Assembly: GCA_963678705.1 (NCBI GenBank)
Contig: OY783214.1
Location: forward strand, 12,958,001-13,022,000
Origin: Panorpa germanica
Lineage: Eukaryota > Arthropoda > Insecta > Mecoptera > Panorpidae
Direction of reading: 5' to 3'
DNA length: 64,000 nucleotides
The notes under the pieces were generated by a model. It had not been told where the DNA came from. It did not search any database and saw only the letters and a program-made list of their open reading frames with translations. Numbering within the stretch: the stretch's first letter is position 1; each line of letters opens with the position of its first letter. Shown here piece after piece: positions 1-64,000 of the stretch. A program made the translations under genes and the position numbers.

Positions 1-42
1 TGGAAAGCACATTTGTTTGAGCAACTTATTTTCCTATTCAAG

Positions 43-1994
43 GTCGGACCTAGAACTGCAACTGAAATGTTTCCATCACGAAGACCGACTGATGAATACA
101 AATTGGCCGGCAAGTGTCCAAGTTTCTGTCAATGCCACACCGTTGATCATTGATCGTGGTGAAAACAAGACATCACATAAGCCACTTTATTTGAAGGATG
201 TCTGTCAGCCCGGGAGAAACACAATACAAATAACAGTGTCCGCATGTTGCTGTGTAAGCATACGATCTATGATTAATAAATGTTCTAATGTAATAATTAT
301 TGTTTTATAATTTCATTAACTCTATGCATGGTGTCATATGATAATTACTTAATTAGTAATTAACCTAATTAAATAAATTGGTGGAAATTAATGTTGTACA
401 TTATTTATTTACAGTCACATTTATTCGTTCTGCAACTGGTTCATCGACCAAGCGTTCGGAGTGTGCTCCAAGGATTACTCCGCAAGAGGCTGTTAACAGC
501 GGATCATTGTATTGTTAAAATAAAACGGAATTTCAGCAACACCGCATCGAGTTCAAATGGTTCCAATTTACCAAACGATAGAGATAGGGACGCTGTGGAA
601 CAAACGGCATTAAAAGTAGGGTTAAAATGTCCGATCACATTCAAACGAATAACACTACCTGCGCGGGGGCACGACTGCAAACATATTCAGTGTTTTGATC
701 TGGAGTCTTATTTACAATTAAATTGTGAAAGGGGATCATGGCGCTGTCCTGTTTGCAAGTAAGTCTCGATTTACAAAGCACCAATTTGTTTTATAGGCCA
801 TGGTAAATAAGTCTAACCATGTTTTATCTCCATTACAGTAAACCGGCCCAACTGGAAGGACTAGAGGTAGATCAGTACATGTGGGGCATACTAAACACTA
901 CTCTAAACACGTCATCAGATATAGATGAAGTTACAATAGATTCAAGTGCAAATTGGAAGTCATCTCGAAACCTTCCATCTGGAATAAAAGTAATGATAAT
1001 AAATATTTATTAATTGAATGTATTATGTATATGTAGCGTACTAAATTATAAATTTTTCTTAACCAGACCGAAGACGACACAGACTCTTGTGGAGCGAAGA
1101 GGCTAAACAAAGCAATGTCTCCCGGTTCCATGACCCTCCCTACTATGAACAATTGGGATATGTCACAAGCTATGTCACCATATATTCCTCCTGATATGAA
1201 TTCCATTGCAAGCGGGTCAATGATGAACAACGGCCCGCCTTCTTACAACGCAAGCACGATGAACAGAAATGGAATGAGCTCAGGATCATTCGAATACGGT
1301 TCTAATAATGGTCCAGGAAGTAACGAATATTCAGGAGGCGGAGGACCGCTTTCACATTTAAGTGATTCAGTCAACTCATTAGATCCCTTGAATGCGATGG
1401 AAAAATCTTTAAATGACCAGGTACATATAACTCCATAATTATGAAGTTGAAATTTTTATTACTTTTAGTTGTATTGTTTATTCGCTAACTTTGTGTATTA
1501 CGTTTTTTATAGCTACATCTTGACTTTCAGATGCCCCACACCCCCCACACGCCTCATACGCCACACACACCACACACTCCAGGTGGTACTCCAGGGTCCG
1601 CACATACACCTGGAGGTGGCAATTCAGGGCCTCCTAGTGTTCCTCCACCTACCAATGACTCTTTAATGAATAGTAGTGGAGGACCAGGAAGTAACCATAA
1701 CACGTTATCCGATGAAATTCCATCAGATCTGAATTTTGATCCTGCGGCTGTGATTGACGGAGAAGGGAATGAAGGATTAAATGTAATTAGAAATAATTTT
1801 AATGAAACTAGTTGGGTAATATTCTTTATGTAACTCATTTTATTTTCTTACAGTTATTACCTGATAACGTAGTAGATCCCATGGACCTACTGTCATACTT
1901 GGACCCCCCAGATCTTAACACTCCTCCATCCAGCGGGGCCAGCAGCAATGGCAACAACACCAACAACGACGACATATTGGCGCTGTTCGAGTGA
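43..1994 (+). CDS. tna: Zmiz1/tonalli-type SP-RING (MIZ zinc finger) protein, C-terminal 483 residues (5' partial)
   Basis: Six exons: 43-253, 415-758, 839-989, 1067-1420, 1531-1782 and 1854-1994. All introns are GT-AG, 71-161 bp long, and every junction keeps frame. The first exon begins one base into a codon, so the gene starts left of the window. Visible residues 1-110 match the conserved Zmiz region before the RING (ends ...ITVSACCC, then [11 protein letters not shown]). Residues about 140-187 are the SP-RING: C158, H160, C163, C181 and C184 fit the zinc-binding pattern, followed by [14 protein letters not shown]. Next come a Ser/Gly/Asn/Met-rich stretch, an HTP repeat (five copies from residue 341), [13 protein letters not shown] and [21 protein letters not shown], and the acidic-hydrophobic end DDILALFE, which resembles a transactivation motif. 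Family knowledge: PIAS-like nuclear SUMO ligase/co-activator; fly tonalli acts with Brahma chromatin-remodelling genes. Family assignment is very secure; orthology to tna rather than a second Zmiz paralogue is inferred. Confidence 0.95.
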
Positions 1995-2084
1995 CTGAGC
2001 CCCAAACCTGGTCTCCGTGATCAAAGGAAAACGAAAGCCATCACAGATGCAGAGTGTGATGACATCCTGGCTCTTTTCATGTAA
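1992..2084 (+). other. Candidate stop-codon readthrough extension of the tonalli gene
   Basis: The annotated stop TGA (1992-1994) is followed by C, the leakiest context known in insects. The same frame then stays open for 29 codons to TAA at 2082-2084. The extension ends DDILALFM, a near copy of the DDILALFE that ends the main protein. Over the seven shared codons DDILALF (1968-1988 and 2058-2078) five positions differ and all five are synonymous, which suggests selection on the peptide. Simple GT-AG splicing from the donor-like GTGACT at 1991 to the AGs at 2046, 2052 and 2054 does not restore this frame. Alternatives: an older C-terminus stranded by a new stop, or chance. Confidence 0.5.
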
Positions 2085-2440
2085 CTCTTCAATTTGTTAC
2101 ATGGAAATTGTCATTCCTTTGATTACATTGTGAGATCAGGTTTGATGACTGAACTACAACAAACAGGTACCCAAACCTGTTTCAGCTCTCTGCTGGGTCA
2201 AATGCAAAACGGTACAGAAACATTACAGGACATTTCATTATCTGTGCTAATTTAAATTTGATAAATGGAGTTACAACTCTAATGTGATACTGTTTGGTTC
2301 TGACGTGGCCATTATCACATACAAGGTGGTCCAATATTAACATCTAGTTTCCGGAGGTTTCCAGCTGCAAAACTAAAACCTTGCTGATTCAAACTGTGAA
2401 GATGTTGAATAATAAATGTGAATAACTATAAATTCTATGG
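2085..2440 (+). other. tonalli 3' UTR, with candidate poly(A) signal
   Basis: This stretch follows the stop codon and has no further conserved frame. An AATAAA hexamer lies at 2411-2416, followed by TG-containing sequence. More A-rich signals occur downstream (for example near 3041), so the true cleavage site cannot be fixed from sequence alone. Confidence 0.4.
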
Positions 2441-5086
2441 AATGTGCCACAAAAAGTAAGTGCTATTAATAGCGCGTTAACTAAAATATAAATACAGTTC
2501 CTCGCACTAACAAAGTTAAAAATAGACACTGGTTAAATATAGTTAAATGAGTAAAGTGTGTTCCGAGAATTGTTGCGTGAACACGTAATTCTTGCACTAT
2601 GAGGTTTCAAAAACTTTTTGAACTATCTTGATATCAAAGAAGCATCTAAAAATTATTCTAAATAATATTATATAAAAATATAATAATTAAAAATGTAATA
2701 AAATTCAATATATTAAACCAACCAACAGATAACTAGCATTCTAAATACGTGTTTGTAGCGAATATTTTTAAATTCGCTTTTGTTCAAATTAAATTTTATT
2801 TGTAAAGTAAATTTAAATAAAAATAAAATACATTTTATATATTATATAAAATACGAGTACATTAAAATATCAATTATTGGGAAACAAAACTCGTCTCTGT
2901 AAGTAATCGGAGGCCAGTTAGTTATCTGATGGGAACCTAAAAGTTGCATTTTATATTTGATAGGGTAAGATTATTGAATAAACAGATATATTAAAATCAT
3001 AATTAAAACAAGGCCGTGTGATAATGTCAACAGAATTTTAAAATAAAGTAGGTATCGTTAATGGATGAAAGTGCAAAAATGATAGTTTATAAATTAATTA
3101 TAATTATTAAAATAATGCAGAAATCGAAATGAAAGATATAAAAGTTACTAAAAGAACTTTGAAAGTGTATTATTTGTATATAGTTATTTTTAAGTATATA
3201 TATAGTATATATTATATTATAATATTAAATAAAAAATGGCATATACTTATTAAATGGCCAGTTTAGAATAGTATTATTATTATTATTAAATAATATTATA
3301 TATATTATAAAAAATATAGAAAATAGTTGTCGGAACCAAAACATATTGTATAAAGAAATATTTAGCTTTATTCTATATCTTCTAGGGACACAACTCCAAG
3401 CCAAGCCACTTACAACATAGGTACTTAGCTCCACATTGCTGCATGTTTACGACTGAATGTAACTCGGTCAGTGTCACGTTTATTCGGCGAGGATGTTTCA
3501 TCTCAAACCCATTATTGTGATGCAACAATGCACATGTGTAAAACAATTGTTGTAGGATGAAACGCTATCCCAATCAAATAACCGTGAGATTGCACCAAGG
3601 CTCCTTAACTATAAGCTGCTCTGTTACATGCGTTTAAATAAAATGTCTAACAAAAAAAAATTGGAGGTTCTTTTAAACTATTAACTTAAAATACATTTCC
3701 AAATCAAATTCTAAATTTTAATGTTCAAAGTAGCGTGTACTTTAAGTTAATAGAAGTAGAACATAATTTGGTTTCAAAAAAAATTGGTATTGTTAATAAA
3801 ATATTTTGAATATAAAATTAAAAATTGACATTTTTAATAAAAGTATATACGCAGAAGCTTATAGATATTGTAAATTCCTAAAACAAACAGTCGTTTTTCA
3901 CAAGTCTCAGTGTATTTCGGCTTTGAATTTTAAAGAAGTATTATTTTATTTTGTGCTACTATGTTATTTTTGAGGAGCACATTATAACAAAATAAAAAGA
4001 AAATGTAAAAAAATAAATATGTAGGACAAATTTTTTTAGACTGTTACAAAAATAACAAAGAATTAAAAAATGTTACATTCAATCATTCATAGTGTTGTGT
4101 AATTATAATCATGTAAAAACAACACTTACACGCGCATTAAGTCATTATTTAATTAGTGACTGATCAATATTAGCTAAAGAACCATTTTTTCCAACTATGT
4201 TCAGTATCTCAATAAAGAAGATTTACCACATTTGACAAGTACAGGATTGTGTGATGCTGTGTGATAATTTGACATATTCTTTTTATTAATAAATATTCTT
4301 TATTTTTTTTATGGAAAAAAATGTATAGAAAATAAAAATTGCTGTGTGTTAAGCTAGGAAAGTATTCCAAGTCTATAATTGTCAAATGTGACTAATCTTT
4401 GAACCAGATCGGGCAACTTATTATATTGTAAAGCGCCGGAGAGATTTAAGCTAGGCTCAAATTGAAACGGTAGAAGGTTATAATAAGCAGGCTGATGTGT
4501 AGATTAAATAAAATTCAACCACAAATACTGGGGGCCGAAATGACATAACTAGGAATATTTAAATCCTAATAAATTAAACACCAAACAAACTTGTTTTTAA
4601 ATAAATGATTTAAATATTCTAATACCTAAAATGTCATCGACTGGCCTATTAATAGTTTACATAAACTCCAAATCATAGTTAATTCACAAAACAAGTCATC
4701 AAAATCCTCCTCCCACAAATACAATATTCCTGCACTAATCATGAGGCAATAGTTTAAATAATAATATACAAAAGATACAAAAATTTAAATAATAGTTAAA
4801 ATAAAACTGAATTCATATTATGATGTATTTACAACAAAAAAATATTACGTTTTTATGTTTATGAAATAAAGCATAAAACTTACCTAACAATTAATATTAT
4901 TGTTTGTTTTATTTTGTATCATATATATTGTGTGTACGAGTATGTTCTACTTACAGTGTATGGACAGTATAATAAAGAGGGTAAGTTTGAATTTAAAAAT
5001 TAAAAAATTTAACGTTTCCCGTTTAGTTTTACCATTTTCTTTGAGTGATGCCCCAAAGATCACCTACTGTATGTCAAACATTGTAA
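2441..5086. other. AT-rich intergenic DNA, no gene seen
   Basis: Very AT-rich sequence with short homopolymers and ATT runs (for example 3271-3290). I see no protein or RNA gene. It may include distal 3' UTR of the tonalli gene. Confidence 0.5.
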
Positions 5087-5300
5087 GTTAGGTTGCAAAC
5101 AGTCTAGGCGCAATAAAATTGATGTGACATCTGTTGAATAAACTTTGAACCATATATGTTTAAGCTATTGTTCAATAGATGTCGCTGTTCATATCAATTA
5201 AAATTTATCTTTAATAATTAAATTATCTCGTTAATTTACTACTTTTTATTATCTAGGTCAGGACGTTGCCTCCTACTCATTAAATTTATATATACATATC
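5087..5300 (+). repeat. Dispersed repeat, copy 1 (Helitron-like internal sequence)
   Basis: This starts at ATTGTAAGTTAGGTTGC and contains GACATCTGTTGAATAAAC and AATAGATGTCGCTG. A second copy in the same orientation lies at 11815-12005, with about 80% identity by eye. The Helitron at 23142-23477 carries a related GACATCTGTTGA...AATAGATGGCGCT module, so these two may be Helitron remnants. They bracket the tandem-repeat block. Confidence 0.6.
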
Positions 5301-5379
5301 CGTTTATATACATTTATCATTCCAGCCTATCATTACTACCTTTTAGTGAAGATAAACACAATTCCCTTTAGATTCAACA

Positions 5380-5744
5380 ATGTCATTCTGGTCATCTATT
5401 GATTGCACAGAAACATGTGAAACCCTTTCAGCATTTTTAACAAGAATCTTTCATCTCAAACAGTATACTTTCTTTAAAAATAAAATATTTAAATTTTCCG
5501 CTGGTTTCAACAAGTATATAGACCCTCGATGCGCCTGCGATATTGCAACTACACTTACACATCTGTTTAAAAAAGACGAGGGATCAATTAAAGCCAAACA
5601 CCAAAAATATATTGACAAGTAACTTAAAAGTAAATAGTAACAAGGTGAAACTTTGAAAATGTATGAATTATATAAATGAAAGAAGTAAAACAAATTTTAA
5701 GTATTTTTGTTTTCATATATTTTTAATTTACATTTATATTTTTA
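5380..5744. other. Intergenic; open frame 5380-5622 of uncertain status
   Basis: An 80-codon frame (5380-5622, +) begins MSFWSSIDCTE and contains two CA-type cysteine motifs. I recognise no family, it has no matching splice or promoter context, and the opposite strand is also open. I treat it as non-coding. Confidence 0.3.
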
Positions 5745-6900
5745 AGAAGATTATAGCCTTTTTACATCTCAAGAAATTAAGAAAATCCTATTGTTGCGAA
5801 AATTGATAATGCAACATTTTTATCAATTTCAACAAGAGCATACATAACCTTCTTTCGTCTCAAGAAATTTAGAAAATCCTATTTTTGCTAAAATTAAAAA
5901 TACAAAGTTTTTTATCAATTTTAACAAGGCTATACCTTCTATCATCACGAGGAAATGAAGAAAAAATAGTTTCTGTTTTAGTCTTTTTTTAAATTAATAT
6001 TTACATAAAATAAAGAAATTTGTGGCAACTTCAACGCCTGATTATTAGGCAACACAAATAACCTCTCTTTATAGTTTGTAATTACATAAATAGATGTCGC
6101 CAGTAGTATTTTAAATTGGAAATAAACTAGAATATTTATATGATAATGTAAATTTAGAAAATACAATATTTTCATCATTTTTAATAAGAGTATAACCTTC
6201 TTATATCTCGAGGAATACAGAAAATCTAATTTTTGTTAAAATTAAAAATTCAATGTTTTTATCAATTTTAACAAGAGAATAACCTTCTTACATCTCGAGG
6301 AATACAGAAAATATAATTTTTGGTAAAATGGAAAATTCAATGTTTTTATCAATTTTAACAAGAGAATAACCTTCTAAACATCTCGAAAAAAACAGAAAAT
6401 CTAATTTTTGTTAAAATTAAAAATTCAATGTTTTTATCAATTTTAACAAGAGTATACCTTCTTACATCTCGAAAAAAACAGAAAATCTAATTTTTATTAA
6501 AATTAAAAATTCAATGTTTTTATCAATTTTAACAAGAGTATAACCTTCTTACATCTCGAGGAATACAGAAAATATAATTTTTGGTAAAATGGAAAATTCA
6601 ATGTTTTTATCAATTTTAACAAGAGAATAACCTTCTAAACATCTCGAAAAAAACAGAAAATCTAATTTTTGTTAAAATTAAAAATTCAATGTTTTTATCA
6701 ATTTTAACAAGAGTATACCTTCTTACATCTCGAAAAAAACAGAAAATCTAATTTTTATTAAAATTAAAAATTCAATGTTTTTATCAATTTTAACAAGAGT
6801 ATAACCTTCTTACATCTCGAGGAATACAGAAAATATAATTTTTGGTAAAATGGAAAATTCAAAGTTTTCATCATTTTTAACAAGATTATAGTCTTCTTTC
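5745..6900. repeat. Tandem array, unit about 87 bp
   Basis: Units share TTTTTATCAATTTTAACAAG, AACCTTCTTACATCTCGA and a GAAAATCTAATTTTTGTTAAAAT core. Starts of CAATGTTTTT at 6251, 6338, 6426, 6512 and 6599 give steps of 86-88 bp. From about 6338 a three-unit (261-bp) higher-order period is visible. The left part (5745-6180) is more diverged and interrupted. Isolated units recur at 9418-9465, 9623-10010 and 11283-11370. Confidence 0.9.
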
Positions 6901-7297
6901 ATTGCATACTCCGATAGAGAGATTTAATATATTGATATATCATAAACTAAAACACTTATTTAAAAATGAATTATAAAATTGAAAGTACTATTCAAAATTA
7001 AGTTATAATCCGTTATAAAATGACAAATATATTTTCTTAAATTTTTAGAATAGAAGGTTTTTTTTTTTTAATATAGTTTCTCGGGCTTCCTAGAATAGAA
7101 GGTTATACTCTTCTTACTTTTCATAAAAATTGAAGAAAAAATAACTAATTTTTATAACGGTTTTTTATATAAAATTGAACACTGATTTCAAATTTGTTAT
7201 TAATTTTTTATGTATTAAGTATTTTAGTTTATGATATATTAATATATTAAATCTCCATATAGAAAGAAGACTATAATCTTGTTAAAAATGATGAAAA
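6865..7297. mobile_element. 433-bp palindromic (long terminal inverted repeat) element, copy 1
   Basis: The 36 bp at 6865-6900 (TTTTCATCATTTTTAACAAG...) are the perfect reverse complement of 7262-7297. The similarity continues inward: GAGATTTAATATATTGATAT at 6920 pairs with sequence near 7222-7255. The arms total roughly 80-90 bp around a 260-bp centre, as in a foldback or MITE-type element. A second copy lies at 9998-10430, offset 3,133 bp. No transposase is seen. Confidence 0.75.
7046..7104 (-). mobile_element. Ultra-short 5'-truncated poly(A) retroelement insertion with 14-bp target duplication
   Basis: TAGAATAGAAGGTT occurs at 7046-7059 and again at 7091-7104. The 31 bp between them are a T-run followed by the reverse complement of the 3' end (GGAAGCCCGAGAAACTATATT) of the retroelement found complete with poly(A) at 33439-33660. 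This is a minus-strand, extremely truncated insertion. The same insertion is present in the duplicated block at 10179-10237. Confidence 0.85.
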
Positions 7298-8034
7298 GGT
7301 TCACTTTTATGATTTTAAAAGCAATGCAATTTTTTGAGTTCCTGCATAGATATTTAAAATCTAATGATGCAGTTCTTTAATTTAAAGCCTAGCGAACATA
7401 ACTGCATCAAAAAATTTCAAGAAATCCAAAAAAATATTTATATTATATCTCCATATAGAAAGAAGACTATAATCTTGTTAAAAATGATGAAAAGGTTCAC
7501 TTTTATGATTTTAAAAGCAATGCAATTTTTTGAGTTCCTGCATAGATATTTAAAATCTAATGATGCAGTTCTTTAATTTAAAGCCTAGCGAACATAACTG
7601 CATCAAAAAATTTCAAGAAATCCAAAAAAATATTTATATTATATCTCCATATAGAAAGAAGACTATAATCTTGTTAAAAATGATGAAAAGGTTCACTTTT
7701 ATGATTTTAAAAGCAATGCAATTTTTTGAGTTCCTGCATAGATATTTAAAATCTAATGATGCAGTTCTTTAATTTAAAGCCTAGCGAACATAACTGCATC
7801 AAAAAATTTCAAGAAATCCAAAAAAATATTTATATTATATCTCCATATAGAAAGAAGACTATAATCTTGTTAAAAATGATGAAAAGGTTCACTTTTATGA
7901 TTTTAAAAGCAATGCAATTTTTTGAGTTCCTGCATAGATATTTAAAATCTAATGATGCAGTTCTTTAATTTAAAGCCTAGCGAACATAACTGCATCAAAA
8001 AAATTCAAGAAATGCAAAAAAAATTTTTAGAAAA
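7251..8034. repeat. Tandem array of four 196-bp units
   Basis: ATCTCCATAT recurs at 7251, 7447, 7643 and 7839, exactly 196 bp apart, and the units are almost identical. Each unit joins the right arm of the palindromic element to part of the neighbouring 146-bp unit, so the array looks recently amplified across that junction. The repeated 70-codon open frame in each unit (7364, 7560, 7756) is a by-product of this identity. Confidence 0.95.
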
Positions 8035-9130
8035 AAAAGTCCATGAATTTAAAAAAAGTCGCATAAAAGTCAGGATCTCGTGGATATTTAAAATGTAATG
8101 ATACAGTTCTTTAATTTAAATCCTAGCGGACATAACTGCATAAAAAAATTTAAAGAAATGCAAAAGAAATTTTTAGAAAAAAAAGTCCATGAATTTAAAA
8201 AAGGTCCCGTAAAAGCCAGAATCGCGTGGATATTTAAAATGTAATGTAGCAGTTATTTACTTTAAAGCCTAGCGAAGATAACTGCATCAAAAAATTTCAA
8301 GAAATCAAAAAAAAAAAATTTGAAAAAAAAATCAATGAATTTAAAAAAGGTCCCATAAAACCCAAAATCGCGTTGATATTTAAAATGTAATGATGCAGTT
8401 ATTTACTTTAAAGCCTAGCGAACATAACTGCATCAAAAAAATTCAAGAAATGCAAAAAAAATTTTTAGAAAAAAAAGTCCATGAATTTAAAAAAAGTCGC
8501 ATAAAAGTCAGGATCTCGTGGATATTTAAAATGTAATGATACAGTTCTTTAATTTAAATCCTAGCGGACATAACTGCATAAAAAAATTTAAAGAAATGCA
8601 AAAGTAATTTTTAGAAAGAAAAGTCCATGAATTTAAAAAAGGTCCCGTAAAAGCCAGAATCGCGTGGATATTTAAAATGTAATGTAACAGTTATTTACTT
8701 TAAAGCCTAGCGAAGATAACTGCATCAAAAAATTTCAAGAAATCAAAAAAAAAAAATTTGAAAAAAAAATCAATGAATTTAAAAAAGGTCCTATAAAACC
8801 CAAAATCGCGTTGATATTTAAAATGTAATGATGCAGTTATTTACTTTCAAGCCTAGCGAACATAACTGCATCAAAAAAATTCAAGAAATGCAAAAAAAAT
8901 TTTTAGAAAAAAAGTCCATGAATTTAAAAATGGTCGCGTAAAAGCCAGAATCGCGTGTATATTTAAAATATAATGAAGCAGTTCTTTAATTTAAACCCTA
9001 ACGAACATAACTGCATAAAAAAAATTAAAAAAATGCAAAAAAAATTTTTAGAAAAAAAAGTCCATGAATTTAAAAAAATCGCATAAAAGTCAGAATCGCG
9101 TAGATGTTGGAAATTTAATTAAACAGTTTA
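8035..9130. repeat. Tandem array, unit about 146 bp, carrying a hairpin in each unit
   Basis: The unit contains GATATTTAAAATGTAATGA, CCTAGCGAACATAACTGCAT and an A-rich stretch. Starts near 8083, 8228, 8374, 8521, 8666 and 8813 give a period of 145-147 bp, with a three-unit (about 438-bp) higher-order repeat. In most units TGATGCAGTT and AACTGCATCA form a 10-bp stem over a loop of about 25 nt. Some units carry mismatches that are not compensated, so conserved RNA structure is not supported. Confidence 0.9.
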
Positions 9131-9241
9131 TCAATTTAAAGTGTAGCGGATATAGATCAATTAAACACGTTTGAAATATTAATTATTTAAAAAGAAATAC
9201 ATAACTCACACTCGTTGTCTTGCGACGGGCCGAACAGCTAG
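9131..9241 (+). mobile_element. Helitron-like 3' end
   Basis: This stretch ends in GCGACGGGCCGAACAGCTAG followed by T, close to the end of the Helitron at 23142-23477 (GTGGCCGGGACAGCTAG/T). Helitrons end CTRR before a host T. It lies directly after the 146-bp array, so that minisatellite may be internal to a Helitron. A matching 5' TC end was not identified. Confidence 0.55.
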
Positions 9242-9468
9242 TATATACTATAAAATCAGTGTTTATTATTTTTACCAGGAGTATAACCATCTTTCATCTC
9301 AATAAATGCAGATCTTATTTCTAAGTATCTTTTCGTACAGTGCAAGTTAGTTTGCCATCTATCTAGGCGCAATTATTTTATCTCAAGATCTGCAAAAACT
9401 GTACTTTTTTTAAATTAAAAATACAACATTTTTATCAATTTTAACAAGAGTATAACCTTCTATTATTT

Positions 9469-9627
9469 AGACGCTTCCTGTTAACACCGCCTTTTTGATT
9501 GAGAAACCGAAATTTATAACAGCAGTAGACATGAATAGATCATTCTTGTTATCGGGATACAAAGTATAAAAAGAAGCAGAATATATTAGGGGCGATAAAA
9601 GGCTACGTGCCTAGGAAGCCCGAGAAA
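9469..9627 (+). mobile_element. Poly(A)-type retroelement copy lacking its A-tail
   Basis: Runs from AGACGCTTCCTGTTAACACC to GGAAGCCCGAGAAA, and matches the copies at 33439-33660 and 35083-35228 over its whole length. It has no poly(A) and no clear target duplication. It sits between 87-bp array units, so it was probably carried or truncated by later rearrangement. Confidence 0.75.
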
Positions 9628-9904
9628 TTGTAAAATGGAAAATTCAATGTTTTTATCAATTTTAACAAGAGTATAACCTTCTTACATCTCGAGGAATACA
9701 GAAAATCTAATTTTTGTTAAAATTAAAAATTCAATGTTTTCATCATTTTTAACAAGAGTATAACCTTCTTACATCTCGAGGAATACAGAAAATCTAATTT
9801 TTGGTAAAATGGAAAATTCAATGTTTTTATCAATTTTAACAAGAGAATAACCTTCTTACATCTCGAAAAAAACAGAAAATCTAATTTTTGTTAAAATTAA
9901 AAAT

Positions 9905-11286
9905 TCAATGTTTTTATCAATTTTAACAAGAGTATAACCTTCTTACATCTCGAGGAATACAGAAAATATAATTTTTGGTAAAATGGAAAATTCAAAGTTT
10001 TCATCATTTTTAACAAGATTATAGTCTTCTTTCATTGCATACTCCGATAGAGAGATTTAATATATTGATATATCATAAACTAAAACACTTATTTAAAAAT
10101 GAATTATAAAATTGAAAGTACTATTCAAAATTAAGTTATAATCCGTTATAAAATGACAAATATATTTTCTTAAATTTTTAGAATAGAAGGTTTTTTTTTT
10201 TTAATATAGTTTCTCGGGCTTCCTAGAATAGAAGGTTATACTCTTCTTACTTTTCATAAAAATTGAAGAAAAAATAACTAATTTTTATAACGGTTTTTTA
10301 TATAAAATTGAACACTGATTTCAAATTTGTTATTAATTTTTTATGTATTAAGTATTTTAGTTTATGATATATTAATATATTAAATCTCCATATAGAAAGA
10401 AGACTATAATCTTGTTAAAAATGATGAAAAGGTTCACTTTTATGATTTTAAAAGCAATGCAATTTTTTGAATTCCTGCATAGATATTTAAAATCTAATGA
10501 TGCAGTTCTTTAATTTAAAGCCTAGCGAACATAACTGCATCAAAAAATTTCAAGAAATCCAAAAAAATATTTATATTATATCTCCATATAGAAAGAAGAC
10601 TATAATCTTGTTAAAAATGATGAAAAGGTTCACTTTTATGATTTTAAAAGCAATGCAATTTTTTGAGTTTCTGCGTAGATATTTAAAATCTAATGATGCA
10701 GTTCTTTAATTTAAAGCCTAGCGAACATAACTGCATCAAAAAATTTCAAGAAATCAAAAAAAAATTTTTAGAAAAAAAAAGTCCATGAATTTAAAAAAAG
10801 TCGCATAAAAGTCAGGATCTCGTGGATATTTAAAATGTAATGATACAGTTCTTTAATTTAAATCCTAGCGGACATAACTGCATAAAAAAATTTAAAGAAA
10901 TGCAAAAGAAATTTTTAGAAAAAAAAAGTCCATGAATTTAAAAAAGGTCCCGTAAAAGCCAGAATCGCGTGGATATTTAAAATGTAATGTAGCAGTTATT
11001 TACTTTAAAGCCTAGCGAAGATAACTGCATCAAAAAATTTCATGAAATAAAAAAAAAAAAATTTGAAAAAAAAATCAATGAATTTAAAAAAGGTCCCATA
11101 AAACCCAAAATCGCGTTGATATTTAAAATGTAATGATGCAGTTATTTACTTTAAACCCTAACGAACATAACTGCATAAAAAAAATTAAAAAAATGCAAAA
11201 AAAATTTTTAGAAAAAAAAGTCCATGAATTTAAAAAAATCGCATAAAAGTCAGAATCGCGTAGATGTTGGAAATTTAATTAAACAG
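9905..11286. repeat. Second copy of the palindrome/array block (offset 3,133 bp)
   Basis: Sequence from the last 87-bp units (6773 and 9905) through the palindromic element, the tiny retro-insertion and the 196-bp and 146-bp arrays is repeated in the same order and orientation. ATTGCATACTCCGATAG is at 6901 and again at 10034. The second copy has only two 196-bp starts (10384, 10580) and fewer 146-bp units. It ends at ATTTAATTAAACAGT (to 11286), the same point as 9127. It looks like one segmental duplication followed by changes in copy number. Confidence 0.9.
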
Positions 11287-11814
11287 TATAACCTTCTTTT
11301 ATCTCAAAAAATTTAGAAAATCCTATTTTTGCGAAAATTGAAAATACAACATTTTTATCAAATTTAACAATTTTAATAAATATACATATAATTTAATACA
11401 TATAATAAAAGACATACCATTTAATTTTTACAACTTTATTAATAACTATAAAATTACACATTATTTTAAGGTTTGGGAAAAAATACAATGTTTGCAATAT
11501 TACAATAATTTACATTTAATATATTACTAATTATTAAAGGAGGTTAATTATTTGTAAATTCAAAGATACATTTCTTACAAATTATTATAATTAGATTTAT
11601 ATATCTAGGTAAACAGAACAATTTGCATAATTTAAATTAAGTTAAATGTTTAATTTTTTAATAAAATCCATAATTTTGATTTTTATTTTAAATATGATAC
11701 ATCCCCCTATCCCTATAAATAAATACCTTTGATTATTACTCCTAGTCTAATAACTTATAATAATAGAGATACTTCTTAGGAATGCAGCTAGGAAGCCATC
11801 TAGTGTATTTTATA
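11287..11814. other. Non-coding, one diverged 87-bp unit then AT-rich DNA
   Basis: 11283-11370 is a single diverged unit of the 87-bp family. The rest is AT-rich with no recognisable gene or element. Confidence 0.4.
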
Positions 11815-12005
11815 TATTGTAAGTTAGGTTGCGAACTGTCAAGGCGTAATAAATTTTGTGTGACATCTGTTGAATAAACTTTGAACAATATATGCTTGAG
11901 CTTCTTTTTAATAGATGTCGCTGATCAAATCTATTTATCTTTAATAATTAAATTATCTCATTAATTTACTAGATCCTACTCATTAAATTTTTTATACATA
12001 TATCT
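11815..12005 (+). repeat. Dispersed repeat, copy 2 (pairs with 5087-5300)
   Basis: It begins ATTGTAAGTTAGGTTGCGAA and contains GTGACATCTGTTGAATAAAC and the AATTAAATTATCTCATTAAT segment, all matching 5087-5300 in order and orientation. It forms the right boundary of the tandem-repeat block. Confidence 0.6.
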
Positions 12006-12653
12006 AGCTAAAAAGACTTGATACTTAAAAAGAAAGAAGTATCACTAAAACTACAAAGATGTTTTCATAATTTTTTTCAAGTATCATTTAAGCACTCGTT
12101 ATTTTAATTATTCTTTTTGAGTATAACCTATGTATACAGTACATAATATACACATCTATTTAAAGTAAATATGCTAATAATATTCAAATTTCTTTCTGCT
12201 GCTGAATTCCTGAGTTTTGCTGACTTGACGACGCTCTCCTGAAACATAAAAAAGATATATAAATGATATGTTCTACCATAAATACAGTCCGGGGAACAAC
12301 AGAACAAGAACAAACAACAAACAGAATGCTCATAATTATATATAAAGACGTTTTATTGCTTATGTGCACGACTCGATATGTTTCTACATATATCCCGGAC
12401 GCAGATTGTTTTGTATTAATTTCCAGATCAACGCTATATTTATTTACTGAGCTTGATGATTGTTTGATTAGTGATAGAACTCAGCACCGAAAATAGGCCC
12501 ACATTAAATAAAAAAATATAAAGTATTTGCATTAGTGCTTTTGTATCGTTGAATTAAAACGTAAACAAAATCTTTATGTAAGATAAAGATAAGACAATGA
12601 AAGATGAATGATAAGAAGAAAAATATCATAAAAAATTGCAGATGACAAAAATA

Positions 12654-12725
12654 TAGCAGAGCGTAGTTTCGATCTACGGACCTCTGGGTTATGGGCCCAG
12701 CACGCTTCCACTGCGCCACTCTGCT
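12654..12725 (-). tRNA. Initiator tRNA-Met (CAT)
   Basis: Reading the minus strand gives a 72-nt tRNA. The acceptor stem AGCAGAG/CTCTGCT is fully paired (first pair A-T, an initiator trait), with discriminator A. The D-arm region TGGCGCAGTGG doubles as the A box. The anticodon stem-loop is CTGGG-CCCATAA-CCCAG, with the three G-C pairs typical of initiators. The T arm is CGTAG-ATCGAAA-CTACG, with the initiator-specific A at the start of the loop. A five-T Pol III terminator (plus-strand AAAAA, 12647-12651) follows directly. There is no intron. It delivers the first methionine in cytosolic translation and looks intact. Confidence 0.97.
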
Positions 12726-15700
12726 GTTAGTAAAATTAAAATGAAATACTAATTTGTACATATGTTTACAAACCCTCATCTAAATATTAATTATCTACAT
12801 TCTCGAATGTATTGATTTTTTAACACAAAATAATATGAACATCTTCAGATTTCAAAAACTACTAATATTATTATAAATTACATTTTATTTCTTTAAATTT
12901 ATTCTATTTAACGAGTCCTACTGTGTTAGTAGTATTTATGGTAATCGTATATCCGGGTTTGCAGCTTAAAAGGTGTTAACTGAAAATAAGATGTGAGTTT
13001 TTGTAATTTGGACATTCAAGAATTTGTCAGTCAATGGCTGTCGTCATGAATAGAAACGGGAAAATGTAAAGTGAAGCGTCCACAGATCCGGAAAGCTGAA
13101 GCGACCGCATGGGGCTACTGAGACAACAACAGAGATCGTCTTCCGATCTCCGTCTTCCTTCCTGCTTCCCTTAAGTGTCTAATAAGAGTCGTCCAGCACT
13201 GTGTAACTATCGACACTAATTCTGTTCTTCTCAAACTACCTATGAAGATGACAACGGCTGTACCATGTAGCATGTATGCTGAATTCCTCTGACGTCACCA
13301 GAGAACTTAAATGTAGTGCTAGTGTATTTTTGAATGTTTGGTTTCGTTTACTTGGTTAATAATTTGGGTTCGTTCCTGAGTCCGAGCATCGGTTATCGAC
13401 CTCATGAACCGTTGTTCGTGGTGTGAGAAGGAATGCCAAACTTGCTACACGTTCTATACGACGACGTGTTCGTCTTCTTCGTACGAATAACCAAACCAAA
13501 TGTACAACGTCTGTAGTGTGTTCACAACGAAAATCGAAATGAGATTTATATAAAAACAATACTCAAGAAAAGAAACACAATACTTTTGAAACAAAATTAA
13601 TTTTATGTTTCCAAAGTTATAGCTATTACTTGCTTGTTTGAATAACTTGTTACTTGTTTCGTTACTTTAAATTAAAATTCAATAGCGATTTAAACTACTT
13701 AGCTGATTTTCGTTATTATTTATTTGTTGTACAAGTTGTTTATGTTGATTCCAAAATTGAAAACCATTTTTAATTATCTCTTGCGATTATTTAGTAATCG
13801 GCCTTTAAAGTTTTAATACTTTAAATTTTTGTTAATACATTCTTACCTAACACAAATCTAAAACCGCTTTTAGACCTCGTAGATATCCTAAACTAATTAA
13901 ATAATTATACAATTAATTAATTAATATTTATCTTTAGAAATGTTGAAACCTATTTTTGTCCTTTCCTTATTTCCTTGCTGCCTTATCTCCAACCGATTAA
14001 AATGGTTCATAATCCATCCAATCAAAATCATTCTTACAGACATTGCTATTTCTCCACGGTTTTAAAGATAGTTGTCACGTTCATGATACCCTGATTCAAA
14101 TTATTAAAATCCTTTGTAAATGGATGCGCTATTAGTTGCCGTGTTTTACTTATTAATTAGAAGACGTTTCTAGATTAGTTGTTACATTTATGATATCCTG
14201 ATACAAATATGAAATACAGTGCAGATCAATTTACCAAACAAATTTTGTACATAAACTAATTTATATCCTTACCATAATTCTTGGCAGTCTTACCTCCATT
14301 CAATCGAAATCATTCTTAGGTTCATCCAATCAAAATCATTCCGTTCATGATACCCTGATACTTATTATTAAAATCCTTTGCAAATAAATGCGCTAATATT
14401 GTCCTGACTTTACTTATTAATCTAAGACGTTCTTAGACTAGTTGACACGTTCATGATACCCTGATACAAAAATCAGGTAAATAGTTAAAATCGCGTATAA
14501 AAAGAAAAGAATAATCAATACTGGATACTGATAAGTATCATTCCATTTCGGACGAACTATAATTTGAAAAATACAGTTTTGTCATTTGCGCATGCCCGTA
14601 AGAAGATTAAGAGGTGTTTATAATAACAAGTACATTAGTTATATTTGGTAATGTAAACCAATATAGCAATTATGTAATTATTTCTCTTCATTTGTGGATA
14701 AGTCTCTTTCTAATAGAATTCCAACAAATTATCACATCATATAACTGAATGAATGACACATCATATTGCAACAGTTGTATTTATTACAGAAGCCTAAAAT
14801 ATGTGAAACTTTTTGAGCAAGAAAGAGTAACGTTTAGCGGAGTGACCTATTTAAAATTCTGCTAACCAATAACAATTTGTTTTACATGACATTGTGGTCT
14901 TCGCATTCATAAAATAACTGCAATTTGTTTAAATTATTTGCGAACAAATTTAACTGTTCTTTTCATTTTCTGTTATTTCCAAATATTTGTAAAAGTAAAT
15001 CATATGTACTGTAGTAATACATACATGTGTGTACTTCAATTTCATACTAAAGTACAGGGTATTTACAAAACAAAGTTTATATGACCATATCAAATTATGT
15101 TTTTATTATTTTCTGACTCCAGATATTTCCGCACATGTAAATGATTGAGTAAGCGAGAAGCAATTATGCGTGCGCAATATGGTAATAAACGAGATAGGTA
15201 TATAATTCTTTGAGTTACTAATTTCCTGATTTCTTGAAATTTTGAACGCTTAATAAAAAATCATCGAGATCGGGATAGAATTCATTGGTTCCCTAATATT
15301 TAACTAATTTTCTTTCACTATTAATCTTATTGGTTTCTGAGCGACTTATCTCTTTCTACCAAGTTGCGGTTTTCTTATTTTTGAATACCCTATCATTTAT
15401 TTATAATAATGATTAAAATCAGAATAGTGAAATTAAAGTAATTTATATTTAAAAATGATATTAGAACTGATAAGTGGACTAATTAGCTCGCCATGTCAAA
15501 ACGATAGAAATGAAAGTCATATATACAATCTAATCAAAAATATATAAAATCAAAATTGTATGCTTCAATATTTTTCAAATTGAATTTGGAAAGTTTATCC
15601 TTGTAAACTATTTTGTGGAATATCTTGTTAGATATCATGGAGTGCGCTTGTGCCAACACACAATTTAGAGCGCACTTTTCAAAACACGAAATGTTGTTCA

Positions 15701-17320
15701 TTCATTTTAGGAATATCAAAATGTGTGACAAGACTTGACAATAGGGACGAGTGGTTTAAAAAATCATGAAATTTGTGTGACGTAATTCATAGATAAAATA
15801 AAATTCATTTATTATTTAAAAAAGTTTCATCTCTTGAGACAAACTAATAAGTAAACATTAATGTTAGAAAGAGTATAGCAGATATTGCAGATATATATAT
15901 CTCTTTCTAGCATTATACTTTTGTATATGTTTATCTCACAATATTTTAGTTAGTAAAAATAATTTTTAAATGGAACGATTTTGACATCTCTTTTCATTCA
16001 CGTCTGGACAAACAAATAAACATTTGTTTAAATGTTTGAGTGACTGCTCAATAGAGAGGAACGCTAATTAAAATGAAAGTTTTTTTTAGATTAATCTGAG
16101 ATTGAATTGACATCACGGAAGCCTAAAGGTAAATTACTGTGTTCGCAGAGAATGAAAATCTCCATCTGGTCAGGTGCCGCACCTTTAGGAAGTGGTTCTG
16201 GTAAAATTTAGAATTTGTTGCGCTTGCGTTTAAATATAATCCTAGTCATATTATTTCCTGATCCTAGAAAATATAGTGAATTTTATTATCACTTGAAAAA
16301 TTAAGAAATTTAAATTTATTTCAAATTGCAAAATTGTAGCAGGTCATAATAAATGATGCGGGATTTTTTTATTGTAATCAACAAAATAAAAATGGTCCAG
16401 TGCTTGAAATCATCTTGAGGGTTTCTTGAGTCGTTTTCAAACCTCCCTGAACCGGCCCTGCGCACATTTATCTATTAAAACTCTTCCTAACTCCTAAGTT
16501 CAATATCTGATACATCTCAATTTGTGAGTGCTGCATTAGGTCAAGAAAACATTTCTAAAATTCTTTAATTCAATAGAAGTCAGATAATGGACGTGGAGAC
16601 TTTGTTTAACCTGGAGATATCACGTACGAGGAAAATGTCGTACAGGTGGAGTCTTTACACTTGTTGCGAGAAACATACACGAGTTCATAGATGCAGACAA
16701 TGAATGAGCATTGAGCATTGAGCAATGAGTACCGTGTGAGAAAGTATTGACATAAATAATAATTTGTGTATGCTCAAACTTAAAGTCTAATATTTGTTTA
16801 CGTAAAATGGGTACAAATGCGTAAAGTACATAAGGACGATGTGTGAAGTGCCCTAAAGGTAGGGTATTAGTATCAAATGCAATACTTTCTATTCAAAATA
16901 TTGACATATAGGTCAAGACCAGTGGCGTGCATTTTTAAAATACTTTAACATTGATCTCAGAGTAACATCCCAGAGCCACAAACATACGTCATTTTAGCAA
17001 AAATAAAATTTTGAGAATAAATAGTGCAATATGTAGTTAAGAACGTACGCTTGCTAACTTGAAAGTGGGCCACTTTGCAGGTGCAAAGAGTAAAGTATGA
17101 GGGCCCATTTTTATACATGTTGTACAAAATATTGGTAAAACGTAACATTTACTATCCCATGTGCCCTAACTTCCACCAGACGCTTTATAACTCTTACAAA
17201 TAATAGGTAAACTATATCATAGTAGCAAGACTAAATTTTATATATGTTTCTTAAGGTACTATTTCGATTTTATGATGTAGTTGTTTTTTTACAAAGTTCA
17301 ATTTTCGATTAGATGTGAAG
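12726..17320. other. Intergenic DNA, no gene; degenerate local repeats at 13975-14475
   Basis: GTTCATGATACCCTGAT-like motifs recur at about 14079, 14188, 14343 and 14448, together with TTACTTATTAAT/AAGACGTT and CCAATCAAAATCATTC modules, marking an old degenerate tandem repeat. The slightly GC-richer stretch 13020-13540 has short hairpins but no supported gene. A CRE-type TGACGTCA lies at 13290-13297. Confidence 0.45.
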
Positions 17321-17327
17321 TATAACA

Positions 17328-17342
17328 CCCCCCCCCCCCCCC
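17328..17342 (+). repeat. (C)15 homopolymer
   Basis: Fifteen consecutive C in AT-rich DNA. This is a likely length-variable site or assembly weak point. Confidence 0.95.
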
Positions 17343-17713
17343 ATCGTCACGTCTTGCCACACTCTAAATCCCTTCTGATCGCTTCCCGTCGTAATTAATG
17401 GATGGCTACTTTTCTAAAAATTTATATAATTCACTTAGCGATTTTAGTAATTTATTTATTTCCAATCACTCCAAATGATTCTAGTTTTCACCGTCAAAGA
17501 TTTTAATCACTTCAATTATTTCCTTATTAAATTTAGATCTTTAGAAAGTTCAAGAGTTCAACATTCGTTTTAATAATAATTTTCAAAACATGAACTTCAA
17601 TTTTGCAATGTGTGCTTTTAATTTTAATTCTAATTACAGTTGATACAATTTTGCTGGACTAATTTTTAAACCATCTATCTTCATTTAAATTTGCAAGCAT
17701 CTATTAGGGCCAA

Positions 17714-17882
17714 GGGCCCTATTCCTGAGTCTTGCGAACAATGATCGTGATCGAACAGATATGATTTATATGAGTGAAACATTTTACGAATCACTTTTAA
17801 AAGAGTATTTCTCAACTATAATAATAATTATTAATAAAATTTAGGAATAGTACAGAAATATTCTTCTCAGGAATACGGGCCC
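17714..17882. mobile_element. 169-bp MITE with GGGCCC-ended inverted repeats
   Basis: Left end GGGCCCTATTCCTGAG (17714-17729). The right end CTCAGGAATACGGGCCC (17866-17882) is its reverse complement with one extra base. The interior is short and non-coding. No clear target duplication could be assigned, so the superfamily is open. Confidence 0.7.
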
Positions 17883-18716
17883 TAGAACTGGCTAATTTGC
17901 CACTGTCTCCCACTACCCTTCCTTCCACGTATTGTCCGATAAAGTCAATGAATTTGATGCGAGTACTGCAGACTTGTAGACGCTTATCGTTAAGAGCTAC
18001 AAATAATGTGTGAAAATATTTATAGTTATTTCAAAATAAATGACCAGGTGAGATTATGCTAATAGGTATATAAACAAACACAGTGTGAAACCTACTAAGT
18101 CAAAATTAACAATTGGTGTGTTGCATACTTAGTGGTAACTGGAATCCAATTTTGAACACCTGCAAATAATTTTCAAAATACAAAATACAGTTAAGTACCT
18201 CGTAAAATTAAATTTCACTGGTATTGTAAAACGATTGAAAAACGTGATAAAGTGCAAGGTTAGTGGAGAATTAGGCTCAGGTACAGGTGTAATATAAACG
18301 AGTACAGAAAAGAAAGGACCTGTTGTTATTACATTACAATTATTTGATGATTTATGAAGTAGTCATTTAAAATATTTGCACTTTGTTAAGGGCGTGAGAA
18401 TTATGATGTGAAATATTTATTCAATATATTTATGTAATATCCATATCCTGACACATCCTGAAAATATTTAGCTTACCTTTAAATGAATAGAAGCAATTTT
18501 TAAGGAGGTTTCTTTCTGCAGCGAAGTGTTTTTTCGAAACAACGTTTTTTATATCCAGGAGGTAGGTATAGGCCATGCAGTTTATCTGAAATAAAAAAAA
18601 CCGTTTCGATATTTGTATGTATGTATCAACTTTTTGTCGATTTGTCTGTACACTTTCAACACGACAAGGTCAAAATAATGTTGACTATCAAGTTGATCGT
18701 CTGTAGCCCACTTAAG

Positions 18717-19421
18717 CAGAGATGTGCACAAATGCCTTTCTAAAGGATTTAAATACATACTGCAAACACCTCGTTATTTTCATATTTCAAATACAAAATA
18801 AAAAATAAATTTCATGTTAGTATTTAAATACCAAATACAAAATACGTATTTTAAAAATACTTTTGAGAAAATAGAATACTCTTTATGTTACTAATATAAA
18901 TGTTATTTTTTTTAGTAATTATGAGAATTCTCTTTGATAAAGACCGACATCGTTTTGAAACATTTTTGTTTCATAAAAATACTAGCTAGAATTTAAAAAA
19001 AAAATAGCAAAAGTAAGTGTTTATGTCGCACTAGTCTGTACGTTAAAAGTACAACACATTTAGTACACTCATGTCTAACTAATGTCAACTTATGAATGAA
19101 AATATATAAATGTTGGATGTCGCATGTGGAGGTAGTAGGGGTTATTAAGACAATTGTGCAGATATTTTTAGATCATAGATGGTGCTAATGTTGGTGGGGT
19201 TTTAAGTTTATATAAAAAATAATATTTACTGATTAACACTATGAAGTAACAAAAATGTAGTATTTCGTATTTTCCAAATAGGAAATAGGTTTGTAAAAGT
19301 TTTCGAATAAAATATAAAAGTCTATACTCTTAAAAGATATTTAAATACAAAATAGAAAATAGGTATTTACTATTTTGTATTTGCATTTTGAGTATATGTA
19401 TTTGAAAAACGCACATCTCTG
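18717..19421. mobile_element. 705-bp non-autonomous hAT element with perfect 8-bp target duplication
   Basis: It starts CAGAGATGTGC and ends GCACATCTCTG, a perfect 11-bp inverted repeat. It is flanked on both sides by CACTTAAG (18709-18716 and 19422-19429). The 8-bp duplication and CAGAG end identify the hAT superfamily. The interior has no transposase. It includes a diverged member of the TGTCGCAC repeat family near 19023-19135 and sub-terminal AAATAC/TATTT-rich motifs. Confidence 0.93.
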
Positions 19422-19849
19422 CACTTAAGAATGAACTTGAAAAAAGTACATGAAGAAATAGAGGTTCGTGTTCCATGCGCTCTTAAAATCAGTCAGCAAA
19501 AGCAAACATAAGCTGCTAATACATATTATCTCTTAGCAAAAGAAGGATTAAAACTATATTACAATAATAACTTAAAATATATCTTTAATAGTTTTGTAGT
19601 TAATTAGTTTGTTTTTAAATGAACTTAGTGGTACAAGAAACTTATTATTATTTGTATACGGAAGATAGAGTTAAAAGAAAAAATAAAAACTTATAAAAAT
19701 GGCAAACGCAAACAATGCAGATACATTAAACTACGTATCTCTGAACATATGTTTGTTTCATTTAGTTTGTGTACTTTGAAAAGTACGTTGATTTGCCTTT
19801 CTCTTTATTATAACAGGGATGGATTGAAATTTATTTAACGTCTCTGATG

Positions 19850-20235
19850 CTAAGGCCCTCAGCATAAGACGCGACTGGTTGCAAACCTTAGCTCCGAATC
19901 TGCCGAACCGAATGTGATTACAACTGTGTTGTTAGTCAAAGAACGAACGTGTTTACGAGTGAGATAAAACACACGGCACGAACGTAACTAAACTGATTCC
20001 AAACCGGTTTTGAGAATATATTCAGCGACTATATTTTCTCGGTCGCAGGGCATTGCTGGTTTCATACTTTTGATGATGACATCATTAACAGAGATGTTTA
20101 CGAATACTATTGAAAAGTATTTAAATACATACATACAATCAAATATAACACAATAGAATCCCCTGTTTTGCTATTGTTAAAAATTCTATAAAGTGACGAT
20201 ACACGGCTCGACATGGCCTGTGGTCGTTGGGATGG
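19850..20235 (+). repeat. Dispersed 0.35-kb repeat, copy A
   Basis: This matches 60588-60936 in order and orientation: CGACTGGTTGCAAAC, AGCTCCGAAT, GGTCGCAGGGCA, AAAAGTATTTAAATACATAC, TTGTTAAAAATTCTATA and ACGGCTCGACATGGCC. No coding content and no clean terminal repeats were found, so the class is unknown. Its AAAGTATTTAAATACATAC segment resembles hAT sub-terminal sequence at 18744. Confidence 0.75.
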
Positions 20236-20247
20236 GGGGGGGGGGGG
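20234..20247 (+). repeat. (G)14 homopolymer
   Basis: Fourteen consecutive G at the right end of dispersed repeat copy A. Confidence 0.95.
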
Positions 20248-20283
20248 TCTAAGTTCTATCAGCGACGACGCCTTACTAAATAA

Positions 20284-20530
20284 TTGCCTAATAAGTTTAG
20301 GATTATGTATGTACATAATCATTTTAATTTGATAACATCCAAACTCAGAAAATATAACTCTAGTCCTGCGATCGAATTCGAAGACACAGACAGCACTCTG
20401 GCTATGTTTATGTCCTACTTAGGTCTTTTATCTGTTACTTACTTACCTGTGGATGATGCGCTAGTTTTAGGACTAAAAAGGTCTTTGCAACGAAACCTCC
20501 CTTATAGTAACAATAATCGATGAATTATAA
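20284..20530 (+). other. Weak repeat-like segment, not a supported gene
   Basis: The segment around 20305-20420 resembles 48005-48125 (ACATAATCA...AGAAAATATA...CTATGTTTA). Both fall inside short open frames, but the resemblance looks like shared old repeat DNA and not a conserved protein. Confidence 0.3.
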
Positions 20531-20689
20531 TAGTAATTGCATAATTTTGAAGATATATATTAGTCATACTTCCAAGAATTTGATACTCTATTGTTAAAAG
20601 TCACCGAATTCGACACTGTCTACCTGCATGGTACCACCTTGGTTAAGAATCACCTGTAGACACAGATAAGTGATACTCTATCTCTCTCG

Positions 20690-21119
20690 CACCTTCACAT
20701 TCTGCTATTTACGCGTTGTCTGTACCTTTCTTTCACAGGTAGAGATATTGGCTCATACCAACAAGCCCGCTCGCCCCACTTTACAACGCCGCGGCTTCGT
20801 CCACCGCTCTTGCTCTTGTCCTTTCTTCGGTTTTCCTTCCAAACACTGGACAAGCCGTTCGTTAACTTTACATTTAGTTTCTTCATATTTTAGTTTGGAG
20901 ATGAATTTTGTAGACTAAACATTAGATGGTGTAGTGAATTATTTAATTTTTGGATTAGTGTTAGTGGAAAACGGCACATTCATTAAGTGCACTATCGTAA
21001 TTAAACTGAATTGGATTTAATTTTAAATTTATGTGCTGCGGAACTGCTGGACTATATTTTTGTGATATTTTTCCATATGTGCCTTCCGAATTGCTAGCGA
21101 TTATTATATTATTTTAAAG
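20690..21119 (+). promoter_or_regulatory. Possible promoter/5' UTR exon of the lectin-domain gene
   Basis: 20690-20880 is clearly GC-richer than its surroundings and pyrimidine-rich. It is followed by about 230 bp ending in a good splice donor (TTAAAG/GTACGT, exon end 21119). The first coding exon at 37475 starts with a splice acceptor 7 bp before the ATG, so an upstream non-coding exon must exist. This is the best candidate I can see, but no core-promoter motif proves it. Confidence 0.3.
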
Positions 21120-23141
21120 GTACGTTTTTTTAATATGTGTTTAATTCAGTAGGAAATATATTGTATAGATTAGTTGGAATTGTTCCAGGCGATACATATC
21201 ATTTATGAAATATTTATGTAGCAAATACGTTTGGAGGTAAATTTTATATAAATACAGCGCCTACATACGTGTATGTACCTCGATAAATATATGTTTATGA
21301 GATTTAACGCAAACATATTACATCGGCTTGTACTTAGTCAAATGCTTTATAGTAAATTATAAAATGATTAATAACGGTTTGGTGGGTTTACTGCAATTTA
21401 AACTTATTAGAATTTAATGACTAAGAGGAATATATGTACTCGTATATTTTGAAATACAACGAGAACATTTTTCGAGAATTACAAAGAAGTTAAACTTTAA
21501 CTGGATGTGTTTTTAAAGAGCAATACTAGAATGTAATTAGATTAAATAAGATATGTACAAATGGTACAAAATGAAACTAATTGTAGACACGAAATGGACT
21601 GACTAACATTGGGTAAATTTGAATAATCTGAGCGCCAACCTTTGCTGTATTTATCGATATCTAGACACTATTCTACTGAGACTTTTACAGCCTCCTTCTG
21701 CTTGGTCAAAATACTTCCAAGACTCTTGAATTTGTAGATAAATTAGGAAGATTATTCTACTTTTTAAGACATATTTACATGCAAATAAAATGCAAAACAA
21801 AGGAAATGCTCCACTGGAAAAACATAGTGCTCTGACACTTCTTAAAAAATGCCTTAGATCATAAGGTATTCTTCGATGAAGTCTCAGGATTTTTTTAACA
21901 AATGGACAGCGAACCTGTTGGGCTGGGTTTTAATGGGAATGTTGTCTTATTTCTTCTTAATTAAATTAAGATATAAGCGAGTATATTTCAAATTACTGCA
22001 TAAAAAGAGACAAGACGTGTAGAAAACAAAACTTTAACTTGTTATCTGGGTATAATATATAAGAAAAGACAGAATAGTATTAGGGGCGATAAAAGGCTAC
22101 GTGCCTACGAAGCCCAAAAAATCTATATTTAAAAAAAAAAAAAAAAAAACTTTAATAAAGATACGTTGAAAGATGAAATTTGTATTGACTAATTTTAACT
22201 TTATTTAATTTTTCGCCATCCCATGCTTTATTGTTCATATAGGTTGAAAATATGATCACTTATAAAACACACTATTATACCATAATTTGATATATGTCTG
22301 ACTTCCAAACTTTGGAGACTTGTTTATTATGTAAGTGGAACACCATGACGTCATTCACAGACAAGTTGATATTTAGTTTTACACCAGGTTACTGCTACAA
22401 AAATAAACACAGTTATAAAAGAAAGAATTCATATGAATACATATATTTTTTATAATCCGCTAAAGTAAATAGTTTTTTTAATTTATTTTTAGAATTCTTT
22501 AACAAGTTCATTGTTTCTTTTAATGTGTGTTGTCCTTTAGCCGTTATGAAAGCTATTACCATAAAAATTTGATAACATAGTTTACTAGCAGAATAATAAA
22601 ATTTAAAGATTGTTGCTTCCTTATGTTTGAGAAACTTTTTTTAGCGGATGTATTTTTTTCTATGGTAAAGGTTTACAATCAGTGTATAGTTTCTAAAAGG
22701 ATTTTTGTGGCTTTAAATTCCAGAGTTTATCTTTTACACTAAGGTAAACTTTAAGTAGACTAAAGTTATCATATTTATAAATTCTGTTGCAGGAATTCTA
22801 AAAAAAAGGTATTTTTTTAAGAACGATTAGTACAAAGATTCCTCTCCGAAATTCTTTTACAAAAAAACTGATGTAATAGTCCTGAAACGTTTTTAGTAGG
22901 ATAAGGTAATACTGAAGAAATATGTTTTTGTATTTATTTGTTTGTTATAAGTCAATGTCGGCTTAAGACTATAAGGTGAAATATTTTCCTAATGTACAAC
23001 TTTCACAAATTTTTGAAATGTTATTTAGTATGTTTAATGGGACCAATTGACGATCAACTTGCCATGTTGAAATTGATTTTGAACGTCTGTAGACAGACTG
23101 ATAACAAGACAGTCAAGGTTGAAAAAAAAGTTGATCGATTA
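21120..23141. other. Non-coding DNA with one retroelement
   Basis: AT-rich sequence with no gene. It contains the truncated retroelement listed at 22038-22149 and a TGACGTCA at 22346-22353. Confidence 0.4.
22038..22149 (+). mobile_element. 5'-truncated poly(A) retroelement copy with target duplication
   Basis: It begins inside the family at CTTGTTATC, runs through AGGGGCGATAAAAGGCTACG and GAAGCCC, and ends in a long A-run. ACTTTAA lies immediately before the 5' break (22031-22037) and again after the A-run (22149-22155); with A-tail ambiguity the duplication is 7-10 bp. The truncation point differs from the other copies, as expected for target-primed reverse transcription. Confidence 0.85.
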
Positions 23142-23477
23142 TCTTAATATATATAAATTACGTGTCACGTTGTGTGTCCGCGATGGACTCCTAAACTACT
23201 TAACCGATTTTAATCAAATTTGTACACCGTGTGCAGTTTGATCCAACTTGAAAGATAGGATAGCTTACATCTCAATTTATTTATCTTATTGCAAATTATT
23301 TGTCTATTAATTATCTGTATATGACATATGACATCTGGCGACGATGATGGCGACATCTGTTGACTAGATTGAGTAAATATTCTGTTGACTAGATTGAGTA
23401 AATATTCAATAGATGGCGCTATGTAATGTAATATGACAAAAACGTTAGACACAGCAACGCGTGGCCGGGACAGCTAG
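23142..23477 (+). mobile_element. Non-autonomous Helitron, 336 bp
   Basis: It starts TC (TCTTAATATATATAAATTAC) after a host A and ends ACAGCTAG before a host T, the A/T insertion expected for Helitrons. The body has the insect Helitron-type lead GTGTGTCCGCGATGGACTCC and ACTTAACCGATTTTAATCAA. An internal 25-bp direct duplication (GTTGACTAGATTGAGTAAAT...) lies at about 23358-23407. No Rep/helicase is encoded. Confidence 0.8.
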
Positions 23478-26396
23478 TAGACTATAATTTAAATTGAATA
23501 AAAATAAAGTGAACAGAAATTTTAACAGTTTTTAACTGTTCAGGAGAAGCCTACCTTTCTGCCAAATATCCTTTCTATATACAATGATACTTTAAACATT
23601 CGTTTGGTATGTATAAGTTTCAAAAGATCATCATACCGGAACAAATTTAAAGAGCATTTATGTCAAAAATAGGATACAAGAAAAAATTATACCTCTCCCT
23701 TTTACACATTAAATAGACATAAGAAAATATTCATATAAAAATAATCTCATGGCATTTGCACATTCTAATTGTAAATTGTAATACATACACAATTACAAGC
23801 GAAATAAATGAAATATCTTAATTAGGAGACAATAATCTAAAAATACAAATACCACTAACGCTTCCTACGCGGAATAATACAAATCAAGATTAAATGTTAA
23901 TTTTTAAGGAATAAAGACCTGTTATTGAATTCTAATCTCAGTATTTCGGCTCGCTAATATTCAAGATATTTCCTGGCACAGCGCATGCGCCGCACCCAAT
24001 TACCAACTGTTTTAAAATCCAAGCATCAACACCAAGTCGCCAACCTTGAGCGACGTTGAACTGTCTATATTTTCAAATCATTTTTTTCTCATAGTTTAAA
24101 GTTTTTTAATGAATTTTAATGAATGGAAGGCCGACTAAGAAACTTGTTATGTTTTGCGGGCTGTTTTAATTATGATGCTATAAAACTGTTAGTCATCTCA
24201 ATCGCAGGAGTCCGCAGTATTAGAGATTAGGTCTTGAAATAAAATTGATGAATAATTGTACTTGATTATATACGAGTATATTTTATTTATAAATAAAACT
24301 GATTAAAACATCGAAATATCTTATGATATCCGGTTTGTCTACAGGTATACTCTAACTCGTACGTATATCTTACAAGTTTATAGCTTGTATCGTAAATTAC
24401 TTCTCTAATAAAAGTGTCTATTTGTGTTTGGTAATGTATGCAAATGATCGAATCATGACATAAGTAAATTTACATTATCAAAAGAAATTCTTAATCAAAA
24501 TCTTCAAGCGGTTTGTTTGGTATAAAATCAAAGATAATATTTGAAATTCTTCGTGCAAAAGGAGACTTAACTAGGATTAAATACATAACAATCACAAGAT
24601 TAATTGTAGGTCACAAACACGTGACACTAGCTAATTCACTTAATAAAAATTTCTAATGCATAAAACCAATATTTCTAATAAACTTTAAAATCTATAAAAC
24701 ATGTTTAATTAAATTTTAATTTAACCTAAAAATATATATTTTAAATTAATTTTTTCTATCGTAATCGTAAAATGTTATAATGCTTTACGCTACTTTGTTA
24801 TTTTCCTATATGTTTTATGTTCTTTATTGTCTTCTATACAACAAAACTGAGTTTCAAAGAAACCAGTCTCGCAACAGGCTATTTAATACGGCAGCATGGT
24901 GAGTTGAGCAGTTGTTCTTCTTTTGCTCTTTTGTTTTTCACTGCCTGCGGTAAAGTCTGACCTCAGTTCCTGACTGAGCGTTCAATGCAACAGATTGTAG
25001 AATCATCTCCTTGTACCATTTTACATACAATAAATTATTAGATATACATATATCAAATCAAGCAGATAAGGTTTTACGCATATGAATATTATATATAAGT
25101 ACCATTATTCATAATTTTATATTACTTATAAGTTAAAACAATATAAAAATAGTTCTTTTATACAGATGTCTGAATATTTGTAGGTTATGTTGGTAAAAAG
25201 CAGAAAATTGATTAACAGCGCACGAAGTGGTGAATATTTACACTTTTTGTACGGCATTTAATATTAACAGTTCCGGTAATTGTGTTAATTGATAATTTAT
25301 TGATCGAAATGTTTTCATGAAAGAATCTTGGAGTTTTCTAATTGCATAGAAGATTGTGATTGTTTCATTGGATACACATATAACGAGAGAAGGTTTTATT
25401 TGTAATAATTATTATCTGAAATGGTATGTAGGAGATTAACTCTTCATTAATATGCTCTTATTTGAAATTAATCATAACTATTATTAATGAGTTTGGCGTT
25501 AATTGCATTAACTTGAAATTGGTTGGGTAGATCATCAGGATTATGTTCCATAATTAAAATGACATTATACAATTACACTTTGGTACAACTAATATAATGT
25601 TTTTAGGTTATGTTGAAAGTAGTAACTTAGAAATACACAAACTGTAATCAAATAAAAATAAAATGTAAAAACTGATTGAATATTTCTCAGAATTCCGGTT
25701 TATAATAACCACAACACAGCAAAAATAAAATTCCCGCCATTACATTTGCGCTAAACCACTTTTTGTATTAGGAGAGAGCTCGTTGCTGCTGCTAGTGACG
25801 TATAACACAAACCAGAAGTTAGCTAACCTAACCTTACATTTTATAAATTTAATAAAATTATATTTTTCTTAAATATTATAAAAAATATTGAAATTCAAAT
25901 TTTAATCTTTGTTTGTGGTTAAAATAAGTTTGATATTTATCTTAAATGTAGGTCTGCATCCATCTTGTAAGCGCGACTGATTTCCAATGTTTAAAACACG
26001 TAGTTATGCAACTTAGATATGGGATTGTCTGCGAGAAAGCTGTTTGTAGTAGCTGTAATAAATGCAGACTGCATTTTATAAGAGCTAATATGAAATTATG
26101 TCAAATCCTATCCTATAGCGTTACGCCTATTTACTGTAGGTAAGAAATGAAAATTAACCGGATATGAATAATGTATTAGTTACATCATCTAGATCCGTTA
26201 CAATATTTCTATAACCTTTAAGGAAAATTTCAGTAACTACTATGCAAATATTTGCGAAATCTTAAATCTTATGTATAGCTAATCAATTTGAAATCTATTT
26301 TAGCTGTAGGGTAAAGGATAATACAATATTCGAATAAAGACACTCTTTCGAGGCTAATGCCTACTGTAGAAATGAACGGCTAACAAGTGACGTAGG
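23478..26396. other. Non-coding DNA, no gene seen
   Basis: AT-rich, with a few GC-richer patches (about 23970-24060 and 24880-24990). No open frame with recognisable homology and no bounded element was found. Confidence 0.4.
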
Positions 26397-26404
26397 CACA
26401 TATG

Positions 26405-27228
26405 CAGTGCCGTAGCTACCACCGTATCTGCCGTATCAATGATACGGGGCGCCAAACGTGTGTAAGCAAAAATTCTTTCTTCACTATTTGAAATCATTAA
26501 TCCTGTTTCTAAAGCTCTACAGCATGAAATTAGTGACACACAGACAGCTATCAGAAGATGAGAGAATTTCAGATCCGGAGTCAATGTGTACAATTGCTAA
26601 AAATTTCAGAGCCTGTGTACAGTATTACAACCGGAAAAACTCTTATTTCAAACGAAATAATAAAAAAGTATGCCGGAAAATTGTCTGCTAAATACAGTAA
26701 AGACATGTCAGTTGATCTTTACGAACAATGAATTGGTTTAAATCAGAAAATGATTCAGAAAATTCATTAAGGAACTTATGGAATTATTGCTGATAAAATT
26801 CAATAGCCTTGCATTCAGTTTTCATGAGGTAATAACAACATGCTTTCTATTCTCAACAGCTGAAAGAAGTTTTTCTAAATTAAAACTGATTTCTAAGGAC
26901 CTTTATGGGACAGGAAAGGCTATCAGAGTTGTGACTATTGTCTAAAGAGGCAGAAATTTTAGAAAAATTGAAATCGTCTTCAGCTATGAATGATTTAATA
27001 AATAAGTTCGCCGAACGAAAGACAAGAAAAGTGTATATTTGATTTGAATTGTTTGGCTATAGCTTAGTTCCTATGAGTATTAATTGTAAGTAATAACGTA
27101 TAATCAATATATAATTATTTTATTTCAATGCGAGCGTTTCTGTTCCTCTTGTGGAAAACTTTACCCATCATTTGGGGCCCCCCAACAAATTTTGATACAG
27201 GACCCGTCTAACACACGCTACGCCACTG
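26405..27228 (+). mobile_element. 824-bp hAT element with transposase remnant and perfect 8-bp target duplication
   Basis: The left end CAGTGCCGTAGC and the right end, read in reverse as CAGTGGCGTAGC, are the classic hAT terminus. CACATATG flanks it exactly on both sides (26397-26404 and 27229-27236). The sub-terminal sequences are also complementary (GATACGGGGCGCC versus GGGGCCCC/GATACAGGACCCG). It is an internal-deletion derivative that still holds pieces of transposase (see 26806-27042). Confidence 0.95.
26806..27042 (+). pseudogene. hAT transposase C-terminal dimerisation domain, broken
   Basis: One frame gives VITTCFLFSTAERSFSKLKL (from 26829), the hallmark of the hAT C-terminal dimerisation domain. 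After a +1 frameshift near 26905, a second frame gives GQERLSEL, one stop, LLSKEAEILEKLKSS and LINKFAERKTRKVYI, ending in a stop at 27040-27042. A short upstream piece near 26487 (EIINPVSKALQ) is also transposase-like. One frameshift plus one in-frame stop makes it non-functional. It resembles the ZMYM/KIAA1586-like group of hAT transposases. Confidence 0.9.
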
Positions 27229-27236
27229 CACATATG

Positions 27237-29250
27237 CCAGGAGCCAGCTCCTGGTCTATACGATGTAAATATACAAGACTGAAAATAAATATAAACGAAG
27301 AAGGTCTGAAAAATGTCTTCGTTTGTAAACAACCATGTGTAACCGTGGTTAAACACGCGAACTATACAACAATTACAACGTGTATAAGATTTCTATAATT
27401 TAAATATATTAACTGAAGTATCAGACATGAAAATATATTAATAATTGTGTACTTTATGTAAAAATCGAAATCACTTATAAGCAAGCTAGATCATGCTTCG
27501 GCAAGCATAGTGCACCAACCGTTCGGAAGGCCGTTAGAGCGGAACAAAAGAACAAAATAAATACTGTCGTCCTTGTCTAACAAATGGAGAATGTATATAT
27601 AATTATAACAATAATTAGTGTTTTGTACAGCACGTATTATACGTAAGTATGTAAGAGATTTATAATGTAATCTGTAATATTAATTCATGCGATGTCAATG
27701 TCGTCTTAGATGAATTGATTACGTCACAAATCAGAAATCATTCATGTGGAATGTGCTACTTTGTCGATATTATATAGAAAAATTAATGCATTTTGAATTA
27801 ATTAGTGGTTTAAGTATGGAAGGACAAACTTGCACGCTAAGTTATGCGAGTAGATTTCCGTTTGTTTTTAAAAGATGTATTAAAATATGTCAACTACATA
27901 TATGTACGTTTTATTGATAACTGTTTTTTATATTAACTGTTAGAATATTAAAATAATTAATTCACTGATTATTTAGTAGTATGCGAATGATTCCATTTCA
28001 GTATTACTATTGTCGCGCACAAAGATAATATTAATGTAATAAATAATTGTAATAATAATAGATAATGTAATGTAATAATTAAACAAATTACAAAAAGTCG
28101 TGGCTCTTATAAACAATAATAATAAAGATGATACTTGTTTAAGAAATATTTGGTTTCTAATTTTAAAATCTGTAAATTTATTATCAGCTAATCACATGTT
28201 ATACAAAAATTAAATTTGTATTTATTGTATTAGCAGATCGTTAATAACTTTATTGCCAGTTTGAGTTCAATAGAAATTAAAATGGGAAAAATACAGAGTC
28301 TAAATAATACTTGTCAAACCATTACTTTGCTTAAACGGTAGAAGAATGAGAGCGCTCACATCGCGAAAACACTAACTTAAATTCAGAATTGACTCTTTTA
28401 CATGATAAAAGAATTATTGGCTACCCAAAATACGTCGGATCTAGTCGAAATTCATAATATCAATTATACAAAACAATATAAAAGCAAAATTTAAATAATT
28501 CATGTTGTGTAATCTATGAAGGGAAACCTACGTAATTTACTGTTGCTTTATACACTCGATTTTAATACTAATTATATACTTGCTTATTAGGTTCTTTTAT
28601 GTATCAATATTATAACAATATACACATACATATATATATGCTGCTTGATTATTAAGGTGCTTGCTAACGCCCCGCGGCTGTTAAATTCTTGAATACGTAA
28701 CAACCTCCACCTATATAAGAGATAAATTAAAATAAAATAATGTATTTTAACAGTTATTTGACTTGTTGGAGTTGCCACGCCGTGCCACCACGGCTTGATA
28801 CATTGAATATATAATAAGCATATAACACTACACTGGAACACTGTCTATGAGTCGTTCAAAGCTGTTCGAATAATATTACAGTCATGTGACTAAGTTTTAT
28901 AATTGTTTGTTTAATGCAAAAAAGGATGTAACTTCCATATTTGTGTGTGGTTAGAGGAAATGCATGTAACGCATAATCAATTAACTGTACGGTGATATTA
29001 CCAACATGAAAATGTTGAATTGATAAATACTGTTCTGTGGTAACATTGCCTGTTATATGGTAATGTTCCGAACAGTTACAGAAGTTCTAAGTTATTTTGT
29101 TTCAAGCTAAGCACTTAGAGGGATATTAGATTTATTGTGTAAAATATGAAAGAAAAGAGAGAAAGAGAGGGGGAAAGCATGTCAAAATGTGTTTGAAATG
29201 GGTAATCACGAGCTAGTAGAGATCTTGTTAAATAACTGAGTTTTATTACT
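27237..29250. other. Non-coding DNA, no gene seen
   Basis: AT-rich, with microsatellite-like ATA/AAT runs near 28021-28140. No supported feature. Confidence 0.4.
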
Positions 29251-29407
29251 TTTTTTTCTAAAGCAGGTTGAACGAATTCGTTTGAAATATAAAAGCTTAT
29301 GTCGTATTAAGTTGCATGTCGCACTACTGTGGACGTGTTGTACAACTTGTTCCAACAAATGTTGGATGTCGCATGTTTAATTCGCACGTATGTGTACGAT
29401 ACTTAAG
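29251..29407 (+). repeat. TGTCGCAC dispersed repeat, copy 1
   Basis: It matches 32912-33068 along its length: TTTCTAAAGCA, GAATTCG, AAAGCTT, TGTCGCACTA, GTGGACGTGTTGTACAACTT, GGATGTCGCATGTTTAA. A more diverged relative sits inside the hAT element at 18717-19421. No coding potential is seen. Confidence 0.8.
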
Positions 29408-29748
29408 ACGCTTTTCTACATCCCTTCCCGCTTTACCTCTCTTCCATATTTAATACGATAAAACCATAGCGTTTTACGCGAGGCATCTCTATACGCTTAC
29501 TTTAAAACCACGTGTCACTTTTTAAACTAATAAATCTTTTGTTTTAAAATTTGTAAAAAACATATGTTTGTAAACAATGTTTCACAAATATTTACTCAAC
29601 CTTATCTCATGTTTACAAAATATATACGAAAGTATATAACTAGTCATTTTCGACGAAATTAATGTATTTGTTTATTATTAATCAAAAGATATTCCCCAGA
29701 CAGAAAATGTAACATTTTAATTAGTTTGTAGTAAGCTAGTACAACACT

Positions 29749-29812
29749 AGACAATTTCTTTATGAAAAATAGAAAATTAACTTTGAAATTAGCTTGTGGC
29801 AACAGAAATGTT
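29749..29812 (-). repeat. Short dispersed repeat, inverse of 35701-35770
   Basis: AGACAATTTCTTTATGAAAA...GAAATTAGCTTGTGGCA is the reverse complement of TGTCACAAGCTAATTTCAAG...CATAAAGATATTGTCTT at 35723-35776, with only a few mismatches. Confidence 0.65.
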
Positions 29813-32800
29813 ACTTGGCTTCAATGGATTACATTTTACTATCTAGAGATACATTCTTCATTTTGGTTTTGACCCGATACTTTTTAACTCAATTTTCGTA
29901 CATTTATGTCTAACAAAAATAGATAAGTGCATTATTTCTTCAGGCTTACCAACAACATAACCTACAAGTATACACGAAATTTAACAAATTCCAAAACATA
30001 TTTTGCTCATTAAATATTATTATACATACATACTGGCAATAAAAGTTAAATAATAAAAATAAAATAACATTAATATGCAAAATATATGTTAAATTTGATT
30101 GACCGCATATTTGAACGGCCATAACCAAGAAATTAGTCATTTAGTTATTTCCCGCGCTGTTTGGAGACAACATAATTTAAGTAAAGAAATAACGATGCCT
30201 CATGATGTTAAAAAGAATCTTCGAGTTCCTCAGATACAGTGGCAGTAGGACAAACAACGGTAATTCAACATTCAGGAAAGAAATAAGTATTGTCCATTAC
30301 ATATCGCGGCCGCGCAGCAAAGCCGTAACATTATTGTAAGAGTGAAATACTTGGTAAGTAGTATTATGTGTTTCCGATGGAATTTTTATCTTATAAAATA
30401 TATTATGTATGCGAATTAACCTATTTTTATCTATTGGGAATGGATACGACACATTATTGAATAAATAACTTAGAGATAAATGTGCTTTTGACATTAAAGA
30501 TAACCTCAAATAAGAATTTGAGGTTATGTTCATAGAAAATTAAGGGATTTGAAAATTTCCGTGAACTAATACTTATTCGTTCTTAGAAAGAGATGATAAT
30601 ATGATATTTATTTTATTTCTCGAGATCTCTTGAGTTTTTTGATTTTTATATATTACAATATACATTTAATACATTTCAATATTTACTTTTACTAATATGA
30701 ATTTTGCCACTAACATTGCAATAATAAGATCCTTTTTGTGTTTAATTTATGTTACAAATATTACGTAACATTTATTACTTTAATAAAGAAAAACGATTTT
30801 ATGACTCTATAAAAATTCAATAAATGCAGACGCATATTTTTATATAATTTCTAATTCATATCTATCTTATTAATTATTTGCTCTAAATTTAACAGGTTAT
30901 GGGCCCAGAATAAGGCATATAATTTAGAATAAGATTATAAATTTAACACGACCCTGATTCCATCTAATTATTATAACATAATTAGTTAATTTCACTTTGA
31001 TGTCATATACAAAAATTTATTATGAGCATGAGAAAAAAGTTTTGCATTTTATATGCTTTTAATAGATATGTATATAAATATACCATACGCCATATATAAT
31101 AATATGTAACAAATGTTCAACATCTGTGTGATGTATCTGCTATAGAAACACAGTATATATATATTGAGAAACACATATGCAAAACGAAATAAAGAACAAT
31201 GGTGTCCATGAAAGACACAAGGAGCCTAATAAAGGTCAAAGAAACCGCAAAAGTGTATATCATGTCGACGTGACGTCACAGACTACATTAGTCAACATCT
31301 GTAAACTGGCAAGTGACGTCAGAATGTAATTTGAGGACTAACCGGATATATAATGTAAAGGGTTGACATTATATAAGTCAGTACGTTGACAGCTAAAAAA
31401 AACTGTTTTCTTGTTTCTGCCCGAAACTTTGCAACAAATAATTTACGATACTCGAAGAAGAATTCTTAATAAGATAAATTTATAAATTGTTGACATTGAT
31501 ATTGATTTTAATTAATTAGTTCATTAGAGATACCTATAAACGTTGATCAATATGGCGATGTCAGTTACTTCAAGGTGATCCAGTGGTTGCAGCCAAGTAT
31601 CTTATAGAGAACAAGAATAAGAACAAGACAGCAAGGAAGACTAACCTCCGCCTTACATTATGACAAATAAAAAACATCTGACATAAATTCCGCATCTCTG
31701 TAAACTGATTTCTTCTTATTTAATTATTTATTTTATATCGATCAATGTTTTGATTGCAATCAATTTATAATAAAAAAGTTAACTTTTACGTAAAAATTGG
31801 TATGAAATATAACGTTCTGTGACCTATTTTATTACTATTACAAGAATCTTTATAGTTTTATTTTAGAAATAATTGAAACATTTTTATATTAAATATTAAT
31901 AGACTTTCTTAGTACTATTTTATTACCGCTAGACTTTTTTATTTGAGGTTTAATTGAAGGAAAAGTCTGCACCAACGATCCACAAATACCTGAAGCGTTA
32001 ACTCATTATTAGCCAATATTGTGGCTGATAAAGACCGATTCTAGGATCAGCTAAATATTTTATATCAATTTAATATCAAATTTAATAATAAAAAGTTTTA
32101 ATAAATATTATACAAAAATTAAGAAGATATAATAAGAATAGCATTAAAAAATATTATATTTATATTATAGATTATACATAAGACCATTCGAAATACTTTG
32201 CTATATTGTCAAATTTAACAAAAGATCAGGATCACGTAAAATGTGTTATGGTTATTTAAAAAATGCCCTTCTCGCTCTTATGCTATTGAAATAATACAGA
32301 AACATAATGGTAGAAAGAGAGAAAATATATGAAATTTTATTACGACTTGAGTAAGTGTCACTAAAAATATTTTCAAGCACGAAATACGGCTTCTAAATGT
32401 CAAGACAATGAAACATTTCTCGACAACAACGTTTAAATCTGGAAGGACGTTTATGTTAGAGTTAGATATTTAGCGTAGGTGAAAGACATTGGTTCAGGAC
32501 TTAATATATTTGCGTGGTGGTGAAGTGATTGTACCCAGTTTTATTATATGAATCGTCTAGGAGTATTTTATCTAGTTTATTTCATACAAGATCCGTATAA
32601 ATAATGAAACAATCATTTAAGTAGTATAATAAAGGTGTAATTTGTAGTTTTAGTTTATATATAGATATTTTACTGACCTTTAAAGTTTTTACTTCGGAGA
32701 TCGAACGACCAAAAACTTTTCGATTTCCTCCCATATCTGCTTACTGGTGGATCCTGGAACAGAAGAAGTTTTTGTCAAAAATATAGAGAAGATAATTTTC

Positions 32801-32911
32801 TGCAACTTAATTTTGATGTAAAACATTGTTCATATGTCTGTCATTTTTTAATAGTTATTTTGAGTAGAATGGAATCTAATGTGTCGGACACACTTTTATT
32901 TTTCTTTCTAA
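29813..32911. other. Non-coding DNA; promoter- or LTR-like patch at 31105-31690
   Basis: Mostly AT-rich with no gene. Within 31105-31690 there are two TGACGTCA sites (31271-31278, 31314-31321), TATATAAG near 31371, a GC-richer segment and an AATAAA near 31665. This could be a solo LTR, a promoter with a short non-coding transcript, or chance. No repeated flanks or TSD settle it. Confidence 0.35.
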
Positions 32912-33068
32912 TTTTTTTTCTAAAGCAAGTTAAAAGAATTCGTGCGAAATATGAAAGCTTCCGACGGATTAAGTTGAATGTCGCACTAGTGTGGACGTGT
33001 TGTACAACTTCTTCCAACAAATAATGGATGTCGCATGTTTAAGTCGCACGTATGCGAACAACGCTTAA
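32912..33068 (+). repeat. TGTCGCAC dispersed repeat, copy 2
   Basis: Partner of 29251-29407 in the same orientation. It keeps GTGGACGTGTTGTACAACTT and GGATGTCGCATGTTTAA exactly. Confidence 0.8.
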
Positions 33069-33438
33069 TACCATACAATTTAGCAATAGTGCAGACTTCA
33101 AAAAAAAAATGTATTATATTTTTTTCTTTTCATTATTGTGTTACAGCGATTTGAACTGCTAGGTAATATTTGCCGATATATTATGTTAAATCTGTTGGTA
33201 CATTGGTAAATAAATATCGGCTCTACTCAAAACTATGACTCAACAAGATAATAAACCTTGAAGAAGTTGGTTTAGGAGTCGAGAATTGTCGATTGACTAA
33301 TAATCACTTATGTGGTATATTTGGAAATGATTACTAAAAAATTATTAAGTATTGATACATGAAATAATTATAGATTTAAGATTAAAAACTATGCATAAAT
33401 AATTAGTTATTGGTTATGAGTGATAACTAATATTTCTA

Positions 33439-33660
33439 TACAGCAATGGCAAGAAATTGACTCCAACGGGCGGTGCTACAGACTTCGCAGACGCTTCCTG
33501 TTAACACAGCCTTTTTGATTGAGAAATTTATAACAGCAGTAGCCATGAATAGATCATTCTTGTTATCGGGATACAAAGTATAAGAAGAAGTAGAATATAT
33601 TAGGGGCGATAAAAGGCTACGTGCCAACGAAGCCCGAGAAACTATATTAAAAAAAAAAAA
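33439..33660 (+). mobile_element. Longest poly(A) retroelement copy, with 13-bp target duplication
   Basis: A 222-bp insertion ending ...GAAGCCCGAGAAACTATATT plus a run of 12 A. ACTAATATTTCTA flanks it at 33426-33438 and 33661-33673. The sequence has no clear Pol III A/B boxes, so a 5'-truncated LINE tail is more likely than a tRNA-derived SINE, but this is not settled. The 63-codon minus-strand open frame inside it is not supported as a gene. Confidence 0.92.
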
Positions 33661-33673
33661 ACTAATATTTCTA

Positions 33674-35073
33674 GGTAATTAAAATTTCAAATATTTTATG
33701 TTATTCGTTTGAGATGTATCCTTGTTTATTTGAATTAAACGCGAATGAATTTAAAAAAATTAGCAAGTTTGAATAAAAGTTATTTCATTAAATTTAAATA
33801 AGATTATTATACTATCCCCCCCGCCCCCCTTTCGATGCAAAACGCTGTTGGAACACTATTACTTCATGTGTTATGATGATTTTAGATATGTTAAGCTTTT
33901 AGATACTTTTACTTCATACGAAAACGTAACTAACGCCTTTGTATTTGTATCTGAATTTATATCTAAATAAAAAATGTTACCAACATTGATGTGGTAGGTT
34001 TCTGAGGGTGTTTGGTGATTATTTATTAGAAGTCAGTAAAATTAAGGGTCAAATTATGAACTGTTGCACGTATGGTATCTATATTCATGATAAAAAAGAA
34101 CATTTGTTCACTCGCAATCACTTTACTTATAGAAATCTTGTTTATAATCCTATCTAAGTTGTAGAACAGACATAAGATATGTAGCTAGATCAAAAGTGAC
34201 GTCAGTGGATTTTAAAAATGATGTATATTTGTCTCTTTAACTTTATAATTAGAAAGTTTTGTTTCTGATACGTAATTTAAGACTACGTACACAGCCCAAT
34301 TAAAATATACGTTATGGTAGTAAAATTTGCTTGAAAGAAATGTTTCGAAATTTGTAACAAGACAATAATTTAATAATAATCATATTAAGTTATTGTACTA
34401 CTAACTAGGTACTAAACAAAAAAGATAATTAAAAAATATTTTGAAATGATGTGAGCGTTCGATGTATACTCATACGTAAAAGTTTATTAATTATTAATTT
34501 ATTATACGTATTTAATATACAGGGTTGTATTAGAAAAGATTGAGATAAACTAAAGTAACCTTTATACGAATTTATATAAATAACAAGGTATAACTACACC
34601 AATGGCAAAAGATATTCAACATTCACATTCTATAAGTAATAAACTCCGCGGGAGTAAGCACATAAAAATAAAAATAAAATACAGACAAATATTTATAATT
34701 ACAAATAGTGATACAAGAGGCAGCACTAATGCTCTGACTCTCTGATTCTCGAGAAGTTGTCTGTATAACGTAATCATTGCGAAACATTTTTTCTCGCGAC
34801 AAAGAGAACAATGTGAATGTTCTCGATGGTTGCGCGCTCATTGTTTAAACCACTGAACTGGGAAAATATATGCATATTGTGATTGTCTTAAGATTATGAA
34901 ATTTAAAATTCTAAACCACTAATTATTTAATAATTTTAAAGTTATTATGCATGAAGGCTATTATATAATATAATTAATTAAATTTTTTCTTGCAAGACAA
35001 TTTATATTGTTAAGTAGGACGAATATAACAGTTGACAAAAACTATATACAACCAAAAAACAAGAAATAATTTA
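33674..35073. other. Non-coding DNA, no gene seen
   Basis: AT-rich with a C-rich run (CCCCCCCGCCCCCC-like) near 33818-33832 and a TGACGTCA at 34197-34204. No supported gene. Confidence 0.4.
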
Positions 35074-35082
35074 AAAGCATAC

Positions 35083-35228
35083 TTTTTTTTATATATAGTT
35101 TCTCGGGCTTCCTAGGCACGTAGCCTCTTATCGCCCCTAATATTGTTCTGCTTCTTCTTATACGTTATATCCAGACAACAAGAATAATCTATTCATGGCT
35201 ACTGCTGTTATAAATTTCGGTTTCTCAG
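35083..35228 (-). mobile_element. Retroelement copy on the minus strand, 5' truncated, with target duplication
   Basis: On the plus strand it opens with a T-run (reverse A-tail), then TAGTTTCTCGGGCTTC and the family body, and stops at GGTTTCTCAG. AAAGCATAC lies before it (35074-35082) and directly after it (35229-35237); the following TTT may add to the repeat. This is a third independent truncation point of the same family. Confidence 0.88.
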
Positions 35229-35696
35229 AAAGCATACTTTAGAGAGGAAATTTGTAATTTGTATTTGTATATTGTATATTGTAAATAATTATTCCGTAGA
35301 GTATTTATAGAAATTTTATTGTAATTTTGCACAATTTTACGCTAACTCTTTTAATTAAATAAAAATTAACTTTTCCTAGAAATAATTGCAATAGTTTATT
35401 ATACGGGTTTCTACATTATTCACTTAAATCGCGTAAACGTTTTTTAATTAATATTCATCAGTTAATGATTTGGCATGTATAGAATTAAAATGCCATCGCT
35501 AGTCACTAGAGTATGGGTGTAGAGAATTTGATTATTTTGTTGTTATCTGTGTACTGTATTCAGAGGAGCGTTCTGGGTAGGGGGCGCACTTGTGCAAAAA
35601 GCTTTTGACTTTAATATTGAACAATGAACTTGTTACTGTCTAGAAATAATATGCCCATTAAGATATGAATACCCCTACTATATTTAAATCACGATG

Positions 35697-35822
35697 AAGA
35701 AAATTGTCTTGCAATGCAAGTTTGTCACAAGCTAATTTCAAGATTAAATTTTCTACTTTTCATAAAGATATTGTCTTGCAGTACAAGGTTTATACTTGGT
35801 AGTTTATGACAAGCTAATTCCT
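35697..35822 (+). repeat. Imperfect tandem duplication, step about 67 bp
   Basis: ATTGTCTTGCA...CACAAGCTAATT at 35703 is repeated from about 35770 as ATTGTCTTGCAGTACAAGG...GACAAGCTAATT. The first unit is also related, inverted, to 29749-29812. Confidence 0.6.
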
Positions 35823-36473
35823 AAATATTAGGTACTATTAGAGGAAATAAATATTTTTATAGATACTCGTATATGTAAATTTTGTTAAACCGCCATTGAT
35901 AGGAAATGAGTAATAACTATTTCATAAAAATAATGTAATATACAAAATTAAAAAAAAAATTAAGACCTTGTAACTAAAAGATAATTATTACATAGGTTAA
36001 AGATTTAAAAATAACTAAACAATATTTAAATGGTGTCTGTTATTATAGTGTTAAATATAAATTATCCTTGAATATAATTTGAATATCCTTGAATACTAGA
36101 CATCATTTCTACGGAAGACTTAGTTCTGTCAGTTTTATTATTTAAAGTGATGCTATCAGAGGGCAATTGTGACTAGATATAATTTATTTAGGCGAAAGGT
36201 AATTGTAACTATAGGGTCTTTCAATAAGAGTGCCAGATTTAGTATCATCATTATTTCCGCCCCGAAAAAAATAATTCCGCAGTGAAAAAAAAAAGAAAAA
36301 CAAAAACAAAAGAAAATAATATTTTCTTCGCAGAAAAAATAACATTTTCAATTTTAATTCTACCGGTAATTAATATATGTATATTTTTTGCGCCTCTAAA
36401 GACCCTTGAACAAAAAGCAATCATTGGATTTGTATAGACGGCATATTCTATTACCTGCAATATACATTTTAAG
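35823..36473. other. Non-coding DNA, no gene seen
   Basis: AT-rich, with an A-rich tract near 36285-36320. No supported feature. Confidence 0.4.
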
Positions 36474-36788
36474 CAGTGGCGGCCTTAGCCATTTAATTAA
36501 TGTAAATTTTAAGTAAGTATTTTTGATGATAATTGACAAGAAATAAAATTTTATTTTGGAAGTTTTATAAGAGTTAACAAGCACAAAGATAACACATATT
36601 AATGATGATAAACTAAGGTACATGAATGCCTTAAAAGATATACGCAGTGATTTAAGTGGGTTTTCTAAAGAGCGAGGCGCGGGATTCAAATAGATATATA
36701 GTAATGAATTTTTCTACTTGGGTTGTTGCGTGAGAATGCGTGGCCCCGGGCGGTTGCTCTGCTTGCCACCCCCTAAGGCCGGCCGCTG
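36474..36788. mobile_element. 315-bp hAT-like element
   Basis: The left end CAGTGGCGGCCTTAG and the right end, read in reverse as CAGCGGCCGGCCTTAG, form an imperfect inverted repeat of hAT type. The right side is GC-rich (GTGGCCCCGGGCGGTTGCTC), as in transposase-bearing relatives. The flanks ATTTTAAG and TTTTATCA are not a clean 8-bp duplication, so the insertion is old or one boundary is off. Confidence 0.7.
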
Positions 36789-37474
36789 TTTTATCATATG
36801 CCCGTATTTAGAAAAGTGGCTATCCCTGTATAAATAAAGTGCAGTAACCCATAGCCCGAAATCTTTTGTGTAGCTTATAAGCGAAAGTGTTTTCCAAAAA
36901 CACATCTCTTACAATCAAGAAACCGGCAGAAGCTATTAATTATTAATTGCCGTATGGTGTAATGTTACCTAATTACAATTACTTGTCTTTCTTACGCTGG
37001 TATTCTTATTACACTAACTTCATCACTTCCGGTGTACTTATACGCACGGTACAGTTGGATCACGCAGCGTCTTAAGTTGCATATTAAGTAATTCATGTAA
37101 GAAAATTATATACGAGTAATTTGTTTCAAAGGGACTTAACACTTGCCGTTTATTAAATCAAATAAAATAGAATAAGAAAATAAGAATCGAGAATAAGAAG
37201 GATATCGATGGTGAAAGAAGAAGTAAATAAAATTAATAGGTACAAAAGTTAATAAGATACAAAAATAATTTTTTCTTTGTTGAAATCAGCTTTAGCATTT
37301 TGAGCCTCTTTATCAAGGTAAAATATATTAAACAAATGAAGATATAATCACATTATTATATTATTAATTACAATATGTTACATTAACATAAAGTAAGAAT
37401 AACACAATTTGGTTTTTTCGTAAAATTGTGAAATATTTTAAATATCGTAATAATTTTTTTCTCTTTTGTTACAG
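36789..37474. other. Upstream region of the first coding exon of the lectin-domain gene
   Basis: Non-coding, AT-rich. It ends in a pyrimidine-rich splice acceptor (TTTTTTTCTCTTTTGTTACAG, AG at 37473-37474), so it is intron and not promoter. Confidence 0.5.
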
Positions 37475-37481
37475 AACTGCA

Positions 37482-40400
37482 ATGTTGATAAGGTATACGG
37501 CGGCCATATTGGTCGCCATCTTTATAGGATATCTTAGGCCTGCAAATTCACAGGTAAGCAATTTACATCAAGTACATAAAATTAAAATTTCTTTAACATT
37601 AAGTAAAATTTCGCCATACATTAAATAAAATTTCGCCATACATTATGTAGTCTCGTATGTTAATGATTAAGTCATTCCTAATTTATAATCATCATTATTT
37701 AAATAAATTATTTAATTTTATTAAACCATCTAACATTCTTTTAGCCGGTTCCCACAGTATTTGGTTTCCGTTTGTTATAATGGCCTCTTCTTGTGACATC
37801 AGCTAGGATGAAAATTATTTTAAAAATGAAAGTTTCATTCACGAATTATATAAAATATATTTATTTTGTTTAATTTAATTATTAAAGCCTACTTTACTAT
37901 TTTAATTTGATTCTATGTTCTATGAGGACAAGTAGGAATCCCCAAATTAATTTTTATAACGTTTTGTTCTTATCAAAGTTTAATATAATTCTACAACTCA
38001 GTCATTAAATAAATTAGTAAAACACATTAAAAATCTTTCACTTATATATTAATTTAATATGTTACATTATATAATCTTGCATAGATGCTTTATTAACGGC
38101 AGAAAATGTAAATTAATGCCAAAAGATTGTACCTATGTGTTTTGTAATTTTTTATTATAATAACCGAAGAATTCTTTTATCATAGGTGACTTGAATTGGT
38201 CAAAGAGGCTTCAAAATTAAGATTTATTTGGGATTTTAATATTTAATAATAATTAAAAGTTATATTTAATTCTTTTTTTAAATCTTTTTATTATTAATTT
38301 AATGTTTGCAAACGCCATTACGTATTATTATACAATATAATTTATTTTATTTAAAAATGTATTTTGAAAAGAGGCTAAATATTTAAATTTATTTAATGTT
38401 GGACTAGTTAATAATAATATTTTTAAATTATTAAGATATTTATATATAAGGTTAATTCATTCATTATTTGTTTTCTTTCAGGAATCTCTTTTCACATGTC
38501 CAAATGGTAAGTCAACAAATTATAAATAATTTTTATACTAATATATATTGAGTATGGTAAAAACAAATCTATATATTCTTAAGTAAATAATAATCTATAA
38601 CATTTAGACAATCTAAACTCAGCAACAACATAATTTAGAATATAAATAATATATACAGAATATTATTTACAAAATTCAAGTATTATTTATTTCTTTATAT
38701 AAAATAGAACGGAGTAACTAAACTAAACTAAAAACTTAGCTATAATTTATTCGCAACTAGAACGGAAAAACTTTTTGTGTTAGTTTCTTTCCCACGCACA
38801 CACACTATATATATATGTATAGTCTGAATCAAACATGAATGAAAAAGAATTATGTATTACGCAAGAATCTTAAATTACTCTCTTTTCGAATTAACAAAAA
38901 AGGTTTTGTTTATTTCTTTTTCATAACTTCTATGTATATAGTAAATTTAAGTATAGTTCAAATCACAAGAGTTCGGTGGTGACTTGTTTTAAGCATGAGT
39001 CGCTGTCGAATTCTCACAATTTGAACAATATGAGAATAATTTCCTTGTTATATTAATACTTCTAAGTAATACCCTGGATTAGGCTTGAGGTAAGATTAGA
39101 TGGTCGAGGTTGAATTTTTATGTTACCACCTATACTAGAAACGTTTTTAGGTAGTTGATTTAAATCGTTCTTTGGGTATCTAAAAAACTACGCAGTTCAG
39201 TCGCTTTTTATATGTTGTAAAAGTGTGCTTTAGATTGACTTGGCTGAAGAACTGATGCCCAGCCAAAAAGAGATCCAAGTAGGGTAACAATGGAAGAGAT
39301 TGTGTTGAATTCTGGTACTGTAGTTCGCTTTTGAATTAGAATAAAGTGAATGGCATGAAGCCACAACGCGACTCGGAAACGAACGGATACTTATGTTCTA
39401 AACATGGTCTATAGATATCTATTAACTGATTTTCTTAATGAAGTAATCATTACAATATTTACATTAGTCAATTAACATCTTTTTCCTCTAAGCGACACAT
39501 TGTTTTCCTCGTTAAGTATAATTTACATACAAGTATTACTAGAATGTAATGAATGCAGCTTTTAACGGGGTTAGTCAAGGTTGACAAGATGATAAGACGA
39601 CAAGACCGCCATCTTGAACGGTTGAAACACTTGCTATACCATGTACATTTGCATGTATAGTTTATAATGCCCGAACCAGACTAATTGATGCCATTACAGT
39701 ATAATTTACTTAGGTGTGTTTGGTAAATTTTTATTGTTAAACAACGATTTGCATTGCTAAAATGTGATGCATCAATTTGTAAATTGAAAATATGTTCAGA
39801 GAAAGGAAAATAAAGGTCAAATTGCGTATAAATAGCACGACAGAAATTATTGACAATTAGAAATATAAAAACCTTACACTCTTTCTTTAAAAATTCAATT
39901 GGCTAGAAAAAAATATTTTTTAATGTGGTGGTCATATTATTGTGATATGAATTATTCATAAAGAATTATTACTTATTATTATTCATATAATAATTCTATT
40001 ATTGTCAATCACAAAGGCAAGTTAAGGTTGCTGATTTATAACTGTTAAACACATATTTAGCCAACGGGAGTGGCAGTGTCGATGAATCATGCATTCCGCA
40101 ATAATATTTTTTAATTACGTACTACATAAATTTATTTTATTATTAGAAAAAATGTTATAGAATCAATTCAATTGCTAATACAGTTTTTCTACTTGCTTAT
40201 ATTACAAGGTATATTATTATATTTCTTTTACATTCCTTTTGTTACATATAACCGGAAGCGACATCTATTATCACCACGATCTTGTTTTGATCTAACGGTG
40301 GCAATCAAAAGTTACGTGTTACAGATTTGTGGAATTATTTGTGATGAAATTAAACTGCAAAATAAATTATTGTTGCATAACAAAAGATGTAATTTTATAG

Positions 40401-43400
40401 ACAGCCTTAAGACTGCGTTTTTCAAAAGGCACGTGGTTAGGCCTACTCATAAAAAAAACCACACAATGTTGTTTGTCAGTACTGTAAGATAAAGATAACT
40501 ATCAGTACTATTACTTATCAGTACTTATCAGTACTATTTTTAACTTAATTAATTCTTTAAGTTTTCTTACTTTTTATAAAAAATTTCTTATAAAAATAGC
40601 AATATTAATTATTTCACATACAATTTTGTCGAACTGTCAAAATTTATATTACTAACGATGCATACGCACCAACTAAATTAACTAAATTTAAATTAAAACA
40701 CAAATGTGAAAAGGAATGCTTAAACGAAAACCTGGAATCTAGATTACAATATTAAATAAAAACAGTAAATTAAATATCAAAACAGTGAGTGGAGTGGGAA
40801 TGAGGCTTTATTTTAGTAAGAAGTATTTTCTTATACGAATCACACGAATAAACATATTGATGAATGACCACAAACATGTAGTTTTTGTTATTGAATGTCT
40901 AAAAATAAGTATAGGTTAACTAGCTAACTTGACATTGGTGGTAAAAGTAGTGGTTTAGAATGTGAACGTAATATTCTTGGAATATTGTTATTATTAACAT
41001 ATGAATTCTAAAAATTTTAAAATTTCCTAAAAGTTTTTATTCCAAATAAAATTGTGTAAATAATATTTACATATAAATAAACATTTTTGTATTGTATTAA
41101 GTAAATATTTGTTTCGGGTTCGTTGTTTGTTCTAGAGTTGATATCAGTAGTTCAAACAACAGTTTGTTTAATAAATACATGTCTACTGTTTTTTTAAATA
41201 AATGAAAATATTACAAAATTTCTCAACGGCTGAAGATTTGAATTTATCGTATATTTTATAGTACAAAATCATTTACCTGAAGTAAATAATATACCAATAT
41301 AAACCTTATATAAACTAGATATTAGGGTTAAAGTTGCTTGAATTGAATACAAGAGGAAACTAAATCATTTGCAAACCACAATTAGGTTAACATAGACTTA
41401 ACTAGTAGTTACTGATTATCGATTATCTACAAGCGTTGTAATAAAATGTATCCAACAAAATGCAACGCAATGAACACGGCTATTTTAACGGTAGATTAAT
41501 TAACCTACCTGTGGTTTGTGCAATTATTTTTTTTATCTTTTTGAATATAAGACTTGCTTTGTTGTTAATGGTTCAAATTGTAAATTAACAAGAAAATGTT
41601 TGATTAGCTAGTCAATTGAATTGTACTTACAGTTAAATTCTTTGTGTTAGTGTTTCTTGTGTAGTGGAATAACAATGACGACTTTAAAATGACATTTCCT
41701 ATTGGAACACCTTAAATTACCAATTCAGTTAATAAAGGGTTCGAAATTGGTAGTGGCTAAAGAAGGGAATTAATTAAAAAATTATCGCATGAAAAGATAA
41801 TTTAAGACAAAGATTATCTTATCAAAGTATATCTTTTGGTCATTCTATCATAGGTGTCTACAATTGGCAACAAAAGATGCAATTTTCAATAAAATACATT
41901 TCCAGACTATACTAAGACTACTTCAACTCGGAGATTCAATTCTCAAGACGTCTTAATTTTAATTATAATCGACAACAAATTTTTAGTTTGCTAATCTAAC
42001 ATTCAAAAAATAATCTTGTCATATTTCACAAATTTATGCTTAAATGCTTTATTAATTTTAAATGAAATCGATTTTTCTGTCCTACTCAAACTTTTATTAA
42101 TATTTTAAATATTTCTTTCATAATTATACGAGTAATCATAACCTATTCAATGCACACATAATGAGTAACATAACCTAAAATATTAAAATCCCACTACTGA
42201 GTCGTACAAATAATACAGGAGAATGAGAAAGAGGACTGGATAGGGAAGTAAAGGGGTTCATCTCCTTGCTATAGATATCTATCATTCAAGCCATCTTGTC
42301 ATATTTCAATAATTTCCTTAAATGCTTTATTAATTACAAATAAAATCGATATTTTCTATCCTACTCAAACTTTTATTAATATTTTAAATGTTTCTTTCAT
42401 AATTATACGAGTAATCTAACCTATTCAATGCGCACATAATAAGTAACATAACCTAAAATATTAGAATCCCACTACTGAGTTGTACAAATAACTCATAAGA
42501 GTGAGAGGAGGATTGGATAGGGAAGTAGAGGGGTGTATGTTACATGACGCCTACAGTTTGTACCGTTAGTATTTTACGGTTAACCGGGACGCTCAACAAC
42601 TAATTTGTGTTTTATATTACGACTTGCGAGTGGAATTATCATGGCACTTATTAAGTCACTGTATGTATCACATCACGTCACGTCGTTTCGTGTTAAATAA
42701 TTATTGCTCACCAATTATGCTGTTGACATTCATTCTGTTTATTATCTATGTTAATTACCAATGAAGATTAAAGTATTTTATATAATATACAGGGACCCAG
42801 GAATTAAATTTTTAGCTAGCCACTAACTAATTACAAGGTTATTTTCTATAAAAATTATCTTATTAATATCTAGCTAAATTAAACATTCTACCTATAGTGT
42901 TGAAATTATTATAACCAAGTAAAAATATACAAATTAATACCACCCAAAAGTGTCACGTCTTTCGAGATATCGACCTTTATGGGCATGTCCTCTAAAATGG
43001 GAAATACACTATAGATGTTAATAAAATAATATGTTTTACGTAAAAAATGTTATCTAATTGTCGACACAATCAAAACAAATGCAAACATTTCTTTGCGTGA
43101 AACCAGTTTATCGTTTTGATTTTTAGATCAACAAATGTATGAAATGTAACAAGAGAAATAGACATTCCTACTTGAACTTGTTATGCATTTTCATCACCAT
43201 ACCGAGCAAAGTTACCTTGCTCTATCCTCGTAAGTCTCTAGCTCACTAACATTTCTACAAGTAAATAAAATTCATCACCGGCGGGGATCTGTAATAGGAA
43301 CTGACGTTAGAATTGTGCAGTGTTGAAAGTAAAGAAAAAAACATTAACATTATAAAGTAGGTAATATATGAAATAAGAAGTTTCAGATTTCACAAGATCA

Positions 43401-46400
43401 CTTCCGCATTAGAATTTTCTCAAAATTACTTGGTAACTGATTTATAACTAAACAAATTTGTTAGCTTTGTTGACTATTGTAAATAGGCTGAAGAAACATA
43501 ACTAAATTTCTATAAAACTGAGCAATACATTGATAAAGTTGTCTATCAGAACCTCAAATGATCAATTTTTTGTTAATAAGTTACAATATTATAGGAGATA
43601 TTAAAAATTAAAATAGCCGTTTTTAACCATTTAATCATTAAAGAGATATAAGAAATAAATCTGTGTGTGATGTCACATCGGATGGTTTGCCATCTCTTTT
43701 ATACAAAAGAGATGCATACTACTTATTACTAACAGCTGAGTCTTGCATCCCATCAAATTTCACATTATAGTTGTTGTGAAAAAAGGTAAATAATCTCGAT
43801 TACTTATTTGTTTTGTGACGTTAGAAGCTGCAAAACTAAAATTTAAATTTTAATAGCTATATTTTCGTCAACTTTTAGGTATGTAAATATATAAAATAGT
43901 ATGTATTTTTAGACGCTCTAAAATATAAGACCCTGAACACACTATGATTTAAATCGCGTAGTTTTGTAACACATGGAATCATATGAGCATGTACACACCA
44001 CGGGTTTTTAATCTGAGCGACTTTTGTCGCAGCTACAAATTTCTTGCGGCACATAGCGATTTTTCCTTATCGTGGCACATCTCTTTGTATACAGAACACA
44101 GTATTGTTGATATTATGTTTTGACGGTGCATTTCTTTGAATAGGTATTATTTGTTATTGTTCTGTGAGTAGTATATAATAGTCCAAGATCCCAGAGCCGG
44201 CAGACATCACTTATTTTCTGATGAACAAAATGTGTAAGATTGAGTAGTGTTAGTATGTACAATCATCGTATGCCTACCTGCTAACTTGACCAAGCGGCCA
44301 TTTTCCAGGTATCAGGTAATCAAGGTTTATGTCTCACTCACTCTCATGCGCACGGATAATACCCTCTTGCTCCTACTCATAGAGGAATTTAAATTGGGTT
44401 TAGGGGATGTCTGGCCACTTGGATCAATCTGTCCTCTTGTAAAACGACGAATATAATACAGAATAGACGAATAATTGAACTACTTTGTTATCCCATATTC
44501 CCACGTTTGCACTTTTAAAAAAAATCGTTTTGAATTTTACTGCTTGTTACATCAAAGCCAATTTATGCTAATTTAGATGCTAGCGCGTCTTCCTTTATTT
44601 AGTACTTTATAAGTGCTTTTAAAGCAACACATCCTATACATTGTACAGATGACTTATAATAGTAAAATGCATTTATCCCATAAATAAGTAAGTATTTACT
44701 CCGTAGTATACATTTAATACAATAAGTCTATTGAATTGTCCGTCAATTTATTCTCTGCGCTATGCACTCTGCAGTCATGTCCGCAATATCCGTGTCCGAG
44801 TGGACATCAGTGGAATCCGCAACACGAAGAAGAAAACTGAGGCATTGAACTTTCATATGAGTCACATGTCCGATGTCACCTGTCTGATATGAAGAGACAT
44901 CAGACAGACATCATCGTCGGAAACCAGATTTTGGAAAACAGAAATCAGTACTAAATGGCTATAAATCATCAAGTACTAGTATTAGTACATCATGCATGCA
45001 TCATTATACGTACACCTAGAATCATCAGTAGTTCGTCATTGAAACCAGGAATAGAAATCTGCAGTTTGATGTTAATAAACTTTTATATTAGTCAGATGGT
45101 TTACTTTTTGTATGTTACTATTACTTTTCTATGAATATTGAATCATGCATTTTCTAACCTAAAAGTTTTTAGGTTAGAATTATAGAATTATGTACGCTTA
45201 TTGTGTAATAAAATAATTATTGCAAATGTAGTAGGCGGTAATAGTTATTAAATGGCAAAGTATAACTCTTTAATATTTGAAATTCATTTATTTTGGCGCC
45301 ATATGCTTGCTGACGTCATTGGTATTCGTATGGGGTAGATTACTTGATAGTTGTCTGTTGTTGAAGTGTTTTAAATTCATTGTTTATTAAAAGAAATTAC
45401 CACTATATTGTTAAGTAAACAATCTGTTTTGATTACAAACATTTTATTTAAAGATATTCTATGCATAATCCCATCTTTCTTAAAGAGCAAGAAAGAGAAG
45501 TGTAGAAATATCAAGACGTGACGTCATTGTGCTTTAAAATTATCGTAGTGCTTGTCCTTTTAATTTTTGTGTGATTTGTAAATACCTTTTCTAAATTATA
45601 GTTTATTTTACGCCTGTCGGCCTATTTACGATACTGATTCCTATCACCGACGATCTTCTACAACATTGTGGTCTCATATATGTGGGGATTATTATGATCA
45701 CATAATCAAACTAATTCTGATAACGATCGAACAACATACTTGAAATGCTCATTTTTTTTAAATACTGTGGCTTATTAAAAAAATTATAATACAGATTAAT
45801 TTAAAGTATACATTGTAATATAGTAATATAGTAAGTATAGTTGTATACAAGTTACAAAATCATTAATTACCAAAAACGACTAATGCAAACACTGTAGAAT
45901 GCAATTGGTCCTATGAATTCTCCCTGTGACCTCAGTCCAGGCCTGACCATAACATCATACAGAGAAACAGAGGCCTATTCATTAGATATGACTCAGGATT
46001 AATCATCTCTTAATCAAGGGAACTCTAACACAAGGTATTGAATTATTACAACACCGTTGCCACCCATGATGTAATTTACTCTGTAATATTTATTGAAGGA
46101 AAGTCATTATTCTCTTGCAGTTTCGTACATGCTATACCTATAGATTTAGCATTATGCAGAAATTAATTTACTGCATAATATGCGTTTCTCTATACATACA
46201 ACGCATGCGCGTAAAACGTTAATCGAGAATCTCGGGTCAACGATTTTGACAAGATGCTGCAAGACGTACTCATTCATGTACCGTTTAATTATTAACAGAA
46301 TTTCTATGAAGCACTTGCATTGTACTCACTGAACGTTATTATGGCAGCAGTATAATACTTATTATTATCGTTCAATATCGCTGCATTGAATCCGGTTTCA

Positions 46401-49400
46401 ATATTATTATTATTATATATATATAATATTTTATAATAAATAGTGATTCAAATTTACTAATAAAAATTCCAAAGAGATGTCGCAATAAAATTGCTAACTT
46501 TTGCTTTGAATATATGGTAAGCATATGTAAGTATATGTTTGTGTTCTTTATTTTTAATATTTAAAACAGGTTCCATTCTACTTTGAACTTGTGACACGAG
46601 AAATATTTTTAAGCTGACTGTTTTTCAGTTTTGTGTTAACGTGAACATGCCTCCAAATTTTATATGCGATGCTATAAATCTAAGTCAATGGTTCTCAACC
46701 TTTTCGAAATTACGGAAGAAAAAATTGCGGAATACCGAAATCTGTAAGGTCATAAAAATTATTATTATGTATATACATAGTATGCCCTTGACTTACACGG
46801 ATCCCTAGTGGCGAATTAGAAAACCAATCTGAAGTATCCCAGTAAACATTTTGGAGTCACTTGACATCATATTGAAGATGCGTCATGATTTTTTTGTCAT
46901 AAAAGAGTTCATTTATAGTTCAGTTTCTCACATTTTTTCATATAAAATGTCTACTTTATCGGCTACAGATGGCGAAATTACTCCACCTGTCGGAATACAA
47001 ATGAAGATAAAGTTGATGCGAACTATAATTGAAGTGAAATAGTGAGAGAAACGTCACTAAATAGGGCACTTCACCAAATTGTTTACTGGGATGAAAATAT
47101 TTTTTAGCGCAAATGTTTTAAATAAAGTTTTGTTCCTATAAATTTTCCATACAAATATTTGGTTTAATTGAACATACTTATACGTACATTGAATATAATT
47201 ACGTGTATTTATGTTACGTAAACAATTTTACCTATTCATTTTGTGACATATTTTAGTTTTTGCAGATTATAAAATCTTAGGAGATTTTTTCTTAAGGATT
47301 AGCTATAATATATTCAGATTAGAATATCCCTCAGATTCAATATTACGAGGTTTTGCGCGGAAATCGCTGAAACGAATTAATCGCGTAAGTAGAGGACTTA
47401 CTGTATTGAGGTAAGCGTCCATAGGTTCGCATTTCTCGCATCAAACACATTGGCTTTATTAAAAAAAAAACGTGGAAAAGAAGAGAAGCGAGACGAAAAG
47501 CGTATGCAGCGACTTATTTTATGCAATAATATTTTAAACATAATAGATTATATACCTACGCCAACACGAGTTCGCGGAACATCGATTGAGAACTACTGAT
47601 ACAAGTTATTTGTATGATTATCGAGATAATCTTCTATATACAATGTGATTTGCATAACAAATGATGATTCACCGTTACTTCTTCAAATAAATTCAATAAG
47701 TCACAGTACAAAGTGTATAACTTTAATAAATTAATGATTTAATAATATGTAATTAACAACATATGTCTTGAGAATATTTTTGAAAGCCGAATTATGATTT
47801 TATTAGCTGCATACATTTGTAGGTTGTGTTTCAGTAGCCTACAAAGAAAGAACTGTTAATTTAATAAGGGAAAAGGTCAGTCAAACATTATTTTACACAT
47901 TTCACCAATTTCTTTCTTATTAATTTATGTAACATCAGCCTATTTCCGTTACTGAGTCCCTCACCGATAATGTCTTATTATGTTTGCAGTTTTTATGGTT
48001 TGTGGCCCCATATGAACATAATCAATTTAAATTAATAACAACCAAATCTAGAAAATATACTCTGATCCGAACATCAAATCTAAACCCAATATTCTGTGAC
48101 ACTCTCTATGTTTACTCATTCGAGTCAGACACCTGTAAACATTTTTTTTTATTTCTGTACACATTTTACCTTAATTAAAGCAGAATGTTTTGTTTTACTG
48201 TTAGTGCCATTGGCCGTGACATTTTTAATTTAATTATCTAACAGACTTGTATATAAAAAGTATATAATCGTAACTAATGTAATTGTTAAAAAGAAGTGTA
48301 CATTTAAATTATATGAAATTAGTTTTATGATACTTATATTTCCGTCCTAAATTCTTTCATAATTAGAATTTTAAATTTGTTAAAGTAGAGTAATTAGAAA
48401 TATTCAGCGAATTTAACACTCTGTTAAGCAAAAATTTTGGATCAGATGTAGGTACTAATGTACTTATATAACTACAAAAATTAAGAAAATATTGTTCTTA
48501 CTAGATAGGGTCTTTCACCAAGATAGGAAAACACACGTGGTGGTATTTTTATTTTACTTTAAAGTAAAAACTTTGAGGTTAGTAATGAAACACAATATCT
48601 GCCGAATGTCACCGAAATATTGATTTAAAATAACCGCTCTTGTTGAATGATCGTGTTTCTATAAGTTAAATAATGGGCTTGTGTCCTATGTCTTAATTTC
48701 TATAAAAGTGTACTATATATTGATAAAGTGAGTTACTAGAACCTTAAATGTTCAATTATTTTTTAATAACTCCTTATGTGTTAAGAGATATTAACAATTA
48801 AAAAAGTCATTTTGTCTCTTTAATTATTAAAGGGATTCAACGTTGTACACATTCCAAGTGCATGTGACATCACAATCCTTGTGTAAGGTTACCACTCATA
48901 AATCTCTGCTATATGTATTTATATATCAAAATATCAAATAATATTTACAGCTATTTCAAGGAACAATCAAATTTCAATATTATGTCTGCCTTAGCAGGGT
49001 TAAATAAAATAAAAACTTATTATTCTTTGATTTGACTTGATTATATGACTACCAACAGCTACAAAACATTACCACAGCACTGAACTATTCAACAAATAAC
49101 TGACGTTAAAATGCATTTCACGTCATAAAAATATGGTCGACCATTTCTAGCGCTAAAACTACAATTCAAACTTTTAATTTCTATATCTCCGTCAATATTT
49201 AGATATTTAATAAAATAGACACGACAATACACATTTATTAACATTAATTTCAATAAGCAATTGAAAAATCGACCACTACAAATTGAGGACACAAGCCCAT
49301 TCAGTTAATATCGGAGCCACTTCTAGAGTTTGCACAAGATCATTTTACTTGAACACTAAATGGTGTTGCCTGCCGTGAATTCAACGAGTGCATAACCCAA

Positions 49401-52400
49401 CGTTATAACCTACAAAATTTCAAAGCCACTGATAGTCGACTTATAAGATATGTATGCACATGCATGTTAAAACACATGAGGAATACAAATACAATCGTTA
49501 CTCAGAAACTAAAAGCCTATTTACCTATATTTGCATCATACAAATGTTAATTGGTGACACTAAAAGAAGTATCTACATTCTTTGACAAAGGACAAACTAA
49601 TGGCGTCGTGATTTGTCACTCGATTGTTGCAAACTAAGTACAAAAAGCTTTCTACGGCTTGCATATCGGAAATATATATAAACATACGGGTATGGTAACA
49701 CCTTAAGCGCTTCATTTGTTACTTAAATATTTAGATAAATATAGAACTTTCAAAGAACAGACAATAAATAATTAATTTCTGGATATAATGATTCTTGTCT
49801 GCGCAACGGTTAACATAAAATGGTAAAAAATTGTTCAAGTTATTATGCTGTAAAGAAAAACATTTTTTTTTTAAAACGGTAATTAAGTTTCAACTTTGTA
49901 CTGTTTTTCTATACGTACGCGGCCTGCTGTATTTTTTTCCTTTTTTACATGGTCAATTCATATTTTATTTCACAACATATATACAATATATAAATACATA
50001 CATTGTATAAATAAATATATAAATACGTTTGAAAACCTTGCTCTTGCTTTTGCAATAAGATCGTCTCCGAATGGGCTTGTGTCCTCATTTTTTAGTGGTC
50101 GATTTTTCAATTGTTGCCTGAAATTGATGTTAATAAATGTGTATTGGTGTGTCTATTTTATTTAATATCTAAATATTGACGGAGATATAGCAATTAAAAG
50201 TTTGAATTGTAGTTTTAGCGCTAGAAATGGTCGACCATATTTGTATGACGTGAAATGCATTTTAACGTCAATTATTTGTTGAGTGGGTCAGTGCTGTGGT
50301 AATGTTTTCTAGCTGTTGGTAGTCGACATAATCAAGTTAAGTCAAAGAATTATAAGTTTTTATTTTATTTAACCCTGCTAAGGCAGACATAATATTTAAA
50401 TTTTATTATTCCTTGAAATAGCTGTAAATAATATTTGATATTTTGATATAAGGTTGGTAACCTTACACAAGGATTGTGATGTCACATGCACTTGGAATGT
50501 GTACAACGTTGAATCCCTTTAATAATTAAAGAGACAAAATGACTTTTTTAATTGTTAATATCTCTTAACATATAAGGAGTAATTAAAAAATAATTGAACA
50601 TTTGAGGTTCTTACCCACTTTATCAATAAATAGTACACTTTTATAGAAATTAAAGCATAGGACACAAGCCCATTAGCCTTCGTCGGGCTCTAGACAATAT
50701 AAAATCCGTTATACAATATATAAAAAAAAACCTTTAATGATGATTTGAACGGCTTCCAAGTTCCACAAACCTTTTTCGCCATATTTTGGTAGTGGTTTAT
50801 GTAGATTGTACTAGTGCCATTAATCAACAGTACATAGTCATCCATCAAACTATGCCCTTTATTATTAAGTTCTATCATTTTTGAAAAAATGACGAATTTT
50901 GCTAACAACTAACTTAACAATTGTAACGCATGCACTCGTATGTATCACGTATTTTGCACGCTGATTTTATTTTGGAATTTCGAAAGTAAAGGAACTAATT
51001 TCTAGGCCAAGGTTTTTAATGTTTTGTTCATTTTTTTCTTTCAATATTCTATTAAAGCCTTGAGGCTGTATTTTCGACAAACTTCCAATTTTAAAGTATT
51101 AGGGATATTCATGTCACGAATTCTTATTGTATTAAAATTGCTTAATTTTTAACGTGTTAGTACAATACTTTTGACATGAACGCTGTGTTATTGAGGAACA
51201 GGAATGTTGCATATTTTTACTGTATACTGTTGGAAGGAGTTCAAATGTACCTACACTGTGAATGCACCAATAATTCTTAGGGCATACATACTGTAAATAA
51301 TTTATATTAATTTTTACATATTATTTGGGTTATAGTATAACTACAAACTGTATTGGCTAAATGCGGCCCATATTTTAAAACTGCTACTATATAGTTTTAC
51401 TAGCAAGTGGTTAAATTGAAGTTAAATTGATTATAAGCAAAACATGAATGATTCTACGACTCCATAATAACTCCATAACTCCATAATATGAGGTAGTTGG
51501 TGATAGTCTAACGGTAAATAAACAAAAGTATACAAGAATCAATTTATAATAATATTCGTTTCACTCTACAAGAGCGCTGGGGGTTACAATTCAGAATAAG
51601 ACACTAATAATCGAATCGTGAGTAGAGCTGCATATCGTATATACAATAAATATGTTTATCATCACGCTGTATATAGTTTTCTTTACATCTGGAAAATTAA
51701 CATAAAATCATCGCTGTATAAGATGTTATTTAATTTTAAACGGTATTTAATAGGCAGCTTTAAACCAGAAACCAGTAACCGAGCCGACCCGAGCCGAACC
51801 GATGTGAACTAGTCGAAGCCGTATCTCTAGATGCCTGAGTAATTCAATTGATTACATAGTACTACGATAGGTACAGTTAAAATGATTACATGACTAGATT
51901 AAATATGAAATAATATCGACAAATTAAATTATTAAATAACAAAATCGTTAGATACATGAACAGTTAATAATTTGTTGTATTAATTGTAGAATTTTTAAAA
52001 AATAACTAACTCTTCATGTATTATTTAATGTTTATAATAATTTTGTTACATTTTTACAAGTGAAATTGACCACAGAATAGATAGATGCGTTAAACACCTT
52101 TTCACAAATGAAACTTTACGGTTGTCAGCTACAATAATAAATGCAAATATTGTCAAAGCAAATTACGTATGCATTATACGCTAGCTGGGTTTCAAAAAAA
52201 GCGTTGCGTTCTTGCAACGTGAGGTACGCCGTGTATATCTTCATATAGAACTGCTTACAAAACCGTGTTAGATAAAACTGGCTTGGAGCATTGAAGGCTA
52301 GAATTGATATTTATATTAAGTGCTTCTGTTTATAAATTTAACATAATATCTAGGTAGTTATATCTACATATTTATTGATTTTGCATCATATGTGTGACAG

Positions 52401-55400
52401 TTTTGAAATAAAATTAAACGCAGTTACTTTCCTGATATTATTTTATTGTTTTGTTGGCACTACAAGTAAATGGAATGCTATTTTCGAATGGAGACTCATG
52501 CAGTAGTTGAAGTAACAAACCTGGTAACGTAACAGTTGTTGCATAGGCATCGCGGAGGCCTTTAAAATGTGGGAGCCCAACCTCACCAGAAGTATAACAT
52601 AAGTAAAATTTATTTTTGATAATAATTAATAAATACTTGTAGGAGGACCCTCAAAAATGTAAAATTATGCAAAGAGTGTTAACATGTAACAAAGTAACTT
52701 ATAGTTGTTTGTGTTAATAGTCAGGTAAAAGCATTACTGTCGTAAAATGAATAGTTTGTTATGTACCTCTCAGAGTTTTTACAACATTATCGTCAAAATT
52801 GTAGGTAAAATATTTACGAAAAAATGTTTTCATCTTCTTTCTTTGTTGTATTTTAAAAACTTGATTTTGAAAATGACGCAGTGTTCATAATTTTTATTTT
52901 CGTGTCGTGTTAAGATACAATTTTATTTGCTAATTTGGTTTACCACATGTATTGTGAGTTGTTTAACTAATTGGACAGCAGAAGTACTTTCATTTCTTTA
53001 TAATTTAAAATATAGTTAAACAAAGACGCCAACAAGTTTTAAAATAGGCGTTTTAGACCCCTGTCTTGTAACTTTTAATCCGGTAATATTACCCTATTTT
53101 CAAAGGACTATTTTTGAAAATATTAGACAACTGAAGAGGGGCATAAGTAGTCCAATTCAGAAGATATAGGCCAAATTAGGGTGCCATTAACATTGGGTTA
53201 TTTTCAATGGATTATTTATGAAAAATTTAGACAATATAAGTTTATCCAAAGCTTACAACCGACCTTAAATAAAGTCCAAAACAAATTCTACATCTTGGGG
53301 CAAGCGCAAAGAACCTAATTTAGAAAATATAAGCCTTTTATGTTCTTACAGGTGCCCTGATTTTGAAACAATAGGCCTAGTCATCTTTTGATTGCAATTT
53401 CTAGTGTTTTTAGGCTATTGTGATCATATTTTCATAAAATGAACATTATACATACCTGTCTTAAGATTCATCATCTGTCGATGTTAAATGTATTTCAGAA
53501 CAAGGACCAGAAGGTTATGTTTGAAACCTGAAAAATTAAATTAGAAACAATTAATGATTTTTATTTTATATGTTAACTGTTAATTAACCTATACGTGACG
53601 CAATTATGTTGTGAGTAATATCTAATATAAGTGAGTCTGTTTGTTCATATTTAGCACTTTAGTAGTGACATTCAGCGGTGACTATTGTTAATCACCTAAA
53701 GGTCAAACGTGCATGGCCGCTACCGCTGCTGTTGTTGCTTACCTTTGCAATAATGGAATTCACTACTTTCACTCCTGAGCAGATGAGCAAATAATTATCA
53801 ATATGGAAACAAAAATAGGAGTACAGTTACCAAGAAAATTTATTAATTTAATGAGATTTATTTAATGAAATTAATATACGAGTATTTGCAAGTTTTGTGA
53901 CCACACTTCTGATCTAAAATTTGGTTTGAAAAACAAGATCAAACAAAATAAGGCTAAAAAAATATATATATTTTCAAATGTGTGTTGTCACAACGGGGCG
54001 AGAGGGAGAGGGCGAATGATGTGACAAGACGTATAACATTTGTGTGACGTAACTGTCGGATGCAAATAATTTTTCATATTTTTAATTAATAATGAAAATC
54101 TTTTATATGCATTACATTTAGACTATTAGAAATGTTGGACGTTAAAAATGTTTTTTTGGTAGATTCGCTTTTTTATATTTATATCATTCACTAAAAGTGG
54201 AAGTATAAATCAGGGCTCATTGTTTACGCTAGCAAAGGTCATTGTTACACTAAGAAGTACTAGTGGAGTACAAAATCACAATATGGAGTGTGATTAAATT
54301 CACACTATACTGAATTGGGTCATTTTGCAAAAAGAACCAGAGGCATTTGCTTCTTTCAATTTCTCTTTTTAAACACAATTTGAAAAATGCCCATAAATCT
54401 AGTATTTAACGAAATGAAACAAGGTTTAAAATAAAATATAATTAATTAAAACATAATTAGCCTAAATCTAGTAATTTACGTTAAATTAAAAGCAAATATA
54501 ACTGGAATATGACGTTTGCCTTCATTTTAGAAATCGTGGAAAAAAATGGTGAAAAAAATTTATCCAATTATTGGTCGTTAACTAAAGTAGCGAGTCGGAG
54601 ATTGAGGAGAGATGAGAGATTAGTGGCAACGTGCCCCCTTAAATGAGAGTGTTATTTAGAAAAATATTGTTAGCAATTCGTAATATACGGCGAGTGCTTC
54701 GTCTCGCATGCTTAATTGCAATGCAGGTACAGCCAGCTGAGTTAGTCTGGTCTGGCCTGGTCTGTCTTGTTTGTTAAATACCGCTTTGTAAGAAAGTTGG
54801 TCAGTTTTTATAACCACAGGGCAGTAAATTCTTATTCTCTCCAAATTAGTGATGGTATATCAAAACAAATAAAACTTTATATCGAATATAATTTATTATT
54901 AACATTAATAAAACATTGTTGTAATAAAAACCATTTATAATTTCTATAAAAGTGAAGATCCGAATAAAATAAAAATAATAATATTATTTATTTTTTCAAT
55001 TTTTTAAACACCATAACTGAATATTAAATTTTTCAAAACTGGTTTTATTTAGTTTCAAAGTTGGCGCCTGAAATATTTTCATTTCAGTTTTATCAGCCTA
55101 ATCGCAGGTTCTTTTGACTTATGCGCAAGCGCAGACTAGATATAAAAAACTGCACTGTAAATAAATAGAAAAGTGCATTAAGCATTTTTTTCTTATATCC
55201 AAAAATAATAACACATATACTAGGTAGTGGTGTTGGTCACATTGTTAAGTTGTCATCATTAAAACTAATACTGATAGAAGGTCGTCGATGATAGACGTAC
55301 AAAATATATAAAAAATATTGAGAAAGAATCCAATAGCATCGACATATTCTAATCATTTAAAAAACAGATTGATTATTTAATTGAAAGCTTAATACGTTTA

Positions 55401-58400
55401 TTGCATAATTCTATTTATATTTTGTGTCATTTTAGTTTTTATACTAACGAGTATACTAACTTGTAAGAACCTACAAAGTACGCACCTTTGACAACTCACG
55501 TACAAGATTCTTCACGCCCCACCTGTTCAAAAGGAAAGGCTACACGCACTGCAGACTCAACATTACTTTTATCTGACCTAATATTCTAAATTTTTGTATA
55601 TACATACTTTAACAAGAAGCTATTTAACAAATGTAAAGTTAAAAGAGAAAATATATTTTGGCTGCATATTTAAAATGCTAATTTATAATCAACCTGATTT
55701 GTTATATGTCAAAATATAGAACTAAGTTTCAGTTATGAGAACGAAAATGTCTTTCGGGTTTATATGAAGAGAAATATTATTAATATAAATCAATATAATT
55801 AATGATAAATAATAAAATATTAACTTTCCATTTTTCAATGATGTTAATGAGATCTATAAATTAAGTTTTGTATTCGTGATGATACAATTAGTAAAGCTAT
55901 CTTAAACTTGTTGTAGAAAAGAGACGGAAATACTCGGTGGAGTAGAGAATAAGTGCTGACATGATTTTAGCGAGCAAAACGATTTTTTATTAAGTTTTGT
56001 CTCTCTAATAATCAAAAAGGATTAGTTTGATTATTGATATTTTCCCTACTATTTAAGATTCATGTAACCATTTTAATGATTTTTTTAATGAAGTTCTTAA
56101 AGAATGAAATTAAAATAAATATTAAGCATAATAACAACAATGCGTAAAAATTTACAAATATTCTGCACATGTCTTAATTTTAAATTAGGATATACATTTT
56201 TTATTTAAATATTTACATAAAATATATAATTAATAAGTTAAGGTCTAAATACTTCAACAGCTTCAATTAAAATTTTCTTGCAATATTATTTGAAGTGTTT
56301 AAAAATTAATAATAATGTATGTAACATGTAATTAATTTAATAATAGCCCCTGCAGTTTAATGACAGGCAACTAATACAACAACACGTTACACTTTCTTAC
56401 CTTTGTTGACCATCTCGCAAAAAAAAAAAAACGCAAGCATTTATTAATGCAATAATTCACGCTGTAGAAATATTTTCTAAAGTTATTAAATTAATATTTA
56501 TTTATCACAATTGATTTATTCAATATAGACAATACAAAGAGCGCATTAGTTTTGAAATTATATTGTTAAAAAGTATTACATGTTAAACTTCCATAAATAA
56601 ATCTTTCGTATTTATAAAATCCATATTTTTTTGATTTCTTCAGTGGAGGTCTCGGTCAGACCCGGTGTTTAGTTCAATAAAAACAATCTGAGCTCTGGTG
56701 TGCCCACTATTATGCGTTTTTATAAACAATAAATCGCCAGCTTATCACTGATTCGCTTTACGCACTTCGCTACGATCAGGTTGCCTGCATGAGAAAGTAT
56801 TATGTTTTATCAAGTTATTACGACTCACAGTATTTTCTCTTAACTTTGTGTTATACATTTATTTTGATACTAATAAATTAATGTACCTGTATTATGGGTA
56901 CATAGACATTTCAGCAAATGTATAACTTAACTATTTAACCAACGCAACAACAAGCCGTGAATCTCAAATGGGCTTGTGTCCTATGTCTTAATTTCTATAA
57001 AAGTGTACTATATATTGCTAAAGTGGGTTACTAGAACCTCAAATGTTCAATTATTTTTTAATAACTCCTTATATGTTAGGAGATTAGGATAATTATTAAA
57101 GGGATTCAACGTTGTACAATATTCCCATTGCATGTGACTCCCACAACCGCTAGTTGCTATCTCTTTTATACAACAGAGTTTAAAAAAAATATATTCTTGA
57201 CATAACTCTGACAAGTTTACAGGTTACCAACCTTACAGCTCATAAATTTCTGTTATATGTATTTATATATCAAAATATCAAATATTATTTACAGCTATTT
57301 CAAAGAACAATAAAATTTCAATATTATGTCTGCCGTAACAGGGTTAAATAAAATAAAAACTTAATATTCTTTGACTTGACTTGATCATTTCGACTACTAA
57401 CAGCTACAAAACATTACCACATCACTGAGCTACTCAACAAATAACTGACGTTTAAAATGCATTTCACGTCATACAAATATGGCCGACATCTCTAGCGCTA
57501 AAACTACAATTCAAATATTTAATTGCTATATCTCAGTCAACATTTAGATATTTAATAAAATAGACACGCCAATACACATTTATTAACATCAATTTCAATC
57601 AACAATTGAAAAATCGACCACTAAAAAATGAGGACATAAACATTTGGACATTAGAGTTAGTTTCTTTTACAGGCATTCGCCCAACTGTCGCTTAACTGGT
57701 TACAATGTTTAAGCCATTAGATTAATATTATTATGCAAACAATTCAAAGTAAAATTAATTTTATTACATATTAATTTTTCACTTTTGTGGTTTTTGTGAT
57801 AGAGAAAGTTGAGAGTTATTTCTGTTATAATGACAATTACTATTCGTGTTTACTTGTATTATTTACCATGTACTTAAAATCATCAAAGAAAATACTATTT
57901 TATAATTTGAACCTTACTTTGTAATATTGAAATAAGTAATAATTTCTACAACCGCGTAATATTTCTTGTAAATATCGAATGCTCAAAATTTAATTGTTAT
58001 ATTTTCTCTTCCAGGATGGGAGCTAAGAGGTCTTCACTGTTACAAATTCTTTGGCATTAAACACTCATGGGAGAAAGCTGCTGAACTATGTAGAAGGTAT
58101 GTTTCATGAGATTTTTTTCTAATATTTTTCCACCTAATTACATTAAATTTGAAATTATAATTAATTTATATATGAATTATAATAAAAACGGAAGTAAATC
58201 CGTGTATTTTAAGTAATAATCGAAAGGAACTAATTCAAAAGTGAGGAAGTTTTGAGTCATTAAGTAATGCAGCTAACACGGAAGCTGGGCTAACTTTCTT
58301 GTTAACTATTTACTTAGAAAATTTTTGTCCAACTATATTAATAATATGATATAGATGTTGTCAGGATCCCGATGAGGACCTTGTCAAGCATGTGTTACTT

Positions 58401-59293
58401 CCATTAATGTTTTAGTAGGGATGGTAAGACTGATGTGCCATTTCCATCTATACTTCTACGATAAAAACAAAATTGTCTTAAGACAGTCGTCCCTCCAGTG
58501 GGTGAATGCCTTAATAATTACACACTCACAGTTAACGAAATAATGTAATGCAATTATTCACATCTTTCATAACTTTTTCTATTAATTCTGTTTTAATTTC
58601 AAATAAATACATGAAACTAAGTCATTGTTCATTATGTTCACACTGTGGTACTGTTTACGTCACTACAATAAAGTTGTGTTCTGATTTGAATATTGTGTAG
58701 TTAGTTGACTAGTGATTCAAAATGAGGAAATAGGATAGGTTTCAATGGAATGCGCTACATAAATCAAATATATAGGTCAGGTATGCAAATTTAGAAACCT
58801 GAAGCTGGAATGTTTGTAATAAGTTTAATTCATAATACCAACTGTACAAAAACGTGGTAAGTTTGACATTTTGTATTTTCACGTTTAATTGACATGTTCA
58901 ACAAAACACCTGTTACAAACATATGTTCTCTATTTCTGCTAAGTATTGATTTATATTTCAAGTATACATTCTGTAATAGTAATTATTCAATTAAATTATT
59001 TATATCTATATATTTACATAAGTAGTGTAACTAGACCGGTTTTGGCAAATTTTTTAAGTTGAGATGAACAGAGGTGATAAGTAAAGGGCGTTATTTATTT
59101 GTTGTAATAATAAAGTTAGCCAAAAGCTGTTTCTATGTGTAACCTGTACAATTTTTTGTCTATTTATTATTATTTTAATGTTTTTGCCAATTGGCACTAC
59201 ATTCTTTTGCCTTAACTCATTTATTTACATGTCATTGTGCTTAATTCAATTTTGATCCTTATTAAATCTAAGCATTCTCACTCCTTCCAAACG

Positions 59294-59369
<76 letters not shown>

Positions 59370-62300
59370 TTATCCTTATAAAAATAAAAACAAAAATGCT
59401 ACTGCTACTGCTTCGCTCCTCCTGCTACTCTCCCTCCTGTTTCTACTCTGTCATTCCTTCTCTTTCCTCGTTCCTTTTCTCTACCTCCGCCATCCTCCTC
59501 TTTCCTTCACTGCTTCCCGTTAATAACTGCCCAATATTCTTTTCGCTTATTACCTTTTTCTCACATGAAAGTACAATTTTTTGTCTATAGTATTCAATCT
59601 ATTGTCTTACCTTATATCTATTCAAGTAAACATATATTCTAATTAATTTTAAACCATACGAGACTATTAAAAAATAATATGAGCCATCTCTGCCAGTTTC
59701 TGATAGTGGACATCAATGCCTTTTATTTGACTGCAAAAAACAGTACTACAATCCGCTTTTATGGGTATAAAATCAATTCTGGCCGACTAAAATAACAGTT
59801 TTTAAGAATAGATATAAACCGTTCATTTCATTTTATGAAGTGGGGCAATTACAAATAACCACAATGAAAAACTAGATGTTTTATTATTATTTATATTAAA
59901 AGTAACAGTTATTTTAATGTGGTTTGAAACTTGGGTTTATATACAGTTTTTATTGTGTTTAATGTTGCGTAACATAGATAATCTAAAATGTTATAACAAG
60001 TATATTTAAAGTCATTGCGACTTACTATTACGTTATCATAAAATAGCAATGTATTAAATTTAAAGTAAAAAGATTCTTCATATTCTCTCCTTATCAATTT
60101 CTTGTTAAATAAATAGTAATAACTGTTGATAGCAATTTTATTAAAATACGTTTGAAATTACAATGAAACCACAAGCAAGTTCAGTTGCGGATTTTGGTTC
60201 TGTTTTAAGTCTAACCGTTCTTTGAACTGCGGTGTAAACAAGTTTTAAGCCTGGCAATAACAACAGCATCTCCATCCAAATGCTGATGCTGTATTTTGTG
60301 TTTAAACTTGATTTAAACTACCATCTTGTAAATGCAAATTCTTAACGACTGTTACGTTCAGTTAAATAGTTATTAAAATTATGTTTCGCGAGAACATAAC
60401 CTTGAATTATGTCAAGCTAATACAACTTATTTGTTATTTATTACTAGATCTTCTGTAAGTTATGACGGTAATCTACTTATGCCAATAAGACCAAGCCTTG
60501 GCATTACCAGTGCCTCTATATCTTGTAAATTTGACGAACAAAACTTGTATTCATAAAAATTACAGCTAGTTGCATATACTTTTGCCGCTTTAGGCCGTCC
60601 GCACATGGGTCGACTGATTGCAAACGCGAGCTCCGAATATGCCCGAACCGAATGAGAATGGGAGTGTGTTGTGAGTGAGAGAACGCACAAGCTCGAATGA
60701 AAAACTGATTTGAAATTGATTTTGAGCGACTGTGTTTCTAGGTCGCAGGGCAATTACGTTGCATGCTTTTGATGGTGAACATCATGAACAAAGATGTGCA
60801 CAAATACTTTCAAAAGTATTTAAATACATACATACACACAAATACCTCACAATGCGACACAATAAAATTATCTATTGCTATTGTTAAAAATTCTATAGAG
60901 TCACGAAACACGGCTCGACATGGCCGTTTTTGTTGGAAACTTCGACTTTGTAATCAGTCTTAGTTGCATTACGTCACATAAGAAATAAGTTTCTTTTTCG
61001 TGACGTACCACACAGTAATATTTTCTATAACTTCGGATGACTTTAATTATTGAAGAGAGAAAATGACTTTTTTAATTGTTAATTTCTCCTAAAATAAAGC
61101 GAGTTATTAAAAAGTAATTGGACATTTGAGATTCTAGTAGCCAATGTTATCAATACATGGTACAATTTTATAGAAATTAAATCATGGTTCACAAACCCAT
61201 TAAATATTCTAATTAATAAAATAAAGTGTTATAAAACCAGATAATAAATGTTCAGTTAGTGAAAATAATCTATAAACATTTAAGTCAAACAAAAAATGTT
61301 ATGTTCTTTTAAGTACATAAAGATAAACATCAATTAATAAATAAAAATAATGTACCGTTTGAATGTGTCACAAAGCATTAATTACAAAAATGCTTAATTA
61401 GTCCGAGATAGAGTAATTAAAGTATACTCGTAGTATAGTAATAGCTACGTTAATATAGACATGAAGGTGATGTTTTAAGGCAAAGGCCATTGCCATTACC
61501 ATTCCGATTTTGACCGCTGTGTTATTAGCCAGCTAGTACTGCTTACGAATACTTAACCATGCTATGTTTTAATTACTTTTTGTGATTACCATAAATAGTT
61601 AAGTTATTAGACGGTTAAACGCGTCGAATCTAAAGAGGAATCATTGACATTGACCGTTTGTTGATGGTGGATGCTTCGTTAGGAATATAAATCAATTCTT
61701 CACCTGAACTTGTACGTACGTTTGTTTACAACACATTATGTGTGAAATCCGTTTATCGCAGTTCAGTATTTCGTTACGATTGTGTAATGTTGTGTTATTT
61801 AATGTATAGGGTACTAAACAATCATCAAACATTTGTGTAATTTTTCACTATAATAGTTTTCTTCATTGTTTACTTATTAATCTCCAACGAAAACGGCTTT
61901 GAAATTAATAAAAGGTTTTAAAAATTTTGAAAGTTTAGACGCCTCCTTCTTAGGCAAATACTCTTACAATTGTCATCGGTCTCGAGGTTAAAGAATAAAA
62001 CGAAAGGAGAAGAATTTACTATCAATAATTGAGATCGTCATGTAAAGGTTGCTCTTTGAGGCACGTTTGTATGACTAAACCACTGATAATACTAAAAACA
62101 GAGCTGTCACTCCATACACCTTCCCGTCGGTTCCCCTTCTCGTCAAATATGTTGAATACAAACAGTGCTAACGCTTACCTTAAAATGAATAACTCACATT
62201 TTGCAAAATCTTATTGAAATGCTAATTTTTACTTCAAACAATAAACGGCTGACAAATAATTGCAAAATCATGTTGGAATGAATGTTGGAGCTCTCGCTAT

Positions 62301-64000
62301 GATGTAGTAAATGTTTTAAAATAAGTATCGGATCTACCATTACCCATGGGTCATTCACACCATTATTTATAGCTACAGCAAGCATCTAGTATAGATAGCG
62401 CACATGGCAGCATGCCCTTGTAAAATAATGAACTACGTATATTTGTATATTAATTTGCATATACCCGCAGTCGTACATTTTGCATCTAGTTGTAGTTTCT
62501 GTGGTCAACGCTTAAAACGGTATTTTACAAGTACTTATTACTAGTGACAAGAAATCATGCAATTGCACTTAGTTTCTTAAGTTGATCTTCTAGTTTTATG
62601 ATCGTTAAAATGATACAAGTACATATTATACATTTATATCTGATGGTCTACATCACGTTTGTGTAGGGGAATCATTTTTATCGTAGTTTTGTTAATTTAG
62701 TAACTGTGACCGTGTGTACGAGTATGTATAAATATGTATTCATAATTATATTTGTAACTGTAAATATTTAGACCTGTTCACCATTCACCGTTTGCTGTTC
62801 ACAGTTGAAAGAAACATCTAATCTAATGCAACGTTAATTTATATTTCATGAAGTAATTATTATGACACAATATTATTATGACATAGTGACACACAAATAG
62901 AAATGGATAGTGAGACTAGTACTCATGATTTCGTTAATGTAGTGAATAGATATTGAATGAAACATTGATTTTATGTCAAAAGTATGTAGGTATGTTCAAA
63001 AATGAAAAATTGTCTGACCTTTATATCTCTAGAAGATCACAAACGCCATAGACCGATTGTCACTGTTTCAAATATCACTGTGTTTTTAGGTTAGAATATT
63101 ATTTATACACTTTGTTTTATTTTGAATTAAAGTTTTTCTTTACTAAAGGTAAAATTAAAATTCTAAGTATATAATTAAAGTAAATAATTAATGAATTACG
63201 GATAACACAATAGTAGTTAATGAATAAAACATAACGAAGTTAACACTCAGAGGGTAGTAATGCCAGAACGAGAACAATATTTAACCACCATAAATATACA
63301 AATTTATAATTATAAAAACATATTTAGGAACACTTAAATACTTAAAATTAGAAAACACAAAAATGGTAAGAAACTTCAAACAATTTCCCGCTGTTGTCAT
63401 TCTACATTTAGTTATAATACTTTTAAATCGCCGGGAGATGGCAGTGTATCTGTGATTTCTATAATTCTGACAGCAACATGCAACGACATCTTTAAGTCAT
63501 AACCAGGTGGTAGTAGCACAAGAAAATAGTAAACAGTAATGTGTCTATGATAAAGTTTTGTTTAATTACGCATTACTTTTATTAATAAGATCGTTTTTTT
63601 TTCAGATATGGAAGTGAACTTATGACGGTGGAATCCTACGATGAGAATAATATGACCTCTAGCGTGGTGATGGGCGGAGATAGACGCTCCTTGAGTCACT
63701 ACTGGTTGGGGTTGGCTTCCGTGGATGATCTTAGAACAAACACGTTGGAATCAGCAGCAGGATCTTTGGTATCACAATATGCAGGTAGGAAGATAAATAA
63801 TAAATGAAGTAAATTTCTCATGTAAGTCAGAGGTGTTACACATTGAATTTTATAGGATTCTGGGCTCTGCAGCAGCCCAACCCTGAAGCAGGAGAATGTG
63901 TTGACGTCACTGTCACCGAAGAGCAGCAATCCTGGGAATTAACAACTTGTGAATCACTTCTACCTTTCATGTGCCGTTCTGATGCTTGTCCAACTGGTGA
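37482..64000 (+). CDS. Secreted or membrane protein with N-terminal C-type lectin domain, five exons (3' partial)
   Basis: Coding exons: 37482-37553, 38482-38506, 58015-58096, 63606-63784 and 63856-64000 (continues past the edge). All are GT-AG and in frame for 167 residues. Exon 1 is exactly a signal peptide ([20 protein letters not shown], then ANSQ); the ATG lies 7 bp after the exon's acceptor. Residues 30-159 form a long-form C-type lectin domain: C30-C41, C58-C159 and C134-C151 are the expected disulphides, and W93-L94-G95-L96 is the WxGL core. The sugar/calcium site is atypical: QPN at 126-128 and WEL at 146-148 instead of EPN/QPD and WND, so calcium-dependent sugar binding is doubtful. 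After the domain comes DACPTG, perhaps the start of an LDL-receptor class A or similar repeat. Introns are 928, 19,508, 5,509 and 71 bp. The gene could be uninflatable or another large multidomain ectodomain protein; I cannot name it from 167 residues. Confidence 0.9.
38507..42011. other. Intron 2 of the lectin-domain gene, left part
   Basis: AT-rich intron sequence. A 106-codon open frame at 40172-40492 has no recognisable domain and is judged spurious. GTACTTATCAGTACT-like short repeats lie at 40497-40530. Confidence 0.5.
42012..42536. repeat. 280-bp direct tandem duplication
   Basis: CTTGTCATATTTCA starts at 42015 and at 42295. Both copies then share CCTACTCAAACTTTTATTAA, TTTCTTTCATAATTATACGA, AACCTATTCAATG, CCCACTACTGAGT and GGATAGGGAAGTA. 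Several substitutions and small indels separate them, so it is not an assembly artefact. Confidence 0.9.
43501..43715 (+). mobile_element. Partial, diverged copy of the GGGCTTGTGTCC MITE family
   Basis: AATTTCTATAAAACTGAGCAA, TTGATAAAGTT, AGAACCTCAAATGATCAATT and ATTAAAGAGATA match the left half of 48672-49301. It ends with a perfect hairpin, CATCTCTTTT-ATAC-AAAAGAGATG (43691-43714). A degraded version of this hairpin is seen in copy 56967-57644 near 57165. Both termini are missing. Confidence 0.75.
46686..47598. mobile_element. 913-bp hAT-like element, old
   Basis: The left end CAATGGTTCTCAACC and the right end, reversed as CAGTAGTTCTCAATC, match the common hAT terminus CAGTGGTTCTCAACC. The flanks ATCTAAGT (46678-46685) and ATACAAGT (47599-47606) agree at 6 of 8 positions, consistent with a decayed 8-bp duplication. 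No transposase is recognised; the 63-codon frame at 46851 is not hAT-like. Confidence 0.7.
47599..48671. other. Intron 2 DNA with weak repeat similarity
   Basis: 47935-48125 shares CCTATTT.CG.TACTGA and ACCGA.GAT.TT with 45615-45660, and ACATAATCA...AGAAAATATA with 20305-20420. This is an old dispersed repeat at most. No gene is seen. Confidence 0.35.
48672..49301 (+). mobile_element. GGGCTTGTGTCC MITE, copy 1 (630 bp, intact ends)
   Basis: Perfect 16-bp terminal inverted repeats, AATGGGCTTGTGTCCT at 48672-48687 and its complement at 49286-49301. The flanking AGTTAAAT (left) and AGTTAATA (after one extra C on the right) hint at an 8-bp, hAT-type duplication but are not exact. The interior is non-coding, with a GTCGACC..AGCGCT segment. 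Confidence 0.9.
50070..50674 (-). mobile_element. GGGCTTGTGTCC MITE, copy 2 (605 bp, inverted)
   Basis: Same 16-bp inverted ends as copy 1, but the body runs the other way. It lies only 768 bp from copy 1, so the two together form a large inverted pair (stem about 600 bp, loop about 770 bp). Open frames crossing it (49896-50165) are repeat-borne. Confidence 0.9.
50675..56966. other. Intron 2 of the lectin-domain gene, middle part
   Basis: AT-rich. 53040-53390 has loosely repeated phrases (ATTTTCAAAGGAC / ATTTTCAATGGAT, TTAGACAA) suggesting a degraded repeat. 54003-54075 shares GATGTGACAAGACG and TTTGTGTGACGTAA with 15725-15785. No exon is supported. Confidence 0.45.
56967..57644 (+). mobile_element. 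GGGCTTGTGTCC MITE, copy 3 (678 bp, right end decayed)
   Basis: The left end AATGGGCTTGTGTCCT is intact. The right end reads AGGACATAAACATT, several changes from the consensus. The body matches copy 1 and carries an extra segment at 57140-57230, including CTATCTCTTTTATACAACAG, which copies 1 and 2 lack. The longer form may be ancestral. Confidence 0.88.
57645..58014. other. Intron 2 end, branch and acceptor region
   Basis: Ends in a strong acceptor, TTGTTATATTTTCTCTTCCAG, before the exon at 58015. Confidence 0.6.
58097..59145. other. Intron 3, left part
   Basis: AT-rich intron with no recognised feature. Confidence 0.5.
59164..59570 (-). mobile_element. Minus-strand non-LTR retrotransposon 3' fragment with 18-bp target duplication
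   Basis: GTACAATTTTTTGTCTAT is repeated exactly at 59146-59163 and 59571-59588. Read on the minus strand, the 407 bp between them end with AATAAATGAGTTAA, then GCCAATTGGC and a final AATAATAA tail, like the 3' UTR and short tandem tail of a LINE with a (TAA)n end. Internally there is a purine-rich stretch (pyrimidine-rich on plus, 59398-59520) and the long AT microsatellite. Confidence 0.75.
59296..59366. repeat. (AT)n microsatellite, about 35 units
   Basis: An uninterrupted 71-bp AT dinucleotide run. It is the reason the overlapping frame reads a long Ile-Tyr repeat. It is certainly length-variable. Confidence 0.98.
59589..60587. other. Intron 3, middle part
   Basis: AT-rich intron with no recognised feature. 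Confidence 0.45.
60588..60936 (+). repeat. Dispersed 0.35-kb repeat, copy B
   Basis: Partner of 19850-20235 in the same orientation, sharing CGACTGATTGCAAAC, GGTCGCAGGGCA, AAAAGTATTTAAATACATAC, TTGTTAAAAATTCTATA and ACGGCTCGACATGGCC. The overlapping 97-codon minus-strand frame (60460-60753) is attributed to this repeat and not to a gene. Confidence 0.75.
61040..61201 (-). mobile_element. GGGCTTGTGTCC MITE, partial copy (inverted)
   Basis: AAAATGACTTTTTTAATTGT, ATTTGAGATTCTAGTAG, ATTTTATAGAAATTAAATCA and a terminal TTCACAAACCCATT match the outer part of copy 2. Only this end is left; the other half is missing. Confidence 0.8.
61202..63605. other. Intron 3, right part
   Basis: AT-rich intron without a recognised feature. 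It ends in TCGTTTTTTTTTCAG before the exon at 63606. Confidence 0.5.

Follow-up and report, generated by a model that had tools for sequence, protein, structure and literature searches.

We found that the 3' part of a tonalli/ZMIZ gene of Panorpa germanica is followed by an in-frame extension that is probably translated by programmed stop-codon readthrough. The predicted product, read from this one genome, would be a TnaA isoform in which the tail motif DDILALF is repeated at the new end. Three observations support this reading: the open frame, the exclusively silent divergence between the two motif copies, and a predicted RNA fold together with its position behind the stop. From these we infer that cells form the fold, that it promotes readthrough, and that the extension is translated. 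The earlier note on this DNA had already proposed readthrough. The proposal stands as the best explanation and gains independent support from the stem-loop predicted at 2003-2144, 8 nt after the TGA (z -8.2), but the codon usage of the linker between the two motif copies carries no coding signal.

The 3' part of tonalli and its in-frame extension

The window, that is the whole 64-kb stretch of DNA analysed, contains the 3' part of the gene at positions 43-1994 of the plus strand, for which the exon model gives six exons and 489 amino acids. The gene product matches the Pfam domains GBD-like_ZMIZ1_ZMIZ2 (PF25527, E 1.5e-40, 138.9 bits) and zf-MIZ, the MIZ/SP-RING zinc finger (PF02891, E 5.1e-22, 77.8 bits), both above cut-off. 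A ZMIZ GBD-like domain followed by a MIZ/SP-RING finger defines the Tonalli/ZMIZ family, and both domains are common to this gene, Tonalli (TnaA) and ZMIZ1-ZMIZ2, in agreement with the name tonalli given to it before. The last coding exon, including the TGA, spans 1854-1994 (exon model and Pfam), with an acceptor score of 10.1. Exon 5 has two in-phase acceptors, read from the sequence, that lie 18 nt apart and start the exon at 1513 or 1531; six residues, LHLDFQ, located before an MPHTPHTP repeat, may therefore be optional.

Searches with segments of the gene yielded the following. The MIZ segment returned 11 stretches and one locus from viral contigs, matching 14 residues, and 55 stretches and one locus from genome contigs, the latter from Trichococcus collinsii and matching 17 residues; both were set aside as chance on account of the short matches. 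None of the 23 stretches returned from viral contigs by the last exon was confirmed, and a search for relatives of the tail among solved structures gave 0 matches up to E 10. Three weak Pfam listings for other open reading frames of the window fell below cut-off and were dropped. Elsewhere in the window, tandem arrays with units of 87, 196 and 146/147 nt occupy 6149-11287; the three follow each other in one order at 6149-9148 and again at 9630-11287, suggesting that the array block itself was duplicated. A tRNA-Met (CAT) gene lies on the minus strand at 12654-12725; it is the only tRNA of the window and its only Rfam match at the gathering threshold.

The first copy of DDILALF is encoded at 1968-1988 and is followed by a single E codon (1989-1991) and by the stop TGA at 1992-1994, the next base being C (TGA-CTG). 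Beyond it the frame remains open for 29 codons (LSPKPGLRDQRKTKAITDAECDDILALFM, 1995-2081) up to a second stop, TAA, at 2082-2084. The extension consists of a linker (1995-2057) and a second copy of the motif (2058-2078), and ends DDILALFM-TAA, such that each of the two copies stops one residue short of its stop codon. These coordinates bear out the 29-codon frame after TGA-C, ending DDILALFM-stop, that the earlier note had described. An open frame by itself is unremarkable at this place: another forward frame is open for 44 codons, at 1999-2133.

The two DDILALF copies differ in five of seven codons (5/21 nt) and, exactly as the earlier note had claimed, all five changes are synonymous. It had argued further that drift would be expected to change amino acids as well. 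When five random substitutions were placed in 21 nt, in four settings of 400000 trials each, all five were silent in a fraction of 1.6e-4 to 9.8e-4 of the trials (0.016-0.098%). A pairwise codon model of the two copies with omega 0.03 or 0.001 was better than neutrality by 7.2-8.0 log-likelihood units. Given the base composition, the chance expectation of DDILALF in the extension is ~1e-8; a looser BLOSUM match to the last nine residues of the protein was reached in 3 of 200000 base shuffles, and a loosened DDILALF pattern occurs at these two places only in all six frames of the 64-kb window. Since the copies were noticed because they match, these chance figures carry a selection effect, for which a value of 1e-8 leaves room. 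The number of silent sites between the copies is 4.7-5.0, and with five differences these sites are near saturation. Hence, if the copies arose by duplication, the duplication was not recent.

The linker presents a different picture. Coding-type codon usage was not detected in 1995-2057: the score of frame 0, 6.0 bits, is below those of the two other forward frames (7.7 and 9.5) and was equalled or beaten in 3690 of 5000 shuffles. Evidence for protein constraint within the sequence is thus divided: the motif copies differ by silent changes only, yet the linker does not use codons as coding sequence does. The GC content of the extension (0.478) is higher than that of all 162 nearby windows (2085-3700) and is reached by 109 of the 6183 windows across the rest of the 64 kb, an excess to which the stem described below contributes in part.

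A predicted RNA fold downstream of the stop

Folding predicted a branched extended stem-loop at 2003-2144, which the earlier note did not mention. A repeat search showed that 2003-2029 is complementary to 2114-2144, and these two stretches make up the outer stem: the 5' arm (2003-2029) contributes 27 pairs, and the 3' arm (2114-2144) is located in the 3' UTR, past the second stop. Enclosed between the arms are two inner hairpins, one at 2039-2061 with 7 pairs (2039-2045 with 2055-2061), given by folding, and one at 2068-2113 with 4 + 12 pairs, given by both repeat search and folding, whose stem contains the second stop. The minimum free energy (MFE) of 2001-2146 is -61.2 kcal/mol, compared with -31.6 (sd 3.6) for shuffled sequences, a z of -8.2, and 0 of 200 shuffles were as stable. 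Larger segments gave z -6.8 (1995-2160) and z -6.0 (1900-2300; 100 shuffles). The outer stem retained 26-27 pairs at a mean pair probability of 0.97-0.98 in four contexts, the longest being 1700-2600. Segments that lack the 3' arm showed no unusual folding, with z -0.01 for 1995-2094, 0.25 for 1945-2044 and -0.50 for 2003-2060.

Within the window the fold has the lowest MFE of 2554 plus-strand windows of 150 nt (-61.2, the next being -48.2). Among the minus-strand windows listed, eight lie at -50 to -59, all of them in the tonalli region, indicating that low energy in this region is not unique to the fold. A scan of z-scores over 876 plus-strand windows, 875 of them evenly spaced and one, starting at 2001, deliberately added, placed the fold among three below -8; the other two lie near 59277, in an AT repeat, and near 5111, in a hairpin. 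The latter corresponds to a second strongly structured stretch of the plus strand at 5111-5256, a foldback with z -8.6 that is possibly a small inverted-repeat element. As a control for the position behind a stop, 600 TGA triplets were sampled, of which 596 could be used for MFE and 595 for helix length. None of the 596 reached the -61.5 observed for the 160 nt after the TGA of tonalli, and the sample minimum, -61.2, equals the value for the TGA at 1996, itself located in front of this fold. The longest uninterrupted helix is not rare, as 7 of the 595 reached the observed 13 pairs. Of 52 positions in the helices, 46 form Watson-Crick pairs, 4 are G-U, 0 are A-C and two are mismatches. A strand-neutral inverted repeat should decay equally to A-C and to G-U, so that this distribution leans weakly (1 in 16) towards pairing in the mRNA.

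Between the TGA and the outer stem, whose first base is 2003, lie exactly 8 nt, the spacer CTGAGCCC (1995-2002). When a longer context was folded, the U of the stop and seven of the eight spacer bases were predicted to pair with 1936-1945 of the coding exon. The 8-nt spacer is therefore clean only on condition that this pairing is melted by the ribosome, which during termination should cover the upstream stretch. In the fold of 1995-2160, some of the bases 1996-2000 pair weakly with 2147-2152 (0.47-0.70).

The combination of stop and fold resembles the type II viral readthrough sites. According to passages of PMC3542737, in these the UGA is followed by CGG or CUA and mostly by a structure on its 3' side, in many cases an extended stem-loop whose start lies ~8 nt past the stop; passages of PMC4132726, PMC3542737 and PMC4359377 likewise give CUA or CGG after the stop for strong readthrough contexts. 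As far as these passages describe them, the viral signals and the tonalli site are alike in the UGA, in the C that comes next and in the extended stem-loop 8 nt after the stop, which here is the predicted fold with z -8.2. They differ in the triplet, which here is CUG (UGA-CUG), in that tonalli is a cellular gene, and in the 3' arm, which here lies beyond the second stop.

Readthrough genes of insects offer a second comparison. Passages of PMC5100048 report that readthrough candidates of flies and mosquitoes are enriched in TGA stops and in C as the following base, and that they more often have a structure predicted within the next 100 nt (9-10% of candidates, under 1% of other genes). The leaky context of UGA and then C is present here at 1992-1995. 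To the extent that the passages of PMC8417969, PMC5100048 and PMC3609751 cover them, headcase, vvl/dfr and several hundred fly and mosquito candidates share with our site the UGA, the following C and a predicted downstream structure, and tonalli is, like genes of that group, a nuclear regulator whose extension is short. According to passages of PMC3609751, the hdc stem-loop triggers readthrough when placed in other genes. Other parts of this literature point the other way: several metazoan stem-loop candidates gave no strong readthrough in yeast (passages of PMC5100048 and PMC3609751), and the fly candidates with structures have TAG more and TGA less often (passages of PMC5100048). With its 3' arm the outer stem of tonalli reaches 150 nt beyond the stop, past the 100-nt range that those passages give for the mosquito and fly structure scans. 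Unlike the insect readthrough genes, the present case is known from one genome alone, and its extension repeats the tail motif of its own protein, a kind of repeat that did not appear in the literature passages searched.

Alternative explanations

The main rival to readthrough is that a foldback, a small inverted-repeat element, inserted just after the stop and made a stem-loop that is not a translation signal. We regard this as unlikely, though less so than any other alternative. The fold has TGACTGA on both flanks, at 1992-1998 and at 2146-2152 (sequence and repeat search), and this 7-nt direct repeat could be the footprint of an insertion; moreover, the two further windows with z below -8 (near 59277 and near 5111) imply that strong foldbacks occur in this genome. 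The footprint loses weight on closer comparison. Among 20000 random flank pairs, 508 had a 7-mer or longer in common, making the repeat weak evidence of insertion. The gaps between the repeat copies and the outer stem are also unequal, 4 nt on the left and 1 nt on the right, unlike those of a clean target-site duplication. A second copy of the element is absent from the 64-kb window, and the presence of G-U pairs (4) with no A-C pairs also speaks against a foldback insertion. An insertion by itself leaves the in-frame DDILALF unexplained, and the motif match would need separate selection or chance. An origin by insertion is compatible with later use for readthrough, and insertion could be how the structure arose. 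If, on the other hand, the extension were simply untranslated 3' UTR and the motif match a product of chance or a leftover, the non-coding codon usage of the linker would be expected. We consider this highly improbable, given the ~1e-8 chance expectation of DDILALF and the exclusively silent differences between the copies; with the 4.7-5.0 silent sites saturated by these differences, the match should no longer be present in a neutral leftover.

Other routes by which the extension frame might be entered fare no better than the insertion. An alternative transcript that splices into the extension, with copy 2 as the end of a spliced isoform, appears very unlikely. On paper, 249 phase-compatible GT/GC-AG routes exist, but the best of them, with a total score of 1.9, joins the exon-2 donor (758) to 2027 and would leave the product without the part that connects the MIZ finger with the tail. 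On a matrix that approximates the metazoan consensus, the scores of the six AGs usable as acceptors (1995-2055) range from -9.5 to -3.5, and those of the six acceptors in the exon model from 4.2 to 10.1. According to the earlier note, the frame is out of reach for simple GT-AG splicing around the stop. This is nearly right, in that the acceptors are far weaker than the gene's own, but two phase-matched GT-AG pairs do span the stop and keep copy 1, and they need introns of 36 and 9 nt. That the UGA is altered or recoded in some other manner, through an ADAR edit to UGG, as selenocysteine or because of an assembly error, is scarcely credible. In its favour, the stop is a UGA and a long double-stranded RNA is predicted close by. 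The region 1800-4200 matched no Rfam family up to E 10, SECIS included, and hence the SECIS that a selenoprotein gene carries in its 3' UTR was not detected there. In three contexts the A of the UGA, at 1994, came out unpaired (0.0), and it is preceded by G. An A that follows G is a poor ADAR context. Being unpaired and placed after G, this A is unlikely to be edited. Judged from the sequence, with its weak acceptors and no SECIS, neither splicing nor selenocysteine explains the extension. Translation from an AUG of its own is excluded, because the only in-frame ATG is the last sense codon, after copy 2.

Probable readthrough and the doubled tail motif

Under the readthrough reading, most ribosomes would terminate at the UGA at 1992-1994. 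Because the UGA-C is leaky and the extended stem-loop 8 nt downstream would hinder termination, a fraction of the ribosomes would decode the UGA with a near-cognate tRNA. This would add one residue for the UGA and 29 more, 30 in all, ending at the TAA at 2082-2084. The long isoform would thus carry DDILALF twice, 30 residues apart and separated by a mixed-charge linker, the second copy again lying one residue from the end. Such a form may either bind through both motifs or simply retain one at its extended terminus.

Human ZMIZ1 has a similar acidic-hydrophobic motif at its end. Passages of PMC12170594 describe the human ZMIZ1 C terminus as holding a strong transactivation domain, and together with the likeness of the two protein ends this makes the DDILALF tail plausibly a coactivator-binding motif. 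We infer that DDILALF is an interaction motif, and that either its doubling changes partner binding or its repetition keeps the tail at the new C terminus. The consequence proposed in the earlier note, two acidic-hydrophobic activation tails that act as a dosage switch, corresponds to the former. Another reading, suggested by the fact that both copies end one residue before a stop, is that the extension keeps the motif at the protein end. Fly vvl/dfr offers a precedent, being a nuclear regulator that gains sequence of an activation type by readthrough; passages of PMC8417969 report shown readthrough for it and an extension carrying stretches implied in activation. The fly isoforms TnaA130 and TnaA123, by contrast, are ascribed to different transcripts in passages of PMC6205608, and differ in this from the long form proposed here, which would arise by readthrough. 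A full-text search of a collection of papers found neither tonalli or ZMIZ joined with readthrough nor the DDILALF motif strings; where the terms did coincide, this was in a reference list, with 'tna' in another sense than the gene, or in a paper on noncanonical amino acids. The string 'tna' is absent from the main-text passages searched of PMC5100048, PMC3840789, PMC4528330 and PMC3609751, and tonalli may be present in supplementary tables or in the 2011 fly catalogue.

Put together, the sequence and the folding model allow a more specific proposal, which we advance tentatively and with less confidence than readthrough as such. Tonalli would be a trithorax-group regulator with terminus-preserving readthrough, in which a virus-like UGA with a stem-loop spaced at 8 nt is followed by an extension selected to end in DDILALF, one residue and a stop. 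Both isoforms would then keep the C-terminal motif and the long one would have a further copy inside, so that readthrough would set a switch between one motif and two. Readthrough is reported to be common in insects and the role of most extensions is unclear, whereas the motif in the extension described here can be recognised as that of the protein's own tail. The site combines this repeat with a compact predicted RNA trigger, so that both halves of the proposal can be tested with one reporter. If the proposal is true, readthrough would determine how many copies of an interaction motif a chromatin regulator carries.
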